DNA of 64,000 bases from Siphonobacter sp. BAB-5405 (GTDB taxonomy: Bacteria; Bacteroidota; Bacteroidia; Cytophagales; Spirosomataceae), in the NCBI RefSeq assembly GCF_002872335.1, contig NZ_NJAG01000010.1, forward strand, positions 1-64,000. The letters are read 5' to 3'. The position numbers were made by a program, and so were the translations under genes. The notes beneath the pieces were generated by a model. The model was not told the DNA's origin, did not search any database, and saw only the letters and a list, made by a program, of their open reading frames with translations. This document shows positions 1 through 64,000 of this stretch, in pieces (the first letter of the stretch is position 1; every line of letters starts with the position of its first letter).

Positions 1-12
1 ATGTTTTTTCAT
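1..12 (-). CDS. Start of a gene leaving the window, probably the SusD partner
   Basis: An ATG on the minus strand at position 12 opens a frame reading Met-Lys-Lys-His before the window ends. It lies 32 bases after the stop of the SusC-like receptor, on the same strand. Met-Lys-Lys is a usual opening of an exported lipoprotein, and SusD genes usually follow SusC directly. Only four codons are visible, so the identity is inferred from position alone. Confidence 0.35.
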
Positions 13-44
13 TGAATTGAATGTTAAATATTCCTTCCACAGCA

Positions 45-3000
45 TTAGAATCCAATTTGTAAACCAACCGTAAGCGTCTTGGCTTGTGGTGCTGAATAGA
101 AATCCTGTCCTGCTGCAATGTTTCCTGAAACAGCATCGGTACTAACTTCAGGATCCCAGCCCGTGTACTTGGTAAAGGTCAGTAGGTTTTGGGCCAGGAA
201 GTACACGCGGAGTCGATCTACCTTTAAACGGTTCAGTACAGGTTTAGGAATCGTATAACCGAAAGAGATATTACGTAAACGAACGTAAGAGGCATCCGAC
301 AAATAGCGACTGGAGACCGCGGTACCATTCGATCCACCCAACCGGGGTTCCGGCGTTGAGGCATTGGGGTTTTCGGGAGTCCAGTAATCCAGTTCAGAAG
401 CCAGGTGATTGTCGAAATAGTCACCAGAAGCTCTTTCAAACTTACCACCGGCCATATACACTTTATTACCAAACTGCCCATTAAACAGGATGCTCAGGTC
501 GAAACCAGCGTAGGAGAAAGTGTTGGTGATCCCTCCAAACCATGTGGGTAGGGGGCTTCCCATGAACACCCGCTGAGCCTCGTCAGGATCATTGGTTGTC
601 GTACGGTCGCCTTCCGTATCATTTCGGTAGTACAGGGCATCTCCATTCGTTTTGTCTACACCCGCGTATTCAATCATGTAGAAAGCACCCAGGGGCTGAC
701 CAGGATACGCTCGGTTAACCTGATCAAAACCACCTGTGATGGGGACAGGCTCGCCCGAAGGAGTCTTATCAATTTCGACTACCCGGTTTTTGTTGTTTGA
801 AACGTTTAGGCTGGTGCTCCATTTAAAGGCTCCGATCAGGTTTTGGCTATTCAAAGTAAATTCGAAGCCTTTGTTCTGCATCTTTCCGATGTTTCTCAGC
901 TGAGTCGTAAATCCTGCCGTTCCGGGAACGTTCACGGAAAGTAACAAGTCATTCGTATTTTTAACGTAGTAATCAATCTCTCCATTGATCCGGTTATTCA
1001 GGATTCCGTAATCAAGGCCAATATCCGTTTGGGTAGTCGTTTCCCATTTCAAATCCTGGTTCCGCAACTGACTCGGCGACTGACCAGCTACACCCGCGTA
1101 ACCCGAAGAAGACCAGAGGCCCAAGGCAGGGAAGTTGGTGATTTCAGCATTACCGGTTAAACCGTAGCTAGCTCTCAGCTTCAGGAAGCTTAACACTTTT
1201 GCCTCCTGCAAAAACTTCTCTTCACTAAGAATCCATCCGCCAGAAACAGCAGGGAAGAAACCGTATTTGGAATCGTTACCAAACCGGCTTGATCCGTCTA
1301 CCCGACCGCTTAAGCCTACTAAGTATTTGTCAGCAAATTTATAGTTGGCACGCAGGAAATAGGAAAGAAACGCAAACCGGCTACGCGTCGAAGAACCTCC
1401 GGTGATGTCGGCAGCCGAAGCAATAAACCGGTATGCATCCGAGGGGAACTGCTGTCCTTCCACAAAGTTCTCGTCAATCCGGGTTTCCTGATACGACATA
1501 CCAAGCGTAGCCGTGATGGAATGAACGTCGCCAATTGCTTTGTTGAAGCTAAAGTAGTTATTGGTGTTATAGTTCATGACCTGCGAGTAACGACTTTCAC
1601 CCAAACCATTGGCGGCACCCGATACGTTACGAACCGTTTGCGTACCGTAATAGGTGTTTTCGTTCTGGTTTAACAGATCAACCCCTAATTCAGAGCGGAA
1701 ACTAAGCCATTTGGTGAAATCTACCTGACCGTATACATTGCTGATATTACGGAAAACTAACGTCTTGTAATCCGAATATTTAGCAGAAACGAAGGGGTTA
1801 TAGTAAATAGGGAAGTTAGCCGAAACTCCGGGAGGTGTACCTGAAGTCAATCCAGTTCGGGGATCAATCAAGGGAGTAATGGGCGGAATCGCTACGGCCT
1901 GCATGGGTGTGGAGAACGCGTTATCGTTAGAAACGCGGTTCTGCAGGGTACGGGCCAAGCTCATATTCATTCCGATCGAAAGCCAGTTGTTGGCCTTATG
2001 ATCCAGATTAACCCGACCGGTATAACGTTCCAGGGAGTTTTTAATAAGAATCCCTTTCTGATCCAGGTATTGACCCGAGATGTAGAATTTCGTCTTTTCA
2101 TTACCCCCGGAAATGTTCAAATCCGTTTGACTGAAGGGAGCATCCTGAAAAGCAGCTTTTTGCCAATCATAGGTAGTTGAATCAGGACGCGTCCCGGCAA
2201 CTGAACGATTGATAATGTTAGTGAGCGAGGTAGTCGAGTTTGTGTTCGCCGCAGCTACTCTAAAATAAGACAACCATTCTTGGGCGGTCATGTAATCACG
2301 AAGGTTAGTCGGCTTACTGGAGCCGTATTGGAAACCTACGTTAACGTTCGTCTTACCTGCTTTTCCGCGTTTGGTCGTAATCAGTACCACGCCATTCGCG
2401 GCACGAGCTCCGTAAATGGCTCCAGCCGAAGCATCCTTGAGAATTTCCAGGGACTCAATATCCTGCGGGTTCAAATCGGCAATGGGGTTGGTAGGAGCCG
2501 TATTATTCGAAAGGTTTTGCGTGTTAATGGGCACCCCATCAACTACGTACAAAGGCTGGCTCGAGGCAGAAATCGATGAAGTACCCCGAACACGTACCGA
2601 AATACCCTGTCCTAACTTACCATTACCCTGGGTGATTTGTACACCGGCTGCATTTCCCTGCAGGGCCGCTTCAAAAGAGGGGTTCGGGATATTTTCAAGT
2701 TTTTTAGAATCAACCTTGGCAATATTTCCCGTCACGTCTCGCTTGATCTGCGAGCCGAAACCCGTTACTACGACTTCGGTAAGTTCGCGGCTATTGGAGC
2801 CCAGCTGTACATCAATCTGGGTCTGGTTACCCACGGCAATTTCCTGGGTAATCATGCCGATAAAACTGAAAACCAAAGTAGAATTATCCGGGACGGAAAG
2901 CCGGTACGTACCCGTGGCGTCGGTGTTAACGCCGCGGCTGGTTCCTTTGGCCTGAACGCTTACGCCAACTAAAGGGGTTCCGTCTTCTGAGGAGGTGACT

Positions 3001-3089
3001 TTTCCCGTCACGACTCTGTCCTGGGCAATTGTACTATAGCCGCTCAACAGTGCTCCGACCAGGAAACATAGATGTAACAGTCTTCTCAT
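45..3089 (-). CDS. SusC/RagA family TonB-linked outer-membrane receptor
   Basis: Large outer-membrane channel of 1014 residues that imports oligomers with a SusD-type lid lipoprotein, energised by TonB. Visible in order: a signal peptide (about residues 1-22, ending STIAQ), a carboxypeptidase-D-like regulatory domain (about 25-95, starting VTGKVTSSEDGTPL), a TonB-box-like segment with EVVVTGFGS, the plug domain (about 115-240, with the QPLYVVDGVPI and IYGARAANGVVLITTK motifs typical of SusC), then a long beta-barrel ending in a C-terminal hydrophobic/aromatic residue (IGF). The length is normal for the family. Substrate cannot be told from sequence. A -7 box 32 bases upstream of the ATG and a probable SusD start just downstream suggest that this is the first gene of a Sus-type operon continuing off the left edge. 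Confidence 0.93.
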   Translation of the reverse strand: MRRLLHLCFLVGALLSGYSTIAQDRVVTGKVTSSEDGTPLVGVSVQAKGTSRGVNTDATGTYRLSVPDNSTLVFSFIGMITQEIAVGNQTQIDVQLGSNSRELTEVVVTGFGSQIKRDVTGNIAKVDSKKLENIPNPSFEAALQGNAAGVQITQGNGKLGQGISVRVRGTSSISASSQPLYVVDGVPINTQNLSNNTAPTNPIADLNPQDIESLEILKDASAGAIYGARAANGVVLITTKRGKAGKTNVNVGFQYGSSKPTNLRDYMTAQEWLSYFRVAAANTNSTTSLTNIINRSVAGTRPDSTTYDWQKAAFQDAPFSQTDLNISGGNEKTKFYISGQYLDQKGILIKNSLERYTGRVNLDHKANNWLSIGMNMSLARTLQNRVSNDNAFSTPMQAVAIPPITPLIDPRTGLTSGTPPGVSANFPIYYNPFVSAKYSDYKTLVFRNISNVYGQVDFTKWLSFRSELGVDLLNQNENTYYGTQTVRNVSGAANGLGESRYSQVMNYNTNNYFSFNKAIGDVHSITATLGMSYQETRIDENFVEGQQFPSDAYRFIASAADITGGSSTRSRFAFLSYFLRANYKFADKYLVGLSGRVDGSSRFGNDSKYGFFPAVSGGWILSEEKFLQEAKVLSFLKLRASYGLTGNAEITNFPALGLWSSSGYAGVAGQSPSQLRNQDLKWETTTQTDIGLDYGILNNRINGEIDYYVKNTNDLLLSVNVPGTAGFTTQLRNIGKMQNKGFEFTLNSQNLIGAFKWSTSLNVSNNKNRVVEIDKTPSGEPVPITGGFDQVNRAYPGQPLGAFYMIEYAGVDKTNGDALYYRNDTEGDRTTTNDPDEAQRVFMGSPLPTWFGGITNTFSYAGFDLSILFNGQFGNKVYMAGGKFERASGDYFDNHLASELDYWTPENPNASTPEPRLGGSNGTAVSSRYLSDASYVRLRNISFGYTIPKPVLNRLKVDRLRVYFLAQNLLTFTKYTGWDPEVSTDAVSGNIAAGQDFYSAPQAKTLTVGLQIGF

Positions 3090-3120
3090 TATGGTTAAGA
3101 ATTAGAATTGAAAATTCTTA

Positions 3121-3128
3121 CAAAAGTA
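3121..3128 (-). promoter_or_regulatory. Bacteroidota -7 promoter box for the SusC gene
   Basis: Minus strand reads TACTTTTG, an exact match to the TAnnTTTG element. The transcript would begin near 3114 and leave a short ~25-base leader. I see no good -33 TTG at the usual distance. The surrounding gap (3090-3566) is AT-rich with poly-A/T runs; apart from this box and the one at 3512 nothing else is evident in it. Confidence 0.45.
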
Positions 3129-3511
3129 TAAACAAATTCAAAAAAAGCCTGAGTTTGTATACAGATATAAATTTTAGAATAATGAAGGATAACTTCTTTA
3201 CAGTACTACTAAAATCTTCTATTTATAATTAAAAATTAAATATTTTATTTGGATAATGCAATGATTTTCAAAAATGATAATTATTGTAATAGTTATATTT
3301 TGGAGGGTGGATACGGGAGGTAGATAAATATACTTAAGCAGCAAACTTTTCTTGTACGATTCTAAGATGTAAGTTTCGCAAATCCTAACGCCTTTCCTGA
3401 AAAATTAATTCAGTGACTAACTTACCTCTCTGAATGAAAAATTACGCTTCTGCCTGGGACGAAATCCAGAAGGAAGCCTAATGAAAATGCTGACTTCTGG
3501 CGGAAGGTTCG

Positions 3512-3519
3512 TACTTTTG
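3512..3519 (+). promoter_or_regulatory. Bacteroidota -7 promoter box for the ABC-F gene
   Basis: TACTTTTG matches TAnnTTTG exactly and sits 48 bases before the ABC-F start codon. A second, weaker candidate (TATCTTTC near 3551) is even closer to the ATG. The -33 element is not obvious. Confidence 0.45.
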
Positions 3520-3566
3520 AACCGGACTCGTGGCGGAGCAGAATTTTCGCTATCTTTCTTATTTCT

Positions 3567-5504
3567 ATGCTTTCCATCAATAACTTAAGTTTCTACTTCG
3601 GCAGTCGGGCATTATACGACGAGGCCTCTCTTCATATTAAACCCAAAGATCGCATCGGACTGATCGGGGCCAATGGTACGGGTAAATCCACGCTCTTGCG
3701 GCTCGTCGTAGGTGAGTATACGCCCGACGGGGGGACCATTTCCAAATCCGGCGATTGTTCCATTGGCTTTCTCAACCAGGATTTGTTAAGCTACGAATCG
3801 AGTGAGTCAATTCTGAACGTAGCTATGCAGGCCTTCGAGCGGGAAATGGTGCTCCAGAAAAAGATCGACGAAGTGCTCCACGAAATGGAGACGAATTACC
3901 GGGATGAGCTCGTCGATAAGCTGGCTAAGTATCAGGAAGAGTTCGAAGCTCTGGATGGGTATACGATTCAGGCCAAAGCTGAAGAAATCCTCGAAGGTCT
4001 GGGCTTCAAAACCGAAGAGTTACAGGTGCCGCTCCAACGCTTCTCCGGGGGCTGGCGGATGCGGGTAATGCTGGCAAAACTGCTTTTGCAAAAACCCAGC
4101 TTACTGCTGTTGGATGAACCCACCAACCACTTGGACTTACCCAGTATCGAATGGGTGGAAAATTACGTGCGTAACTACGAGGGAGCGGTCATGATTGTCT
4201 CGCACGACCGCTATTTCCTCGACAATTGCGTCAATATCATTGTAGAGGTATCGGGAGGGAAGCTCAATTATTACCCCGGTAACTATTCGTTTTATATCGA
4301 AGAAAAAACACTGCGAAACGAAATCCAGCGGGGAGCGTACGAAAACCAGCAGGCCAAAATTCGCCAGACCGAACGCTTCATCGAACGCTTTAAAGCCAAA
4401 GCCAGTAAAGCTCGTCAGGTACAAAGCCGCGTGAAATCGCTGGAAAAACTGGATTTCGTGGATGAGGTTATCGACGATACCGCTCGGGTAAACTTCAAAT
4501 TTACGCTGGCTACTCAGCCCGGGAAAAATATCTTCCAGCTCGAAGATGTTTCGAAGGCGTACGGTGAAAAACGTATTCTTACTCATACGGACGCGTACCT
4601 GGGGCGGGGTGATAAAGTCGCTCTGATCGGGGCCAACGGTAAAGGAAAATCGACGCTGCTGCGGATCATCGCCGGTACGGAATCCATTGAAGGAAAACGG
4701 CAGATCGGTCATAACGTGGCTTTCGCTTTCTACGCTCAGCACCAGCTGGAAGCGTTGAACATCGAGAATACGCTCATCGACGAATTACGGGAAATGGGTA
4801 CGGACAAAACGGAAGCTCAGTTACGGGGCATTCTGGGTTGTTTTCTGTTTTCCAGCGACGACGTATTCAAGAAAATTAAAGTATTGTCAGGGGGTGAAAA
4901 ATCGCGGGTAGCCTTAGCGAAAATGCTACTTTCGGAAGCTAACTTCCTGCTTCTGGATGAGCCGACCAACCACCTGGACATGATCTCAGTGAATATTCTG
5001 ATCCAAGCCCTGCAACAGTACGAAGGAACCTACGTGATTGTCTCGCACGACCGGTATTTCGTGTCGGAAGTAGCCAATAAAATCTGGTACATCGAAGACG
5101 AGCAGATCAAGGAATACCCTGGTACCTACGATGAGTATGTACTCTGGCAGCAGGAACGCGAGGCCATCCGCAAAGAGTCGGGTGCCGCCCGTACCGAAAA
5201 GCCAGTCGAAGTAAAGGTGGCGAAACCGCAACCGACGGTATCGGATACGGAGCGGAAACAGTCCCAGCAAAAACTCAAAAAGTTACAGCAGCAAGTGGAA
5301 GAGCTGGAAAGTCAGGTTAGTAAGCTTGAAAAGCAGAAAGCGGATACCGAAGCTCAGTTGGCTGATCCGGATATTTATCAAAATACGGTTAAGTTCAATG
5401 AGGTTCAGAAAGCATACGACCGGGTGAAACAGCAGCTATCGCAAGCTAACGACGCCTGGGAGTCGGCGATGATGGAAGTAGAATCCCTGGAAAAGCTGGC
5501 ATAA
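3567..5504 (+). CDS. ABC-F family ATPase (ribosome-associated)
   Basis: A 645-residue soluble protein with two ABC ATPase domains and no membrane segment, the layout of ABC-F translation factors (EttA, Uup and YheS group) that bind the ribosomal E site. First Walker A GANGTGKST at about residues 34-42, first signature FSGGWRMR near 160, and Walker B LLLLDEPTNHLD just after. A basic helical linker (about 245-320, ERFIERFKAKASKARQVQSR) corresponds to the P-site tRNA interaction motif. Second Walker A GANGKGKST near 355 and signature LSGGEKSR near 440. The C-terminal ~90 residues are a Gln/Glu/Lys-rich coiled coil (KLQQQVEELESQV), as in Uup/YheS. Its own terminator follows at once. Which ABC-F subgroup, and whether it gives antibiotic protection, cannot be told here; a housekeeping role is more likely. 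Confidence 0.92.
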   Translation: MLSINNLSFYFGSRALYDEASLHIKPKDRIGLIGANGTGKSTLLRLVVGEYTPDGGTISKSGDCSIGFLNQDLLSYESSESILNVAMQAFEREMVLQKKIDEVLHEMETNYRDELVDKLAKYQEEFEALDGYTIQAKAEEILEGLGFKTEELQVPLQRFSGGWRMRVMLAKLLLQKPSLLLLDEPTNHLDLPSIEWVENYVRNYEGAVMIVSHDRYFLDNCVNIIVEVSGGKLNYYPGNYSFYIEEKTLRNEIQRGAYENQQAKIRQTERFIERFKAKASKARQVQSRVKSLEKLDFVDEVIDDTARVNFKFTLATQPGKNIFQLEDVSKAYGEKRILTHTDAYLGRGDKVALIGANGKGKSTLLRIIAGTESIEGKRQIGHNVAFAFYAQHQLEALNIENTLIDELREMGTDKTEAQLRGILGCFLFSSDDVFKKIKVLSGGEKSRVALAKMLLSEANFLLLDEPTNHLDMISVNILIQALQQYEGTYVIVSHDRYFVSEVANKIWYIEDEQIKEYPGTYDEYVLWQQEREAIRKESGAARTEKPVEVKVAKPQPTVSDTERKQSQQKLKKLQQQVEELESQVSKLEKQKADTEAQLADPDIYQNTVKFNEVQKAYDRVKQQLSQANDAWESAMMEVESLEKLA

Positions 5505-5525
5505 TCCTGCATATTCATAAGAAAT

Positions 5526-5590
5526 GCTGAGGATTCGGGTTTTAGCGGAGATACTTTGATCCACTAAAATGCGAGTCCTCAGCGTTTTTT
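5526..5590 (+). terminator. Intrinsic terminator after the ABC-F gene
   Basis: Stem arms 5526-5537 (GCTGAGGATTCG) and 5572-5583 pair over 12 positions with one wobble, followed by G and six T at 5585-5590. The loop is long (34 bases). The second arm covers position 5569, so an upstream ATG there for the next gene is unlikely to be the real start. Confidence 0.6.
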
Positions 5591-5598
5591 ATATCCTT

Positions 5599-6906
5599 AT
5601 GAAGCGAAAATCCTTTATGAAAGTGCTAACCTCATTTGTACTGGCAATCGGCCTTATTTTTCTGGTAAACCAATTGATTGCCCAGGCCCTGGAAAATAGT
5701 CGGCGGGAAGGACCGCTCCGCTACGAAGATTTTATCTACGATGCCTCCGTCAAAACGCCCTTGCTCTTTGCTACGGGTGCTGTAGTTAGCAACGACGTGC
5801 TGCAACCACCCGTACTGGACCTGAATCAGGGAGGAACCATGCGGCTGGAATTTGACTGGCTGGGCAAGGATCAACCACAGTTTCGGGCCAAGATTTTGCA
5901 TTGCAATGCCAACTGGCAGCCTTCGGCCCTGAACGACGTCGAGTTTTTACCCGATTTCAATGAATTTCCAATCTACGACGTCAGAGTAGCCCAGGGTACC
6001 AAAGTAGGTTACGCTCATTTCTGGCTGGATTTGCCCCGGGTAAAAGTGAGTGGGAATTACGTATTGGTAGTATACAAGGGTCGGCGGGAAAGTGATGTTG
6101 TATTCACGCGGCGATTCATGGCGTTCGATCAGAAGGTAAGTGTTGGGGGACGCGTCAGTTTTTCGCAGGATATTCCGCGTCGCAATACGCATCAGCAGGT
6201 TGATTTTGCCCTGAAGTATGGGAATTATCCCATTCTGAATCCCAAGCAGGACGTGTATATTGTGATTCGTCAGAACTACCGCTGGGATCGTACCGTGGTG
6301 GGATTGAAGCCGTATATGGTTCAGGAGTTTGACCGCACACTGGAGTACCGGTTCTTCAATAATGAAAACCTGTTTCCGGGAAGCAATGAGTTTCGGGTGT
6401 TTGACATTCGGAGCCGGCAGGTGAAGGGCATCAACGTAGCCCGACTGGATTTCAATCCCAATTTCAATGCGGCGTTTCTCTTTCCGGACGATGGACAGGC
6501 CGGAAAGTCGTATTTGCAGCAAAATGATCTCGACGGACTATTTGCCGTTTCCACACGGGATGACTTTGGCGATCCGGATTATTTCCCCGTCACGTTTACC
6601 CTGCGTTCAGCCGAGCGGGAAGATGGGAAGATACCGTACGTGGTGGGAGGATTTAATTTTTTCGAACTTTCGAAAGACAATCAGATGCACTACGAACCTT
6701 CGGCACAGGCATATCAGGCTACGATTTTGTTGAAACAAGGCGTTTACAACTACATGTACGCCGTGCCTGATGGAAATAAAGCGAATGAAGTACCCATTGA
6801 AGGGACGCATTCCATGACGCAGAACACGTACGAAATCTTCGTTTACCACCGCTCACCCGGCAGTCGGGCCGATCAGCTGATTGGCTATCAGGTGATTCAT
6901 AATTAA
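5599..6906 (+). CDS. Type IX secretion system plug protein (DUF5103 family)
   Basis: Member of the DUF5103 family. Proteins of this family were described as the 'Plug' that closes the periplasmic side of the SprA (Sov) translocon of the T9SS. The protein is 435 residues from this ATG, with signal peptide MKRKSFMKVLTSFVLAIGLIFLVNQLIAQA. The family's conserved features are visible: the DFIYDASVKTPLLF opening, FDWLGKDQPQFRAKILHCNANWQPS, the EFPIYDVRVAQGTKVGYAHFWLDLP block, and the late GGFNFFELSKDNQMHYEP segment. An in-frame ATG at 5569 exists but lies inside the upstream terminator stem; 5599 or 5617 fit the signal peptide better. It sits alone, convergent with ychF. Its presence implies a full T9SS elsewhere in the genome, consistent with the T9SS cargo at 37.2-38.7 kb. 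Confidence 0.88.
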   Translation: MKRKSFMKVLTSFVLAIGLIFLVNQLIAQALENSRREGPLRYEDFIYDASVKTPLLFATGAVVSNDVLQPPVLDLNQGGTMRLEFDWLGKDQPQFRAKILHCNANWQPSALNDVEFLPDFNEFPIYDVRVAQGTKVGYAHFWLDLPRVKVSGNYVLVVYKGRRESDVVFTRRFMAFDQKVSVGGRVSFSQDIPRRNTHQQVDFALKYGNYPILNPKQDVYIVIRQNYRWDRTVVGLKPYMVQEFDRTLEYRFFNNENLFPGSNEFRVFDIRSRQVKGINVARLDFNPNFNAAFLFPDDGQAGKSYLQQNDLDGLFAVSTRDDFGDPDYFPVTFTLRSAEREDGKIPYVVGGFNFFELSKDNQMHYEPSAQAYQATILLKQGVYNYMYAVPDGNKANEVPIEGTHSMTQNTYEIFVYHRSPGSRADQLIGYQVIHN

Positions 6907-6926
6907 AAGAAAACTTGTTACTTATA

Positions 6927-6958
6927 AAAAGAGGGAGCTTCACGAAGCTCCCTCTTTT
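6927..6958. terminator. Bidirectional terminator between the T9SS plug gene and ychF
   Basis: Perfect 15-bp inverted repeat: arms 6927-6941 (AAAAGAGGGAGCTTC) and 6944-6958, with A and T runs at the ends that give U-tracts in both directions. It lies between two convergent genes. Confidence 0.9.
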
Positions 6959-6982
6959 AGTAAATACTGAATCGGTGAAAAG

Positions 6983-8086
6983 CTACACGTTGAAACGGAA
7001 GTGCATAATGTCACCATCCTGTACTACATATTCTTTTCCTTCGACCGCCATTTTACCAGCATCTTTGATAGCCGCTTCTGACTTATAATGATCGTAATCG
7101 GCCAGTTTGATTACTTCTGCCCGGATGAAACCGCGTTCAAAATCCGAGTGAATGACTCCGGCTGCCTGCGGAGCTTTCCAGCCCCGCTGGATCGTCCAGG
7201 CCCGTACTTCCTTCACACCCGCCGTAAAGTAGGTGATCAGATTTAGCAGCCCGTAAGATGCCTGAATAAGCTGGCTCAGACCAGACTCTTTTAATCCATA
7301 TTCTTCCAGAAACATCTGACGTTCGTCGAGATCTTCGATTTCGGCAATCTGAGCTTCGATAGCCGCACAGATGACGATCACCTGGGCGTTCTCTTCGGCC
7401 ACGGCCGTTTTCAGTTGCTCAACCCACTCGTTCGTACCCTGACTCAGGCTGGCTTCATCCACGTTAGCTACGTAGATGACGGGCTTGATCGTCAGCAGGT
7501 GCAGATCGGCTACGGCTGATTTCTCTTCTTCCGATACCTCAACCGTACGGGCTGATTTACCCTGCTCCAGCGTTTTCTTAAAGCGGTAAAGAATTTCAAC
7601 TTCGGCCTTTGCCTTCGCGTCACCGCTGGCACGGGCAGCTTTCTCAATACGTTGCAGTTTCCGGTCTACGGCCTCCAGATCTTTCAACTGCAATTCGTAA
7701 TCGATGATTTCCTTGTCCGATACCGGATTAACGCGTCCTTCGACGTGAACAATATTATCATCATCGAAGCAGCGAATCACGTGAATGATGGCGTCTACCT
7801 CGCGGATGTTAGCCAGGAATTTATTACCCAGACCGGCTCCCTGACTGGCTCCTTTCACTAAACCAGCAATATCTACGAATTCAATGATTGTAGGAATTAC
7901 TTTCTGCGGGTTAACCAGTTGTTCGAGCGTACGGAGGCGTTCGTCGGGTACTTCCACTACGCCTACGTTGGGTTCGATGGTACAGAACGGATAGTTGGCC
8001 GCCTCGGCCTTGGCACTCGATATCGCACTAAATAACGTAGACTTTCCGACGTTCGGCAAGCCCACGATTCCACATTGCAAACCCAT
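6983..8086 (-). CDS. ychF: Redox-regulated ATPase YchF (Obg-family)
   Basis: Universal Obg-family P-loop protein that prefers ATP over GTP, binds the ribosome and is linked to oxidative-stress control. The 367-residue length is typical. G1 motif GLPNVGKST at residues 8-16; switch-II DIAGLVKGAS; NVDE in place of the usual NKxD, the change that gives ATP specificity in this family. A helical region follows (about 125-200), then a C-terminal TGS domain ending VVQDGDIMHFRFNV. A TAnnTTTG box lies about 100 bases upstream. It is convergent with the T9SS plug gene and stands alone. Confidence 0.96.
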   Translation of the reverse strand: MGLQCGIVGLPNVGKSTLFSAISSAKAEAANYPFCTIEPNVGVVEVPDERLRTLEQLVNPQKVIPTIIEFVDIAGLVKGASQGAGLGNKFLANIREVDAIIHVIRCFDDDNIVHVEGRVNPVSDKEIIDYELQLKDLEAVDRKLQRIEKAARASGDAKAKAEVEILYRFKKTLEQGKSARTVEVSEEEKSAVADLHLLTIKPVIYVANVDEASLSQGTNEWVEQLKTAVAEENAQVIVICAAIEAQIAEIEDLDERQMFLEEYGLKESGLSQLIQASYGLLNLITYFTAGVKEVRAWTIQRGWKAPQAAGVIHSDFERGFIRAEVIKLADYDHYKSEAAIKDAGKMAVEGKEYVVQDGDIMHFRFNV

Positions 8087-8182
8087 GGGTAAGGAATATA
8101 TTGATTTATAAACTCAGTGATGATACACGCGTAGGAAGGCCGCTACACCACTATTCCCGGCGTTGCTGAACCTTCTCTTCCG

Positions 8183-8190
8183 CAAAGGTA
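8183..8190 (-). promoter_or_regulatory. -7 promoter box for ychF
   Basis: Minus strand TACCTTTG, an exact TAnnTTTG match, giving a leader of about 90 bases. No clear -33 TTG is seen at 17-23 bases. Confidence 0.45.
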
Positions 8191-8207
8191 CGACTATATA
8201 AACGAAA

Positions 8208-8233
8208 AAAGCCTTCGCCAAAGCAAAGGCTTT
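8208..8233 (-). terminator. Terminator after the DUF3276 gene
   Basis: Arms 8208-8215 (AAAGCCTT) and 8226-8233 pair perfectly. On the minus strand the hairpin is followed by a run of T. It sits 67 bases past the stop of the minus-strand gene at 8300. Confidence 0.75.
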
Positions 8234-8299
8234 CTTAAGTTCTTCACAATCAGATAAAACTGTTAGGGGTATCAGTTAATCATAGCAAACAGATTGTGG

Positions 8300-8620
8300 T
8301 TAATCCCATTTCAGGTCGCTGCGGTACTCGTCGTCTTCTTCACGAGCAGCAAACTGCGTGAAATCGAATTCCGGCATCAACTCCGTCTTGACGTGATCTA
8401 CGGCGTTTTTGAGAGCGTCTACAAACTTGTCAAAATCTTCCTTGTACAGGAACATTTTGTGTTTTTCGTACGCAAATCCATCTCCCTGGGGGTAACGACG
8501 ACTTTCAGTAATGGTGATGTAGTAATCGTTGGCACGGGTGGATTTCACGTCGAAGAAGTAAGTCCGCTTCCCAGCCTTTACACGTTTCGAGTAGAGTTCT
8601 TCTCGTTCTTTTTCAGCCAC
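8300..8620 (-). CDS. PUR-alpha-like DNA/RNA-binding protein (DUF3276)
   Basis: A 106-residue soluble protein of the DUF3276 family, which has a PUR-alpha-like fold and is nearly confined to Bacteroidota and spirochaetes. A single PUR repeat is visible: KRTYFFDVKSTRANDYYITITESRR (two pieces, about residues 19-43), then HKMFLYKEDFDKFVDALKNAVDHV, then an acidic tail (REEDDEYRSDLKWD). It probably binds single-stranded nucleic acid; the cellular role is not established. It has its own terminator and no operon partner. The ATG start is preceded by ~470 bases of intergenic DNA. Confidence 0.88.
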   Translation of the reverse strand: MAEKEREELYSKRVKAGKRTYFFDVKSTRANDYYITITESRRYPQGDGFAYEKHKMFLYKEDFDKFVDALKNAVDHVKTELMPEFDFTQFAAREEDDEYRSDLKWD

Positions 8621-8986
8621 AATTTTGGAAGTTTATGGTTTGAGTCGCTGGTAAAAATAGAAAGAAAGCGTTTGGTCGCAAAAAAATCGTAGAAAATAAG
8701 GTAGGTATTTATACAAACCGTATAATCTATGGTTAGAGTCTGGCAGCAGGAAAGGGCAGCTTTTTTAGTCAGAAGGTTAAAAAGAATGATCAAAAACCTT
8801 TTGAACAGGTTTCAGTTTATTCTTCTACCCAGTATTAAATCGGCAGAAGATTTAGTACTTTTTTGTACCGCCCAATATAATAAAAAATAAGTGGATGTCA
8901 ATTTTCAACCTGTGGAATTTATATAACTTTCTGAACAATCTTTTGCCTAAAACGTGGAAAATAGTACCAGTCTCAGAAATTTGTCG

Positions 8987-8994
8987 TACGTTTG
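8987..8994 (+). promoter_or_regulatory. -7 promoter box for the first rlpA gene
   Basis: TACGTTTG matches TAnnTTTG. Start of transcription near 9000 would leave a ~90-base leader before the rlpA ATG. The rest of the gap 8621-9091 is AT-rich, and I see no other feature in it. Confidence 0.45.
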
Positions 8995-9091
8995 TAGCTG
9001 AACTCTACTCAGTTCAAGGCAATTCGCCCGAAGTGCTCCCGCCGCTGCTGAAGCATAACGTTAGTTCTTTGAACCACAAAACGAACTGCCT

Positions 9092-9592
9092 ATGAATATA
9101 TGGACACGTAGAGCGGTAACAGCAATGTTACTGAACTTAAGTATATTGCCCTGTATTGCTCAGGCTCATTATTCGGTGTATTACAAGAAATACCCTCCAG
9201 TCAAAAAACCACTGGGGAAAGAATATCGGGGTCGGGCTACTTACTACGGTAAACAGTACTTTGGTAGAATCACCGCCAGCGGCGAACGTTTAAAAAATGG
9301 TACGTGTGCACACAAAACCTTACCATTTGGTTCAATGGTGGAAGTGACTAATCTCAAAAATGGCCGTAAAACCATCGTCAGAGTAATTGATCGTGGGCCA
9401 TTCGGAAAGAATCGCGATATAGATCTTTCCTTTGATGCCGCAAAAAAATTGGGTATGACTCAAGCCGGCGTCGCACAAGTAAACCTTAGGGTAGTGGGTA
9501 CAAACGGTATCGTTTTACTCCGACCCAACAAATATCTTCTCGAAGATAACGCCACGATTACCGCCAGGGCGGACATGGCAGCACTAGAGTAG
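9092..9592 (+). CDS. rlpA: RlpA-family septal-ring-type protein (DPBB fold)
   Basis: A 166-residue exported protein with signal peptide MNIWTRRAVTAMLLNLSILPCIAQA. The rest is one double-psi beta-barrel domain with the RlpA hallmarks: GRATYYGKQYFGRITASGE, a conserved small-loop segment (AHKTLPFGSMVEVTN), and VRVIDRGPFGKNRDIDLS. RlpA proteins act on peptidoglycan, in some species as lytic transglycosylases on denuded glycans; the catalytic-type Asp/His positions are present. There is no SPOR domain, so septal targeting by denuded glycan binding is not evident. A second, shorter RlpA lies at 47.7-48.1 kb. Confidence 0.88.
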   Translation: MNIWTRRAVTAMLLNLSILPCIAQAHYSVYYKKYPPVKKPLGKEYRGRATYYGKQYFGRITASGERLKNGTCAHKTLPFGSMVEVTNLKNGRKTIVRVIDRGPFGKNRDIDLSFDAAKKLGMTQAGVAQVNLRVVGTNGIVLLRPNKYLLEDNATITARADMAALE

Positions 9593-9650
9593 ATTTTAGG
9601 GAGGTACAACAAAGAGTGTACCATTACATGTTTCAGCGGCAGCTTTTCTT

Positions 9651-9728
9651 AACCGCAAGCTTCGTTCAGTGGATAGAGATAACTGGTTCAGTCTCTAAAA
9701 GCTTTCCGGAGGTTGCGGTTCTTTTTTT
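9651..9728 (+). terminator. Long structured terminator-like element after rlpA
   Basis: Outer arms AACCGCAA (9651-9658) and TTGCGGTT (9713-9720) pair perfectly, followed by C and seven T. Inside, AAGCTT/AAGCTT and AGAGA/TCTCT can form further stems. The T-run supports termination. The unusually elaborate interior could also be the 3' half of a small RNA. Nothing else is seen between 9593 and 9918. Confidence 0.6.
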
Positions 9729-9918
9729 GCCCATACTTAAAAGTTTTTAGCTGCTCTCCCTAAACATTACCCGCTTTTTCCGTTATTCATTTAAGGTTAT
9801 AAGAATAGTTACTGGCCAAGGTTGAAAATCACTTGGGAAATGAAAGCTATCCCTTGTAAGTAACAATAGCTTGCCGGATCTGATTACGAATCTCCTAAAC
9901 CTTAATCACTCGTACCGC

Positions 9919-10824
9919 ATGGCCCTGGATCTTACCAAAGCCCGAGAATACGGAAATATTGAATTTTTGGCCCGACAAATGGTGGAAGGCTTCATCACGG
10001 GTTTGCATAAATCGCCTTTTCACGGCTTCTCGGTTGAATTTGCTGAACATCGCCTGTACAATACCGGTGAAAGTACCCGGCACGTAGATTGGAAAGTATA
10101 CGGCAAAACCGACCGTCTATATACCAAACAATACGAAGAAGAGACGAACCTTCGCTGTCATCTGTTACTCGATACGTCTTCTTCCATGTATTATCCCGAA
10201 AAAACGAACGGGAAAATTACCTTTAGTATTCTGGCGGCGGCGGCACTGGCGTACCTGCTCCAAAAACAGCGGGATGCCGTTTCCTTAACCACTTTTTCGG
10301 AAGGCGTAGAAGTGCAATTGCCAACTCGGTCGACGGCCTCACACATCCACAAGATTTTTCTGCAATTACAACAACTACTCCAGCAGCCCAAACCCAACCG
10401 CAAATCTTCCGTGGCGGAAGTGATTCACCAGATTGCCGAGCAGGTTCACCGCCGCTCGCTGGTCGTTATTTTCAGTGATATGTTCGACGACATTGAAAAT
10501 TCGGATAAGCTCTTTTCGGCTCTGCAGCATTTGAAGCACAATCGGCACGAGGTATTGCTCTTTCACGTCAGCGATCGCCAGACGGAAGAAGAATTTGCCT
10601 TTGAAGAACGGCCGTACGAATTCATTGACCTCGAAACGGGCGAGCGGGTTCGGGTGCAGCCGGGGCAGGTACGGGACTATTACCGAAATGCCATCCAGAA
10701 ATTTTATTACGATCTGCGGATGAAATGCAATCAGTACAAGATTGATTTTATTGAAGCAGACATTTCTAAAGGTTTTGATCCGATTTTATCAGCGTATTTG
10801 GTGAAACGCTCCAAAATGCGTTAG
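9919..10824 (+). CDS. DUF58 / vWA-like domain protein
   Basis: A 301-residue cytosolic protein of the DUF58 family, usually found near MoxR-type AAA ATPases and thought to be a von Willebrand A-like metal-binding adaptor. Family block: ARQMVEGFITGLHKSPFHG, EFAEHRLYNTGESTRHVDWK, then the MIDAS-like DTSSSM at about residues 91-96. No membrane segments. I chose ATG 9919 because relatives begin with a short sequence before YGNIEFLARQ; a longer frame opens with TTG at 9871 and adds 16 residues. No MoxR or vWA partners are adjacent. The exported isomerase follows after 61 bases on the same strand. Confidence 0.87.
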   Translation: MALDLTKAREYGNIEFLARQMVEGFITGLHKSPFHGFSVEFAEHRLYNTGESTRHVDWKVYGKTDRLYTKQYEEETNLRCHLLLDTSSSMYYPEKTNGKITFSILAAAALAYLLQKQRDAVSLTTFSEGVEVQLPTRSTASHIHKIFLQLQQLLQQPKPNRKSSVAEVIHQIAEQVHRRSLVVIFSDMFDDIENSDKLFSALQHLKHNRHEVLLFHVSDRQTEEEFAFEERPYEFIDLETGERVRVQPGQVRDYYRNAIQKFYYDLRMKCNQYKIDFIEADISKGFDPILSAYLVKRSKMR

Positions 10825-10885
10825 CCAGGGACAAGGGGCTGTTCTGTCGTCTTTATACCTGATCCGTTCTTTTTCTTTCTAAACC

Positions 10886-11725
10886 ATGATTCGAAAGTTA
10901 ATCCCGCTTTTAGCACTCACGGCCTTTTCGGCCTTCGCTCAAAAACCATCCACGCCCCAAAAGCCCGGAATGGTTTCGTACACCTATCGTCACAGTTTCC
11001 AGCGAGACGTAGCCGCTACGCTGGATACCATCAAAGCACTGGGCATTACGGATATGGAGTTTTCCAATCTGTTTGGCCGTACGGCTCAGGATATTCGAAA
11101 ATTGCTGGACGAACGGGGCATGCAGTGCTCCTCGTTTGGGGTAGGGTACCCCGACTTTCTTAACAAAACGGCGGAAGTGGCCCAGAACGCCAAGACCCTG
11201 GGAGCCAAATACGTACGCGTCGCCTGGATTCCGCACGAAGGACCGTTTACGCTGGCCATGGCGGAAGAAACCGTAGCCAATTTTAACCGGGTAGGCAAAA
11301 TCCTGAAAGAAGAACACGGCCTGACCTTCTGTTACCATAATCACGGATTTGAGTTTGAGCCGTACGAAAAGGGTACCTTGTTTGATTACATCGTTCAGAA
11401 AACGGATCCTAATTACGTAAGCTTCGAAATGGATATTCTCTGGACGTATTTTCCCGGGCAGGACCCCGTACAATTGTTAGAGAAGTACCCCAAGCGTTTC
11501 AAGCTCATGCACCTGAAAGATTTACGCAAAGGGGTGCAGGGTAATTTATCCGGCGGTACACCCGTCGAAAACGACGTAGCACTCGGGACGGGGCAATTAC
11601 CCTTACCGGCCATTATGAAAGCGGCGAAAAAAACCAGCATTCAACATTATTATATAGAAGACGAAAGTCCGAACATTAAAACCCAGGTGCCCCAGACAAT
11701 CGCGTATCTGAAAACGCTGAAATAA
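10886..11725 (+). CDS. Exported sugar phosphate isomerase/epimerase-like TIM-barrel protein
   Basis: A 279-residue protein with signal peptide MIRKLIPLLALTAFSAFAQ and then a xylose-isomerase-like TIM barrel (AP endonuclease 2 superfamily). Family features: a strand-helix start SYTYRHSFQRDVAATLD, CYHNHGFEF (metal-ligand region) near residue 150, FEMDILW near 178, and a C-terminal HYYIEDES carrying a probable Glu ligand. These proteins usually isomerise or epimerise sugar derivatives with a divalent metal; the substrate is unknown. Its export to the periplasm is common in this phylum. A bidirectional terminator follows directly. Confidence 0.85.
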   Translation: MIRKLIPLLALTAFSAFAQKPSTPQKPGMVSYTYRHSFQRDVAATLDTIKALGITDMEFSNLFGRTAQDIRKLLDERGMQCSSFGVGYPDFLNKTAEVAQNAKTLGAKYVRVAWIPHEGPFTLAMAEETVANFNRVGKILKEEHGLTFCYHNHGFEFEPYEKGTLFDYIVQKTDPNYVSFEMDILWTYFPGQDPVQLLEKYPKRFKLMHLKDLRKGVQGNLSGGTPVENDVALGTGQLPLPAIMKAAKKTSIQHYYIEDESPNIKTQVPQTIAYLKTLK

Positions 11726-11727
11726 AA

Positions 11728-11757
11728 AAAGAGCAACTGTTACGACAGTTGCTCTTT
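11728..11757. terminator. Bidirectional terminator between isomerase and TlpA-like genes
   Basis: Perfect arms 11728-11740 (AAAGAGCAACTGT) and 11745-11757 around a TACG loop, with A and T tracts on either side. Confidence 0.92.
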
Positions 11758-11761
11758 TCAT

Positions 11762-13201
11762 TTAGGATTTTTTCTTGGCCTGCTGATTCAGCATAAACTC
11801 AAAGTAATTTTCGAGTTCCTCGGCGGGAATCTTCCGGGCAATAATTTTTTTGTCTTTGTCCAGTACGTAAATGGTTGGCGTCGCCTGGGCATCAAAGGTT
11901 TTCAGGTAATCCGTATAGTGAACGGTCTGGGCTGTCTTGGCATCCTTATGGATATCGATGACGTTCGTGAACTCCTGAATCTTGTACTCCTGGATGAATT
12001 TTCGCCATTCCTTCGGGTCACGCCGTAAATCTGTCGCATAAATCTTCACGCCCCGGTTTTTATACTTCTGATAAAAAGCCTTCATTTTTGGCATGGAATC
12101 CCGGCAGTGTCCGCAATCATCTGAATAAATGAATACGATTGTGTAGTTGGCCTTCAGGTCGTGTAAATTCAGGGGACGGCCCAGGGTATCGGTCTGGTAC
12201 ATGTTCGGAATAGTTTTTCCGACCAGTAAGGGCTTCAGAATGGCAATCCGGTTTTTAAAGTTGGTTACCGTACTGGAATCCCAAAGGGCAGGTTCGCCCA
12301 CGTAGTACTTCTCGCCCATGTGTACAAAAAAGCCATCTACGCCCAGCACTTTCGATTGCTCGTAACGACTCGTCATCCAGTAAGCCAGGTACCGACGCAT
12401 TTCCGTTCCTTTGGCCCGGCTCATGATTTTATCGGCCTCCTTGCTTAACGAGTCGGGGGACTGATACACCAGATTCTCAAAGAAGTTCTCTAGTTTTTGC
12501 TGGAGAAAGGGTGTCCGCAGGAGCCGTTCGTCACTCAGATCAATGCCATCGAAGTAGTGATTTTTGTAATAGCGGTACGCAAAGGTAGAATCCGGGCGGC
12601 CGTTGGGGAGGAGCGGGGCCGCGGGGATTTCCGGTTCGGCAGCTGCTTTGAACAACTGGGCCGTAAACGATCCCGCGTGTTCCCGAATGAATTTCTTGCG
12701 ATACTCCGTCAGTTCTTTTTGAATCGCTTTCATTTTGGCCGCTGCGGTCGGGTCCGACTGGGCTGTTTGCCGCAATTGCTGTAAGGGTTCAATCCGGCTT
12801 TGCATCTGATGGTTGAAGGCATAGAAAAGTTCATTTTCCATGGACCCTACTACTTTCATTTGCTTGGGCGGATTGCCCGCCGCAACACTTTCCTTATCCG
12901 TAATCAGCTCAAAGTCCTGATCGGCATCGACAATTAAATCAAACAGTTTCCACTGCGAGATGGAAATGACGTACAGCCCTTCCGGTAGTTTTTGGGAACC
13001 GGTGAAAATGACATTGCCCTGAGCATCGGCCTTTGCCGTATCCTGTACGAAAAACTGACCACTGCCGAGGCCCGTATAGTAGGCCAGATAGCAGGTGCTA
13101 TCACGTAAACCCTGAATACGGGCCGTAATTTTATAGCCGCTTTGAGCCGACAGGGTATACGCTAAAAAACTAAGTAAAAAGGTAAAGCAATAACGAAGCA
13201 T
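11762..13201 (-). CDS. TlpA-like exported thioredoxin-domain protein (DUF4369-type N-terminus)
   Basis: A 479-residue protein with signal peptide MLRYCFTFLLSFLAYTLSA. The N-terminal ~110 residues look like a DUF4369 domain (YKITARIQGLRDSTCYLAYYTG), followed by a helical DUF5106-like middle, then a thioredoxin-fold domain with the redox motif CGHC at residues 363-366, preceded by YTIVFIYSDD, and a cis-Pro loop ATPTIYVLD. Expected to act in the periplasm as a thiol-disulfide reductase or isomerase. An upstream in-frame ATG at 13225 adds eight residues, but a -7 box at 13230-13223 puts the transcript start downstream of it, so 13201 is preferred. Confidence 0.86.
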   Translation of the reverse strand: MLRYCFTFLLSFLAYTLSAQSGYKITARIQGLRDSTCYLAYYTGLGSGQFFVQDTAKADAQGNVIFTGSQKLPEGLYVISISQWKLFDLIVDADQDFELITDKESVAAGNPPKQMKVVGSMENELFYAFNHQMQSRIEPLQQLRQTAQSDPTAAAKMKAIQKELTEYRKKFIREHAGSFTAQLFKAAAEPEIPAAPLLPNGRPDSTFAYRYYKNHYFDGIDLSDERLLRTPFLQQKLENFFENLVYQSPDSLSKEADKIMSRAKGTEMRRYLAYWMTSRYEQSKVLGVDGFFVHMGEKYYVGEPALWDSSTVTNFKNRIAILKPLLVGKTIPNMYQTDTLGRPLNLHDLKANYTIVFIYSDDCGHCRDSMPKMKAFYQKYKNRGVKIYATDLRRDPKEWRKFIQEYKIQEFTNVIDIHKDAKTAQTVHYTDYLKTFDAQATPTIYVLDKDKKIIARKIPAEELENYFEFMLNQQAKKKS

Positions 13202-13222
13202 AGAAGAATACAGATTGTCATT

Positions 13223-13230
13223 CAAAGGTA
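13223..13230 (-). promoter_or_regulatory. -7 promoter box for the TlpA-like gene
   Basis: Minus strand TACCTTTG, an exact consensus match, 22 bases before the preferred ATG at 13201. It overlaps the alternative upstream ATG and so argues against that start. Confidence 0.5.
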
Positions 13231-13295
13231 AGGTTTCACGCCTAAAGTTGCCGACCTTTGGCCGCCATCTTACAAACGTTTAAGTACAGCTATCT

Positions 13296-14057
13296 ATGTT
13301 TTTTTTACTTTCTAAAATTTTATTTTATCTATTGATGCCCATCACCTTTCTGGTGTATGGATTAGTGATAGCTGCTTTTTCAAAGTCACCCCGCCGGAAA
13401 CAATGGGCTATCTGGACAACGCTGGCCTGGCTGTTTGTAAGTAGTACTGATGTTACAACGAACGAATTGGCCCTAGCCTGGGAATATGCTCCTGTAACCT
13501 TGAAAGCGGATGAAAGCTATGATATCGCCGTTATATTGACCGGCGGAATAACGGGTAATAAAGATGGAAAAGTATTTTTTGGTAACTCTGCTGACCGGAT
13601 TCTGCAGCCTTTACTTTTATACAAAGAAGGAAAAGTAAAGAAAATTCTCATCTCGGGAGGATCAGGTATATTGTCCGCTCAGGCTGATTCTACTTCAGAA
13701 GGCAAAGCAGCGGCTCAGTTACTACATATTTCAGGAGTGCCCCAGTCGAATATTATGTTGGAAGGAACGTCCCGCAATACAAGAGAGAATGCTACGCATA
13801 CGGCTCGAATGCTTGGTAATAATAAACCGAAAATACTGCTGGTGACTTCAGCGTTTCATATGCGTCGGGCGGTCGGCTGTTTTCAGAAAGAAAATATACA
13901 GGTAACCCCTTATCCAACGGACTTCTTTGCCTCCGAGCGGCAAACCGCCTGGGATTACTTTCTGGTACCTAAAGAATACAACCTGTTGTGTACCTACCGC
14001 ATGATGCACGAGATGGTAGGTTACGTCGTATACTGGGTGATGGGGTACCTTTCCTAG
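13296..14057 (+). CDS. YdcF/ElyC/SanA-family membrane protein (DUF218)
   Basis: A 253-residue protein with two N-terminal membrane helices (about residues 5-28 and 38-52) and a DUF218 domain: DIAVILTGGI, LLLYKEGKVKKILISGG, EGTSRNTRENATHTARML and LLVTSAFHMRRAVGCF are all family motifs. E. coli ElyC and SanA of this family affect envelope integrity and lipid-carrier metabolism; the exact reaction is unresolved. It is divergent from the TlpA-like gene (94 bases between start codons) and convergent with pfkA; its stop codon lies within a shared terminator stem. Confidence 0.85.
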   Translation: MFFLLSKILFYLLMPITFLVYGLVIAAFSKSPRRKQWAIWTTLAWLFVSSTDVTTNELALAWEYAPVTLKADESYDIAVILTGGITGNKDGKVFFGNSADRILQPLLLYKEGKVKKILISGGSGILSAQADSTSEGKAAAQLLHISGVPQSNIMLEGTSRNTRENATHTARMLGNNKPKILLVTSAFHMRRAVGCFQKENIQVTPYPTDFFASERQTAWDYFLVPKEYNLLCTYRMMHEMVGYVVYWVMGYLS

Positions 14058-14124
14058 GGTAAAAATGATAGAGTAAAGAGTCGAAAACAAAGATTCTCCG
14101 CTCTATACTCTATCATCCTTACCC
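14057..14124. terminator. Bidirectional terminator overlapping both stop codons
   Basis: Long imperfect inverted repeat: 14057-14080 pairs with 14101-14124 (21 of 24 positions). The outer edges of the stem touch the TAG stop of the YdcF-type gene (14055-14057) and the TAG stop of pfkA (14124-14126). Confidence 0.75.
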
Positions 14125-15098
14125 TAAGAAAGAATATGCACCATGCGTAACAGATCGTCGGAGATGGGCTTATCCTTGGTAATACATTCAATAAAGGGTG
14201 TATACACCAGACGATTGTTTACGATACCCGTCATGACGTTTTTCTGACCACGGAGCAAACCTTCAATGGCACCCAGGCCCAGACGGCTAGCTAAAATGCG
14301 ATCGTACGCAGAAGGAACACCGCCCCGCTGAATGTGCCCAAGGGTCGTGACCCGAATGTCCACTTCAACGTCAATACTTTTCTTGATTTTTTCGGCAATT
14401 TCGGTAGCCCGGCCTTCTTTTTCTCCTTCTGCAACGACTACGATGGAAGAAGACTTCTTCTTCACAAAGCCCTGCTTCAAAGTTTTAATGACGGATGAAA
14501 CGGGTTCAGAAAGATCTTCCGGTACCACCACAAACTCAGCTCCACCGCCAATACCCGACTGAATGGCGATGTAACCCGAATCGCGGCCCATCACTTCGAT
14601 GAAAAATACGCGGTCGTGCGAATCAGCCGTATCCCGAATTTTGTCAATCGCGTCGAGTGAAGTATTTACGGCCGTATCGTACCCAATGGTATAATCCGTT
14701 CCGTACAGATCATTATCAATCGTACCCGGAGCACCTACCGTTGGAATTTTAAACTCATTGAAGAAAATCTCAGCTCCGGTGAAAGTACCATTTCCACCGA
14801 TGGCTACCAGCCCTTCGATCCCTAAGGCTTTCAGGTTCTCGTAAGCCTGCTGGCGGCCTTCAGCCGTAGTAAAGCGACGCGAACGGGCGGACTTCAGAAT
14901 AGTGCCTCCCCGTTGAATTATATTAGAGACATCGCGGGATGTCATCGGATAAATATCACCTTCGATCATGCCGCTGTACCCCCGCCGAATACCAAATACT
15001 TCAACTTTGTGGTACATGGCACCCCGTACGACCGCCCGAATGCAGGCGTTCATGCCTGGAGCATCTCCCCCGGAGGTAAACACTGCAATACGCTTCAT
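14124..15098 (-). CDS. pfkA: ATP-dependent 6-phosphofructokinase
   Basis: A 324-residue glycolytic enzyme that phosphorylates fructose 6-phosphate. Motifs: ATP site TSGGDAPGMN near residue 10; RGGTILKSAR; the catalytic loop PGTIDNDLYGTDYTIGYD; MGRDSGYIA; and the late GHIQRGGVPSAYDR. The Gly that marks ATP rather than pyrophosphate dependence is kept in IGGNGTFTG, although the preceding residue is Asn where E. coli PfkA has Asp103. ATG 15098 (MKRIAVFTSGG) is preferred over an in-frame TTG at 15110. It stands alone. Confidence 0.95.
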   Translation of the reverse strand: MKRIAVFTSGGDAPGMNACIRAVVRGAMYHKVEVFGIRRGYSGMIEGDIYPMTSRDVSNIIQRGGTILKSARSRRFTTAEGRQQAYENLKALGIEGLVAIGGNGTFTGAEIFFNEFKIPTVGAPGTIDNDLYGTDYTIGYDTAVNTSLDAIDKIRDTADSHDRVFFIEVMGRDSGYIAIQSGIGGGAEFVVVPEDLSEPVSSVIKTLKQGFVKKKSSSIVVVAEGEKEGRATEIAEKIKKSIDVEVDIRVTTLGHIQRGGVPSAYDRILASRLGLGAIEGLLRGQKNVMTGIVNNRLVYTPFIECITKDKPISDDLLRMVHILS

Positions 15099-15409
15099 AT
15101 TTGTGGTCAAACCCTGTTAGATTATTTTGGTTACAAATGGGATTACGGAACTTTTGAGCAGGCCCTCGTAAACTCGATGCAAATTTACAGCTTCTTTGGA
15201 TCGATTGGCTTTATGAACTTCAAAAATCAAAGAGTTCATGGTAATTTAATAAGATTCAATCTTATTTTCCATGTTTTTACGTACATAGGGGCACACTTTA
15301 TCAGTTATTTTTCGAAAATTTGGCGTATCCTTCCATCTTAAATAAATCCAATAAACATTTATCATTATCGTACTAAAGGAGAAGGGTGAAGACCCTTGGG
15401 GAAACCCGT
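15099..15409. other. Divergent intergenic region between pfkA and the DUF5723 gene
   Basis: AT-rich toward the DUF5723 side. It must hold promoters for both genes, but no exact TAnnTTTG with a good -33 is seen on either strand. The small open frame reading through pfkA into this gap is antisense and not credible. Nothing else recognised. Confidence 0.4.
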
Positions 15410-16960
15410 ATGAAGAGAGTAATCACAATTGTTTCCATACTTTTAGGTGGAACTGCGTCTGACGTTTCAGCTCAGTTTTTGTTAGGGCAGACGGGCAGCA
15501 ACTACGCAGGCATTCACGGGGTATACGCCAACCCGGCCTCGGCCGTGGATACCCGTTACAAAGTACATATTCACTTAGCCGGTTACGAAAACTATCTCTA
15601 TAACAACTACCTGGTCTGGGAGGCTCCGTATTCGCCGATTGCCATGCTGACGAATACGGTTTCTTCCAAATACCGGGGGCCCAGCAAAGGAATCATCTTC
15701 CGCGATCAGGAGTACCTAAGAGAAAAGCTCAACGGTCGCGATAAGCACCTGCGGGCTGGGGGTGAAGTGCGAGGACCGGGTGTACTAATTACGTTAAACG
15801 AGAAAAATGCTCTTTCGTTTAATACGCGTATTCGGGCTGGAGCGGCTCTAACGCATACATCTCAATCGGTTGCTCAGTTAATCAAAAACGGAACAACGAT
15901 AGGAAGATCCATTGAACCTGAGGACTTTGGTACGCATCTGTACGCGAATACCAACGGTATGGTCGAGCTTTCGGGAAGCTACGCCCGCGTGATGTACGAC
16001 GAAGACGAAGATTTTGTGAAAGTGGGTGTCACCGTGAAACGCGTCATTGGTTTGCACCAGGGCCATATTCTGGGTCGGAATATTGACTATGAATATGTTC
16101 AGGACCCAACGTATGCTACCGAAGCCGCCGTTCGTCTTAAGTCCGTAGATGCTCAGTACGGAATCACGAATGAAGGGGCTTTCCAAAGCGTCAGCTTTTC
16201 ACCGGTCTGGCTGTTGGGAAACGCTCCGGCGGGTAGCGGCTGGGGAGCTGATCTGGGAATGGTTTATGAATATCGTCCGGACGTTCGGAAGTACTCGTAC
16301 CGGGATCGATACGGGGTACATCGTGACGCAAGCAAGAATAAGTACTTGTATCGGATCAGTGTATCCTTACTGGACATAGGACGAATTCTATACAAGAATC
16401 CCAATTACGTGGAAGCGTATAAACTACAGCGGCGGGATGCCATTCTGGCGGAAGATAACTTCACGGGGATGCAGGGAATTGATGGCTTTATGTTGGGTTT
16501 GAATCAAACCCTCAATCCTTCCGAAAACGAACGGATTGCGGCTTACCGTACCGCTCTGCCCACCCGTTTGCAGGCAAGCATTGATTACAATGTCAAGGAA
16601 AAGGTATACGTCAATGCCATGCTCATGCAGGGATTTGTCTCCAATAAACGGGCTGCTTTCACCATGCCCTCGGTTCTGGCTGTAACGCCCCGGTACGAAG
16701 GAAAATGGGTAGAAGTGGCCATGCCGGTCGCCTTGACCGATAATTACAGCCGACTGGCTCTGGGCCTGGGGGCCCGCCTGGGTATTGTTTACTTCGGTTC
16801 GGACAATCTGCTTTCCACCCTCAATATCGGTAATCCTAAAGGGGTGGAATTTTATTTCGGTGCCCAGATTCCTATTTACCAGAAAGCTCCGGAATCGAAT
16901 CTGAAATGTTATCCGCAACGGGAAAAGCGAGGCTTATTTGGATTTTTGAAGAAGAAATAA
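15410..16960 (+). CDS. DUF5723-family outer-membrane protein
   Basis: A 516-residue exported protein with signal peptide MKRVITIVSILLGGTASDVSA. The sequence FLLGQTGSNYAGIHGVYANPASAVDTRYKVHIHLAGYE is typical of DUF5723 family openings (residues about 23-60). It continues with many alternating beta-strand segments, as expected for a porin-like barrel, and ends with a basic tail (REKRGLFGFLKKK), which is unusual for a barrel C-terminus. The function of the family is unknown. A GTG at 15386 could extend the frame but the signal peptide starts at 15410. A strong terminator follows. Confidence 0.75.
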   Translation: MKRVITIVSILLGGTASDVSAQFLLGQTGSNYAGIHGVYANPASAVDTRYKVHIHLAGYENYLYNNYLVWEAPYSPIAMLTNTVSSKYRGPSKGIIFRDQEYLREKLNGRDKHLRAGGEVRGPGVLITLNEKNALSFNTRIRAGAALTHTSQSVAQLIKNGTTIGRSIEPEDFGTHLYANTNGMVELSGSYARVMYDEDEDFVKVGVTVKRVIGLHQGHILGRNIDYEYVQDPTYATEAAVRLKSVDAQYGITNEGAFQSVSFSPVWLLGNAPAGSGWGADLGMVYEYRPDVRKYSYRDRYGVHRDASKNKYLYRISVSLLDIGRILYKNPNYVEAYKLQRRDAILAEDNFTGMQGIDGFMLGLNQTLNPSENERIAAYRTALPTRLQASIDYNVKEKVYVNAMLMQGFVSNKRAAFTMPSVLAVTPRYEGKWVEVAMPVALTDNYSRLALGLGARLGIVYFGSDNLLSTLNIGNPKGVEFYFGAQIPIYQKAPESNLKCYPQREKRGLFGFLKKK

Positions 16961-16966
16961 GTACTG

Positions 16967-17008
16967 AAACGAAAAACCCCGGACTAAGCAGTTCGGGGTT
17001 TTTCGTTT
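16967..17008. terminator. Bidirectional terminator, DUF5723 gene / small membrane gene
   Basis: Perfect 15-bp arms 16967-16981 (AAACGAAAAACCCCG) and 16994-17008 around a 12-base loop. The far arm overlaps the stop codon of the minus-strand gene. Confidence 0.92.
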
Positions 17009-17345
17009 AACTCTTGATCATTCCGATGCCAATCAGCAGCAAGCCCGATCCCAGCAACAGAAAAAAACCAGGAGCCAGCCAGGTAGCCAGCGGAGCATCA
17101 ACGCGGGACTGGCCGGGTTTGTCGAGGGCGTAGCGGATGGGCAGTGACCGTCCCTGTAAATTGGTGCGGGTGATGCGTAAAGCATAACTCTGACCCGCTA
17201 CTTCATAAACGATCCGGCCGTCTTCCACCTGGCCAAACGTGCGGCCCGTGGTTTTCATCCAGCTCCGACGTTTCTGTAAGACGGTCCAGCCAATGAGAAA
17301 GGCAATGGCTCCAATAACCGTAACGATAACTCCAAAAACTACCAT
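17007..17345 (-). CDS. Small membrane protein, DUF3592-like
   Basis: A 112-residue protein with an N-terminal membrane helix (about 2-23), a short soluble beta domain (GRTFGQVEDGRIVYEVAGQS) and a C-terminal helix (about 86-108). This layout matches DUF3592 proteins, whose function is unknown. It starts 12 bases after the stop of hslU on the same strand, so it is probably cotranscribed with it. Whether it has any link to proteolysis is unknown. Confidence 0.65.
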   Translation of the reverse strand: MVVFGVIVTVIGAIAFLIGWTVLQKRRSWMKTTGRTFGQVEDGRIVYEVAGQSYALRITRTNLQGRSLPIRYALDKPGQSRVDAPLATWLAPGFFLLLGSGLLLIGIGMIKS

Positions 17346-17357
17346 TCAATCAATGGA

Positions 17358-18755
17358 TTAAAGAATATATTGACTCAGATCGCGATTCTGTACCAGTCCT
17401 GCCAGACGCTGTTCGACGAGTTCTTTCGTGACTACCACCTGAGCATTCGGTCCGATCTGATCGGGAATGTCAAACAGAACGTCGTTCAGCAATTGACTGA
17501 CTACCGTTTGCAAACGACGGGCTCCAATATTTTCAACTTCCGTATTCAACTGGAACGCCACTTCGGCCAACGCATCCAGGGCTTCTTCGTTAAAAGACAA
17601 ACCTACCGATTCGGCCTGTAACATGGCTTCGTACTGGCGGGTCAGGGCGTTCCGGGGTTCTTTCAGAATCCGCACGAAATCGCTCTTGGTCAGCGGCTGT
17701 AACTCGACCCGAATCGGGAAACGGCCCTGTAACTCCGGAATCAGATCGCTGGGTTTAGAGACGTGGAAAGCCCCCGCGGCAATGAACAAAATGTGATCCG
17801 TATGAATAACCCCGTATTTGGTATTCACCGTCGAACCTTCCACAATGGGCAGTAAGTCCCGCTGAACGCCTTCCCGCGATACGTCCGGACCCGAACCGCC
17901 ACTTTTGGCGGCGACTTTATCAATTTCATCGATGAAGATAATGCCCAGGTTTTCGGCTTTCCGAATGGCCTCTTCCTTCACTTCATCCATATCAATCAGC
18001 TTGGCTGCCTCTTCGTCGAGCAAAATCCGCTTTGCTTCGCCAATGGTTACCTTCCGCTTTTTGCGTTGTTTAGGCATCATTCCCGAAAGCATTTCCTGGA
18101 TGTTCATCATGGAACTTTCGTCAATGGGACCACCCATCACGCCAATGTTGGGCGAGGTACTTTGCTGAACGTCGATTTCAATTTTGCGGCTGTCCAATTC
18201 ACCCGTACGGATTTTTTCGCGGAAACGCTCCCGCGTTCGTTCGTTGAGTTCCGCATCGGAGGCATTTTCGGGCGAAACGCTAACGGAGGACGAATGAAAA
18301 CCCGTGGGTTGTTTAACCGGCGGAATCAGGGCATCAAGGATTACTTCTTCTACGGACTGAGCCGCCCGTTCTTTCACGGACTCTTTTTTAGCCGCCCGTA
18401 CCATGTGGATGGCCTGTTCCACCAGATCGCGTACCATGCTTTCCACATCGCGGCCCACGTAGCCCACTTCCGTAAATTTGGAAGCTTCCACTTTGGTAAA
18501 GGGAGCATCGGCAAGCTGGGCAAGCCGGCGGGCAATTTCGGTTTTTCCGCAACCCGTAGGCCCAATCATCAGAATATTGTTGGGCATGATTTCCCGCTGC
18601 ATTTCTGCGGCAGCGTTCATCCGCCGCCAGCGATTCCGCAGGGCAATGGCCACATTTTTCTTCGCTTCGTGCTGACCAATGATGTATTTATCTAATTCCG
18701 CCACGATCTGACGGGGGGTAAGAGCTTCGAGACTTTTGGCTTCTCCGGGAGTCAT
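17358..18755 (-). CDS. hslU: HslU, ATPase/unfoldase of the HslUV protease
   Basis: A 465-residue AAA+ unfoldase that feeds proteins to the HslV peptidase. N-terminal LTPRQIVAELDKYIIGQ, Walker A GPTGCGKT at residues 65-72, the pore loop region EVGYVGRDVES, a variable I-domain (about 140-250), Walker B GIIFIDEIDK, and the C-terminal LSQYIL that docks into HslV. hslV is not next to it in this window; the downstream partner is the small DUF3592-like gene. Confidence 0.96.
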   Translation of the reverse strand: MTPGEAKSLEALTPRQIVAELDKYIIGQHEAKKNVAIALRNRWRRMNAAAEMQREIMPNNILMIGPTGCGKTEIARRLAQLADAPFTKVEASKFTEVGYVGRDVESMVRDLVEQAIHMVRAAKKESVKERAAQSVEEVILDALIPPVKQPTGFHSSSVSVSPENASDAELNERTRERFREKIRTGELDSRKIEIDVQQSTSPNIGVMGGPIDESSMMNIQEMLSGMMPKQRKKRKVTIGEAKRILLDEEAAKLIDMDEVKEEAIRKAENLGIIFIDEIDKVAAKSGGSGPDVSREGVQRDLLPIVEGSTVNTKYGVIHTDHILFIAAGAFHVSKPSDLIPELQGRFPIRVELQPLTKSDFVRILKEPRNALTRQYEAMLQAESVGLSFNEEALDALAEVAFQLNTEVENIGARRLQTVVSQLLNDVLFDIPDQIGPNAQVVVTKELVEQRLAGLVQNRDLSQYIL

Positions 18756-18963
18756 AGATGAATTTCTGTAAAACGGTACATTCCTGGCCAGTCAAATGGG
18801 ATACACAGGAAAAATCAACAAAAGTGTCAGTAAACCAACGAAACAGGTGTAGCTGACAAGATGACAACGTCACATAACGAATCGGCAACCAGTAACCTAT
18901 ACAAAGATGGTACCACAAGCCTGATTCTAATAAACCGTGCGGGCTGACAGGCCGAAGAAGGTG

Positions 18964-18971
18964 TAATTTTG
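18964..18971 (+). promoter_or_regulatory. -7 promoter box for the MmcQ/YjbR gene
   Basis: TAATTTTG matches TAnnTTTG. Transcription would begin near 18978, which is next to an alternative upstream start codon at 18980 and therefore supports the downstream ATG 19043. Confidence 0.5.
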
Positions 18972-19042
18972 GCGGTATCTTGTCAGGCCATCGGACGGGA
19001 TACCGTCTGACCATACGTCATTTTTCTAAACCTGTTTTTCAT

Positions 19043-19396
19043 ATGGCTGTCCGTTACGATACCGTTCGTAGTCTGGCCCTGGAATACCCGCACGTAACCG
19101 AAGGACTTGCCTATGGAACACCTTCGCTTCATCTAGGCCGCAAATTACTCGGTCGTTTGCAGGAAGACGGCCAGACACTGGCCATAAAGCTGAATCCCGA
19201 GGAACGGGAAACGTATCTGGAACAGGCTCCTGATACATTTTTTCTGACGGATCATTACCGAAATCATCCCGTCATCCTGGTAGATTTGACGCTGGTGCGA
19301 TTGGAAGATGTGGAGCTGCTGCTAGAGAAAGCCTGGCGGTTTCTGGCTTCAGCCCGGCAAGTGAAAGCGTACGGACAGAGAGTAGGGAAGCAATAA
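19043..19396 (+). CDS. MmcQ/YjbR family DNA-binding-like protein
   Basis: A 117-residue soluble protein with the CyaY-like fold of the MmcQ/YjbR family. Visible family pattern: LALEYPHVTEGLAYGTPSLHLGRKLLGRL, then KLNPEERETYLEQ and FFLTDHYRNHPVILVDL, ending in a helical segment (ELLLEKAWRFLASARQV). The biochemical role is not settled. ATG 19043 chosen because it is close behind a promoter and gives the usual family length. Confidence 0.82.
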   Translation: MAVRYDTVRSLALEYPHVTEGLAYGTPSLHLGRKLLGRLQEDGQTLAIKLNPEERETYLEQAPDTFFLTDHYRNHPVILVDLTLVRLEDVELLLEKAWRFLASARQVKAYGQRVGKQ

Positions 19397-19546
19397 ATTG
19401 ACCCTCAGGGGTTAAACGTAAAATTTTTAACATCTGTTGTAGCTGATCTTACCGCATGCCAGCGTTTATTAAACGTATACGTTCAGCAAGCTGGATGTAA
19501 TGGAGCATACCAAAATCAGATTTCATACCCCTTTATCGCTCTGCTT

Positions 19547-19873
19547 ATGAGAAAGTATACTTGGATGGCTTTACTTGGGTTAGCTCTAGGCGGTTTTTCT
19601 TGTCAACGGGCAGCCTTAGATCCCACTTACAAGCCGGTGCTTTTTGTTATGAAAGAAGGCGATCAATGTCTGATGCTTACGGAAGGGCAAGCCTGGCCCG
19701 GCACCCCGTTATTTGACCCGAAGCAAAAGGTGCAGTACTTGCTGGATAATCAGCCCACGGAGAATACGCAACTTTTAAAAGAGTTGTTAGCCCAACAGCA
19801 AATCAGTAAAATCATGGTTGGAGAGTCCCCGCGAAAAAAAGAAAAAATGATAGCGTTTACTACCAGGCCCTAA
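19547..19873 (+). CDS. Small hypothetical lipoprotein
   Basis: A 108-residue protein with a lipoprotein-like leader (MRKYTWMALLGLALGGFSC, Cys19). The lipobox is atypical (Phe-Ser before Cys). The mature part is short and Gln/Lys-rich with no recognised domain. Between it and mrdA (19874-20142) I see only a weak open frame and a 7-bp palindrome (CTACAAA/TTTGTAG near 20092). Confidence 0.55.
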   Translation: MRKYTWMALLGLALGGFSCQRAALDPTYKPVLFVMKEGDQCLMLTEGQAWPGTPLFDPKQKVQYLLDNQPTENTQLLKELLAQQQISKIMVGESPRKKEKMIAFTTRP

Positions 19874-20142
19874 GCTCGAATCAACAAAGAAATGCAGGCT
19901 ATGTGGAAGGTCTTTCCCGTCACGAGAAAAGACAAAATCAGTACACGGTCGTTGCTGATGAAACGACGAGTCTTTGGTTGGACAAAATATCTTCCTTCAC
20001 GGCGGCGTTAGGGCTAAAGCAAGTCCTCGCGTCCCCCTGTATTAATTTTTACTTAGGATTGAACTTTCTTTTTGGCGAATCCTTTAAAAACTACAAATTT
20101 TGTAGGGAGAATCGTTTGATTTAGAGGGCTTGTCGGGGAAAT

Positions 20143-22113
20143 ATGCAAGAAGTCAAAAAAGGAATTATACAAGGAGTAGTGATACTGGTGGCCCTGATCT
20201 ATCTGGCCAAATTATTTTATCTACAGGTGATTGACGAAGGCTACTCGGAGGCAGCCGTTAGCAATGCGATTGAACAGGTCGTGCAGATTCCCTATCGCGG
20301 TCAGATTTATGACCGAAAGGGAAATCTGATTGTCTACAATACGCCGACGTACGATTTATTTATCACCCCCAAAAAGGCCCGCATTCCGGATACACTCCGT
20401 TTGTGTAATTTGCTGGGTGTTACCAAAGTTCAGTTTGACAGTATGTACAACGTGGCGAAAACGTATTCCAAGTTTAAGCCTTCCCTGTTCATGCGTCAGC
20501 TTTCCGTCGAGGATTTTGCCCGTATTCAGGATGCCATGGTGGATTATCCTGGTTTCACGTTCGAAACCAGTGCGTTCCGTACGTACAATACATCGGCTCT
20601 GGCGAATACACTCGGGTACGTGGCCGAGGTAAGCCCCAAACAACTGGAAGATCAGGAAGAACGCGGTGAAAATTACTACCGCCAGGGGGATTACATCGGA
20701 CAGAGTGGTCTGGAGAAGCAGTACGAGGAAATCCTTCGGGGTCGTAGGGGGATGAAGTACATCATGAAAGACGTACATGGCGTGGTAAAAGGTCCCTGGA
20801 AAGGGGGAGCGGCGGACATCGTTCCCGTTGCTGGAAAGAACCTGTATACTTCGCTGGACGTGGAATTGCAACAGTACGCGGACAGTTTGTTTCAGAACAA
20901 GTCGGGCAGTCTGGTGGCGATTGATCCCAGTACTGGTGAAATTCTGGCCATGGTATCGGCTCCCACGTACGATCCAAAAATGTTATCGGGGCGTAACTAC
21001 TCCAAAAACTATGCTCGCCTTGCTCTGAATCCATTCAACCCCCTGCTTAACCGGGCCTTGCAGGGTACCTACCGACCGGGTTCTACGTTTAAAACCATCG
21101 AAACGCTGGTAGGTTTGCAGGACGGAGCCATTACGCCCGGTACGGTTCTGGGGCACTCAGGGATTCGTATGAACTGTCACTGCGGCAGTAGTTCAAGTAC
21201 ACTGCACCGGGCCATTCAGATGTCCTGTAACCCGTATTTCTACCACGTCTTCCGGCGAATCATTTACAACAACGACGAAACCAACGTTTTCAAAAAATCG
21301 AAAGTAGGATTGACCCGCTGGCACGATCGGGTTGCCAAATTCGGAATTGGCCAAAAACTGGGCGTGGATTTACCCTACGAACGTAAGGGTCTCTTGCCGG
21401 ATGTCGAATACTACAACAAACGTAACAAAGGCGAAAACAACTGGAAATTCTCCAACATCTATTCCGTAGGTATCGGGGAAGGGGAGTTGCTCGTTACGCC
21501 GCTGAAACTGGCGAACGTGGCTGCGATTATTGCCAACCGGGGCTGGTACATTACGCCGCACCTGGTACGGGCCATTGGTAACCCCAAGGGCGATCCACTA
21601 CCCGAATTCAAAGAAAAACATTCAGTAGATGTTGATTACCGGCACTTCGAAACCCTGATTGCGGGTATGTCAGATGCCGTTCGGGCGGGTACGGTGATGC
21701 GGGCCGCCTACATTCCGGACCTTGAAATCTGCGGAAAGACGGGAACCTCGCAAAACCCGAAAGGCCCCGCGGATAACTCCGTATTCATCTGCTTTGCTCC
21801 GCGTAATAATCCTAAAATTGCGATTGCCGCGGTGGTCGATTACGGAAAGTGGGGAGGAACGACTTCGGCTCCCATTGCCATGATGGTGGCCGAGAAGTAC
21901 ATCAAGGGAACCGTTAGTCACAAAGGACTGGAGCGGGAACTGATGAACAAAAATCTCCTGTACCTGCCGCCGCCTTCTCCCAGGAAAAAGCCAACGCCTC
22001 TGTTGCCGAAAGACCGGATTCTGATTGTAGAAAATGGAAAAGTGAAATCGGTACCGGCGACCAAATCAGCTTACCCCCAGTTTTCGGTATATGATTTCAT
22101 TACGATGCAATAG
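20143..22113 (+). CDS. mrdA: Penicillin-binding protein 2 (elongasome transpeptidase)
   Basis: A 656-residue class B PBP that cross-links peptidoglycan during lateral growth, partner of RodA. One N-terminal membrane helix (about 7-27), a dimerisation/pedestal region (RGQIYDRKGNLIVYNTPTYDL), then the transpeptidase domain with catalytic S314-T-F-K317, S361-C-N363 and K532-T-G. rodA follows after 7 bases, the usual pair. mreBCD are not upstream here, unlike the common mreBCD-mrdA-rodA order. It ends with a basic, Pro-rich tail (PPPSPRKKPTPLLPKD). Confidence 0.96.
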   Translation: MQEVKKGIIQGVVILVALIYLAKLFYLQVIDEGYSEAAVSNAIEQVVQIPYRGQIYDRKGNLIVYNTPTYDLFITPKKARIPDTLRLCNLLGVTKVQFDSMYNVAKTYSKFKPSLFMRQLSVEDFARIQDAMVDYPGFTFETSAFRTYNTSALANTLGYVAEVSPKQLEDQEERGENYYRQGDYIGQSGLEKQYEEILRGRRGMKYIMKDVHGVVKGPWKGGAADIVPVAGKNLYTSLDVELQQYADSLFQNKSGSLVAIDPSTGEILAMVSAPTYDPKMLSGRNYSKNYARLALNPFNPLLNRALQGTYRPGSTFKTIETLVGLQDGAITPGTVLGHSGIRMNCHCGSSSSTLHRAIQMSCNPYFYHVFRRIIYNNDETNVFKKSKVGLTRWHDRVAKFGIGQKLGVDLPYERKGLLPDVEYYNKRNKGENNWKFSNIYSVGIGEGELLVTPLKLANVAAIIANRGWYITPHLVRAIGNPKGDPLPEFKEKHSVDVDYRHFETLIAGMSDAVRAGTVMRAAYIPDLEICGKTGTSQNPKGPADNSVFICFAPRNNPKIAIAAVVDYGKWGGTTSAPIAMMVAEKYIKGTVSHKGLERELMNKNLLYLPPPSPRKKPTPLLPKDRILIVENGKVKSVPATKSAYPQFSVYDFITMQ

Positions 22114-22120
22114 GTAAGGT

Positions 22121-23431
22121 TTGAATCATCTTTTAAAGAATAAGAAATTGGCTTCCCGCGAGAATAGTGTTTTAAACCGACTGGACTGGATTACCGTAGC
22201 CCTGTATATAGCCTGCGTGGTGGTAGGCTGGCTGAATATCTACGCCGCCGTTTACAATCCCGAACAACCCATCAGTATTTTTAATTTCGATACGAATTCC
22301 GGGAAACAGCTGGTATTCGCGGGTTTTGCCGTTTTCATTATCATTGCGATTCTGGTGATTGATTACCGATTCTGGGAAACGTTCGCTTTTTTCATTTACG
22401 GATTCGTCCTGCTGCTATTGATTGCCGTTCTCTTTCTGGGGGCTAATATCAAAGGATCGCACTCCTGGTTCCGGATCGGACCGATCGGTTTTCAGCCCGC
22501 TGAGGTCGCGAAGATGGCCACGGCGTTAGCAATAGCGAAGTATCTCAGTACGCCCGGGACCAACCTTACCCGGTTCAAGGATCAGCTGAACGTGGGAATC
22601 TTCATGCTGATTCCGATGATTTTGATTCGAATTTCCGACGAAACGGGTCAGGCTCTGGTGATTGTAGGCTTGCTACTGATGCTGTATCGGGAAGGGTTGC
22701 CGGGGATTTATCCACTGATCATCATCGTGGCGGCAACGTTACTGGTTCTTTCGCTAACCGTCGAAACCCTGAATATTGCCATTGGACTGGCCATTGTGGG
22801 GGCTTTAGTCATCTTTTTTCTACCCCGTTACCAACGAAATCGCAAGACCTATACGGCCATGGGACTCATTTACGTGGGTTGTATCAGTATGGTATTGGCG
22901 ACGGATTTTATCATTAACGACGTGCTGGCTCCCCACCAGAGGTCCCGAATTGAAGTACTGATCGATCCCAACAGTCATAAACGCGGGGCGGGCTGGAACG
23001 TGATTCAGTCCAAAATTGCGATTGGTTCCGGGGGGATTTTCGGGAAAGGCTTCCTGCAGGGTACACAAACCAAGTTTGACTTTGTACCCGAGCAAAGTAC
23101 CGACTTTATCTTCTGTACCGTAGGGGAGGAGCACGGCTTTATGGGCAGCATACTGGTGATTGGCTTACTAATCGGGCTAATCCTGCGATTAATTATACTA
23201 GCTGAGCGGCAACGCATTAAGTTTGCCCGCGTGTATGGGTATGGCGTTATCTCTATATTTTTCTTTCACTTTCTGGTGAATATTGGTATGACCATTGGGT
23301 TGATGCCAGTCATTGGTATTCCTCTGCCTTTCTTTAGCTATGGGGGGTCGAGTTTGTGGTCCTTCACCATTTTGCTATTCATTTTCCTGAAGCTTGACGC
23401 TCAGCGTTCTCAAATTATGTCACGGGTATAA
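22121..23431 (+). CDS. rodA: RodA, SEDS peptidoglycan glycosyltransferase
   Basis: A 436-residue polytopic membrane enzyme (about ten helices) that polymerises lipid II for the elongasome. SEDS motifs: IGFQPAEVAKMATALAIAKYL, ISDETGQALVIVG, TVGEEHGFMGS and the C-terminal IPLPFFSYGGSSL. No ATG is available near the start; the frame opens with TTG at 22121, seven bases after the mrdA stop and behind a GGTAAGGT stretch, so translation is probably coupled to mrdA. The extra ~20 hydrophilic N-terminal residues are credible but not certain. Confidence 0.94.
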   Translation: MNHLLKNKKLASRENSVLNRLDWITVALYIACVVVGWLNIYAAVYNPEQPISIFNFDTNSGKQLVFAGFAVFIIIAILVIDYRFWETFAFFIYGFVLLLLIAVLFLGANIKGSHSWFRIGPIGFQPAEVAKMATALAIAKYLSTPGTNLTRFKDQLNVGIFMLIPMILIRISDETGQALVIVGLLLMLYREGLPGIYPLIIIVAATLLVLSLTVETLNIAIGLAIVGALVIFFLPRYQRNRKTYTAMGLIYVGCISMVLATDFIINDVLAPHQRSRIEVLIDPNSHKRGAGWNVIQSKIAIGSGGIFGKGFLQGTQTKFDFVPEQSTDFIFCTVGEEHGFMGSILVIGLLIGLILRLIILAERQRIKFARVYGYGVISIFFFHFLVNIGMTIGLMPVIGIPLPFFSYGGSSLWSFTILLFIFLKLDAQRSQIMSRV

Positions 23432-23531
23432 GCGGGTTAACCGTCAGTCCATTGCTTTTCGCCTTTCAGCCTAAAGTGGTGGGCTGGATGTTAGGGATCG
23501 ACGTATTTGGAAGCAATAACTTCCTACACCT

Positions 23532-24458
23532 ATGCCGATCCTGCAAACCCACCAACTGGAATTTTATTTCCGCAAGGGTCAACCGATTGTTCGTCAGGTT
23601 GATCTAAGCGTACCCAAAGGCTCTATTTTCGGATTCCTGGGTCCGAATGGGGCCGGAAAAACGACTACTATCCGGCTCATACTCGGTTTGTTACGGGCGA
23701 GTGGCGGACGGGTGGAAATCTTCGGTCAGGAGCTGGAATCCAACCGTTCCGAACTGTTTCAGAAAATTGGTTCGCTCATCGAGCAACCTTCCCTGTATCT
23801 ACACCTGACGGGTGAACAAAACCTGGAAATTGCCCGTCGGTATACCCAGGTCCCTGCGTCGCGTATCCCGGAAGTACTCGCTATGGTAGGCCTACAGGCG
23901 GCGGCCCGGAAGCGGGCCGGAGCGTATTCGCTCGGTATGAAGCAACGCCTGGGACTGGCCATTGCCCTCTTACATCAGCCCGAACTGGTAATTCTGGACG
24001 AACCCACGAATGGCCTAGACCCCGCCGGGATCATCGAGATGCGGGAACTGCTGAAAACCCTCAATCGCGACCACGGCATTACCTTCTTTGTATCGAGCCA
24101 CCTGCTTGCCGAGGTGGAACGGATGTGTACCCACGTCGGCATCATTCATCAGGGAAAGTTACTGTTTCAGGGAAGTATTGAAGAGCTGCAATCGGCTCAG
24201 GTACAGAAACGTAGCTTACAACTGGAAACTAATAATGTAGACCAGGCCGAGGCCTTACTCCGCCAGCAGTACTCTGTTCAACGGCTTGCCAATGGTAAAC
24301 TTAGTATTCCCTTCGAAAGTAAATCGCAGGTAGCGGCTCTGAATCAGTCGCTGGTACTGGCGGGTTTTGAGGTATACGAACTCAGCTTGCAGGGAGCCGA
24401 TCTGGAAGAAATGTTCCTGGAAATTACGGGGCCACTTCGTATGGAGTCGCTGGTATAA
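23532..24458 (+). CDS. ABC exporter ATP-binding subunit (BcrA/CcmA-like)
   Basis: A 308-residue ATPase subunit of a two-part ABC-2 type exporter. Walker A GPNGAGKTTT near residues 38-47, signature SLGMKQRLGLA, Walker B LVILDEPTNGLDPAG, switch His in FFVSSHLL. The C-terminal ~80 residues resemble the extra domain of bacitracin/lantibiotic immunity ATPases. Its permease partner lies downstream on the same strand, but 541 bases of structured non-coding DNA separate the two, which is unusual for such a pair. Confidence 0.9.
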   Translation: MPILQTHQLEFYFRKGQPIVRQVDLSVPKGSIFGFLGPNGAGKTTTIRLILGLLRASGGRVEIFGQELESNRSELFQKIGSLIEQPSLYLHLTGEQNLEIARRYTQVPASRIPEVLAMVGLQAAARKRAGAYSLGMKQRLGLAIALLHQPELVILDEPTNGLDPAGIIEMRELLKTLNRDHGITFFVSSHLLAEVERMCTHVGIIHQGKLLFQGSIEELQSAQVQKRSLQLETNNVDQAEALLRQQYSVQRLANGKLSIPFESKSQVAALNQSLVLAGFEVYELSLQGADLEEMFLEITGPLRMESLV

Positions 24459-24999
24459 AGTTGATTTTGAAGTTTGTTGATTCGGAGTTTCGTTATTTAC
24501 CTAGACCGAGTTTGGTCCTCCTTATTGGCCGACTAGGAGCCCATGAGCCTTCCAGGCTGGACCCCTCCACGACTGACAACAGCCTGCTGTAAGGCCACCG
24601 CGTTGCGGCTGTCATAGGTCGTTCCGTTGCCATTCCATGGTGGCCCCCATGGAATGGCTCATGGGCGGGAGAGATTTTCGTCTTCGGATGATTTATGTAG
24701 TTAATCATTGTTTGAAGTTTGCCGATTTCTACATGGGCGACTTAAACCCGGTCCCCGTCCTATCGTGAAAAGCCGCCTTTTTCATCCGCAACGCGGTGGC
24801 TTTGTGCAGGATGAAAAGAGCGGTGTTCGCGATACGGACTAAACAACCAGCCGCATTTACAGGACGAAATAACCATCCTATGATACTAGTTGATTGAATA
24901 ACGATGGAAGACCAGCCCAGCATGACTAAAAACAGCCCTATTATGATCGGACCTCTTACTGTATAAATTGAACCCTTCTATAACCTCAACACAAAACCC
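24459..24999. other. Structured non-coding insertion between ABC ATPase and permease
   Basis: No credible coding frame. The segment 24505-24670 is dominated by nested inverted repeats: outer arms GCCCATGAGCC near 24538 with GGCTCATGGGC near 24656; a middle pair ACGACTGACAACAGCC with a mostly complementary stretch; and an inner hairpin CCATTCCATG / CATGGAATGG. A second hairpin lies at about 24776-24816 (CATCC-GCA / TGC-A-GGATG). A near-identical 17-base direct repeat (24466-24482, 24711-24727, two mismatches) brackets the first structure. It could be a miniature mobile element, a structured RNA or the scar of a lost gene. I do not recognise the family. Confidence 0.6.
24466..24727 (+). repeat. 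17-base direct repeat bracketing the palindromic core
   Basis: TTTGAAGTTTG(TT/CC)GATT occurs at 24466-24482 and 24711-24727, 245 bases apart. It could be a duplicated target site or an element end; the length and mismatches make either uncertain. Confidence 0.45.
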
Positions 25000-25779
25000 A
25001 TGCTCCTCACCTATATTCCTCAATCCTTTCGCATTGAAATGCTGAAAACCCGCAATACCGCCGCTTTCTGGCTGACGGTAGCGGGTGCGGCCTTTGCTCC
25101 GGTACTCCTGTGCATTGGCTACCTAGCCAAACCCCAAAACTTTTTCATGCCAGCTAAAGCGGCCATCAGTGCGTGGGATTTATTTGCGGGGCGTTGCTGG
25201 CAAATCAACATTGTATTGTTTCTGCCCTTTTTCGTTGTACTCATCAACAGTATGGTCGTAAACATTGAGCATCGTTCCAATACCTGGAAATATGTTTTTA
25301 CGCAACCCTTCCCCAAAGCCTCCGTCTGGCTAGGAAAGCTGCTGCTCATTCAGGCGTTAATACTGTTGAATTTCATTTTGTTCAATTCTCTCATTATAGT
25401 AGCCGGGTTCACTCTTTCGTTTATCAACGAAAAATATGGTTTTGGTAATCAGGGGCCTGATCTAACGATGTGGCTGAAGGCAACGACAAAAGCCTATCTG
25501 GCAACGCTGGCGATATCGGGCATTCATTACTGGCTGGCTACCCGAATCAAGAATCTCATCGTACCCATCGGCATGGCCTTGATGGGCTTAGTGCTTTCAC
25601 CCATTCTGTTGCAGCAGCCATGGAAATACATTGACTGGTTTCCGTACGCGTATACGATTCTGTCTTCTCGGTTACAGCCGGAGGGCCTGTTACAAAAGCA
25701 CGAATGGATTAGTATCGGATACTTTGTTGTTCTGAATATAATCGGGTATTTGGACATTTTCCGCCGTAATATGGGATAA
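25000..25779 (+). CDS. ABC-2 type exporter permease
   Basis: A 259-residue protein with about six membrane helices (visible around residues 23-42, 64-85, 105-128, 150-172, 182-202, 235-253), matching ABC-2 permeases that pair with BcrA-like ATPases. IEHRSNTWKYVFTQPFPKASVWLGKLL is the cytoplasmic loop seen in this group (residues about 88-114). The substrate is unknown; lantibiotic, bacitracin or lipid export are all possible. Same strand and order as the ATPase at 23.5 kb. Confidence 0.82.
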   Translation: MLLTYIPQSFRIEMLKTRNTAAFWLTVAGAAFAPVLLCIGYLAKPQNFFMPAKAAISAWDLFAGRCWQINIVLFLPFFVVLINSMVVNIEHRSNTWKYVFTQPFPKASVWLGKLLLIQALILLNFILFNSLIIVAGFTLSFINEKYGFGNQGPDLTMWLKATTKAYLATLAISGIHYWLATRIKNLIVPIGMALMGLVLSPILLQQPWKYIDWFPYAYTILSSRLQPEGLLQKHEWISIGYFVVLNIIGYLDIFRRNMG

Positions 25780-25889
25780 ATGCCAAATAAAATAGAAGAT
25801 TAAACAGAAATTAAAAGAGTTTAGGGCGTTGGATGTTTTGCAGGACTGCCGTATTTTGGCCGGATTTTTAACGTACCTCATTGCAATCC

Positions 25890-27125
25890 ATGTCAACTTC
25901 AGTATCCCTGTCTACGTCTTCTACACGTTCGGCCTATACGCTCATTCTGGTAGCGGCATTAGGCTATTTTGTGGATGTCTACGACCTGATTTTATTCGGC
26001 GTCATTCGTAATCCGAGCCTGCGGGAACTCGGCGTTCCTGAAGATCAATTACTGGCTCAGGGTACTACACTTTTTAACTGGCAAATGGCCGGGATGCTGC
26101 TCGGGGGTATTTTCTGGGGCGTTATCGGTGATAAGAAAGGCCGCAAATCCGTACTGTTTGGTTCGATCGTGATGTATTCGCTGGCCAATGCTATCAACGG
26201 TCTCATTAACGATTTGACCGTCTACGCCGTCCTGCGTTTCATCGCGGGTGTGGGGCTGGCCGGTGAACTGGGAGCCGGGATTACCCTCGTCAATGAAACC
26301 ATGCCCAAGGAAAAACGCGGGTACGGGACATTGATCGTAGCGGGTTTTGGAGCTTCGGGAGCCGTATTTGCGGCATTACTCCCCGAATGGATTCCGAACT
26401 GGCGAATGCTGTACTTTATCGGTGGCGGTTTGGGACTGGCTTTGTTGACGTTGCGAATCGGTACCTATGAATCGGATCTATTTGAGAAAACCGAACATTC
26501 CAACGTGACGAAAGGCGATTTCCTGAGTCTGTTTACAAACGGTGCCCGGTTCAGGAAATACCTGGCCTGTATCTTCATTGGTATTCCCATCTGGTACGTG
26601 ATTTCGGTACTGGTTCTTTCCGCACCGGAGTTGGTGAAAGCCCTGGGGGTAAGTGGTATCCGGCCCAACCTCACCATCGCTTACCTGTACGCCGGACTTT
26701 CACTGGGTGATATAGGCGTTGGTTTGCTGAGTCAGCAGATTCGTAGCCGGAAAAAAGCCATTTATTTTTATCTGATTATTCTATCTTCACTAGTTATTTT
26801 TTACTTGAATTCCAGCGGATTATCCCCGCAGGGTTTTTACTGGCTGTGTTTTGCCCTCGGATTTTTTGCGGGTTACTGGGCCATGTTTGTCACGATGTCT
26901 TCCGAGCAATTTGGTACCAATCTACGGGCTACGGTTACCACGACCATTCCTAATTTCGTTCGCGGAGCCGTGATTCCCATCAGTATTCTGTTTAAAGCCT
27001 TTATTCCTTCGCTGGGCCTGATTGGTTCGGCCCTTACGGTAGGAATAGTGTGTCTGATCCTGGCATTTATTTCCAACTGGAGCGTGGAAGAAACCTTTGC
27101 CAAAGAACTGGATTACGTGGAATAA
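25890..27125 (+). CDS. MFS transporter (metabolite:proton symporter type)
   Basis: A 411-residue twelve-helix transporter. MFS signatures: GVIGDKKGRKSVLFGS in the loop after helix 2, LRFIAGVGLAGELGAGITLVNE, and GTLIVAGFGASGAVFA. The first loop carries the acidic YFVDVYDLILFG typical of the metabolite:H+ symporter group (aromatic acids, dicarboxylates or sugar acids). Start set at ATG 25890; an in-frame TTG at 25881 would add three residues. It is convergent with the hydrolase gene, and no neighbour hints at the substrate. Confidence 0.85.
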   Translation: MSTSVSLSTSSTRSAYTLILVAALGYFVDVYDLILFGVIRNPSLRELGVPEDQLLAQGTTLFNWQMAGMLLGGIFWGVIGDKKGRKSVLFGSIVMYSLANAINGLINDLTVYAVLRFIAGVGLAGELGAGITLVNETMPKEKRGYGTLIVAGFGASGAVFAALLPEWIPNWRMLYFIGGGLGLALLTLRIGTYESDLFEKTEHSNVTKGDFLSLFTNGARFRKYLACIFIGIPIWYVISVLVLSAPELVKALGVSGIRPNLTIAYLYAGLSLGDIGVGLLSQQIRSRKKAIYFYLIILSSLVIFYLNSSGLSPQGFYWLCFALGFFAGYWAMFVTMSSEQFGTNLRATVTTTIPNFVRGAVIPISILFKAFIPSLGLIGSALTVGIVCLILAFISNWSVEETFAKELDYVE

Positions 27126-27146
27126 TAGCCGCAGAGTCAGGTGTCA

Positions 27147-27188
27147 GTTATACGCTTCCGGAAGTTTCAATTTTCGGAAGCGTATAAC
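27147..27188. terminator. Hairpin between convergent MFS and YheT-like genes
   Basis: Perfect 14-bp arms 27147-27160 (GTTATACGCTTCCG) and 27175-27188 around a 14-base loop. There is no strong T-tract beyond either arm, so it may terminate weakly or serve as a protein site. Confidence 0.6.
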
Positions 27189-27239
27189 CAGGCGTGTGCA
27201 GTACGAACAGCTTGTACGATGAAACCAAGCTTCGGCGTG

Positions 27240-28205
27240 CTAAAGCTTTGGTTCCTGTTGCACAAAATTCACAATACGGCGGTCCACCCAGTACAGTCCA
27301 TCTTTCGAGGCCTCATAAAAGCCGCAATGGCCGCCCAAACGGGGCGTTTCCAGCCACAGGTAATCCGATTGCCGGGCCAGCGTTTCGGGAGAACAGCTGG
27401 GCGAAAGAATGGGGTCATTTTGAGCATTAAGCAGCAGACTCCGTACCCGAATGTTAGAAAGATAGGGTAAAGCCGAGGTCGCTTCTGCGTAGTCCTTCCA
27501 GCCAAAAAAGGGTGAAATATATTCGTTGGAAAAGTCGTCGAGGGTACGGTAGCGATCAAACTGAGCGTATAGCTGCTGATCGATCAGATGCTTTCGTGTC
27601 GACAGAAACTTGCGTAATTTTCGCAGAAAGTACCATTCATAAAAGGTGCCCCGGCAGGCGGCCATACTCCCCGGCATATCCGTAGGGGTAGAGACAGCCA
27701 CTACCGACTGGATAGCGTCGGAAAGTTGCGAACCCTGCTCGCCGGCGTACTTCAAGGCTAAATTTCCGCCCTTGCTGAAACCAACGAGCGAAATCGAGGT
27801 ATAACCTTTGCCCAGTGCATATTGAATTACTTCAGCCAAATCGTCAGTGCTGCCGTGGGTCGTCATTTTTTCGAGCCGATTGGCCTCGCCACTCAAACCC
27901 CGGTGATTCCAGGCTAAAGCGTCGAAGCCCGCTTCATTGAAGGCCCGCACGGCTCCAAGCATGTATTGACGGGTCGAATTTCCCAGGTAACCGTGCGTAA
28001 GCAAAGCCAGCGAAGGCTTGCAGGGATGGGGCTGCTGGGACCAACTCCAGTCTAAATCCAGAAAGTCACCATCCACCAATTCCAGACGTTCTCTGGTATA
28101 CGTCACTCCGGCCACGCGTCGCAGCGTACTCGGATAAATCGTGGAGAAATGAGCATTCTGCATCCAGAACGGAGCAGTATAGGTAGAATGAGTAAGGATC
28201 GGCAT
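27240..28205 (-). CDS. YheT-family alpha/beta hydrolase
   Basis: A 321-residue hydrolase of the YheT/ABHD1-3 group. Family blocks: NAHFSTIYPSTLRR at the start, oxyanion-region LLTHGYLGNSTRQYM, WNHRGLSGEAN, the nucleophile elbow GFSKGGN (most relatives have GFSLGGN), and the late His in LGGHCGFYE. The catalytic triad is therefore Ser, an Asp in NAQNDPILS and His. The natural substrate is not known; esters or lipids are likely. It stands alone. Confidence 0.88.
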   Translation of the reverse strand: MPILTHSTYTAPFWMQNAHFSTIYPSTLRRVAGVTYTRERLELVDGDFLDLDWSWSQQPHPCKPSLALLTHGYLGNSTRQYMLGAVRAFNEAGFDALAWNHRGLSGEANRLEKMTTHGSTDDLAEVIQYALGKGYTSISLVGFSKGGNLALKYAGEQGSQLSDAIQSVVAVSTPTDMPGSMAACRGTFYEWYFLRKLRKFLSTRKHLIDQQLYAQFDRYRTLDDFSNEYISPFFGWKDYAEATSALPYLSNIRVRSLLLNAQNDPILSPSCSPETLARQSDYLWLETPRLGGHCGFYEASKDGLYWVDRRIVNFVQQEPKL

Positions 28206-28420
28206 ATCAGGTCGCTGCTACAGGAAAGCAAGGGGGCGGATGAAAAAGTTTTGTAAAAATATGGTATATTATTTTTTGATATTAACGAAGAACTATACGT
28301 TTAAGTAGGAGTTAGGGCGAAACCACTGCGTAATTTATTCCTGGCACAGTCCTTTCGCCTTATACCTACCGCGAACTTTTTCGTAGTTTCGTTTTTCGAT
28401 CGATTGTTTTTCCTGCCAAC

Positions 28421-30961
28421 ATGACAGGTACTTGCTATATGAATAATAAAAAGACGGATTCCCTTGCTAACCTGCGTCTGGTCGAAATGTCTGATTTTGA
28501 CAGTATGGAAATGATTCCGCTGTCTGCCGGAGATTTTGATGATAATGATGACCCCGCTACCTATGCCGAACAATTGCCCATCTTACCCATCCGGAACATT
28601 GTGTTGTTTCCGGGAATGGTTATTCCGGTAACTGTAGGTCGTCAGAAATCCATTCGTCTGGTTAAAAAGCAGTACAAGTCCAAGAATAAAGTAGTAGGAG
28701 TAGTAGCCATGGCGAATCCCCAGAAGGAGGAGCCTACTGCGGATGATCTCTACCGGGTTGGTACGCTGGCTAATATTTTGAAAATGATTGTTTTACCCGA
28801 TGGTAATGTCACCATTATCGTACAGGGGAAAAAGCGTTTTCAGATTGAAGAGTTTCTGAAAGAAGAGCCGCACTTTCTGGCCAAGGTTTCGTACGTGGAT
28901 GACAATTTCCCGGCTAAACCCAACCGCGAAGCCAAAGCTTTGATTCAGTCCCTGCGGGATGCTGCTCATAAAAGTCTGAATCTGAATCCGGAAATTCCCC
29001 GCGAAGCTCAGATTGCCCTGGATAACATTGAATCCAATAACTTCCTGATTCATTTCCTGTCGGCGAATACCAACGCTGATCAGCCTGAGAAGCAGGCCCT
29101 GCTGGAAACGTTCGATTCACTACAACAGGCCACTAAGCTGCTGGAGGTGATGCTGAAGGACATTCAGTTGCTGGAAATGAAACGGGAAATCCAGTCGAAA
29201 GCCAGCAGTGAAATTGATCAGCAACAGCGGGATTACTACATCCGGCAGCAGATCAAAGTGCTTCAGGAAGAGCTGGGTATTGATTCCCCCGAACAGGAAA
29301 TTGATGCCTTACAGGCTAAAGCTGCTCAGAAGAAATGGAGCAAGGAGGTCAGTGAACAGTTTCAAAAGGAAATCAGCAAACTACGTCGGACCAACCCGAT
29401 GTCGCCGGAGTATCCCATTGGGATGAACTACCTGGAACTGATGGTGGACCTACCCTGGAACGAGCATACCAAAGATTTCTTTGACCTTAAAAAAGCTCAG
29501 AAGATTCTGGATCAGGATCACTTCGGACTGGAGAAAGTCAAAGAACGCATCATCGAATACCTCGCCGTACTGAAAATGAAGGGCAACATGAAAGCCCCCA
29601 TTTTGTGTCTGTATGGCCCTCCGGGCGTCGGTAAAACTTCGCTGGGTAAATCCGTAGCCAAAGCCCTCGGACGTAAATACGTACGAATGGCTCTGGGTGG
29701 TGTACATGATGAGTCCGAAATCCGGGGCCACCGGAAAACGTACATCGGTGCCATGCCGGGTAAGATTATTCAGAACATTCGGAAGGCGAAATCTTCCAAC
29801 CCAGTCTTTATTCTGGATGAAATCGATAAAGTATCAAGCGATTTCCGGGGCGATCCATCCTCGGCCTTACTGGAAGTATTGGATCCCGAGCAAAACAGCA
29901 GCTTCCAGGATAATTATCTGGAAGTAGAATACGACCTGTCGAAAGTACTATTCATTGCAACAGCCAACTCGCTTGAACCCATTCAGCCCGCTCTTCGCGA
30001 CCGGATGGAGATCATTGACTTGACGGGTTATACCATGGAAGAAAAGGTACAAATCGGTAAGAAGTACCTGATTCCCAAGCAAAAACACGAACACGGCCTG
30101 GACGGTAAAATGCTGAATTTTACTGACGCAGCCGTTCAGAAAATCATTGAAGGCTATACCCGTGAATCGGGGGTACGAGCCCTGGAGCAGAAAATTGGTT
30201 CGCTGGTTCGGAAAATCACCAAGGCCATCGCTCTGGAGGAAGAGTATCCCAAAACCGTTCGGCCCGAAGATGTAATCAAACTGCTGGGCCCCGAAACGTT
30301 TGACAAGGACGAGTACGACAATAACGATACCGCTGGTGTCGTGACGGGTCTGGCCTGGACTAGCGTGGGGGGTGAAATTCTGTTCGTTGAATCAAGCCTG
30401 AACCGGGGACGTGGTACGCTTACCTTGTCGGGTCAGTTGGGCGATGTCATGAAAGAATCAGCCATTACGGCCCTTAGTTATCTGAAAGCTCACGCGGAAG
30501 AACTCAACATTGACGAACGACTTTTCGAGTACTATAACCTGCACGTTCACGTACCGGCGGGGGCAGTACCGAAGGACGGACCGTCGGCGGGGGTTACGAT
30601 GATTACCTCGATGGCTTCGGCCTTTACGCAGCGGAAAGTGAAGTCGAATCTGGCCATGACGGGTGAGATTACCCTGCGTGGAAAAGTACTTCCCGTGGGT
30701 GGCATCAAGGAGAAAATTCTTGCTGCGAAACGAGCCGGTATCAAAGAGGTGATCCTGTGTACGAAGAACCGCAAGGACATTGAAGAAATCAATAAATCGT
30801 ACATCCAGGATCTGACGTTCCACTATGCCGACCGGGTGGAAGACGTGTTGAAAGTGGCTTTGCTGGAAGAAAAAGTGGAACGCCCGATCAACTTCGTATT
30901 CCCCGAGGATAAAGGGAAACCAGTAGATACCACCACCACCGAAGTGGTCGTATTGAATTAA
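28421..30961 (+). CDS. lon: Lon, ATP-dependent serine protease
   Basis: An 846-residue LonA protease that removes damaged and regulatory proteins. N-terminal substrate domain (LPILPIRNIVLFPGMVIPV), a helical hairpin region, AAA+ domain with Walker A GPPGVGKT near residue 400 and Walker B PVFILDEIDK, then the protease domain with catalytic Ser722 in DGPSAGVTM and the dyad Lys in GGIKEKILAAKRAG. Two ATGs are possible (28421 and 28439); the extra six residues make little difference. The leading ~45 residues are acidic and Met-rich. It stands alone, with a hairpin terminator after the stop. Confidence 0.96.
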   Translation: MTGTCYMNNKKTDSLANLRLVEMSDFDSMEMIPLSAGDFDDNDDPATYAEQLPILPIRNIVLFPGMVIPVTVGRQKSIRLVKKQYKSKNKVVGVVAMANPQKEEPTADDLYRVGTLANILKMIVLPDGNVTIIVQGKKRFQIEEFLKEEPHFLAKVSYVDDNFPAKPNREAKALIQSLRDAAHKSLNLNPEIPREAQIALDNIESNNFLIHFLSANTNADQPEKQALLETFDSLQQATKLLEVMLKDIQLLEMKREIQSKASSEIDQQQRDYYIRQQIKVLQEELGIDSPEQEIDALQAKAAQKKWSKEVSEQFQKEISKLRRTNPMSPEYPIGMNYLELMVDLPWNEHTKDFFDLKKAQKILDQDHFGLEKVKERIIEYLAVLKMKGNMKAPILCLYGPPGVGKTSLGKSVAKALGRKYVRMALGGVHDESEIRGHRKTYIGAMPGKIIQNIRKAKSSNPVFILDEIDKVSSDFRGDPSSALLEVLDPEQNSSFQDNYLEVEYDLSKVLFIATANSLEPIQPALRDRMEIIDLTGYTMEEKVQIGKKYLIPKQKHEHGLDGKMLNFTDAAVQKIIEGYTRESGVRALEQKIGSLVRKITKAIALEEEYPKTVRPEDVIKLLGPETFDKDEYDNNDTAGVVTGLAWTSVGGEILFVESSLNRGRGTLTLSGQLGDVMKESAITALSYLKAHAEELNIDERLFEYYNLHVHVPAGAVPKDGPSAGVTMITSMASAFTQRKVKSNLAMTGEITLRGKVLPVGGIKEKILAAKRAGIKEVILCTKNRKDIEEINKSYIQDLTFHYADRVEDVLKVALLEEKVERPINFVFPEDKGKPVDTTTTEVVVLN

Positions 30962-30980
30962 TACTGAATTACTACAAACG

Positions 30981-31010
30981 AGAAAGGCTGCCCGGTAAGG
31001 CAGCCTTTCT
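30981..31010. terminator. Hairpin between convergent lon and S41 peptidase genes
   Basis: Perfect 12-bp arms 30981-30992 (AGAAAGGCTGCC) and 30999-31010 with a six-base loop. The T-tract is modest in both directions. Confidence 0.75.
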
Positions 31011-31028
31011 GGCTTAAAAAGCATTAGA

Positions 31029-32462
31029 TTAAAACCGATTTTTAAAAAAGGACTGAATACGCTGATCTTTGCTTCGAATCAGTAGTTTTCCAAACAGCGT
31101 TTTTTGAGTGAGCGAAGAAGCCACGGCATGGATGCCCGCCGCCTGCCGACCGGAAGTACTGCTTCCGTACAAAGCTGTTTGCAGTAAGGCCTCCTGCGTA
31201 CTGCCCAGCGGATACAGGTTAAAGGGTTCCGACAGTACGATAGCGGGCGTAAATCCTGCCGTGTAATCCGATTGCCCCAGACTATTGTAGACTTTAACAA
31301 TGATGGGTTGCAGAGCGTATTTGATCTTACCCGAATCGTCGGTCAGGGTGGTCGAACCTACGTTTTTTCCGTACGTGGTTTCGCCAATCAGCTGCACGTT
31401 CATGTACGGCTTTAATCCATTGATCACCAGCTCACTTGCGGAGGCCGTCCATTCCGACGTCAGGATGGTAACCTTGCTGATCTGATTCCCCACATTATTA
31501 ACTTCATTGGTAAAATAGGCGTTGAACGAATCGCTACCGTACTGTTGCTGCAGATACTTATTCAGCTCAGTGTTGTATTCTTCGCGGTAGAAAACCTGAT
31601 TGGCACCGCTGTATTTAACAATCATACTGGCCAGATTGATAGCCGTAGCACCCGATCCACCGGGATTGTAGCGTAAATCCAGAACCAACTCCTGAATGCC
31701 CGCCGCTTTAAAGTGGGCGAAAATCTGCCGCAGGTGATTGTCGTACGCATTGCTGGACGAGCCATTCGGACTCGATACAAACTGGTTATACAAGAGATAA
31801 CCTACGCTCTTTCCGTTGACGGTGTACACGGAATCCAGGTAAACCGGATCTTCCTGAAAAGTCGTTGCCGTTACGGATCGGGTGGTACTCGTATCATCCA
31901 GGGTGCCCGTGGTGGTATTGACTGTACCGAGGGTAAATGCGGACGTCGTTCCCGACCCATACAGTAATTCACTGTAGTTGTTAACGGTCAATGTCGTACC
32001 GTTCACTTTCGTAAAGACATCCCCCCGTTTGAAACCGGCCAGATCAGCGGGTGAATTTTTCAGTACGTACAGTACCTGCCCCACCACATTTACATTCGCA
32101 TTATCCCGGTAAAAGAGCCGGAATTGCATACCCGTGGTCAGGCTTTCCCCGTTAAGGGCCGCTTCCAGCGATTCGGCATCCGAAGAAAGGTAAGAAAAAC
32201 GGTCGCCCTGCGGATTCGTCGTTGCGTTATAGGTGTAGAGCAGGGAATTAAAATAATCCTCCGGAGCGAGGGTCTGATCGGTCGTATTTTCCACCGGTAG
32301 CTGATCCGTCCAGAGATAATAGGCCTGCATTTGTTCGTAAATCCATTGGTTAATCGGCGTATTTTCTTCCGAGTGGGTAGCGGGCGTAGTCGCATCCGTA
32401 TCTTTTTTGCAGCCCGTCAGTAAGGCAAGGGCCAGTAGGGAATAAGTGATTGCGTATTTCAC
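31029..32462 (-). CDS. S41 family (C-terminal processing) peptidase, lipoprotein
   Basis: A 477-residue exported protease with a lipoprotein signal (LLALALLTGC, Cys18). Order: an N-terminal helical region (INQWIYEQMQAYYLWTDQLP), a PDZ domain (GQVLYVLKNSPADLAGFKRGDVFTKVNG, about residues 130-160), then the S41 catalytic domain with LVLDLRYNPGGSG, nucleophile Ser in TSEWTASASELV and Lys in GETTYGKNVGS. It likely degrades or trims proteins in the periplasm. Its start is 195 bases from that of the divergent cupin gene. Confidence 0.9.
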   Translation of the reverse strand: MKYAITYSLLALALLTGCKKDTDATTPATHSEENTPINQWIYEQMQAYYLWTDQLPVENTTDQTLAPEDYFNSLLYTYNATTNPQGDRFSYLSSDAESLEAALNGESLTTGMQFRLFYRDNANVNVVGQVLYVLKNSPADLAGFKRGDVFTKVNGTTLTVNNYSELLYGSGTTSAFTLGTVNTTTGTLDDTSTTRSVTATTFQEDPVYLDSVYTVNGKSVGYLLYNQFVSSPNGSSSNAYDNHLRQIFAHFKAAGIQELVLDLRYNPGGSGATAINLASMIVKYSGANQVFYREEYNTELNKYLQQQYGSDSFNAYFTNEVNNVGNQISKVTILTSEWTASASELVINGLKPYMNVQLIGETTYGKNVGSTTLTDDSGKIKYALQPIIVKVYNSLGQSDYTAGFTPAIVLSEPFNLYPLGSTQEALLQTALYGSSTSGRQAAGIHAVASSLTQKTLFGKLLIRSKDQRIQSFFKNRF

Positions 32463-32656
32463 GGTGCTGGTTGCGATTGTTTACTGACCTATACGCAGGC
32501 TTGAAAACGGACGTTAGTCAACGGAAAACACTAGCCGATACTCGCCGCATTTTTAGCGACGGGGCGTGCCGAAAAGGCTACGTTCGCAGGGATTGGTATA
32601 CTTCTTTCGCCCCAGGCTGTCCGTACTGTCATACTCCTTTAACGCGTCCTTCTTTC

Positions 32657-33154
32657 ATGAAACCGGAACGTTTGCATTTCAAAGACGATGGTGTAATACC
32701 TAACAACGCCTTACCCTTATTGATCTATTCCGCGGTTTTTAAAGCGGGAGAAAAGGACCTGGCCCGGCGATTCGAGACGCTCTTTTCCGAACATCGCTGG
32801 CGTAATTCCTGGCGAAATGGAGTGTATCCCTATCACCACTACCATAGTATTTCGCACGAAGTACTGGGCGTCTACGGCGGACAAGCCACTTTACAAATGG
32901 GTGGCGAAAAAGGGCAGGCGATCCGCGTGCAAGCGGGCGATGTGCTGGTGATTCCAGCGGGCGTTGGTCACAAGAAGCTCGAAGCCAGTAGTGATTTTGG
33001 CGTGGTAGGAGCGTATCCCGAAGGCAAAGACTGGGATTTACTGAAGGGTGAAAAGGGCGACCGTCCCCAAGCGGATCGAAACATTGCTGCCGTACCCATG
33101 CCATCGCAGGATCCGGTGACGGGTGCGAAAGAAATGCCGGAATGGCATACGTAG
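32657..33154 (+). CDS. Cupin-domain protein
   Basis: A 165-residue small beta-barrel protein. Cupin motif 1 is YHHYHSISHEVLGVYGG (His residues and Glu as metal ligands) and motif 2 is VQAGDVLVIPAGVGHKKLEAS. It continues with a loop YPEGKDWDLLKGEKGDRP found in many Bacteroidota cupins of unknown function. ATG 32657 was chosen because the longer open frame upstream overlaps the divergent S41 gene and lacks family similarity. A REP-like repeat follows. Confidence 0.82.
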   Translation: MKPERLHFKDDGVIPNNALPLLIYSAVFKAGEKDLARRFETLFSEHRWRNSWRNGVYPYHHYHSISHEVLGVYGGQATLQMGGEKGQAIRVQAGDVLVIPAGVGHKKLEASSDFGVVGAYPEGKDWDLLKGEKGDRPQADRNIAAVPMPSQDPVTGAKEMPEWHT

Positions 33155-33166
33155 GAATTGAGTTTA

Positions 33167-33387
33167 CGTCGTAGACGCCCGACTAGCATTCACCCGGCTC
33201 GCTCCGATTTATAACCCTTATGGAATGATCGGGCGAGCCGGGGAACAGACCTGAAACTGTAACCCCGGAGGGGTTTAATTTCAATAGCCCCGTATGCAAT
33301 GCGGGGGATAGGATGTTAAGGATTCGCGTCGGAGACGCTCGACCAGTGCCGCCCCGATCATTCCATGAGGTTATAAATCGGAGCGAG
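33167..33387. repeat. REP/MITE-like composite palindromic element
   Basis: Lies between two convergent genes. Two long arms, 33198-33233 and 33353-33387, are nearly perfect inverted copies (about 35 of 36; CTCGCTCCGATTTATAACC at the outer end). Between and beside them are small hairpins: CGTC-GTA-GACG (33167-33177), AACCCC-GG-AGGGGTT (~33260-33275), CCCCGTAT-GCA-ATGCGGGG (~33285-33303) and GCGTC-GGA-GACGC (33326-33338). The GTCGKAGAC hairpins look like REP units. It encodes nothing. It may also end transcription of both neighbours. Confidence 0.8.
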
Positions 33388-33429
33388 CTAGTGAACTTTC
33401 CTTGGCTGAATGAAATCCTTGGAATCAAG

Positions 33430-35610
33430 CTATTTACTACCGCCCAGCGAAGCCCCCGTACTCTTATTTACGGTTTGTACCAGACTAGCCAGCTTGCCGC
33501 TCAGGGACTGAATTGCCGTTTTGTACCGATTCTCCAGGTCCGGCAGATTCGCGGTCGATTTTAAGGAAGCCTCGTACAACAAACCGGGTAACATCCAGGA
33601 CGCATAGCCACTGTACGGATCCGAGGATGCGTACAGGGAACGGTACCAGGAGCCAAAGGCCATGCCTTTCTTATCAATAAACGACTGTTCGAGCTGAAGC
33701 ATAATCTTGTTGAGTTCCTGAGCTTTATCCGTACGACCCGCCGCCAGATAGCTTTGGCGGGCTGCTTCCGCTGCTTCCGCATTCTTTTTCAGATCCGCTA
33801 CTGTGGCTAGTAAGGGTTCGATGGAGTACGTAGGAGCGTAGGCCTTGATCGCTTTCTCGGCGGCTTTCAAGTGCGTGGTCAGGTCACTGGCGTAGCGAAC
33901 CAGATCATAGGGCAGGATGTCCGCGTTGGCGAGTCGCAGGGCCATCGTTCCGACCACCTGTTCCACCATTGGACCCATCTTGTAGGTAGAATCGACGAAT
34001 TTATGGTAGAAGAACAGATCGTCGTAGGAAGAGTGATATAACGTAGGACCGCCCACGCCTGCACTGAGGGAAGGTACGCCCACGTGCATGTATGGACCGA
34101 TGTGATCGGAGCCACCACCGAGGTTACCGATGGTCGGCTCATTGGCCGCCAGTGCCGGAGCCGAGGACGCAATTCCAACCGTACTGCCACTGCGGGGCGA
34201 AGTCTGAGCCAGCCAATGCTGATAGACCGTTTTGTTGGAATCCGGATACGCTACGGCTTGGGTGGCTTCAATAAGTAGCTTTTTCAGTGAAGGCGAAGCA
34301 CTGGCCCCGAATACCCGACCCGAAACGGCAGCATCGAAGTTCATGTACGCCACGGCGTTTTTGGTCAGTTCATCCCGAAATTGTTCGGCCCATTCGGCCG
34401 AGCCGATTACACCGAATTCTTCCGCATCCCAGTGGGCCACTTTAATGGTACGGCGGGGTTTCTGCCCGGCTTTCGCCAGTTTACCCAATGATTCCGTGAG
34501 GCCCAGTAGCATAGCCGTACCGCTATTAGGGTCCGTTGAACCGTAAGCCCAGGCGTCGTAATGACATCCGGCGATGATCCATTCGTTCGGAAATTCAGTA
34601 CCCGTCAGCGTGCCCACAACTTCGTACACGCGGGTAATGGCAATCTCCTGTTTCACTTTCAGGCGTACGGTCAGGCCCGGTCCGCCTTCGAGTCGGTAGG
34701 TGAAGGGCAAGCCGCCCTGCCAGCCTGCGGGTACCGCCTTCGCTCCCTTCATTTGCTTCATGATTTCCAGAGCGGAGGCGTACGGAATGGGAGTTACTGG
34801 AATTTTGTGCAAATCCACGTCTTTCGGATCGAGGCGTTTTACCTTCACTTTGCCATCGATGGGAAGTGCTGGCTCAAAAGGGGTCAACGGATCACCCGTA
34901 TAATTTACGGTCAACAAAGAACCGCGTTGAATAACGCTTTCACTGGGCTGAGGACCTTCCGGAAACGTCAGACCTTTGGCGTAGCCATTGTCCGCCGGAT
35001 CGGTATAAATGATGAGGCCCGCCGCACCTGCGGCCTGAGCAAACTGGGCTTTGTAGCCCCGGAAATTACCGCCATACCGGGCCAGTACGACTTTGCCCTG
35101 TACCGAAATGCCCAGAGCTTTGAGCTTCTCGAAATCTTCTTTTCGACCGTAATTGGCGTACACCACTTCCGCCGTCACATCGCCCGACCCGGAGTAGGCG
35201 TTCCAGCCGGGCATCAGCCGGGGGTCGCTGGCGTATTTGTCTTCCGGAAAAAGATATTCGCGGATGTTGAGGGGCTGCCGAATGGGCTGTACGACTTCCA
35301 CAGCCACTTCGCCCGGACCTTTGGGTAAGTAAATGTCATGCGGATAAATGTCCACCTGCCAGCCTGCTTTTCGCATGGTTTCAGCGATGTAATCGCGGAC
35401 TTTCTCGTTTTCGGGAGTACCGGCTACGTGTGGTACGCTCGTCAGACGGGTTAAATGCTCTTTATAAGTCGCCGCCGACTGGTGTTTCTTGAATTCAGCT
35501 TCCAGGTTTAGCTCAGAAGTCTGACGGTTCGGTGTAAATCCGGTAAGCTGCTGGGCTTGTACCAGACTCGTCAGTCCAAAGGCGAATAGGGGTAGAAGTA
35601 CGGTTTTCAT
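33430..35610 (-). CDS. M28 family metallopeptidase (glutamate carboxypeptidase II-like)
   Basis: A 726-residue exported di-zinc peptidase of the transferrin-receptor/PSMA type. Signal peptide MKTVLLPLFAFGLTSLVQA. Order: a protease-associated (PA) domain (about 165-290, with VQGKVVLARYGGNFRGYKAQ), the M28 catalytic domain with zinc ligands in AGCHYDAWAYG, WDAEEFGVIG, NFDAAVSG and GGSDHIGPYMHVGVP, then a C-terminal dimerisation domain (about 600-726). It would cleave C-terminal or short peptides outside the cytoplasm. A longer frame to 35721 exists but the signal peptide sets the start. Confidence 0.9.
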   Translation of the reverse strand: MKTVLLPLFAFGLTSLVQAQQLTGFTPNRQTSELNLEAEFKKHQSAATYKEHLTRLTSVPHVAGTPENEKVRDYIAETMRKAGWQVDIYPHDIYLPKGPGEVAVEVVQPIRQPLNIREYLFPEDKYASDPRLMPGWNAYSGSGDVTAEVVYANYGRKEDFEKLKALGISVQGKVVLARYGGNFRGYKAQFAQAAGAAGLIIYTDPADNGYAKGLTFPEGPQPSESVIQRGSLLTVNYTGDPLTPFEPALPIDGKVKVKRLDPKDVDLHKIPVTPIPYASALEIMKQMKGAKAVPAGWQGGLPFTYRLEGGPGLTVRLKVKQEIAITRVYEVVGTLTGTEFPNEWIIAGCHYDAWAYGSTDPNSGTAMLLGLTESLGKLAKAGQKPRRTIKVAHWDAEEFGVIGSAEWAEQFRDELTKNAVAYMNFDAAVSGRVFGASASPSLKKLLIEATQAVAYPDSNKTVYQHWLAQTSPRSGSTVGIASSAPALAANEPTIGNLGGGSDHIGPYMHVGVPSLSAGVGGPTLYHSSYDDLFFYHKFVDSTYKMGPMVEQVVGTMALRLANADILPYDLVRYASDLTTHLKAAEKAIKAYAPTYSIEPLLATVADLKKNAEAAEAARQSYLAAGRTDKAQELNKIMLQLEQSFIDKKGMAFGSWYRSLYASSDPYSGYASWMLPGLLYEASLKSTANLPDLENRYKTAIQSLSGKLASLVQTVNKSTGASLGGSK

Positions 35611-35754
35611 CGGAAAGAACGTGTTGAAACGGGTGAAAGACGGGGTTCGAAAGACAAACAAAAGCGAGTCCTCGAAAACTGATTGAAAAATACAGGAAAG
35701 GCCACGGAAAATAAGGTCCAAGGAAGAAAATACCGTTGAAAATTACGCAAATCG

Positions 35755-35762
35755 TAGATTTG
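35755..35762 (+). promoter_or_regulatory. Promoter for the DUF5009 gene
   Basis: TAGATTTG matches TAnnTTTG, with a TTG at 35736-35738 as a possible -33 element (16-base spacer, one short of the usual range). The leader would be about 75 bases. Confidence 0.45.
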
Positions 35763-35845
35763 TTGAAATCAATTCCTGCCATTCCTGGCAGAATCCGTAT
35801 GGCTTGCCCATTTTTGCGGGTTGTTGATTCCGTATCTTTCTTTCT

Positions 35846-37108
35846 ATGAAAAACCGCTTACTTTCACTGGACGTGCTTCGGGGGCTTACCATTATGCTCA
35901 TGACGGTCGTCAACAATCCCGGCGACTGGGGTCACGTCTACCCTCCATTGCTTCACGCCGAATGGCACGGGTATACCCCCACAGACCTGGTTTTTCCCAC
36001 CTTTCTGCTCATCGTAGGGGGGTCGGTCGTGCTGGCTATGCCGCATAAACGCTGGGATTCGGATACACTGCTAAAAATTGCGATTCGAACCCTACGCATT
36101 TTTTGTCTGGGCTGGTTTCTATTCTTTTTCTCGAAAATTCAATTGCCGGGTCTGGAAGGGCCAACTTTGCTGCTGGGACGACTGGCGATCATGGCGATAC
36201 TTGCCTGGGCTTTATTCAGCGAATACGAAAAGAAGTATCAATTCTATGTCGCCCTTAGCACCTTCCTGCTCATGATCCTTCTGGCCTTTGGCGGTTTTGA
36301 TGCGTATGAGACAGTCCGCATTCCCGGTGTTTTGCAACGCATTGCGATGGTGTACGGACTAATTGCGGTGCTGTACTTGCGAACTTCCTGGCAGGTACAG
36401 GCCGTTGTAGGGGTGACCGTACTGCTGTTGTATTGGGGACTAATGACGCTGATTCCCGTACCCGGTGTGGGTGAAGCCAATCAGGACAAAGGAACCAATC
36501 TGGCCGCCTGGTTGGATTATACGTTGTTGCCGGGCCATTTATGGGCGAGTGCCAAAACCTGGGACCCGGAAGGAATTTTAAGTACCTTACCCGCTCTCGG
36601 TACGGGCATTGCGGGGCTTTTGACTGGTACCTTACTGCGTACACCAAGCCTGACGGGTCCGCAGAAAGCCCGGTATTTGTTGCTGGCAGGTCTGGGTGGT
36701 ATTGTACTTGGAAGTGTATGGCATATTGTATTTCCTATCAATAAAGCCCTGTGGACGAGTTCGTACGTATTAGTAGCCGCGGGTTGGGCTTTGGTGGTAT
36801 TGAGTGGACTATACTATTGGACTGATGTCAAAGGTAGTAAAGGGTGGACGCTGCCGTTTGTCGTGTTTGGAGTCAATCCCATGCTTGTTTTCTTTTTCTC
36901 GGGAATCATTCCCCGCATTCTTTCCGCGATTCCGGTTCACACGAACGGAAAGTCCGTGAGTCTGCAGCATTATCTGTATAGCGATCTACTGGCTCCGCAA
37001 TTTTCCAATCCAATGAATGCTTCTGTGGCCTGGGCTTTACTGTACCTGGCTTTCTGGGGACTGATCGTTTGGGTTTTATACCGAAAAGGAGTCGTAGTGA
37101 AAGTTTAA
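35846..37108 (+). CDS. DUF5009/NagX-like membrane acyltransferase
   Basis: A 420-residue polytopic membrane protein (about eleven helices) related to heparan-alpha-glucosaminide N-acetyltransferase (HGSNAT) and bacterial NagX. Family marks: SLDVLRGLTIMLMTVVNNPG near the start, LLHAEWHGYTPTDLVFPTFL with the conserved His and Asp, IPGVLQRIAMVYG, and WDPEGILSTLPALGTGIAG. HGSNAT moves acetyl groups across a membrane to amino sugars; a similar sugar acetylation or transport role is likely here. It is followed by a strong bidirectional terminator. Confidence 0.87.
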   Translation: MKNRLLSLDVLRGLTIMLMTVVNNPGDWGHVYPPLLHAEWHGYTPTDLVFPTFLLIVGGSVVLAMPHKRWDSDTLLKIAIRTLRIFCLGWFLFFFSKIQLPGLEGPTLLLGRLAIMAILAWALFSEYEKKYQFYVALSTFLLMILLAFGGFDAYETVRIPGVLQRIAMVYGLIAVLYLRTSWQVQAVVGVTVLLLYWGLMTLIPVPGVGEANQDKGTNLAAWLDYTLLPGHLWASAKTWDPEGILSTLPALGTGIAGLLTGTLLRTPSLTGPQKARYLLLAGLGGIVLGSVWHIVFPINKALWTSSYVLVAAGWALVVLSGLYYWTDVKGSKGWTLPFVVFGVNPMLVFFFSGIIPRILSAIPVHTNGKSVSLQHYLYSDLLAPQFSNPMNASVAWALLYLAFWGLIVWVLYRKGVVVKV

Positions 37109-37137
37109 AAAAATAACAATAGCATTACTGACGTACA

Positions 37138-37176
37138 AAAAGAGAGGCGTTCCGAACTTCGGAACGCCTCTCTTTT
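37138..37176. terminator. Bidirectional terminator, DUF5009 gene / T9SS cargo gene
   Basis: Arms 37138-37156 and 37158-37176 are perfect inverted copies (19 bp; AAAAGAGAGGCGTTCCG outer part), with A and T tracts on both sides. A very strong hairpin. Confidence 0.95.
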
Positions 37177-37197
37177 AGAAATAGAATAGCAACAGCT

Positions 37198-38709
37198 TTA
37201 TGGAATAGCCACTTTCACTGTTGAATTTTGAGAAGCATTTTCCAGACGAATCAGGTACAGACCTGCCCCGAGGGAAGCCGCGGAAAACTCAACCGGGTTC
37301 GTACCTTTCTGTAGCGATACCGCTTTTGAACTAAGCTTACGGCCGGACAGATCGACGAGTGATACAGTAGCCTGGTCGGAGAGTTGATCATCGCCGTATT
37401 TGACAAAAGCTTTTACCGTACGGCCGGGTTCTACCGTTGCGTACAGCTCAATGCCCAGGTAGCCTTCCAGTTTCACCGAACGAACGGGACTATAAGTAAA
37501 GCTTCCGTCCAGATCGACCTGCTTGAGGCGGTAGTAATGAATGCTGGCCGGACTCAGTCCGTCGTGCGTAAATGTATAACTCGTGCGGGCGTAAGTCGTT
37601 CCCTGACCCTTCAGCTGCCCAACTGTTTCGTACTGCTGAGCGTTGATGGAGTGTTGTACTTCGAAAAAGGCGTTATTCTTTTCCCCCGCAGTAACCCAAT
37701 CCAGAGCCGCTTTCTGATTATCTACGGCTTTTGCGGTAAACGCTGCCAGTGATACCGGCAGTGCTCCGGAGCTACTACCAATGGCCAGAGCGGTAATGGT
37801 GGAGCTATTAGCCGGAATGATACCTTGCAGCGTGCTGTTTTCCGTATTACCCGTTGCCGAAGGACCACTGCTTAGCGATACCCACTGCGAACCGTTCCAA
37901 CCCACCAGTCGCAGGCTTTCAGTACCTGCGAACGCACTCAGATCCGGAATGGAAACTGTAATGGTCAGAGGAGATGAGCTGGGAGTAACGGTAATCCAGT
38001 CCCAGAAACCAGCTGCCGCAATGGCCTGAATGGCGTTTTCTTTAGCCGAAGTATTCGCAGGCTGACTGGTATTCCAGGCCGTACTGAAATGGGAGTTGGC
38101 ACTCGGAGCTGACATTTTCAGGGTGCGAAGGTCGCTACCCGAACCGACTGGAAACGTAAATTCATTGTTACCAACCTTACTGACATAGCCGTTTACGTGC
38201 CGGGCGTCTGTATTGCCGTTTTGGTACGTAGCTCCGTTCTGAAAGCGGAGGGCACCCTCTTGCCGCAGGGATCGGTTGGTTGTGGTGATGCCGTTGTTAA
38301 GCTGGGCCGAGCCATACACATTGGCCCCCTTCGTGTTCGTGATTGCGAACGTTGCTCCGTTGTTCAGAATCAGCGTATGAAAATTGGGGGCTACGGAACC
38401 ACTTACGCCCTGAACGCCGGGGGAGCCATTAGGTCCTTTAAACTCATCAGTACTACCATCGGCTAAATTAGCCTCGTAAGCATTGTCTACCCGGAGAGCC
38501 TGTGGTGACGTCTCAAAGTGTTCAAACACAGAACGGTTGCTGGCTGCGTAATTTGAGTTGGATGCGGACTTAACTTCGGTATAGGAGGAGTAATTACTTA
38601 CGTATCCCGAATTAGAGAATTTAGTACCATTGATTACTAGCTGGGCTTTGGCGGTGCCTGCTGCTAATAAACTCCCCAGAAGGAAAGCAGATAGGTAATT
38701 TTTTTTCAT
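37198..38709 (-). CDS. T9SS type A sorted surface/secreted protein
   Basis: A 503-residue protein with signal peptide MKKNYLSAFLLGSLLAAGTAKA and a C-terminal T9SS type A sorting domain (about residues 420-503: VSLVDLSGRKLSSKAVSLQKGTN and LGAGLYLIRLEN, ending in KVAIP). The N-terminal 200 residues are Asn/Ser/Gly-rich repeats of beta strands (NNGATFAITNTKGANVYGSAQ), and a fibronectin/Ig-like domain is likely at about 320-410 (PVSLAAFTAKAVDNQKAALDW). No catalytic motif seen; an adhesin or surface-matrix role is plausible. The upstream gap (38710-39003) is AT-rich without a clear promoter match. Confidence 0.82.
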   Translation of the reverse strand: MKKNYLSAFLLGSLLAAGTAKAQLVINGTKFSNSGYVSNYSSYTEVKSASNSNYAASNRSVFEHFETSPQALRVDNAYEANLADGSTDEFKGPNGSPGVQGVSGSVAPNFHTLILNNGATFAITNTKGANVYGSAQLNNGITTTNRSLRQEGALRFQNGATYQNGNTDARHVNGYVSKVGNNEFTFPVGSGSDLRTLKMSAPSANSHFSTAWNTSQPANTSAKENAIQAIAAAGFWDWITVTPSSSPLTITVSIPDLSAFAGTESLRLVGWNGSQWVSLSSGPSATGNTENSTLQGIIPANSSTITALAIGSSSGALPVSLAAFTAKAVDNQKAALDWVTAGEKNNAFFEVQHSINAQQYETVGQLKGQGTTYARTSYTFTHDGLSPASIHYYRLKQVDLDGSFTYSPVRSVKLEGYLGIELYATVEPGRTVKAFVKYGDDQLSDQATVSLVDLSGRKLSSKAVSLQKGTNPVEFSAASLGAGLYLIRLENASQNSTVKVAIP

Positions 38710-39003
38710 AGAAGACGAATTGATTGTTCGAATAGCCGGTCTTAATCGTCATTAATGAGTGGCTAAGCAAAAATTGAAGGCAATATACGGAGCAATGGCT
38801 GGCTAGCAAGCATTAGCGTATATAAAAATTTGTGTATACGTTTTAAGTGATAATTCGCGGTTCCTGGTTAATTATCAGAACCTTACTGTCAGTTTTTTGA
38901 GTTATTTTATATATACGTTCTCATTAGATCAGAAACATTTGAACTGCTAGTTAGGCAATAAACGGAACACTATTGACATTGGAATGATTTTAAGTTTATA
39001 TAC

Positions 39004-39426
39004 TTAATCATGCGGAGCAAGCCACGAAAAGGGTTCTGCCGGAATGTTTCGAAAAATCCAGAATAAACAAATGACGATCAGGATCCCAATAATGATTCGG
39101 GGATTACGATAAGCCTGCGGCATCGTCTCGTAACCCGTTCCGTGAAAATGCGTGCGAACGCTGAGCACAAAGCCCAGACTCACGTACGGAATCATCAACA
39201 ATAACAAGGCATTGTAGCGGAAAGCTTCCCGAATGTTGCCGTGCAGAAGTTGGTGTAACGCCCGCTGAGCCCCACAGCCCGGGCAGTGTAATCCCGTATA
39301 CTGCCGGAATAAACAGGGTGGGAAAAAAGCGTGTTCAACGGGGTTGAATTCATAATACAGAAAGGCGACGGCTATGGTCATAGCCGCCACCATCCAGTAT
39401 AAAAAAAGTCGTAAGGCAGGAGCCAT
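39004..39426 (-). CDS. DUF2752 membrane protein
   Basis: A 140-residue protein with about three membrane helices. The DUF2752 signature is clear: PCLFRQYTGLHCPGCGAQRA then LLHGNIREAFRYNALLLL. The paired Cys residues may bind a metal or form a disulfide; function unknown. The start lies 3 bases after the stop of the adjacent CD225 gene, so the two are surely cotranscribed. A short palindrome (TTAAGT/ACTTAA, 38990-39007) overlaps its stop. Confidence 0.88.
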   Translation of the reverse strand: MAPALRLFLYWMVAAMTIAVAFLYYEFNPVEHAFFPPCLFRQYTGLHCPGCGAQRALHQLLHGNIREAFRYNALLLLMIPYVSLGFVLSVRTHFHGTGYETMPQAYRNPRIIIGILIVICLFWIFRNIPAEPFSWLAPHD

Positions 39427-39429
39427 TCG

Positions 39430-39732
39430 TTAATAGGTATTAGGTACGCCTCCGGTTCGCATCGTACTGGTGATCAGGGCTCCGTAGAATACCATAAGGA
39501 TAATCCAGGCGATAACCCCCACGGCCAGCGGAACCAGCGTCCAGAGTTTGGCCTGACGGGCGTCATTATCGGCACCCGCGTAATCACCTAAATTATACTT
39601 GGTTTCCACCCGGGCGGCGTAAACAACTCCCACAACACCCAGATAGTTACAGCAGAAAAGCGTGACCAGGATAGCGGGTACCAGCCAGTTGTACGGTTTG
39701 GGAGGAGCCATGTAGGAGGGGGTATTTTCCAT
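39430..39732 (-). CDS. CD225/dispanin family membrane protein (copy B)
   Basis: A 100-residue two-helix protein of the CD225 (dispanin, IFITM-like) family. After a short Pro-rich head come NWLVPAILVTLFCCNYLGVVGVV (helix 1 with the Cys pair), the signature loop ARVETKYNLGDYAGADNDARQAKLW, and helix 2 (LVPLAVGVIAWIILMVF). Eukaryotic members (IFITM) alter membrane fusion; the bacterial role is unknown. It is flanked by a second CD225 gene and DUF2752. Confidence 0.87.
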   Translation of the reverse strand: MENTPSYMAPPKPYNWLVPAILVTLFCCNYLGVVGVVYAARVETKYNLGDYAGADNDARQAKLWTLVPLAVGVIAWIILMVFYGALITSTMRTGGVPNTY

Positions 39733-39833
39733 AAAAATACAGAGGAAAGAAGAAGCGTTAGCGGAGATTAAAAGTGAGGCAGCGAGCGTTCGAAAAGTAG
39801 GCAGGTACCCCTTGACAGTTGGCTCGTTTTGGG

Positions 39834-40187
39834 TTACATGCTGTAATTATAATTATCCTGCATTTGTTTGAACATCAGCCCTCCGTACAAGAAGAAAGAG
39901 ATAATATTCAAAATAACACCCAGAGCTACCAGACCGGCCGTTACGTAAAACATAATTTTGGCCGTATTGGCAGAACTTTCCGCTCCGGCGTAGTCGCCCG
40001 CGTTGTATTTCGTGTCGACTTGCGTCGAGAATACGATGCCAATGACGCCGGTAATCGCATTAACCCCGCAGCAGCAAAAGAGGCCCACAACCGTCGCAAC
40101 GATATTTTCAGTAAGCCAGTTTTTGGGTTTTAGAGGCGTAGCTGGGTTGAGCCCTGGGTTGGGCGGAAAAGGAGGGGTAATACTCAT
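39834..40187 (-). CDS. CD225/dispanin family membrane protein (copy A)
   Basis: A 117-residue paralogue of the next gene, with a Pro-rich N-terminus (MSITPPFPPNPGLNPATP), helix 1 containing CCCG (VGLFCCCGVNAITGVIGIVF), the loop STQVDTKYNAGDYAGAESSANTAK and helix 2. It is the first gene of the small cluster, with 101 bases before copy B. Sequence similarity between the two is moderate, so the duplication is not recent. Confidence 0.87.
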   Translation of the reverse strand: MSITPPFPPNPGLNPATPLKPKNWLTENIVATVVGLFCCCGVNAITGVIGIVFSTQVDTKYNAGDYAGAESSANTAKIMFYVTAGLVALGVILNIISFFLYGGLMFKQMQDNYNYSM

Positions 40188-40272
40188 GCATAGATAGGTT
40201 TAGTGGTGAACATCAATCAATAAGCAATAATAAGGAAATTCTGAAACAAACAGCGGTACCTAAAACAAAGAA

Positions 40273-40296
40273 ACCGCTCCGGTAAACCAGAGCGGT
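40273..40296 (-). terminator. Terminator after the aminotransferase operon
   Basis: Arms ACCGCTC (40273-40279) and GAGCGGT (40290-40296) pair. On the minus strand the hairpin is followed by TTTCTTTGTTTT. It ends the SusC-SusD-lipoprotein-aminotransferase transcript. Confidence 0.6.
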
Positions 40297-40318
40297 AACA
40301 GATAGAAGAAGAGGTTGA

Positions 40319-41443
40319 TCAGGCTAATGTACCGAAGGCTTCGCCAAAGGTTTTCATTTCATCCAGTGTACCCATCGAAACGCGGCACCAGTGTTGTCCG
40401 GCAAACTCCCAGCTTTTGAGTGCTACGCCTTTCTGGGCCATTTTTTCCACGAAGCTTTTACCCTCCGTTTTGATGGGAAAGAGTACGAAATTTGCCGACG
40501 AGGGCAGATAGTCGTATCCTTTGTCTTTCAGCGTTTTGTAGAGATATTCTTTCGATTCGAGACATTTGGCTTTCGAGTAGGTCAGAAAATCCGTATCCAT
40601 GTAACTGGCAATGGCTCCTTTCACGGAGGTGGCCGACATACTGCCGCCGCCCGTACAGAATTTGTTGATTTCCCGAAGCGTATCGGGTTGGCCAATCAGA
40701 TAGCCGATGCGTAAACCGGCAAAACCGTGAATTTTGGAAAAGGTGCGGGCAATGAGTACGTTATGTCCTTTCTTGACCAGTTCGGTCATGCTGCTGGCTT
40801 TAGGGTCAGCCGCGTAATCCATGTACGCTTCGTCAATGAACAGCGGTTTCTTCTTGGAGAGGTCTTCGCAAAAAGCCGTCATTTTTGAAGCATCTTCCAG
40901 AATACCCGTTGGATTATTCGGATTGCAGAGGTAAACGAGCGACGTTTTATCGTTGACTGCCGCCGCCATGCCGTTGAAATCGTACGTGAAATCCTTCGTC
41001 AGCGGCGTTTTTTTGAATTCGGCTCCCAGGGCCAGGGCCGTCCGCAACAGTTGCATGTAGGTCGGGTCACCGCCTACGATATTGGTAGCGGCTCCGCCTT
41101 TTAGGGTGTAATGAATGCCGGAAGCCATCAGTAACTCGCCCGAACCGGCTCCGAGCAGGACGTGGGCTTCGCTGACGCCGTTTTCCCGGGCAATCATTTT
41201 TTTAAAGGTCATGATCGACTCGCGGGGGTACATCCAGCCACTCGAAATCGCTTCGGCTATCGCTTTCTGAGCTTTGGCAGAGGGCCCGTACGGATTTTCA
41301 TTCGACATCAAACGGGCTTTGATGGGCAGGCCCGCCAGCTTGGGCAGTCCGACGGCTGCGGCTTCGGCGGGTCGCCAGAAATCAGGTACGCTTGCTCCGG
41401 CAACGGCCAAGGCCCCGGATTTAAGCCAGTTACGACGGTTCAT
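40319..41443 (-). CDS. Tat-exported HisC-like PLP aminotransferase
   Basis: A 374-residue fold-type I PLP enzyme closest in pattern to histidinol-phosphate aminotransferases. N-terminal twin-arginine signal (NRRNWLKSGALAVAGASV). Then SNENPYGPS (substrate arm, residues 47-55), LGAGSGELL, CNPNNPTG (173-180, conserved Asn), IDEAY (Asp binds the PLP ring nitrogen), the PLP lysine K237 in TFSKIHG, R245 in LRIGY, and a C-terminal Arg in WCRVSMGT. The cofactor must be inserted before export, which explains the Tat route. It is the last gene of a Sus-type operon, 41 bases after the lipoprotein gene; an amino-compound substrate is inferred, not shown. Confidence 0.86.
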   Translation of the reverse strand: MNRRNWLKSGALAVAGASVPDFWRPAEAAAVGLPKLAGLPIKARLMSNENPYGPSAKAQKAIAEAISSGWMYPRESIMTFKKMIARENGVSEAHVLLGAGSGELLMASGIHYTLKGGAATNIVGGDPTYMQLLRTALALGAEFKKTPLTKDFTYDFNGMAAAVNDKTSLVYLCNPNNPTGILEDASKMTAFCEDLSKKKPLFIDEAYMDYAADPKASSMTELVKKGHNVLIARTFSKIHGFAGLRIGYLIGQPDTLREINKFCTGGGSMSATSVKGAIASYMDTDFLTYSKAKCLESKEYLYKTLKDKGYDYLPSSANFVLFPIKTEGKSFVEKMAQKGVALKSWEFAGQHWCRVSMGTLDEMKTFGEAFGTLA

Positions 41444-41484
41444 GGATGCTGCGTTTAGTGGTTATGAATCGATTCAAAAAGGCA

Positions 41485-41979
41485 TTAACGAACAGATACA
41501 GAAGAAAATCGGGTAAAGGCCACGCCATTCACCGCACCCGTCCAGGACAACCGTATGATCTGTCCTTTATAGTACTTGAGGGGCGGGTTGGCGTAGTTCG
41601 GCACCAGACCCAGTTCAGCCCAGGTTTTCGTAAGGGTAAGCGTACCGGAAGCATCCGTAGTACCCTCACCCAGGGCGGTGCCGTCGCGTTTCAACAGCTT
41701 GACATTCAGATTCGGTACGGGAATGGAGTCAATGCCCTTGGTATGATCCAGAATATTGGTTTTATCGAGCTTCAGTACCCGGATTTTCAGAGCCAGTGGA
41801 GCCGTACTGTCGGAAGGCACGTTCGGTTCCGTAGCAAAATCCGTCTGATAGGTTGCATTCACGATTTGAACCAGAGCGGGGGCCACTTCCCGGGGAACAA
41901 AAGGATCTTCGGCCTTTTCGCAGGCGGTAATGAAACCTAAACAGGCAAGCAAGGCCAGGGGCGTCAGTATGTTCTTCAT
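41485..41979 (-). CDS. Small Sus-operon lipoprotein, function unknown
   Basis: A 164-residue lipoprotein (signal LALLACLGFITAC, Cys20). The mature part is beta-rich, with one Ig- or carrier-like repeat (NVKLLKRDGTALGEGTTDASGTLTLTKTW, residues about 98-126). It lies 49 bases after susD and 41 before the aminotransferase, all on one strand. It could be a surface-exposed binding accessory (SusE/F position), but it is much shorter than SusE or SusF. I do not recognise a family. Confidence 0.65.
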   Translation of the reverse strand: MKNILTPLALLACLGFITACEKAEDPFVPREVAPALVQIVNATYQTDFATEPNVPSDSTAPLALKIRVLKLDKTNILDHTKGIDSIPVPNLNVKLLKRDGTALGEGTTDASGTLTLTKTWAELGLVPNYANPPLKYYKGQIIRLSWTGAVNGVAFTRFSSVSVR

Positions 41980-42028
41980 GGAATCCTTAAGTGCTTAGAT
42001 GGACAATAGGAAAACGGGGTACGTCCCG

Positions 42029-43507
42029 CTATTTTTCGGCCCACCAGAGTTTGGTTTTGAAATCGTCTGTACCACCGTTGAGGCTGATGCCCTCTTTCAT
42101 ATTCGTTGCGTTGAGGGAAGCTTCCGAGCCGGGATAGGGGAGTCGCGTGGGGAGTACGCCGTCGTTGGCAAAAACCGAACGCGGGTCTTTGGCCGGGAAT
42201 ACGGGCAGCCCCGTCCGACGCCATTCCGCCCAGGCTTCGACGCCGTTCGCAAAGAGACAAATCCATTTCTGATCCAGAATTTTTTCCCGGGTTACCGTAC
42301 CCACCGTCGTAAAATAGGAAGCCGGGGCCGTTACGCCGTACTGCGTCATGGAGGCGTTAACTCCTTTTTCGAAGTACTCTTTCGCTACCGTAGCTCCGCC
42401 TTCAATGTCTCCATCAATGGCGGCTTCGGCCAGAATGAAATTCAGTTCAGACCAAGTCATGATGACTTCCGGAGCATCGGCTTTGGTGAACGCAGTACCA
42501 ATTTTGGCGGCTCGGGCCAGATACGTCGTCGCAATGGCGTCGGGTAGTCCGTTGGGTACGCCCAGCCAGACGCCCCCCTGCTGACTCCCGTATACACCCA
42601 GACGCGGATCATTCAGGGCGACCAGCTTATCGACCAGCGTTTGGGAAAGATTCCAGTCCGTCCGACTACCCCAGATCATCGTTTCGTTCCACTCATTGTT
42701 GGACGGACGCGATGTGGTGGTTTTCAGACTGGCATTGTCATCGTTACTGGTGAAAATGGGATACGTCGTCGGGTCGCTCAGAATTTCCTTCATAATGGCC
42801 CGCGATTCGGCGGGTTTCTTGGCCGCTTGCCGGTTGGCCAGTCGTAAACGAAGGGAATTCGCAAACTTTTTCCATTTCAGCACACTGCCGTTGTAGACGA
42901 TATCGCCGGCAATGGCTGGGCCAGTTACCGATAGTTTTTCATTGGCCGTTTTCAAGTCCGCCAGCATTTGCGTATACACCTGCTCCTGAGCGTCGTACTT
43001 GGGCGTCAGTACGGGAGCATCCGTACCGCCCTGCAAGGCCTGCGAGTACGGAATGGCACCGAACGTATCCGTGAGCACCGAAAACACCCAGGTACGCATG
43101 ACCAGAGCTACACCGTAGTAGTTAGCGTGGGGGTTGCTGCCTTTTTCATCCGTGATGGTCAGAATGCGTTGAAGGTTGAGCTGTGAATCGTTGAAGAACG
43201 ACTGCCAGTTGTTAAGCATCAAGGCCTGCGAAGCCTCGTAGTTATCGCCTTCGTTGGAATAAATGTTGCGGCCCAAGTGCTGAATCCAGAGTTCGGCGGC
43301 GTCGAGGTTGAGTCGCTCGAAACGCGTATTGCTGCCCCAGTACCGGTCAATGGATTTTTCCAGAGCGTAGGTCAGCAAATACTGTGGAGATACGCTGGTC
43401 GGACTGTTGGGATTGTCGTTTACCGAATCGAAGCTACCCGTGCAGCCCGAGGTCATCAGGGCCATTCCGGTGGCGAGGGCAAGCGTTTTTATCGTCAATG
43501 TTTTCAT
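42029..43507 (-). CDS. SusD/RagB family nutrient-binding lipoprotein
   Basis: A 492-residue lid protein of a SusC/SusD complex, probably of the SusD-like_2 type. Lipoprotein signal LALATGMALMTSGC (Cys22). The family opening NDNPNSPTSVSPQYLLTYALE, the helical repeat core (YYGVALVMRTWVFSVLTDTFGAIPYSQAL) and the late WSELNFILAEAAIDG are present. It starts 45 bases after the susC stop. Such subgroup members often pair with SusC systems for peptides or small molecules rather than glycans; this is only suggestive. Confidence 0.9.
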   Translation of the reverse strand: MKTLTIKTLALATGMALMTSGCTGSFDSVNDNPNSPTSVSPQYLLTYALEKSIDRYWGSNTRFERLNLDAAELWIQHLGRNIYSNEGDNYEASQALMLNNWQSFFNDSQLNLQRILTITDEKGSNPHANYYGVALVMRTWVFSVLTDTFGAIPYSQALQGGTDAPVLTPKYDAQEQVYTQMLADLKTANEKLSVTGPAIAGDIVYNGSVLKWKKFANSLRLRLANRQAAKKPAESRAIMKEILSDPTTYPIFTSNDDNASLKTTTSRPSNNEWNETMIWGSRTDWNLSQTLVDKLVALNDPRLGVYGSQQGGVWLGVPNGLPDAIATTYLARAAKIGTAFTKADAPEVIMTWSELNFILAEAAIDGDIEGGATVAKEYFEKGVNASMTQYGVTAPASYFTTVGTVTREKILDQKWICLFANGVEAWAEWRRTGLPVFPAKDPRSVFANDGVLPTRLPYPGSEASLNATNMKEGISLNGGTDDFKTKLWWAEK

Positions 43508-43552
43508 TCGTCAGGGAATAATGTTGATCAGAATAAAAGCTCTTTTCCGGCG

Positions 43553-46500
43553 TTAGAAACCCAGGCTCAGGTTGAAACCCATGCTGCGGGAAGAGGGAAG
43601 TTCGCCGTAGCCAAAACCCTGAGCATTACCGCCATTGGCGTCAATTTCGGGATCGGCGTGGGGATGGTTTTTGAACAACATGGCCACGTTCCGTCCTACC
43701 ACTGAAATCTTGGCCGATTGCAGTCGCAATCGTTTGATGAAAGCCGAGGGAATCTGGTAGCCCAGCGACACTTCCCGTAACTTCACGTAGGAAGCATCGA
43801 AAATGGCCGCTTCGTGGTAGTTACGCGGGTTGTTGTAGCCGTAATACTGATTGGCCGAAACGATGGTTGAGTTTGGCGTGAAAGTGTACGCACCTTCGGC
43901 ACTGCGGACGGCGGCTACGCCCTTTCCAATGACGCCTTCTTCCCGCCCAAGGGCCGTTTCGGCGTACTGGCCCGTCCAGCGGGCGTTGGCCGTGCCTTCG
44001 TCGTACATATCGCCGCCAATCTTCGCGTCGATGAGAGCGGATAGGATGAGACCTTTGTAGGAAAAGGTGTTCGAGAAACCACCCATCCAGTCGGGTTGTA
44101 CGTTACCCAGAATTTTCTGCGTAGTCGATTTGACGGGTAATCCGTTCGTGAGTACCAACTGACCCGCGTATTGACCCGTTGGATCATAGTACGCGGCTGC
44201 GGGATCACTGCTTTGTACCCGTTCGAATCCGTAGCCGTACAGCGTTCCGTAGGGTTGGCCCGCCCGGGCTTCGAGGGTCAGACCCCGCCGTTCGTTGATA
44301 ACCAGATTATTGAGTACACCGGGTAACAGTTCCAGTACGGTATTGCGGTTACGGGCAAAGTTCAGAGCTACGTCCCAGGTAAACCCATTGTCGAGTTTGA
44401 CAGGCGTACCCGTCAGGCTGATTTCCAGACCCCGGTTCCGCATTTTTCCGATGTTCTGAATGGCACTGTTATAGCCCGTTGCCTTCGAGAGCTGAACGGG
44501 AATGATCTGATCTTTCGTCGTCTGACTGTAATAGGTAACGTCCAGACCGAGTTTGCCCCGGAAGAAGCGAGCCTCCAGACCTACTTCCTGACCCGTTGTG
44601 ATTTCGGGCTTCAGGGTGGGATTGGGTTTACGGGTTGGTACGTAAAATTCGGGTAGGGAGCCGTTCCAGGAAGTTCCGGCAGTATACACTTCGGCCAGTC
44701 CGTAGGGATCCGTATCGTTACCCACCTGAGCCAGACTGCCGCGTACTTTCAAAAACGAAAGGACGTTGTTTTTTAAACTGGGTACCAGATCCGAAACTAC
44801 CGCACTCAGAGCCGCCGAAGGGTAGAAATAACTGCGGTTGTTTGAGGGCAGGGTCGATGACCAGTCGTTTCGGGCGGTTACATCCAGAAAGAGCATATTC
44901 TGCCAGCCAAAATTCACGGCTCCGAATACCGACTGACTTTCCTTGCGTTCGATGGCACTGGCTACGGTGTTCTGCGTGGCAATGGAGTTCGATAGGTTAT
45001 AGACGCCATCAATCACCAGCTGACCCACGTTGGTATAATTGCGTTTGTAGTAGTTGGTACGCAGCAGAGCACCCGCCGTAGCATTAATTGAGAACGCTTC
45101 CGTGATGTCTTTTTTGTAAGTCAACAGAACGTCAGTATTGGTTTCCTGCCGACGGAGTACTTCCTCGTTATAGGCTCCGTACGAGCGGGCACCGTTCCGG
45201 ACGCGTTCGAAATTACTGACGGCAATGACGGTCTGCGTCCAGAGGTCCGTACCCGAGCGAAGCGTCAGCGTCAGATCATCGAGGATTTTGTAATTCAGAG
45301 CAATGTTTCCGACGAGGCGATCTCGCGTATCCGACGTGGGCAACATTTCCTGACTGTAGTAGGGATTCGTAAAGAAGGTATGCTGCCAGTTTGGTGGATC
45401 CGTATCACCGGGGGGCTGAATGTGCACGTTGGTATAGCTCCGCCAGTCGCGTAATTTATTCCAGTCGGTTTGTCGGTGCGACCAGATAAACTCCTGACCT
45501 CCCGTATAACCCCGATTACCCGAGCCGCTTTTGATGTACTCGGCGGAGACGTTTACGCTTAGTTTAGGGGTGAAATTGTAATGGCTATTCAGTTTATAGT
45601 TATTGCGGTGGAAATCATTGAAATACATAATGCCTTTCTGATCCAGTCGGCCTAAACCGAGACGGAAGCTTCCTTTTTCATTACCACCGGAGATAGCCAC
45701 GTTGTTGGACCAGGTACTGCCCGTCTGCCAGAAATCCCGGTAGTTGCTGGGCATGGGCGTGAGCGGAGCCACGTCCGTACCCGTCCACCACTGGCGAACT
45801 AGCCGGCCATCCAGCGGGGCACCCCAGCTTTCATCGGTTCCCTCTGTACCCGTCAGTGGAGCATTCGGACCGTAGACAGCCCGGTACTGAGCAATTTCTG
45901 CCGGATCGGTAATCGAGCCACTCCAGCCGTTGCGGTACCAGGTGCGATACCCGTTTCCACCGCCGTAGGTATTCTGAAAATTGGGTGAAATCCAGGGGCG
46001 TTCGACCGTATAGTTAGTATTCACTTCCACGCCGATTCCCTGCTGACCGGAGCCGTCTTTCGTCGTAATCAAGATCACGCCGTTGGCCGCCCGCGAACCG
46101 TACAGAGCCGAAGCCGAAGGACCTTTCAGTACCGACACGTCCTTGATGTTTTCGGGGTTAATGTCGGCAATACCACCGCCCAATCGCTTACTAAAACTTT
46201 GCTCGATGGGTACGCCATCGATGACAATGAGCGGCTGGTTGTTGTTGGTAATGGAAGAGGCACCCCGAATCTGAATCGTTGAACCCGAACCCGGTCCGGT
46301 ACCCGCCTGAATGCGTAGACCTGCTACTTTACCCGACAGGGCATTGGCCACGTTGGCGGGGCGAACTTCCGAAACGGCCTTTCCGCCAATACTTTGCTGA
46401 GCGTAACCTAGGGCCTTTTTCTCCCGTTGAATCCCCAGAGCGGTTACCACCACTTCCGTGAGCTGACCCGCTTCCGGTTTCAAATACACGTCAAGCGAAG

Positions 46501-46768
46501 TCTGGGTCGTTACGGCTACTTCCTGTTTAATATAGCCAATGAAGGAAATCACCAGCGTAGCTCCGCCCGAGGGAAGGGTAAGTTTGAATTTGCCTTCGGA
46601 ATCGGTAGTCGTACCGATGGTGGTTCCTTTGATGGATACCGAAGTGCCGGGTAGACCGAGTTTATCGTCGTCAGAGAAGACCTTTCCGATCAGAACCTGA
46701 TCCTGAGCGGAAACGGCCATCGACCAACCCATTAATACGGCAAACAGCCAGAGTAATTTTCTCTTCAT
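43553..46768 (-). CDS. SusC/RagA family TonB-linked outer-membrane receptor
   Basis: A 1071-residue SusC channel. Signal peptide MKRKLLWLFAVLMGWSMAVSA, carboxypeptidase-D-like domain (VLIGKVFSDDDKLGLPGTSV), EVVVTALGIQREKKALGYAQQ before the plug, plug motifs QPLIVIDGVPI and LYGSRAANGVILITTK, then the barrel with a terminal Phe (LSLGF). ATG 46768 is set by the signal peptide; an earlier TTG at 46792 is not needed. It opens the four-gene operon with susD, a lipoprotein gene and the exported aminotransferase. Its upstream region is long and full of hairpins. Confidence 0.94.
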   Translation of the reverse strand: MKRKLLWLFAVLMGWSMAVSAQDQVLIGKVFSDDDKLGLPGTSVSIKGTTIGTTTDSEGKFKLTLPSGGATLVISFIGYIKQEVAVTTQTSLDVYLKPEAGQLTEVVVTALGIQREKKALGYAQQSIGGKAVSEVRPANVANALSGKVAGLRIQAGTGPGSGSTIQIRGASSITNNNQPLIVIDGVPIEQSFSKRLGGGIADINPENIKDVSVLKGPSASALYGSRAANGVILITTKDGSGQQGIGVEVNTNYTVERPWISPNFQNTYGGGNGYRTWYRNGWSGSITDPAEIAQYRAVYGPNAPLTGTEGTDESWGAPLDGRLVRQWWTGTDVAPLTPMPSNYRDFWQTGSTWSNNVAISGGNEKGSFRLGLGRLDQKGIMYFNDFHRNNYKLNSHYNFTPKLSVNVSAEYIKSGSGNRGYTGGQEFIWSHRQTDWNKLRDWRSYTNVHIQPPGDTDPPNWQHTFFTNPYYSQEMLPTSDTRDRLVGNIALNYKILDDLTLTLRSGTDLWTQTVIAVSNFERVRNGARSYGAYNEEVLRRQETNTDVLLTYKKDITEAFSINATAGALLRTNYYKRNYTNVGQLVIDGVYNLSNSIATQNTVASAIERKESQSVFGAVNFGWQNMLFLDVTARNDWSSTLPSNNRSYFYPSAALSAVVSDLVPSLKNNVLSFLKVRGSLAQVGNDTDPYGLAEVYTAGTSWNGSLPEFYVPTRKPNPTLKPEITTGQEVGLEARFFRGKLGLDVTYYSQTTKDQIIPVQLSKATGYNSAIQNIGKMRNRGLEISLTGTPVKLDNGFTWDVALNFARNRNTVLELLPGVLNNLVINERRGLTLEARAGQPYGTLYGYGFERVQSSDPAAAYYDPTGQYAGQLVLTNGLPVKSTTQKILGNVQPDWMGGFSNTFSYKGLILSALIDAKIGGDMYDEGTANARWTGQYAETALGREEGVIGKGVAAVRSAEGAYTFTPNSTIVSANQYYGYNNPRNYHEAAIFDASYVKLREVSLGYQIPSAFIKRLRLQSAKISVVGRNVAMLFKNHPHADPEIDANGGNAQGFGYGELPSSRSMGFNLSLGF

Positions 46769-46967
46769 AAGAATGGTCAAGTGTGTGAACAAGCGGGAAG
46801 CAGCTTCGGCAAACCCCCTGATACGGCCATTCGTGGGGTCGCTTTCGCCTGGGGTAAGCGAAATGCACTCAATCAGGTTTTACTGCATAGAAAGGAACAG
46901 ATTCAAAATGACTGGTAATGGGTAGTTTAAGTAGTAATTGGGAATCAGGGGCTACTGGAATGATAAG

Positions 46968-47033
46968 GTTACGAACGGCCGCAGGTCTAGGGAAAGGGCC
47001 GCAATCTTTCCCGGTGACCTGCGGAACCGTAAC
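46968..47033. promoter_or_regulatory. Three-tier perfect palindrome in the Sus leader
   Basis: Nested arms: GTTACG (46968-46973)/CGTAAC (47028-47033); CCGCAGGTC (46979-46987)/GACCTGCGG (47016-47024); GGGAAAG (46990-46996)/CTTTCCC (47006-47012), with a nine-base loop. All three tiers are perfect. It would form a long RNA hairpin if transcribed toward susC, or serve as a DNA operator. Confidence 0.65.
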
Positions 47034-47164
47034 GTAAACTGAATGAATCTACTTCCGGAAAGTAGCTCATGCAGTGGCTGAAGTGCTACGGAGCCGATGG
47101 CCCGTGAGTCACTGGAACTGTTATGTCAGAAATCGAGAAAGAGTAGTTTCAGTACGGAGAATCG

Positions 47165-47193
47165 GAATTGACGTTGAGTCTATACGTCAATTC
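47165..47193. promoter_or_regulatory. Second hairpin in the Sus upstream region
   Basis: GAATTGACG (47165-47173) pairs perfectly with CGTCAATTC (47185-47193) around an 11-base loop. No T-tract, so a terminator is unlikely. Confidence 0.5.
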
Positions 47194-47396
47194 ATTGCGT
47201 AAACTTTACGGGGATAAAGTCTACTTCTCTACTGAAGCAAATCCTCCAAGTGCGGCCAGGAATATTTGCGATAAGAAGACGTACTGAACTTGAATTTTTT
47301 ATAGGTACAACATTATAGGCAAAAATTCAAAAAACCAAATTATGAACTTTATTTTTTGCTTGAATCGAGATAATATTTTGATAAAACCAAATTAAC

Positions 47397-47404
47397 CAAA
47401 ATTA
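47397..47404 (-). promoter_or_regulatory. Candidate -7 box for the Sus operon
   Basis: Minus strand TAATTTTG, an exact TAnnTTTG match in the AT-rich stretch. If used, the leader is about 620 bases long and includes both hairpins. No -33 TTG at the right distance. Confidence 0.35.
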
Positions 47405-47659
47405 AATTAATGATATAAATAAAGTTTTTATTAAAAAAATGCAATGAAACTTAGCAAGTAGGTTTCTGGATAGGCTTTCAATGGAAGCGGTCTAAATTGA
47501 ATAATTCTAATACGCATATACTAAATGCCTACAGAGATAGTTTTTATAGAAGACTGATACCAAGGTTTTTAGCGTTGTTAATGCGTAGACCTCCGATTTA
47601 ATTTGGCAGTTTGGACGATTGCGTTCATTTTTGTGCTGCTTACCGAATCCATATACCCC

Positions 47660-48133
47660 ATGAATGTACCCGTATTGAAGATTTCGGCTCTTTTGAGTTG
47701 TTTGACTTTCTGCAAAGCAAAAGCACAGAGTATCAAAGAGTTAACGGGTTTGGCCTCCATTTATCATTCCAAGTTTGAGGGAAAAAAGACAGCAGCTGGC
47801 GAATTATTCAACCAGACGTTCCTCACGGCGGCCCACCGTAGTTTACCGTTTAATTCACTCGTCGAAGTAATTAATCCGCTTACTCAGAAGTCCATCATCG
47901 TTCGAATTAATGACCGGGGCCCGTATGGACATCATCGCCTGATTGATCTTTCCGAAACCGGAGCCCGCCTGTTGGGTTTCCTGGGCAAAGGAGTAGGTGA
48001 AGTAAAGCTGCGAATTTTACGCTGGGGCGGGGCCACGTCTCCCAAACCACTGGCTGACCTTGATCCACAAGTGACGTACTTTGCCGCGGATTCCTTACTG
48101 CGGCGAAAAACGGATCTGCGGATTCATCACTAG
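47660..48133 (+). CDS. rlpA: Second RlpA-family protein (DPBB fold)
   Basis: A 157-residue exported protein with signal peptide MNVPVLKISALLSCLTFCKAKA and one double-psi beta-barrel domain: GLASIYHSKFEGKKTAAGELF, AAHRSLPFNSLVEVINP, VRINDRGPYGHHRLIDLS. It is a paralogue of the gene at 9.1 kb with the conserved NDRGP motif instead of IDRGP. ATG 47660 is preferred to a TTG at 47603: a CATTTTTG element at 47626-47633 with a TTTG 20 bases upstream puts transcription after the TTG. No SPOR domain. Confidence 0.84.
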   Translation: MNVPVLKISALLSCLTFCKAKAQSIKELTGLASIYHSKFEGKKTAAGELFNQTFLTAAHRSLPFNSLVEVINPLTQKSIIVRINDRGPYGHHRLIDLSETGARLLGFLGKGVGEVKLRILRWGGATSPKPLADLDPQVTYFAADSLLRRKTDLRIHH

Positions 48134-48215
48134 ATTAAATCTCTCCAATCTCGGCACTATTTTTTCCAAAGCCGTTCCGGGTTTTGTACCTTCGCACTGA
48201 CTAATCACAACGAGT

Positions 48216-48647
48216 ATGGATGAGACGCTTCACCCGCTTTCCTGGCTATCCGGCCTGGTCTGGGGTAAATCCGAGGAAGAGTCCTCCGTCGAGGACGCGG
48301 TAGTATATCTGTATCGAGTGGGGGAGAAAAAAGCTTTTTTCCGCCGGTTCAAAGTATGGATCAACGGCAAATACATTGGCAAACTCGATAGCTGGGGTAG
48401 CATGGCTCTTAAACTCGAGCCGGGTACCGTCCGTATCGAAACGGCTTTGAGTGGACTAACGCTGGTACCCCGGCTGCGGCAGGAGGTCACGCTGGATGTA
48501 CTGCCCGGTTGTGAGTATTACATTGAAGGCAATCACCGGTCCGGTCTCCTCCGGGGTTCGCTTAGCCTGAGTGAAGTGACCGAACCAACGTTCCGTAAAT
48601 ACGCCGACCAGCTCAAGAACATTGGCTGGCGAAAACTGAAAAACTAG
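48216..48647 (+). CDS. Small DUF2846-like protein
   Basis: A 143-residue protein with no signal peptide or membrane helix. The pattern VYLYRVGEKKAFFRRFKVWINGKYIGKLDSWG, SMALKLEPGTVRIETA and LPGCEYYIEG resembles DUF2846/PEGA-like beta-sandwich proteins (usually periplasmic, here without export signal). A TACCTTCG element 22 bases upstream of the ATG is one base off the -7 consensus. It has its own terminator. Confidence 0.6.
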   Translation: MDETLHPLSWLSGLVWGKSEEESSVEDAVVYLYRVGEKKAFFRRFKVWINGKYIGKLDSWGSMALKLEPGTVRIETALSGLTLVPRLRQEVTLDVLPGCEYYIEGNHRSGLLRGSLSLSEVTEPTFRKYADQLKNIGWRKLKN

Positions 48648-48652
48648 TACAG

Positions 48653-48679
48653 GCCCTGTCCACGTGACAGGGCTTTTTT
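48653..48679 (+). terminator. Intrinsic terminator after the DUF2846-like gene
   Basis: GCCCTGTC (48653-48660) and GACAGGGC (48666-48673) pair perfectly, followed by TTTTTT. Confidence 0.93.
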
Positions 48680-48725
48680 CTTGCCCTTCGAGTAGGTACG
48701 CCGGCATCTGTTCTTATTTTGGCGT

Positions 48726-50573
48726 ATGAAATCAACTTCCTTTTGGCTCGGGCTGGCCTTTTTTCAGGTACTGAATGGCTACGCTCAGACCGGCAGTCCG
48801 CAGGAACCCGTCCGCTACATCGGTGGCGAAACCATCGATCCTACGCTTCACGAAGGTCGTCTACGGTACGCCATTGGTACCGAAAACCGACAAACCCTGC
48901 GGGCCAACCGTACCCACCCCGAAACCGCCGACGATCACGGCTGGACGTACAACCATGCCTCGAATCTCTGTTACTGGAACGGCACGTTCTATCAGCAATA
49001 CCTGAGCAATCCCGTGGATGAACACGTGGCTCCAGGCCAAACGCTGGTCATGACTTCCAAAGACGGTCGGCACTGGAACAAGCCTCAGGTGGTGTTTCCG
49101 CCGTACCAGGCTCCGGCGGGTGTCAAAATTCCGGAAGGGTACAAGGGCTACATGATGCACCAGCGAATGGGTTTCTACGTGGCTCCGAATGGTCGGTTGC
49201 TGGTGCTGGCTTTCTACGGTCATACCGAAGATCCCTTCGGAAAAGGAGGCATCGGACGGGTGGTACGCGAAGCCTACAAAGACGGAACCTACGGACCCAT
49301 TTATTTCATTCGCTACACCAGTCATGCTAATTGGAATGAATCCAATACGAGTTATCCGTTCTATAAAAAAGCAACGGATGCAGCTTTCGTGAAAGCCTGC
49401 GACGATCTGCTGAAGGACCCGCTCATGACCTTTCAGTGGTACGACGAAGACAACGGGCTCGATGGCTTTTACAACCACAAAAAGGCCGGACAGGCCCTGT
49501 CGTACTACCACCGTAAAGACGGGAAAGTGGTCGCTCTCTGGAAAAAATCACTCACGGCTCTTTCCTCGGACGAAGGCAAAACGTTCTCCCAACCCGTGAA
49601 AGTCCCCACGCTGGTCATGTCCGGTGGGAAGCAATGGGGGCAGCGGACGGATGATGGCCGGTACGCCCTGAGTTACAATCCCATCGAACAAACGCAGTAT
49701 CGCTTTCCACTCGTCGTAGTAACGGGCGACGACGGGATCCTGTTTGATCACATGCTACTGATTCAGGGAGAATTGCCGCCCCGACGGTATACCGGCCGCT
49801 GGAAGGATTTCGGTCCCTGTTACATGCGGGGCATCGAAGAAGGGAATGGAAACCCGCCGGGTAATGACCTGTGGATGAGTTACAGCATGAACAAGGAAGA
49901 TATCTGGGTTAGTCGGACGCCCGTACCCGTCACGTACCGCGTAAAAGGTACGGTAAAAGACAATTTTGATGCGTTAGAAACCGAAGGGGCCATTCCTGAC
50001 TGGAACATTTACGCTCCGAAATGGGCTCCGATATCGGTGGTCGAAACGCCCGGAAAATCGGGCAAAAGTCTCTTGCTGGCAGACCAGGATTTGTACGATT
50101 ACGCCCGGGCCATCCGGGTATTTGAAGAAGGAACCCAGGTAACGACAAAACTAAAGGTATACGCCGATCCAACGAATACAGGGTTATTGGAGATCGACTT
50201 AACCGATCAATACGGGAACCGACCCGTACGGATTCGTTTCAACGAAAAAAATCAGCTTATGGCTACGGATGGCAGTACCGAAAAAGTACTACAATCCTAT
50301 GAAAAAGGTCGCTGGTACGAGCTGGAAGTCCAGACGAAAGCAACGCCGGGTGGACACTATTCGGTGAAAGTCAACGGCAAAATGGTACTGGAAAAAGCTC
50401 AGCTGGCCGAGGCGGTTAAATCCATCGAACGCTTATCGCTGCGGACCGGACCCTACCGTAATCTCCCCAACCGACAAACGCCCAACGAAACCAACGACCC
50501 GCCTTTACCGAATGCGGATATTCCTACGTCACCCACACGGTTCTATATTGATGAGGTAGTGATTGGAAAGTAA
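48726..50573 (+). CDS. Large secreted sialidase-like beta-propeller protein
   Basis: A 615-residue exported protein with signal peptide MKSTSFWLGLAFFQVLNGYA. The first ~400 residues look like a six-bladed propeller with Asp-box-like pieces (MTSKDGRHWNKPQ, LSSDEGKTFSQP) and an Asn/His-rich active-site face (YNHASNLCYWNGTFYQQY, MMHQRMGFYVAPNGRLL). The last ~200 residues form a LamG/concanavalin-like domain (DNFDALETEGAIPDWNIYAP, then YIDEVVIGK). This arrangement suggests a sialidase-type glycoside hydrolase or a polysaccharide lyase acting outside the cell; I cannot assign a family number. It stands upstream of a TonB receptor on the same strand. Confidence 0.7.
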   Translation: MKSTSFWLGLAFFQVLNGYAQTGSPQEPVRYIGGETIDPTLHEGRLRYAIGTENRQTLRANRTHPETADDHGWTYNHASNLCYWNGTFYQQYLSNPVDEHVAPGQTLVMTSKDGRHWNKPQVVFPPYQAPAGVKIPEGYKGYMMHQRMGFYVAPNGRLLVLAFYGHTEDPFGKGGIGRVVREAYKDGTYGPIYFIRYTSHANWNESNTSYPFYKKATDAAFVKACDDLLKDPLMTFQWYDEDNGLDGFYNHKKAGQALSYYHRKDGKVVALWKKSLTALSSDEGKTFSQPVKVPTLVMSGGKQWGQRTDDGRYALSYNPIEQTQYRFPLVVVTGDDGILFDHMLLIQGELPPRRYTGRWKDFGPCYMRGIEEGNGNPPGNDLWMSYSMNKEDIWVSRTPVPVTYRVKGTVKDNFDALETEGAIPDWNIYAPKWAPISVVETPGKSGKSLLLADQDLYDYARAIRVFEEGTQVTTKLKVYADPTNTGLLEIDLTDQYGNRPVRIRFNEKNQLMATDGSTEKVLQSYEKGRWYELEVQTKATPGGHYSVKVNGKMVLEKAQLAEAVKSIERLSLRTGPYRNLPNRQTPNETNDPPLPNADIPTSPTRFYIDEVVIGK

Positions 50574-50623
50574 TTAGGCCAAGGCAGTTGGAAACTGGCA
50601 CGTACAGGTACTAGTGAAGGATT

Positions 50624-50675
50624 ACTAAATAGCTCCTGGTACAGGGTTTAGATCCTGCATCAGGAGCTATTTAGT
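50624..50675 (+). terminator. Long hairpin after the sialidase-like gene
   Basis: Perfect 15-bp arms 50624-50638 (ACTAAATAGCTCCTG) and 50661-50675 around a 22-base loop. Only a weak T-rich tail follows. Further along the gap, TAGTTTTG at 50749-50756 is an exact -7 match that could serve the TonB receptor; nothing else is seen in 50574-50917. Confidence 0.65.
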
Positions 50676-50917
50676 ATAAGTTACATCTCGGAAATACAAT
50701 TTTCTTCATAAAGTCTACTAAAACTATATACTATATCTTTTATTTCATTAGTTTTGCCACCGCAACTTTCAAAAGCCATCTATGATTCCAAGAGTCGTCC
50801 CTTATTGTTGAAAGCTTCCTGACTTTCGATAGCGGATTTCTTCTAGAAGTTACCGTGATTTTAACCCATTTGTAGTAAACCATACATCCGTTCCCAAGAC
50901 GTTTCTTTCGCTTGTAC

Positions 50918-53479
50918 ATGAGAACCACTACCATAATGCTTATGGTCAGCTTGCTGCTGACTGCTTTTTCAGGAAAAGCTCAGGATCAACCCATTATTAA
51001 TGCTACCGTTTCCGGAATTGTACTGGATGCGTCTTCCGGCGACCCGCTGGTGGGGGCCACCGTCGTTATCAAGGGAACGACCAACGGAGCCAGTACGGAC
51101 GCCAATGGTCAGTTCAACCTCCGGACCGGACAAAAACTGCCCTTTACGCTCATCGTATCCTTTGTGGGGTATACCAAAAAAGAAGTAGTCGTTAATGACA
51201 AACAGGTGACGATCAACCTGGATCCCGCTTCTAACAAACTCGACGACGTGATTATTTCCTCCCGTCGCCGTCAGGAATCGGCTCAGGAGGTACCCATCCC
51301 CATTTCCGTTATTCAGGGTTCCCGGGCTGAAGATGCGGGTGCCTTCAACGTCAACCGACTGAAAGAATTGGTGCCTACTGTGCAATTGTACGTATCCAAT
51401 GCCCGGAATACCACGCTGAACATTCGAGGATTGGGCTCCACCTTTGGACTCACCAACGACGGTATTGACCCCGGCGTAGGGTTCTACGTCGATGGTGTAT
51501 ACTATGCCCGTCCGGCCGCTACGGCTCTGGATTTTATTGACATTGATCGGATTGAAGTATTACGTGGTCCCCAGGGAACGCTCTTTGGAAAAAACACCAC
51601 GGCGGGAGCGTTTAATATTTCGACCCGGGCCGCCAGCTTCACGCCCGGAGCGAACTTCGAATTGAGCTACGGTAACTACGGGTTCATTCAGGCGAAAGGA
51701 TCCCTGACGGGACCGCTGGGTAAAAAACTGGCCGCTCGTGTTTCCTTTACGGGTACGCAACGGGATGGGCTATTTTACAACGTGCATACGCAATTGCCCA
51801 TCAACGACATCAATAACATTGGCGTTCGCGGACAGTTTCTGTACACGCCGAGCGACAACGTAAAAATCACCCTGATTGGCGATGTGTCCAATCAAAAACC
51901 GAACGGATACGGTTGGCCCGTGGCAGGTGTCGTACCTACGCAGCGGGCTGCATACCGGCAGTTCAACGCGATTATTGCTGATTTAGGCTATAAGCTACCT
52001 TACCAGAGTGCCTTTGAACGGAAACTGGATCTGGATACACCTTCCAAAGCCGACAACCAACTGGGGGGCGTGTCAGTGAATGCGGATATTAAGCTTGGAA
52101 ACGGAACGCTGACGGCTACGTCCGCGTGGCGGTACTGGAAGTGGACGCCGCTGAACGACCGGGATTACATTGGTTTGCCCGTATTCACGATTTCTTCCGG
52201 TAACTCGGTGCATGATCAGTGGTCGCAGGAGATTCGATACTCGGGTAAGATTTCTTCCAAAATCAGTGGCGTGGTTGGCGTATTCGGACTCTGGCAGGAT
52301 TTGAAATCCGATCCGGTACAAACGGAAGAGGCGGGTTCAGCCCAGTGGCGTTTCGCTCAGAGTACCACCAGTGCTTTATGGAAAACGCCGGGCTTGTTCG
52401 ATAACTTTGGTATTCGCACCAATAACCGCATTCGCAGTACCAGTCTAGCCGTGTTTGCTCAGGCAGATTGGGCCATTACCGAAAAACTACACTTCTTACC
52501 CGGTGTACGTTATAACTACGACAAGAAAGTGGTGGACTACGACCGCAAGACCTACGGCGGCCTGCAAACGACGGATGCGGCTCTCTTAGCCTTGAAGCGG
52601 CTGGTATACACTGATCAGTCCTTCCACACGGATTATGATCAGGGTAATTTCTCCGGACAACTCTCGCTTCAGTACAAAGCTACCAGCAAAATCAACGCCT
52701 ATGCTACGTACTCCATCGGTTACAAGCCCATTGGGGTAAACGTAGGTGGATTGCCTACGGCGAACGGCGTAACCCTGATTGACCTGGCGAATGTAAAACC
52801 CGAATACGTGGCTCACAAGGAACTGGGCATCAAAACCCGACCTTCGGCTAATTCCATTTTGAACCTGACGGTATACCGCTCGGACATCGACGATTTCCAG
52901 ACGCAGGTACAAACGCCGGAGCCGGGCGTAAACCGGGGGTATCTGGCTAATGCCGAAAAAGTGCGGGTACAGGGCGTGGAGCTGGACGGAAGCCTGCGTT
53001 TTACGAACCTGAATTTTAACGCAGCAGTAGCCTATACCGATGGCAAGTACGTACGGTTTACAAACGCTCCCGTACCTTTGGAGGAAGTCGGAGGAGCCCA
53101 GGCCTTTAAGGATATTTCAGGCGGTGAATTACCGGGTATTTCCAAGTGGTCGGGGTCGGTTGGCGGAGAAGCCCATACCAATGGCAACCTGCTGGGACTG
53201 AAAGGCAATTACTTCCTGGGTCTGGATGTGTTTTATCGCTCGAAGTTTTCATCCAGTCCATCACCTTCGCAGTACCTGAATATTGAAGGCTACTCGCTGA
53301 CGAACGGCCGGGCCGGTTTCCGGGCCTCCAATGGCTTAAGTTTCTTTGCCTGGGCCCGCAACATCTTCAATAAAAACTACTACGAAATGTTACTGGCCGC
53401 TCCCGGCAGCTACGGCCAATACGCCGGAATTGTGGGCGATCAGCGGATGTATGGGGTAACGATTCGGTATACGTATTAA
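50918..53479 (+). CDS. TonB-dependent receptor with carboxypeptidase-like N-domain
   Basis: An 853-residue outer-membrane receptor, not of the SusC type (shorter, and with classic plug motifs). Signal peptide MRTTTIMLMVSLLLTAFSGKA, regulatory domain (VSGIVLDASSGDPLVGATVV, about 30-110), TonB-box-like region with SSRRRQESAQEVPIPISVIQG, plug with VDGVYYARP and RIEVLRGPQGTLFGKNTT, then a barrel ending RMYGVTIRYTY. It most resembles receptors for siderophores or small glycans. The ATG at 50918 is used; a TTG at 50912 is in frame. A strong terminator follows the stop. Confidence 0.92.
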   Translation: MRTTTIMLMVSLLLTAFSGKAQDQPIINATVSGIVLDASSGDPLVGATVVIKGTTNGASTDANGQFNLRTGQKLPFTLIVSFVGYTKKEVVVNDKQVTINLDPASNKLDDVIISSRRRQESAQEVPIPISVIQGSRAEDAGAFNVNRLKELVPTVQLYVSNARNTTLNIRGLGSTFGLTNDGIDPGVGFYVDGVYYARPAATALDFIDIDRIEVLRGPQGTLFGKNTTAGAFNISTRAASFTPGANFELSYGNYGFIQAKGSLTGPLGKKLAARVSFTGTQRDGLFYNVHTQLPINDINNIGVRGQFLYTPSDNVKITLIGDVSNQKPNGYGWPVAGVVPTQRAAYRQFNAIIADLGYKLPYQSAFERKLDLDTPSKADNQLGGVSVNADIKLGNGTLTATSAWRYWKWTPLNDRDYIGLPVFTISSGNSVHDQWSQEIRYSGKISSKISGVVGVFGLWQDLKSDPVQTEEAGSAQWRFAQSTTSALWKTPGLFDNFGIRTNNRIRSTSLAVFAQADWAITEKLHFLPGVRYNYDKKVVDYDRKTYGGLQTTDAALLALKRLVYTDQSFHTDYDQGNFSGQLSLQYKATSKINAYATYSIGYKPIGVNVGGLPTANGVTLIDLANVKPEYVAHKELGIKTRPSANSILNLTVYRSDIDDFQTQVQTPEPGVNRGYLANAEKVRVQGVELDGSLRFTNLNFNAAVAYTDGKYVRFTNAPVPLEEVGGAQAFKDISGGELPGISKWSGSVGGEAHTNGNLLGLKGNYFLGLDVFYRSKFSSSPSPSQYLNIEGYSLTNGRAGFRASNGLSFFAWARNIFNKNYYEMLLAAPGSYGQYAGIVGDQRMYGVTIRYTY

Positions 53480-53501
53480 GCAATCTTTGGTAATAGAATA
53501 G

Positions 53502-53537
53502 AAAAAGGTAATCGTAGTTGGCTGCGATTACCTTTTT
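53502..53537 (+). terminator. Terminator after the TonB receptor gene
   Basis: AAAAAGGTAATCG (53502-53514) and its perfect complement (53525-53537) around a ten-base loop, ending in five T. It marks the boundary with the AT-rich island. Confidence 0.93.
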
Positions 53538-53582
53538 GCTAAGATAGAAACTGAAATAATAGGCAGTGGCGGATTATAATTG

Positions 53583-54332
53583 TTAAGCATATTCAAATAA
53601 TTCCGCTGGATTAATTTTAAACTGAAGCATATTTGCTGTAATTCTTCCTCCGTCCCCACCTTTCCTCTGCATAGTAATTTTACCAATTTTTATAGTACCT
53701 CTTTTGGTTATTTCGATAGGCCCTTGACTGTAGTGATTCATACAGAAATTCATTGCTACCAAAATCCATCTTGAATTATTTTTTAATTTTTGAGCTACTA
53801 ACATCCATTCTGCTGCTAACTGACCTCGTCCTTTAAGTATATCTGCTACTATTAATGACTTGTGGTTTTCTAACCAATCAATTAAGTGTCTTTGTTCATC
53901 TTCTGTAAACTCATTTGCAAACATTCTTCTTTTATCTCTTGGGTTTTTAATTGTTGGTTTAATATCTCCCGTAAATCTTTTTAATATATAAGATATTGAT
54001 TCTGGAATATTCCATAATTCTATATATTTATTAATCCATCTCTTGTCTATTTGATTAAATCCTTTGAGATTACTTACTAATTTAACTTGAATATTTTGAG
54101 CATCAATTGCTTCCTTTAACTTTACTGTTATTTGAGCTTGTACATCTGTTTTACTGTTGATGATCTTCATCGCTTTTACATACTCTATTTCATTGAAATC
54201 ATACTGCATAATAGTAAGCCATGTTCGTACATCATTATCAATTTGCCAATTATTAAATTTAGCAACAATATCATCTTCATTAAGAAATCCATTTTTAGCC
54301 GTTTGAGACCCCAGAAGTTGAGAACTGTTCAT
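53583..54332 (-). CDS. Type II restriction endonuclease
   Basis: A 249-residue protein encoded directly after, and overlapping by 38 bases, a cytosine-C5 methyltransferase. It has the conserved head of a known type II endonuclease family (LGSQTAKNGFLNEDDIVAKFNNW in two pieces, residues 7-29) and the C-terminal IGKITMQRKGGDGGR, which supplies an acidic/Gln-Lys nuclease-like site. LILADI-type helices and RGRGQLAAEWMLVAQK fit the same family. It should cut the sequence protected by the neighbouring methylase; the recognition site cannot be read off. AT-rich codon use (AAA, TTT, ATA) differs from all flanking genes, a mark of transfer. Confidence 0.78.
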   Translation of the reverse strand: MNSSQLLGSQTAKNGFLNEDDIVAKFNNWQIDNDVRTWLTIMQYDFNEIEYVKAMKIINSKTDVQAQITVKLKEAIDAQNIQVKLVSNLKGFNQIDKRWINKYIELWNIPESISYILKRFTGDIKPTIKNPRDKRRMFANEFTEDEQRHLIDWLENHKSLIVADILKGRGQLAAEWMLVAQKLKNNSRWILVAMNFCMNHYSQGPIEITKRGTIKIGKITMQRKGGDGGRITANMLQFKINPAELFEYA

Positions 54333-55326
54333 GTTTTTTTAAAGACTTCACAATTTCGATTAATATGTTCTGTAGTACATTTACAGAAACACTATTGCCA
54401 AATTGTTTATAAGCGTTAGATTTGGATTCATCAATTATGAAACTTTCGGGAAATCCTTGTAATCTCGCACATTCTCTAGGGGTTAACTTTCTGATTTGAT
54501 TATTAATATAATATAAGCCCGTTTTAGAACCTACGCCTCCTCCATTAGCAGATAATGTGATAGCATGTCCTTCGGGATGGTATATCCTTTCACCTTGCCC
54601 CCCTTTGTTAACTTTTCCTATTTGAATAGGTTTGTTAATGGAACTACTACTATCAAACAGCTGTAATTGTGGAATGTAATTTTTATAAAATTCTACATCT
54701 AATCTATTGATTACCTTAGCATCAATAGGATTTTCCTCTAACACATCACTTAATTTTACTGAAGTATTAATAGGGCTAGGAAATTTAAAATTTTTAACAT
54801 TCAAATCTTTTCTAAAGCCAATTATATACACTCTTTCTCTATTTTGTGGAAGACCAAAATGGCTTGTATTAATTATTTGCCAGTTGACGTCATAACCTAA
54901 TCCAATTAGAGAATTCTCAATAATAACAAAGGTCTCACCATTATTATGCTTTATAAGATTTTTGACATTTTCTAGGAAAACTATTTTGGGCTTATGATAT
55001 GCTACAATTCTTAGTATTTCGTAAAATAGTGTTCCTCTAGTATCTTCAAAACCTTTTTGCTTTCCTGAAATTGAAAAAGCTTGACAAGGGAATCCTCCAC
55101 ACAAAATATCATGCTTAGGTATATCTAGTTCACTTACTTTAGTTATATCACCATCAGGCATTATATTAAAATTATTATGATATACTTTCGCTGCTGATTT
55201 ATCCCATTCGGATGCATATAAACATTCTGATCCTAATGAATCTAGTGCCAGATGAAATCCTCCGATTCCTGCGAATAGGTCAATAAATGTTGACCCTAGC
55301 ATTTCTTTTTTTTCTATTTTAATCAT
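54295..55326 (-). CDS. DNA (cytosine-5)-methyltransferase of a type II R-M system
   Basis: A 343-residue C5-methyltransferase. Motif I DLFAGIGGFHLAL (residues 16-28), motif IV GGFPCQAFS with catalytic C81, motif VI FLENVKNL, motif VIII QNRERVYIIGF, the target-recognition region (about 200-265, GGQGERIYHPEGHAITLS), motif IX LTPRECARLQGFP and motif X QFGNSVSV. It modifies host DNA against the overlapping endonuclease. Gene order methylase-then-endonuclease delays cutting. GC is far below neighbours. The upstream 286 bases (55327-55612) are AT-rich with no clear promoter match. Confidence 0.94.
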   Translation of the reverse strand: MIKIEKKEMLGSTFIDLFAGIGGFHLALDSLGSECLYASEWDKSAAKVYHNNFNIMPDGDITKVSELDIPKHDILCGGFPCQAFSISGKQKGFEDTRGTLFYEILRIVAYHKPKIVFLENVKNLIKHNNGETFVIIENSLIGLGYDVNWQIINTSHFGLPQNRERVYIIGFRKDLNVKNFKFPSPINTSVKLSDVLEENPIDAKVINRLDVEFYKNYIPQLQLFDSSSSINKPIQIGKVNKGGQGERIYHPEGHAITLSANGGGVGSKTGLYYINNQIRKLTPRECARLQGFPESFIIDESKSNAYKQFGNSVSVNVLQNILIEIVKSLKKHEQFSTSGVSNG

Positions 55327-55612
55327 AATTATGCTTATCTAAACTCATTTAATAGCTCTATAATTAAGGCTTCAATAAGTTTAAGATCAATGTAGACTAT
55401 TTGTGTACTACTCTACTTTAATTAAAGTGAAAATTATTAATGATATTAATATATGAAATTGTAAATAACAAAATTATTTAAAAAATTATATTTTATATAA
55501 TAAATGTTTAATAAAAAAATGTCTTAGTTTGAATCTATTTATTATTCTTGCTATTATCATAACCTTTTTTCTAACATTACCTGTATTTAACAAAGCCTAA
55601 CCCAAAGCACTT

Positions 55613-56359
55613 CTACTTCAATTCCGTCAATTGCTCACTCACATACCGTTTGTAAACTTTCCCGATCTTCAGGCTTTTTCCGCCGATGGTCAGACTGTCG
55701 GATTCGAGCGTTTCGAGGTGGGCGGTATTGATTAAGTGTGATCGACTGATTCGTACGAAGGTCGGTTTGGGTAACCGCTCTTCGGCTTCTTTCATCGTCA
55801 GGCGGGTCACTTGCGTTTTTCGGACGGTGATGATCTTTACGTAGTTTTCCAGACTTTCCAGATACCTGATTTCACCGTGAGGAATGACCACTTTCTCCCC
55901 ATTGACCAGACAACTCAATTCCCCTGTATTTGTTAAAGGCAGTGGTTCACTTAGGGCAGGTTTAATTACGGCCGGGGTTGGTAGCGTACTGCGGTAAAAC
56001 GCGTAAATCCCGAAGCCCGCCAGCGTATGTACCCAGAAGCTAAGGATGAGCGGCAGTGTGTAATCTACCCGAAATTGTAGTTTCAGAATCGTGTACATGC
56101 TTACCGTATTGAGGCCCATGATCAGTAACGTCCACAACAGGTATTCGCGTTTGCGTTGCCGCAGGTACAGTCGTTCGTAGAGGATTCGATTGTGAAATAC
56201 CAGCCAGGCATACAGACCAAGCAGGAAGAGATAGGGTAGGTACTGATTCGTACCGCTTCGCTCCTGAATGTAATACCGATCCGATACGTAATGCACGCCC
56301 AGCAAGGCCAGCAGTCCCAACAGGTTACGAACCAATACTGAACGTAAAACTTTCTCCAT
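55613..56359 (-). CDS. Membrane-anchored LytTR transcription regulator
   Basis: A 248-residue regulator with four membrane helices in the first ~130 residues (around 8-25, 40-56, 73-95, 103-122) and a C-terminal LytTR DNA-binding domain (about 145-248: VNGEKVVIPHGEIRYLESLENYVKI, FVRISRSHLINTAHLETL, SLKIGKVYKRYV). It likely senses a membrane signal directly, without a separate histidine kinase. It is divergent from a membrane-protein gene, and two spaced GGTCAC copies lie between them. Confidence 0.87.
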   Translation of the reverse strand: MEKVLRSVLVRNLLGLLALLGVHYVSDRYYIQERSGTNQYLPYLFLLGLYAWLVFHNRILYERLYLRQRKREYLLWTLLIMGLNTVSMYTILKLQFRVDYTLPLILSFWVHTLAGFGIYAFYRSTLPTPAVIKPALSEPLPLTNTGELSCLVNGEKVVIPHGEIRYLESLENYVKIITVRKTQVTRLTMKEAEERLPKPTFVRISRSHLINTAHLETLESDSLTIGGKSLKIGKVYKRYVSEQLTELK

Positions 56360-56417
56360 AGGGGCAATTTACGAGCAGAACGGGTGCCTGCGAAAGGAAA
56401 CAGTGACGAAAGAACTT

Positions 56418-56443
56418 GGTCACTAGCGAAATCATCTGGTCAC
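56418..56443. promoter_or_regulatory. Paired GGTCAC direct repeats, probable LytTR operator
   Basis: TGGTCAC occurs at 56417-56423 and 56437-56443, start to start 20 bases (two helical turns), and an inverted GTGAC lies at 56403-56407. They sit between the LytTR gene and the divergent gene, near a CAGATTTG -7-like box at 56473. LytTR proteins bind paired direct repeats, which fits. Confidence 0.5.
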
Positions 56444-56508
56444 CGAGAGCGGGGAAGGAACCGAAAAGTCCGACAGATTTGAGCTTCACCATTCAAAACG
56501 GACGTTTT

Positions 56509-57144
56509 ATGCCCATCCTCCATCTCATTAATCTCATCATTCACATTTGCTTCGGCCTGATTGCCCTGGGCCTCGGATTGCTGGCCCTGGTGGTTCCAAA
56601 AGAGCAGGGGGCTCATACGCGATTCGGTCGCTGGTTTCTGTATGCCATCAGCGTAGTGGTAGGTACGGGCCTGCTCGGTGCGGTGTTTTTTCGGGCCAGT
56701 CCATTTCTGGTCATGCTGACCTTGCTGGCGGGCTATGTGAGCTATGCGGGCTGGCGGACGGTCAAACTCCGCGAAAACCGCAGTTCCCGGCAGGACGTAG
56801 TCTGGGCTCTGATCGCCCTGACTTCGGGTGTCTGTTTTCTGTGGATTGCCAAGTCTTCCGACGCTAGCTGGAACCCGGCCGTAACGTATTCCACCTTCGG
56901 GGCCTTGTCGCTGGTGACTACCTACGATGTCGTCAAACATTACTGGCTGCACGAACGACTCAAAGGTGGATGGCTGTACGAGCACATCTATAAAATGTTT
57001 TCGGCATTCAGTGCGTTGCTGTCTGCCTTTTCGGGAAATGCGTTACCGCAATTCAAGCCCTATAGCCAGCTCGGACCATCGGTGCTGGGGCTGATCCTCA
57101 TGGTCTGGTTCATGAGTCGGCAGTCCAGACGCAAGGCGGTTTGA
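56509..57144 (+). CDS. Polytopic membrane protein, DUF2306-like
   Basis: A 211-residue protein with six or seven membrane helices. The opening MPILHLINLIIHICFGLIALGLG and the GRWFLYAISVVVGTGLLGAVFFR segment (residues about 38-59) resemble DUF2306-type and related haem-less membrane proteins of unknown function. The longer frame from 56416 adds a non-hydrophobic head that overlaps the operator region, so 56509 is preferred. It is probably regulated by the divergent LytTR protein. Confidence 0.6.
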   Translation: MPILHLINLIIHICFGLIALGLGLLALVVPKEQGAHTRFGRWFLYAISVVVGTGLLGAVFFRASPFLVMLTLLAGYVSYAGWRTVKLRENRSSRQDVVWALIALTSGVCFLWIAKSSDASWNPAVTYSTFGALSLVTTYDVVKHYWLHERLKGGWLYEHIYKMFSAFSALLSAFSGNALPQFKPYSQLGPSVLGLILMVWFMSRQSRRKAV

Positions 57145-57198
57145 GATGCGGAGGGAAGGGGGGGCATTCGTCAGGAGTACGCTTTATGTCATTGCAGG

Positions 57199-57299
57199 CG
57201 TGGGGCGAGCACGCAACTTGCGGTCGGAAACGTTTGCCGTACTGAGCCTTCGGGAGCGTGCGGCTTTCAAGCGTTATCAGTAGTCAAGTCCCGCCCACG
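57199..57299. repeat. Nested inverted repeat downstream of the DUF2306-like gene
   Basis: Outer arms CGTGGGGCG (57199-57207) and CGCCCACG (57292-57299, one bulge), inner arms GCACGC (57209-57214) and GCGTGC (57256-57261), plus an AAACGTTT palindrome between. It lies between convergent genes and may be a repetitive element or terminator. No T-tract. Confidence 0.5.
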
Positions 57300-57302
57300 G
57301 AT

Positions 57303-57677
57303 TCAGGACCGATACACCACTTCCCCTTTTTCCTTTAAAATGAAATTTCCCCAGGCCGTAACCGCATCCAGTACGGGAATGAAGGTTTTCCCGAAATCCG
57401 TGAGCTGGTAGATGACTTTGATGGGCGGTTTCTCACCGTAGACGGCTCGGGAGACCAGCCCGTCTTTTTCCAGTTGCTTGAGTTGCAGACTCAGCGTCAT
57501 CTCCGTGATGTCGGGCATTTCCCGACGTAATTCGCTGTACCGTTTGCTCGTCTCTTTAAGATGGTACAGAATCACCGTCTTCCACTTGCCGCCGACCAGA
57601 TCCATTGCCAAGCTGACCGTACAGGGGTATTCTCTTCCGTTAAGTTTCACCGCATCACCGGCACATTCTGCTTGCAT
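57303..57677 (-). CDS. HxlR-family transcription regulator
   Basis: A 124-residue winged-helix regulator. HxlR marks: EYPCTVSLAMDLVGGKWKTV with the conserved N-terminal Cys, HLKETSKRYSELRREMPDITEMTLSLQL (recognition helix, split over residues about 40-67), and GEKPPIKVIYQLTDFGKTF (wing). HxlR proteins with this Cys often sense quinones or reactive electrophiles. It is divergent from a flavodoxin-like reductase and shares a symmetric promoter with it, which suggests that it represses both genes until such a compound reacts with the Cys. Confidence 0.9.
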   Translation of the reverse strand: MQAECAGDAVKLNGREYPCTVSLAMDLVGGKWKTVILYHLKETSKRYSELRREMPDITEMTLSLQLKQLEKDGLVSRAVYGEKPPIKVIYQLTDFGKTFIPVLDAVTAWGNFILKEKGEVVYRS

Positions 57678-57716
57678 GGTACGTCTCCGATTTTGATCTA
57701 TCCATCTGGATAGTTA

Positions 57717-57750
57717 TTGCAAAGCTAGGCTACTCAAAATAGTTTTGCAA
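57717..57750. promoter_or_regulatory. Symmetric divergent promoter/operator for hxlR and the reductase
   Basis: TTGCAAAGCTA (57717-57727) and TAGTTTTGCAA (57740-57750) form an inverted repeat (10 of 11). Rightward: TTG at 57717-57719, 20-base spacer, TAGTTTTG (57740-57747). Leftward: TTG at 57750-57748, 20-base spacer, TAGCTTTG (57727-57720). Both match the Bacteroidota -33/-7 consensus exactly, so the two promoters interlock and one regulator dimer could block both. Confidence 0.75.
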
Positions 57751-57783
57751 CTATCATTTTTAGAGTACAAAACACGACAACGT

Positions 57784-58350
57784 ATGGCTTTAGTAATCTT
57801 GGGACACCCGAACTTTTCATCGTCCCTTGCCAACAAAACGATCATCGAAGAACTGCTGAAGAGTAATCTGGAGCTGGAAGTAAGAAACCTGCAGGACTTG
57901 TACCCGGACTACCAAATCGACGTAAAAGCGGAACAGGCAGCTTTGCTTCACCATCAGACCGTCGTTTTCCAGTATCCGGTCTATTGGTACAACATGCCCG
58001 CTATTCTCAAACACTGGTTCGATACCGTCTTTGAATACCAGTTTGCCTACGGCTCGAAGGGCGATAAGCTCCAAGGAAAAAACTTCCTCCCAAGCTTCAC
58101 CGTCGGCGGTCCCGAGGAGGAGTATCATACCAAAGGAGAGCACCATTTTCGCGTGTACGAATTCTGGAAAAACCTGGAACAAACGGCCTATTACGCGGGA
58201 ATGAATTATCTGGAGCCGATTTACTTTCATGGAACGTCAATAAATGCGGGTTTTACGGAGGAGCAGGTTAGGGAAAAGGCGAGGGGGCATGCGGGGCGGT
58301 TGATGGGGCGGTTGCGGGAGTTGGAGAGTCAGGTAAAACAATATCGTTAG
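57784..58350 (+). CDS. NAD(P)H-dependent flavodoxin-like oxidoreductase
   Basis: A 188-residue enzyme of the flavodoxin-like NAD(P)H dehydrogenase (quinone) family, as in KefF and MdaB. Family sites: ILGHPNFSSSLANKTI (FMN phosphate loop, residues 5-20), FQYPVYWYNMPAILKHWFDTVF (flavin-ring contact), AYGSKGDKLQGKNFLPSFTVGG. It reduces quinones or similar electrophiles by two electrons, which fits control by the divergent HxlR regulator. ATG 57784 chosen: it follows the promoter by about 35 bases, while an in-frame start at 57745 lies inside it. Confidence 0.9.
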   Translation: MALVILGHPNFSSSLANKTIIEELLKSNLELEVRNLQDLYPDYQIDVKAEQAALLHHQTVVFQYPVYWYNMPAILKHWFDTVFEYQFAYGSKGDKLQGKNFLPSFTVGGPEEEYHTKGEHHFRVYEFWKNLEQTAYYAGMNYLEPIYFHGTSINAGFTEEQVREKARGHAGRLMGRLRELESQVKQYR

Positions 58351-58430
58351 GTATCAGCTTGTCATTATTGCGGTGGGGAGGGTAATACCAAGTTTAACTT
58401 TTACCTTGGCGAGGCCATAAAAAACCACCC

Positions 58431-58868
58431 ATGCCCATCCAACCCCTCTCCCCCCAAACCCTCCCCGCATTAGTAACTCTCGTCCTGGCCTTGTGGCCGG
58501 AATGCTCGTTTGAGGAAGAGTGGGAGAATTACCAGCGGTTGCTTACGGCCAGGGACGAAATTTGCTATCTGGCGAAAGAAGGACCGGACTACATTGGTTT
58601 CATACATCTGACCCTGCGGACGAATTACGTCGAGGGAGCTTCGCACTCGCCGGTGGCGTACGTGGAAGGCCTGTATGTGAAGCCGGAATTTCAGCACCAG
58701 GGCATCGGGCGGTTGCTGATGCGGGCGGGAGAGGACTGGGCTCGGGAAAACAAATGCCTGGAAGTGGCTTCGGATACGGAGCTGGATAATACGGAAAGTC
58801 TGGCCTTTCACCAGAAGCTGGGGTTTGAAGAAGCAAACCGAATCGTCTGTCTAATCAAACGGTTATAA
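58431..58868 (+). CDS. GNAT acetyltransferase similar to aminoglycoside 6'-N-acetyltransferases
   Basis: A 145-residue GNAT enzyme. The region ALWPECSFEEEWENYQRLL, then YVEGASHSPVAYVEGLYVKP and QHQGIGRLLMRAGEDWA (acetyl-CoA loop QxxGxG), ending ASDTELDNTESLAFHQKLGF and IVCLIKRL, follows the AAC(6')-I pattern closely, including the VAYVEGLYV strand and the DTEL-NTES block. It would acetylate the 6'-amino group of aminoglycosides, but chromosomal members often have another natural substrate. It is single, has no mobile-element flanks and fits the local base composition, so it looks resident. Confidence 0.78.
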   Translation: MPIQPLSPQTLPALVTLVLALWPECSFEEEWENYQRLLTARDEICYLAKEGPDYIGFIHLTLRTNYVEGASHSPVAYVEGLYVKPEFQHQGIGRLLMRAGEDWARENKCLEVASDTELDNTESLAFHQKLGFEEANRIVCLIKRL

Positions 58869-59228
58869 AGTGGGTTTCAGTCTTTCCTGCGTATTTGTTA
58901 ACAACCATAGATTGCTTCTCATTCTTGCCTGTGTATAAGTCTATGAGTCGATCTGATTCCTTTACCTCACTTGAGTTCGTACGCTGATCGGTGTAGGTCT
59001 TTCTTCTGTTCACGTATTTTTCGGGCGTATTTCCGTTGGGCTAGGACGCCGCAATGTATCTGAATTCGTGAGCTAAATTTTGGCGAATGCTATACGTTAA
59101 TTGATTTATAGGTTCATGCCTGATAACGTACAACAGATATGCTGAAATTTATATAACTTGTTTACGCACAGAAACAAATCACCTCTATCCACTAAAAACG
59201 ATTAATTATCAACAAAACCTCTACGACT
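58869..59228. other. Intergenic region before the exported isomerase gene
   Basis: About 360 bases, no credible coding frame. TAAATTTTG near 59073 is one base longer than the -7 consensus and could drive the downstream isomerase with a long leader. Otherwise I see nothing in it. Confidence 0.4.
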
Positions 59229-60185
59229 ATGAAAAACGCATCCAATCGCCGGGATTGGCTCCGGAAAACGGCTCTGTTTGGCTCGGCCGTGCTAGTCGGG
59301 CAAAATCGGGAATCGCTTCCGGTAAGTACGATCGCTCCGGCCGTGGTTCGTCGCATTCCGATTAGCGTTTCGACGTACTCGTACTGGCATTTTCAGGAGC
59401 AGAAGTATCCCATTGAGAAAGTCATCGAGGATGCCTCCCGCATTGGCTTTGACGGCGTCGAGATTCTGCATCGCCAGATGACCGATGAAACGATTGCCTA
59501 TCAGAATAAACTCAAGCGAATGGCCTTCGATAATGGCTTATCGCTGCCGCTCCTGTCCATCCACCAGAGCTTCGTCGACCCCGATCCGGCCAAACGTAAA
59601 AAAGACATCGAACATACCGAGCGGTGCATCAACTTGGCCGTGCAAATGGGTATTCCCTGCGTACGTATGAACACGGGGAGCTGGCGGACCGTCAAACGCG
59701 ATGCGGCTTATTATAGAGATGGCGTGGAACCACCGCTGAAAGGCTATACCGACGATGACGCGATCAAATGGTGTATCGAAGGCATGCAGGAATGCCTGAA
59801 AATAGCCGAAAAGGCGGGCGTGGTACTAGCCATCGAAAATCACTGGGGCCTTTCCTCCAACATCGATTACCTGTTACGAATATACGAACCCCTGAAAGCC
59901 TCGCCCGCCATGGGCATGAACGTGGATACGGGCAACTTCGTGGGCGAACCGTACGCTCAGCTGGAACGCATTGCTCCGTACGCCACCATTGTGCAGGCCA
60001 AAACCTACTACGGCGGCGGCCATTACTACGACAAGGAGCTGGATTACACCCGCATTGGAAAGATTCTACAAAAAGCTAATTTCAATGGATTCGTATCACT
60101 GGAAATGGAAGGGAAGGAAGACCCACGAACGGCGGTACCTAAAAGTCTGGAATTACTGCGGAAAGCTTTTACGTTTACAGCGTAG
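59229..60185 (+). CDS. Tat-exported sugar phosphate isomerase/epimerase-like protein
   Basis: A 318-residue TIM-barrel protein with a twin-arginine signal (NRRDWLRKTALFGSAVLVG). The barrel shows GFDGVEILHRQ, LSIHQSFVDPDPAKRKKD, CVRMNTGSWR, VLAIENHWGLSS (metal-ligand Glu and His), MGMNVDTGNF and a final FVSLEMEGKED with a probable Glu ligand. It belongs to the xylose-isomerase-like superfamily and should act in the periplasm on a sugar or inositol derivative. It differs from the isomerase at 10.9 kb in using Tat rather than Sec export. Confidence 0.87.
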   Translation: MKNASNRRDWLRKTALFGSAVLVGQNRESLPVSTIAPAVVRRIPISVSTYSYWHFQEQKYPIEKVIEDASRIGFDGVEILHRQMTDETIAYQNKLKRMAFDNGLSLPLLSIHQSFVDPDPAKRKKDIEHTERCINLAVQMGIPCVRMNTGSWRTVKRDAAYYRDGVEPPLKGYTDDDAIKWCIEGMQECLKIAEKAGVVLAIENHWGLSSNIDYLLRIYEPLKASPAMGMNVDTGNFVGEPYAQLERIAPYATIVQAKTYYGGGHYYDKELDYTRIGKILQKANFNGFVSLEMEGKEDPRTAVPKSLELLRKAFTFTA

Positions 60186-60200
60186 GGAAGGGTAATAAAA

Positions 60201-60228
60201 AAAGACCTCTGATCGCTCAGAGGTCTTT
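60201..60228. terminator. Bidirectional terminator, isomerase gene / tRNA-Glu
   Basis: AAAGACCTCTGA (60201-60212) and TCAGAGGTCTTT (60217-60228) pair perfectly with loop TCGC and A/T tracts. It serves the plus-strand isomerase and the minus-strand tRNA. Confidence 0.93.
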
Positions 60229-60235
60229 GCCAGTT

Positions 60236-60310
60236 TGGTAGTCCGTACGGGAATCGAACCCGTGTTTTATCCGTGAAAGGGATACGTCCTAACCCCTAGA
60301 CGAACGGACC
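60236..60310 (-). tRNA. tRNA-Glu (anticodon UUC), CCA encoded
   Basis: Minus strand begins GGTCCGTTCGTCTAGGGG and ends ACGGACT-A-CCA. The cloverleaf is complete: acceptor GGTCCGT/ACGGACT (first pair G-U), D-arm GTC...GAC with AGGGGTTAG, anticodon arm TATCC-CTTTCAC-GGATA giving UUC, and T-arm CGGG-TTCGATT-CCCG. The 3' CCA is encoded (60236-60238). An identical body is present at 61790-61861. Confidence 0.96.
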
Positions 60311-60372
60311 ATTTTGCATCGATATTCGGTTCGTTTTAGCTGTTTTGCCATCCTGTTCCGTTTAACGAGGTG

Positions 60373-60404
60373 CAAAGATAAGTAAATAAATGAGGCGAAC
60401 GCAA
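60373..60404 (-). promoter_or_regulatory. Promoter of the first tRNA-Glu gene
   Basis: Minus strand TTG (60404-60402), 21-base spacer, TATCTTTG (60380-60373), both consensus. The second tRNA gene has the same boxes, the same spacer and matching flanks (GACTTGCGTTCGC before, CACC-n-CGTTAAACG after). Confidence 0.75.
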
Positions 60405-60608
60405 GTCTTTTGAGCCCTTTACCGCTAATTTTTTTACAGAACAAGTCTGATCTAAATTGGGGTACAATCTATTGATTTGAGAACCAGCTAGTTTCCTCGG
60501 AAGCGTCGTCATGCGTACTCTTTGAAAAAAAGCAAGGGACGATTCGGTTTGAAAGTGGGAAGCCGCTTTTATCGATCAGAAATTACGTTCGCCCCGGTTA
60601 CCAAGTCC

Positions 60609-61433
60609 TTAATGACCATGGGCGGCAATACTTACCTCTTTCCAGGCTTCAATGTCTTTGAGGCGTTGGGTATACACCTGATGCATGCCGTGGTAGGCCA
60701 TTTTACCCAGCAACAGTCGTTGCGGTGGATTCGGATTGTCGACGATACGCAGAATTGGTTCGACCGTTGCTTCGGGCTTACCCCAGGTATCCGCACTTTC
60801 GCTGGAACTGCTGAAGGCTTCGCGTACCGGAGCGTAGTCGGCAATGTCGCTGGACGTTTGGGTAGCGGAGGCACCCGCCCAGTCGGTAGCGTAGCCGTTG
60901 GGTTCGATCAGCGTAGTTTTAATACCCAGATGGGCTACTTCCGAGCCAATGGTTTCAATTAATCCTTCTACCGCAAATTTGGAGGCATTGTAGAGGCCCA
61001 GCATCGGTAAGGTCGTCAGACCCAGGAAGCTGGAAACCTGAATCAGGTGGCCGCTTTTCTGCTTCCGAAATACGGGCAATACGGCCTGAGCGACCCACAG
61101 GGAGCCAAAGAAGTTGGTTTCCATTTGCAGGCGGGCCTGGGCTTCGGTGGTTTCTTCCGTCGTTCCGAAAAGCCCGTAACCCGCGTTGTTGATCAGTACA
61201 TCGATCCGACCAAAGTGCTGCCCGATTTTCTGCACGACGGTATGGGCTTCTTCCCGGTTGTTAACATCGAGGGTGAGAGGCAAAATATTCTCGCCATAGG
61301 TGTTCACCAAATCGTTGAGGGCTTCGGTATTGCGGGCCGTGGCGGCTACTTTATCGCCGCGTTTGAGGAAGGCTTCTGCCCATAATTTGCCAAATCCTTT
61401 GGATGCTCCGGTAATAAAAATGACTTTCGACAT
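60609..61433 (-). CDS. SDR family oxidoreductase
   Basis: A 274-residue classical short-chain dehydrogenase/reductase. Cofactor site TGASKGFG (residues 8-15), NNAGYGLFG, active-site Ser in VSSFLG and YNASK (Tyr and Lys), and the PNGYATDW stretch after. An Arg in AATARN after strand 2 suggests NADP(H). Substrate unknown. It lies between two identical tRNA-Glu genes on the same strand, with its own -7 box upstream. Confidence 0.92.
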   Translation of the reverse strand: MSKVIFITGASKGFGKLWAEAFLKRGDKVAATARNTEALNDLVNTYGENILPLTLDVNNREEAHTVVQKIGQHFGRIDVLINNAGYGLFGTTEETTEAQARLQMETNFFGSLWVAQAVLPVFRKQKSGHLIQVSSFLGLTTLPMLGLYNASKFAVEGLIETIGSEVAHLGIKTTLIEPNGYATDWAGASATQTSSDIADYAPVREAFSSSSESADTWGKPEATVEPILRIVDNPNPPQRLLLGKMAYHGMHQVYTQRLKDIEAWKEVSIAAHGH

Positions 61434-61486
61434 GATCGTGCGTTGTTTTGTAAAATCTGATTAGGCTTTAGTGCCTTTTGACGTTA

Positions 61487-61494
61487 CAAAGGTA
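61487..61494 (-). promoter_or_regulatory. -7 promoter box for the SDR gene
   Basis: Minus strand TACCTTTG, exact match, about 54 bases before the ATG. No good -33. The rest of 61434-61751 has no feature I can support. Confidence 0.5.
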
Positions 61495-61751
61495 GAGGGA
61501 CGCATACGGGCCGGAATAGCTCATTTCAGCGGAAGAATAGCACAGAAATACGGGAAAGAATTCAAGTTGGGAATATTTGTACTAGTCTGGACAAAAAAGG
61601 AATTTCCATCAGGGGTGACTCAATCCATACGCAGCTTTAATGATAGAAGCAGGACTGATCGTATCACCAGAGGTACGCGAGTTTGCTAAGAGGCAGGATA
61701 CGTCGAAACTAAGGGCTGTTTCAATCAACATTGCTGGAAAGAAAGAAAAAA

Positions 61752-61779
61752 AAAGAGCCCTGATTGCTCAGAGCTCTTT
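61752..61779 (-). terminator. Terminator after the second tRNA-Glu gene
   Basis: AAAGAGCCCTGA (61752-61763) and TCAGAGCTCTTT (61768-61779) pair with one wobble, loop TTGC, then a T-run on the minus strand. It resembles the terminator of the first tRNA in length, loop and the CTGA/TCAG core. Confidence 0.9.
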
Positions 61780-61789
61780 GCCAATTTAG

Positions 61790-61861
61790 TAGTCCGTACG
61801 GGAATCGAACCCGTGTTTTATCCGTGAAAGGGATACGTCCTAACCCCTAGACGAACGGACC
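61790..61861 (-). tRNA. tRNA-Glu (anticodon UUC), CCA not encoded
   Basis: The body is identical over 72 bases to the tRNA at 60239-60310, with anticodon UUC. The three bases after the discriminator A read CTA instead of CCA (61787-61789), so the 3' end must be processed and completed by the CCA-adding enzyme. Confidence 0.95.
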
Positions 61862-61922
61862 ATTTAAGGTATTAATCGATACGTTTTTTGCGATTTGCTA
61901 AGCCGTTTCGTTTAACGTGGTG

Positions 61923-61954
61923 CAAAGATAAGGGATTGTCAGACGCGAACGCAA
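61923..61954 (-). promoter_or_regulatory. Promoter of the second tRNA-Glu gene
   Basis: Minus strand TTG (61954-61952), 21-base spacer, TATCTTTG (61930-61923). Same boxes and spacing as the first tRNA promoter, with different bases in the spacer. The remaining gap up to 62108 is AT-rich without other features. Confidence 0.75.
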
Positions 61955-62108
61955 GTCATCGCCTGAAAAAAGTTTTCTTTCTTTTAAAGTTTATGCGTTT
62001 TATGGCTTTTGTTCAAGAAAATGCCCGGGAAGCGTCTATTGGCCCGAAAAAAGGATTTACACGACATTCGCGACTATCTTCTCGTGGATATAATTTAAAA
62101 ATGAACCA

Positions 62109-62182
62109 TTCGACCCGAGTCTTCTTTTAGCAGTTATTCCAACCCGGGTCTTCTTTTAGCAGTTATTCCAACCCGGGTCGAA
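62109..62182. repeat. Tandem 29-base repeat inside a terminator-like palindrome
   Basis: Two copies of a 29-base unit (62114-62142 and 62143-62171, one mismatch) plus a partial third. Outer arms TTCGACCCG (62109-62117) and CGGGTCGAA (62174-62182) are inverted. It lies just after the stop of the minus-strand SMP-30-like gene. An original hairpin whose loop was duplicated is the simplest reading. Confidence 0.75.
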
Positions 62183-62188
62183 GGTCAT

Positions 62189-63022
62189 CTAGGGAATCTG
62201 GTAAGCAGCTACCGTATTCCCATTGAACGTGGGCACGTACAGCACTTTCTTGTTCTGATCGATGCCAATGTCGGCACAGTTTTTCTTTTGAGCCCGTGTA
62301 TCCAACACCTGAACGAGTTTGCCGTCGGCAGCGTACCAGTAGTGCAGCACCCCTTCCCAACGCGAGAGAAAAAAGTTAGTACCGTCGGGCTCAATGCCAT
62401 CCCCGGAGGGCAAGCCTTCCGCGAGTTTCTTCAAACTTTTATCCGGATTTACTTCGTAGAAAACGCCACTACCGGACGTCAGTACGAACATCCGGTCACC
62501 CACGAATTTAATGCCGTTGGGTCGCTGTAACTCGGGACTTTCCAGGTATACCGATACGTTTTTACCTTTTACGTGATAAATCCGGCTATTACCCGAATCA
62601 GTCACGTACACATCGCCGTTGGGGCCAACGGTTACGTCATTGAGGTTGACGGCTCCTTCGGGTTTCAGTTTTCGTTCGATGTGGCCGCTGCGGACGTTAA
62701 TAACCGCAATTTCGGTAATATCGGCTACGTACATTTTGCCCTTCGAAATCCCCATGCCTTTGGGAGCGTTGAGCCCCTCGGCCCATTTCAGGGTTTGTAC
62801 CTGGCCATTGGCGGCCAGCGTCGAAATGAAGCCTTTGCCATCGGCCTCCCAGGGCTTGCCGTCGATGTTACTGACGTAAATAGAACTGCTGGCTGGATCC
62901 ACCAGTACGGACTCGGGTGTACGAAGTTGGGTAGAGTCAGTTTCCCAGAGTTTTTGTAGCTGAACCTGAGCCGAAGCCGTAAGGCCTGAGAGCAGGCTGG
63001 TCGCTAAAACAAGGTATTTCAT
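62189..63022 (-). CDS. Exported SMP-30/gluconolactonase-like beta-propeller protein
   Basis: A 277-residue protein with signal peptide MKYLVLATSLLSGLTASA. Repeated propeller strands (PESVLVDPASSSIYVSNIDG, LNDVTVGPNGDVYVTDSGNSRIY, PNGIKFVGDRMFVLTS, GIEPDGTNFFLSRWEG) match the SMP-30/NHL group, with likely metal-ligand Glu, Asn and Asp at the strand starts. It may hydrolyse sugar lactones, or may only be a binding propeller. It follows the MFS transporter gene on the same strand after a terminator. Confidence 0.82.
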   Translation of the reverse strand: MKYLVLATSLLSGLTASAQVQLQKLWETDSTQLRTPESVLVDPASSSIYVSNIDGKPWEADGKGFISTLAANGQVQTLKWAEGLNAPKGMGISKGKMYVADITEIAVINVRSGHIERKLKPEGAVNLNDVTVGPNGDVYVTDSGNSRIYHVKGKNVSVYLESPELQRPNGIKFVGDRMFVLTSGSGVFYEVNPDKSLKKLAEGLPSGDGIEPDGTNFFLSRWEGVLHYWYAADGKLVQVLDTRAQKKNCADIGIDQNKKVLYVPTFNGNTVAAYQIP

Positions 63023-63055
63023 ATACGAGTGAAAAGAGGGATTGGAATAGTAAAA

Positions 63056-63087
63056 AAGGCTGGAAAAACGTCCGTCTTTCCAGCCTT
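63056..63087 (-). terminator. Terminator after the MFS gene
   Basis: AAGGCTGGAAA (63056-63066) and TTTCCAGCCTT (63077-63087) pair perfectly, followed on the minus strand by TTTTTT. A TACCTTTG box on the minus strand at 63114-63107 lies between the MFS stop and this hairpin. Confidence 0.85.
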
Positions 63088-63122
63088 CATCTGCCTAAAC
63101 TTTATACAAAGGTAGGCAAAAA

Positions 63123-64000
63123 TTATAACTGAGGCTGTTGAGCGGCCAGCGTTTCATCGTGGTGATGGCCGGGTTTCTTGTTACGCATCACAAACCACAG
63201 GACACCGAAGGCGATAATCAGAATGGCCGGGAAAATGGCCATGTTATCGAGCGTTTCCTGTCCGGCAGCCAGTTGAGCGGCATCGCCCGTCAGTCCGCGT
63301 GCGGTAGCATTTTTCATTTCATCGTCAATCCAGCCACCAATGATCGGTTGGAAAATGGACGTAGAGAACATCCCCATACCACCAATAATGGACATCCCGA
63401 AGGCTCCGGATTTAGGAATGTATTCGGCCACAAAACCGATCATCGTCGGCCAGAAGTAGCATACACCGATAGCGAAGATGACCGCCGAAACATAAACCAT
63501 AGCACCCGTAGCCTGACTCATCAGTACAATACCGATCGTAGCAATAACCGAGGAAGCCCAGAGTACGCCCGTGGGATTAAGGCTGTGTACCAGAGGTCCG
63601 GCAAAGTAACGACCAACGGCCATCAAGCCCGTCACCAAAGCCAAAATCAGCATGGGGCTGGCTCCGGCTTTTTCCAGAATAGGACCTACCCATTGTTCCG
63701 GACCGAATTCGGAAATGGCCGTCAGGGCCATACAGATCAGCATGAAAATGTACAGCGGCGAGAGCATAGCCTTGATGTTGGTCGTGTTGGAGTGACCTTC
63801 TTCGGCCGTACTTTCCGGGAATAACTGACCAAAAAACAGAACCCCGTACAACACCAAGGGAATCAGAATAACCCCCATCTGTAACTGCCAGCCCAATCCG
63901 GCGTCGGTCATGAATTTAGAGACCAGACTTCCGATGACGATACCGCCGGGAAACCACATGTGAAAGCGACTCAGCATCTTGGTCGTTTGATTGCCTTCGT
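63123..64000 (-). CDS. MFS sugar transporter, 5' part beyond the window
   Basis: The visible 292 residues are the C-terminal two thirds of a major-facilitator transporter; the frame continues upstream of the Met at 63977 (Glu-Gly-Asn-Gln-Thr-Thr-Lys precede it), so that Met is internal. Helices include FHMWFPGGIVIGSLVSKFM, WQLQMGVILIPLVLYGVLFF, SPLYIFMLICMALTAISEFG and the last pair near AIFPAILIIAFGVLWFVM, ending in a His-rich tail (KKPGHHHDET). The pattern is that of sugar or nucleoside permeases common in this phylum. The SMP-30-like gene downstream may act on the same compound. Confidence 0.85.
   Translation of the reverse strand, partial: EGNQTTKMLSRFHMWFPGGIVIGSLVSKFMTDAGLGWQLQMGVILIPLVLYGVLFFGQLFPESTAEEGHSNTTNIKAMLSPLYIFMLICMALTAISEFGPEQWVGPILEKAGASPMLILALVTGLMAVGRYFAGPLVHSLNPTGVLWASSVIATIGIVLMSQATGAMVYVSAVIFAIGVCYFWPTMIGFVAEYIPKSGAFGMSIIGGMGMFSTSIFQPIIGGWIDDEMKNATARGLTGDAAQLAAGQETLDNMAIFPAILIIAFGVLWFVMRNKKPGHHHDETLAAQQPQL

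Follow-up and report, generated by a model that had tools for sequence, protein, structure and literature searches.

A conserved SusCD operon ending in a putative Tat-exported aminotransferase, whose relatives are accompanied by either a predicted L-amino-acid oxidase or a carrier

What is a pyridoxal phosphate (PLP) enzyme with a twin-arginine signal doing at the end of a Sus-type uptake operon? The question is raised by a locus in the window, by which we mean the whole 64,000-nucleotide stretch of Siphonobacter sp. BAB-5405 DNA that was analysed; the genomes nearest to it are those of Siphonobacter, order Cytophagales. Four genes follow each other on the minus strand, with intergenic gaps of 45, 49 and 41 bases. 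They encode a SusC/RagA-type TonB-linked outer-membrane transporter of 1071 amino acids (43553-46768), a SusD-type surface lipoprotein of 492 amino acids (42029-43507), a small lipoprotein of 164 amino acids with a predicted beta-sandwich fold (LP, 41485-41979) and a HisC-like PLP aminotransferase of 374 amino acids (AT, 40319-41443). The AT gene is followed on the same strand by an intrinsic terminator (40273-40296) with a 10-pair stem and a T-rich tail. The surrounding 64-base stretch has a fold z of -4.5, and none of 200 shuffles folded as well. A pattern scan gave 7 terminator-like sites overall, fewer than the shuffles (mean 10.9), and hence it is the fold rather than the pattern that is evidence for this terminator. 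Re-reading of the coordinates upheld the gene order, the single strand, the gap lengths and the terminator reported in the first-pass annotation. A scan of the 832 bases upstream of SusC revealed no full Bacteroidetes-type promoter pattern; the sole -7-like element there lies 636 bases away from the gene.

Several other features surround the operon. Beyond the AT terminator, also on the minus strand, are genes for two CD225-family small membrane proteins (39430-39732 and 39834-40187) and a DUF2752 protein (39004-39426); related small genes follow AT in other Siphonobacter loci that we saw. Approximately 2 kb upstream of SusC, on the opposite (plus) strand, a BT_1020-like beta-propeller or sialidase-like protein with a CBM-type domain is encoded at 48726-50573, and this gene occupies the same place in three other Siphonobacter loci. 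An Rfam search of the window returned two tRNA hits and nothing else; these are tRNA-Glu (ttc) genes at 60236-60310 and 61789-61861 on the minus strand, about 1.5 kb apart.

The identification of a Sus-type unit is sound, since SusC scores 678.5 bits against TIGR04056 (cut-off 368.25) and SusD scores 331.6 bits against PF12771 (cut-off 27), and SusC orthologues adjoin SusD in relatives. The arrangement resembles that of known SusCD systems in that SusC adjoins SusD in the company of a small lipoprotein, but differs from them in ending in a putative exported transaminase, and none of the four genes matched a glycan-active enzyme in family profile searches. LP exceeds the cut-off of no family, its match to bMG3 being below cut-off. 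Its lipoprotein cysteine, Cys20, is invariant in all 12 aligned members, and its AlphaFold2 model is a beta sandwich (pLDDT 79.0, pTM 0.70). No confident fold match to LP was found; the best solved match has an E value of 3.1e-4, with a TM score of 0.38-0.45 to Nir2, and a viral structure library gave weak Ig-like matches only.

AT has the fold, the Schiff-base lysine and the cofactor residues of a class I/II PLP aminotransferase. It scores 140 bits against PF00155 (cut-off 19.7), and its structural model (pLDDT 87.3) has as nearest solved fold 3ly1, a putative HisC-like enzyme with 31% identity. In alignment AT is identical to Escherichia coli HisC at Y55, Y110, N157, D184, Y187, S213, K214, R222 and R335, which we take to be cofactor and substrate residues, in agreement with the earlier statement that its PLP residues are complete. 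Fold and cofactor residues are therefore shared with HisC, but Y20 is replaced by Leu and R322 by Lys, both in N- and C-terminal regions where the alignment is uncertain. These two are presumably phosphate-side residues of HisC. Under the same uncertainty, Y20 differs in all six ATs compared, and the position of R322 is occupied by Arg in two, Lys in two, Gln in one and Gly in one. We rejected AT as the HisC of histidine synthesis, since it scores 225.8 bits against TIGR01141 (cut-off 276.55) and another HisC-like gene of the same genome keeps both phosphate-side residues. It is likewise not PtaA itself, a periplasmic transaminase discussed below: its score with the PtaA model NF051461 is 209.9 bits (cut-off 500), and none of the 10 matches in this genome exceeds that cut-off. 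The best NCBIfam match is to the PRK09105/NF006580 aminotransferase subfamily and covers residues 2-371, signal region included, yet it reaches 252 bits where the cut-off is 444, and the name of that model assigns no function. Thus, among the functional models for this subfamily, HisC and PtaA, AT is above cut-off for none.

The N-terminus of AT reads MNRRNWLKSGAL. Its twin-arginine signal region (41354-41443, minus strand, end approximate) consists of NRRNWLKSGAL and a weakly hydrophobic stretch. In the loci that we fetched, the pattern RRxx[LIVMFA][KRQ] is present near the start of 53 of 55 AT rows, compared with 8 of 374 other open reading frames of at least 250 amino acids, and the two AT rows without it are an unrelated aminotransferase and a signal-less paralogue. 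The genome also encodes TatC. The signal described as clear in the first-pass annotation is thus supported, and AT can be regarded as a putative Tat substrate on the strength of a motif conserved in its family. If the arginine pair had arisen by chance, AT could be an ordinary cytoplasmic aminotransferase that happens to lie beside a Sus pair. We consider this very improbable given the incidence of the pattern and the presence of TatC, and given that all 11 rows of a predicted L-amino-acid oxidase (LAAO), a recurrent neighbour of AT, bear a Tat-like pattern as well.

The association of AT with the Sus genes extends well beyond the window. An orthologue of the window SusD is present in 26 of 59 related genomes, with at least 59% identity and at least 660 bits, the next score class reaching no more than 386 bits; the window locus is itself one of the 26. 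AT is found in the same locus in every case, on the same strand and within 1.4 kb of SusD in 23 and divergently oriented beside SusC in three (G011, G030 and G031). LP is also present in all 26 loci, although in G035 it comes after the carrier gene described below. In a draw of 150 genomes from the family, LP was detected in 91 genomes, representing 26 of 36 genera. Among the matches listed, the distance between LP and AT is less than 2 kb in at least 83 of the 91 and 5.7-6.0 kb in four; the four remaining LP-positive loci were read, and here AT is divergent beside SusC in three and on another contig in one (G521). A class-wide draw, which contained few members of this family, had LP in 3 of 395 genomes. 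One of these three, G414, from another order, has the arrangement SusC-SusD-LP-AT-carrier (L112, 4007-11494), with 30-49% identity to the query proteins and an AT that begins with a twin-arginine signal. We reject chance adjacency of AT and the Sus genes on the basis of the 26 shared loci and the counts in the family draw. The same gene order, with AT co-conserved with SusCD, does occur in other genomes; the lack of co-conservation that the first reading of this DNA had named as refuting is thus not what the comparisons show, and they confirm the four-gene arrangement as real and conserved. In one locus (L060, 2375-5547) SusC is spread over two reading frames, which may reflect a frameshift in the gene or in the assembly.

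The converse does not hold, as the LP marker of the Sus unit is missing from 34 of the 125 genomes of the family draw that have AT. This implies that SusCD is optional and that the core consists of AT and one partner. The unit of SusCD and AT originally proposed is therefore co-conserved but not obligatory, and the four-gene account missed the partner, which is more closely tied to AT than SusCD is. These partners emerged from clustering of neighbouring genes in 53 stretches (52 loci and part of the window, in which LP was masked by an overlapping open reading frame on the opposite strand). Three further families lie beside AT: an AEC-like carrier, the LAAO and a secreted Hint-domain protein. 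The carrier was matched by TIGR00946 in three of four members (best E value 8.5e-11; 38.8 bits for the member shown, cut-off 246) and by PF03547 in one of four (E value 1.5e-4); these matches are below the curated cut-offs, and "AEC-like" is accordingly a weak family call. The carrier has no solved relative at an E value of 1 or better.

The second partner is a predicted L-amino-acid oxidase with a Tat-type signal. The L052 copy scores 183.8 bits against PF01593 (cut-off 19.8), and the solved chain nearest to the LAAO of the window's genome is 2jae, with 338 bits over nearly the whole length, the next solved chain having 105 bits. Unlike 2jae, which we take to be the L-amino-acid oxidase from Rhodococcus opacus, the partner enzyme has a Tat-type signal and is grouped with AT and the Hint-domain protein, the gene for which usually follows that for LAAO. 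Two long forms of the Hint-domain protein score 34.7 and 42.3 bits against the Hint profile (cut-off 29.7) and one short form is below it. The long forms occur beside LAAO and the short forms beside the carrier (L056, L060, L061, L064, L065 and L078). In an alignment read by eye the Hint cysteine is kept in 13 of 13 long forms and missing in 6 of 7 short forms, which leaves room for a Hint domain without catalytic activity; for the short forms this suggests either decay or a non-catalytic role.

On contig G000:C221 (locus L072, 5525-9456, minus strand) the genome to which the window belongs encodes an AT-LAAO-Hint operon, whose AT is a second one with a twin-arginine signal; this locus is probably the partner of the window operon. 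Of the 26 SusD-positive loci, 14 have the carrier after AT or otherwise with it, two have LAAO there and 10 have neither; all 10 of these, the window's own genome included, have LAAO elsewhere in the genome. In G040 the LAAO gene does not adjoin AT but lies approximately 4.3 kb upstream of SusC, and the LAAO-bearing contig stretches of G052 and G015 showed no AT.

Tat-dependent export of a PLP enzyme is by itself not new. According to the part of a review on which we draw (PMC6206403), PtaA of Pseudomonas fluorescens is a HisC-like PLP transaminase that enters the periplasm via Tat, folded and with its cofactor; it acts on pyoverdine and occurs also in species without pyoverdine. The same part describes PvdN of Pseudomonas as a Tat-exported periplasmic PLP enzyme that makes the succinamide of pyoverdine. 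AT resembles PtaA in being a HisC-like PLP transaminase with a Tat-type signal, but it falls far short of the PtaA cut-off, is part of a SusCD unit and has LAAO or the carrier as partner. With PvdN it shares the Tat-type signal and the PLP residues, whereas PvdN, as covered there, is not a HisC-like transaminase and has no reported link to Sus genes (PMC6206403). The first-pass annotation could match the pathway to no described system, a statement that stands for the Sus linkage but not for an exported PLP transaminase. Within the CC0, CC BY and CC BY-SA literature we found no exported transaminase joined with SusCD, LAAO or an AEC carrier, and it is the Sus linkage and the either/or partners that appear to be new in relation to the literature searched. 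The example of PtaA raises the possibility that AT alters the amino group of a secreted or recycled compound, for example a siderophore, and that SusCD reclaims the finished compound. That AT does obtain 209.9 bits with the PtaA model is compatible with this, as is the periplasmic site at which PtaA meets pyoverdine, but the distance to the cut-off, and the finding of no recurrent family of biosynthesis genes in the near neighbourhood covered by the 53 stretches, make such tailoring rather unlikely.

The distribution of the two partners follows an either/or rule. Of the 59 genomes, 16 have the carrier, 18 have LAAO and none has both, and a single partner is present in every one of the 26 SusD-positive genomes (14 carrier, 12 LAAO). 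The family draw of 150 genomes contains AT in 125, the carrier in 71, LAAO in 54 and both partners in none. Exactly one partner is found in 124 of the 125 AT-positive genomes, the exception being G542, which has neither, and a partner without AT is found in a single genome, G015, in which LAAO reaches the contig end. The 91 LP-positive genomes divide into 62 with the carrier and 29 with LAAO, none having neither. The rule was derived from the 59 genomes; outside these, exactly one partner is present in all 66 LP-positive genomes and in 93 of the 94 that are AT-positive. AT-positive here denotes a match to the window AT at an E value of 1e-45 or better, a signal not being required. The carrier was counted at a threshold of 1e-30, and genomes scored as carrier-negative may hold other AEC-family members below it. 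The counts for the 150 genomes come from separate searches with the same draw settings and agreeing genome labels.

These figures also bear on whether the oxidase might be a weapon. Amino acid oxidases of marine bacteria are described as antimicrobial proteins, in the portion of the source used here (PMC4699246), and by analogy LAAO could be a peroxide-making defence enzyme, AT its supplier of amino acids and the Sus genes linked to them by history only. The 34 AT-positive genomes without LP would be in keeping with this. We nevertheless judge it improbable, given that the carrier, without LAAO, accompanies AT in at least half of the AT-positive genomes (71 of 150 genomes, versus 54 of 150 with LAAO) and that all 26 SusD orthologues share a locus with AT.

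Partner presence is clustered by genus: out of 31 genera only one (g248) includes both kinds, in different species. The SusD tree needs three partner switches, at least two of which are forced by well-supported branches. As a consequence of this clustering and the small number of switches, Fisher values (down to 1e-21) overstate independence. In the AT tree, carrier-side and LAAO-side ATs are split by a branch with 100/98 support among the 34 labelled rows, 25 unlabelled rows not being counted. Omitted from this tree were an unrelated aminotransferase, the near copies L009, L076 and L077, the signal-less L073 and a long open reading frame beside hisC, which looks like, and which we presume to be, HisD. 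The division within g248 illustrates the pattern: G451 has the order SusC-SusD-LP-AT-LAAO-Hint and G465, which carries the same genus label, has SusC-SusD-LP-AT-carrier, with 65.6% identity between their SusD proteins and 39.8% between their ATs. Since the AT tree splits by partner and the SusD tree requires three switches, AT and its partner appear to move together as a cassette behind a conserved SusC-SusD-LP. Two carrier genomes contain additional copies. G028 has a window-type AT beside a carrier-type AT, and G035, whose genome lacks LAAO, has a second AT of the LAAO side beside a Hint gene, apparently a remnant.

We propose that the window operon serves as the uptake half of a module for transamination in the periplasm, in which the amino group is cleared by LAAO or the carrier, and assign this reading a probability of roughly 0.4. 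SusC, SusD and LP would carry an amino-acid-like compound over the outer membrane; AT would be exported via Tat, folded with its PLP, and in the periplasm would move the amino group of the compound to a keto acid, or take one from it. Transamination outside the cytoplasm would require that the keto acid be renewed and the amino acid formed be cleared. The exported LAAO might achieve this on the spot, by using O2 to regenerate the keto acid from the amino acid, and the carrier by exchanging amino or keto acid with the cytosol through the inner membrane, so that either would suffice. The window's genome would use the LAAO route, its operon working jointly with the AT-LAAO-Hint operon at L072. 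The nature of the partner, an L-amino-acid oxidase, and the retention in AT of R335, which we take to be the carboxylate-side arginine of HisC, make it probable that the substrate either is an alpha-amino acid or ends in one. More generally, we tentatively suggest, with the odds on the side of doubt, a periplasmic amino-group economy in which keto acid renewal has been solved twice, interchangeably and, in the genomes examined, in a mutually exclusive manner, by an O2-using exported oxidase and by an inner-membrane carrier.

LAAO and the carrier could instead act on the imported compound itself and not on a co-substrate. SusCD would then import an amino-acid-like nutrient, AT would deaminate it, together with LAAO where present, and in the carrier lineages the resulting keto acid would enter the cell through the carrier. 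The two partners would have different jobs, and the cassettes would have replaced each other whole. AEC-family members carry carboxylates, which is what this plain catabolism would ask of the carrier, and the behaviour of AT and partner as whole cassettes on the AT tree, with three switches on the SusD tree, also speaks for it. Alone, however, it leaves unexplained why LAAO and the carrier never occur together (0 of 150 genomes), and also where the periplasmic amino acceptor originates. We regard it as a doubtful but serious contender, and a reading that has both partners acting on the imported compound comes close in merit to the recycling one.

If the proposed transamination module is correct, transamination would be a nutrient-handling step in the periplasm, coupled to a non-glycan Sus system, and an amino-acid-like class of substrate would be predicted for a SusCD clade without glycan enzymes. 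The turnover of a PLP enzyme outside the cytoplasm would become directly testable through its two interchangeable natural partners. Even if the chemistry proves to be different, the either/or pattern in 124 of 125 AT-positive genomes provides a clear handle on function.
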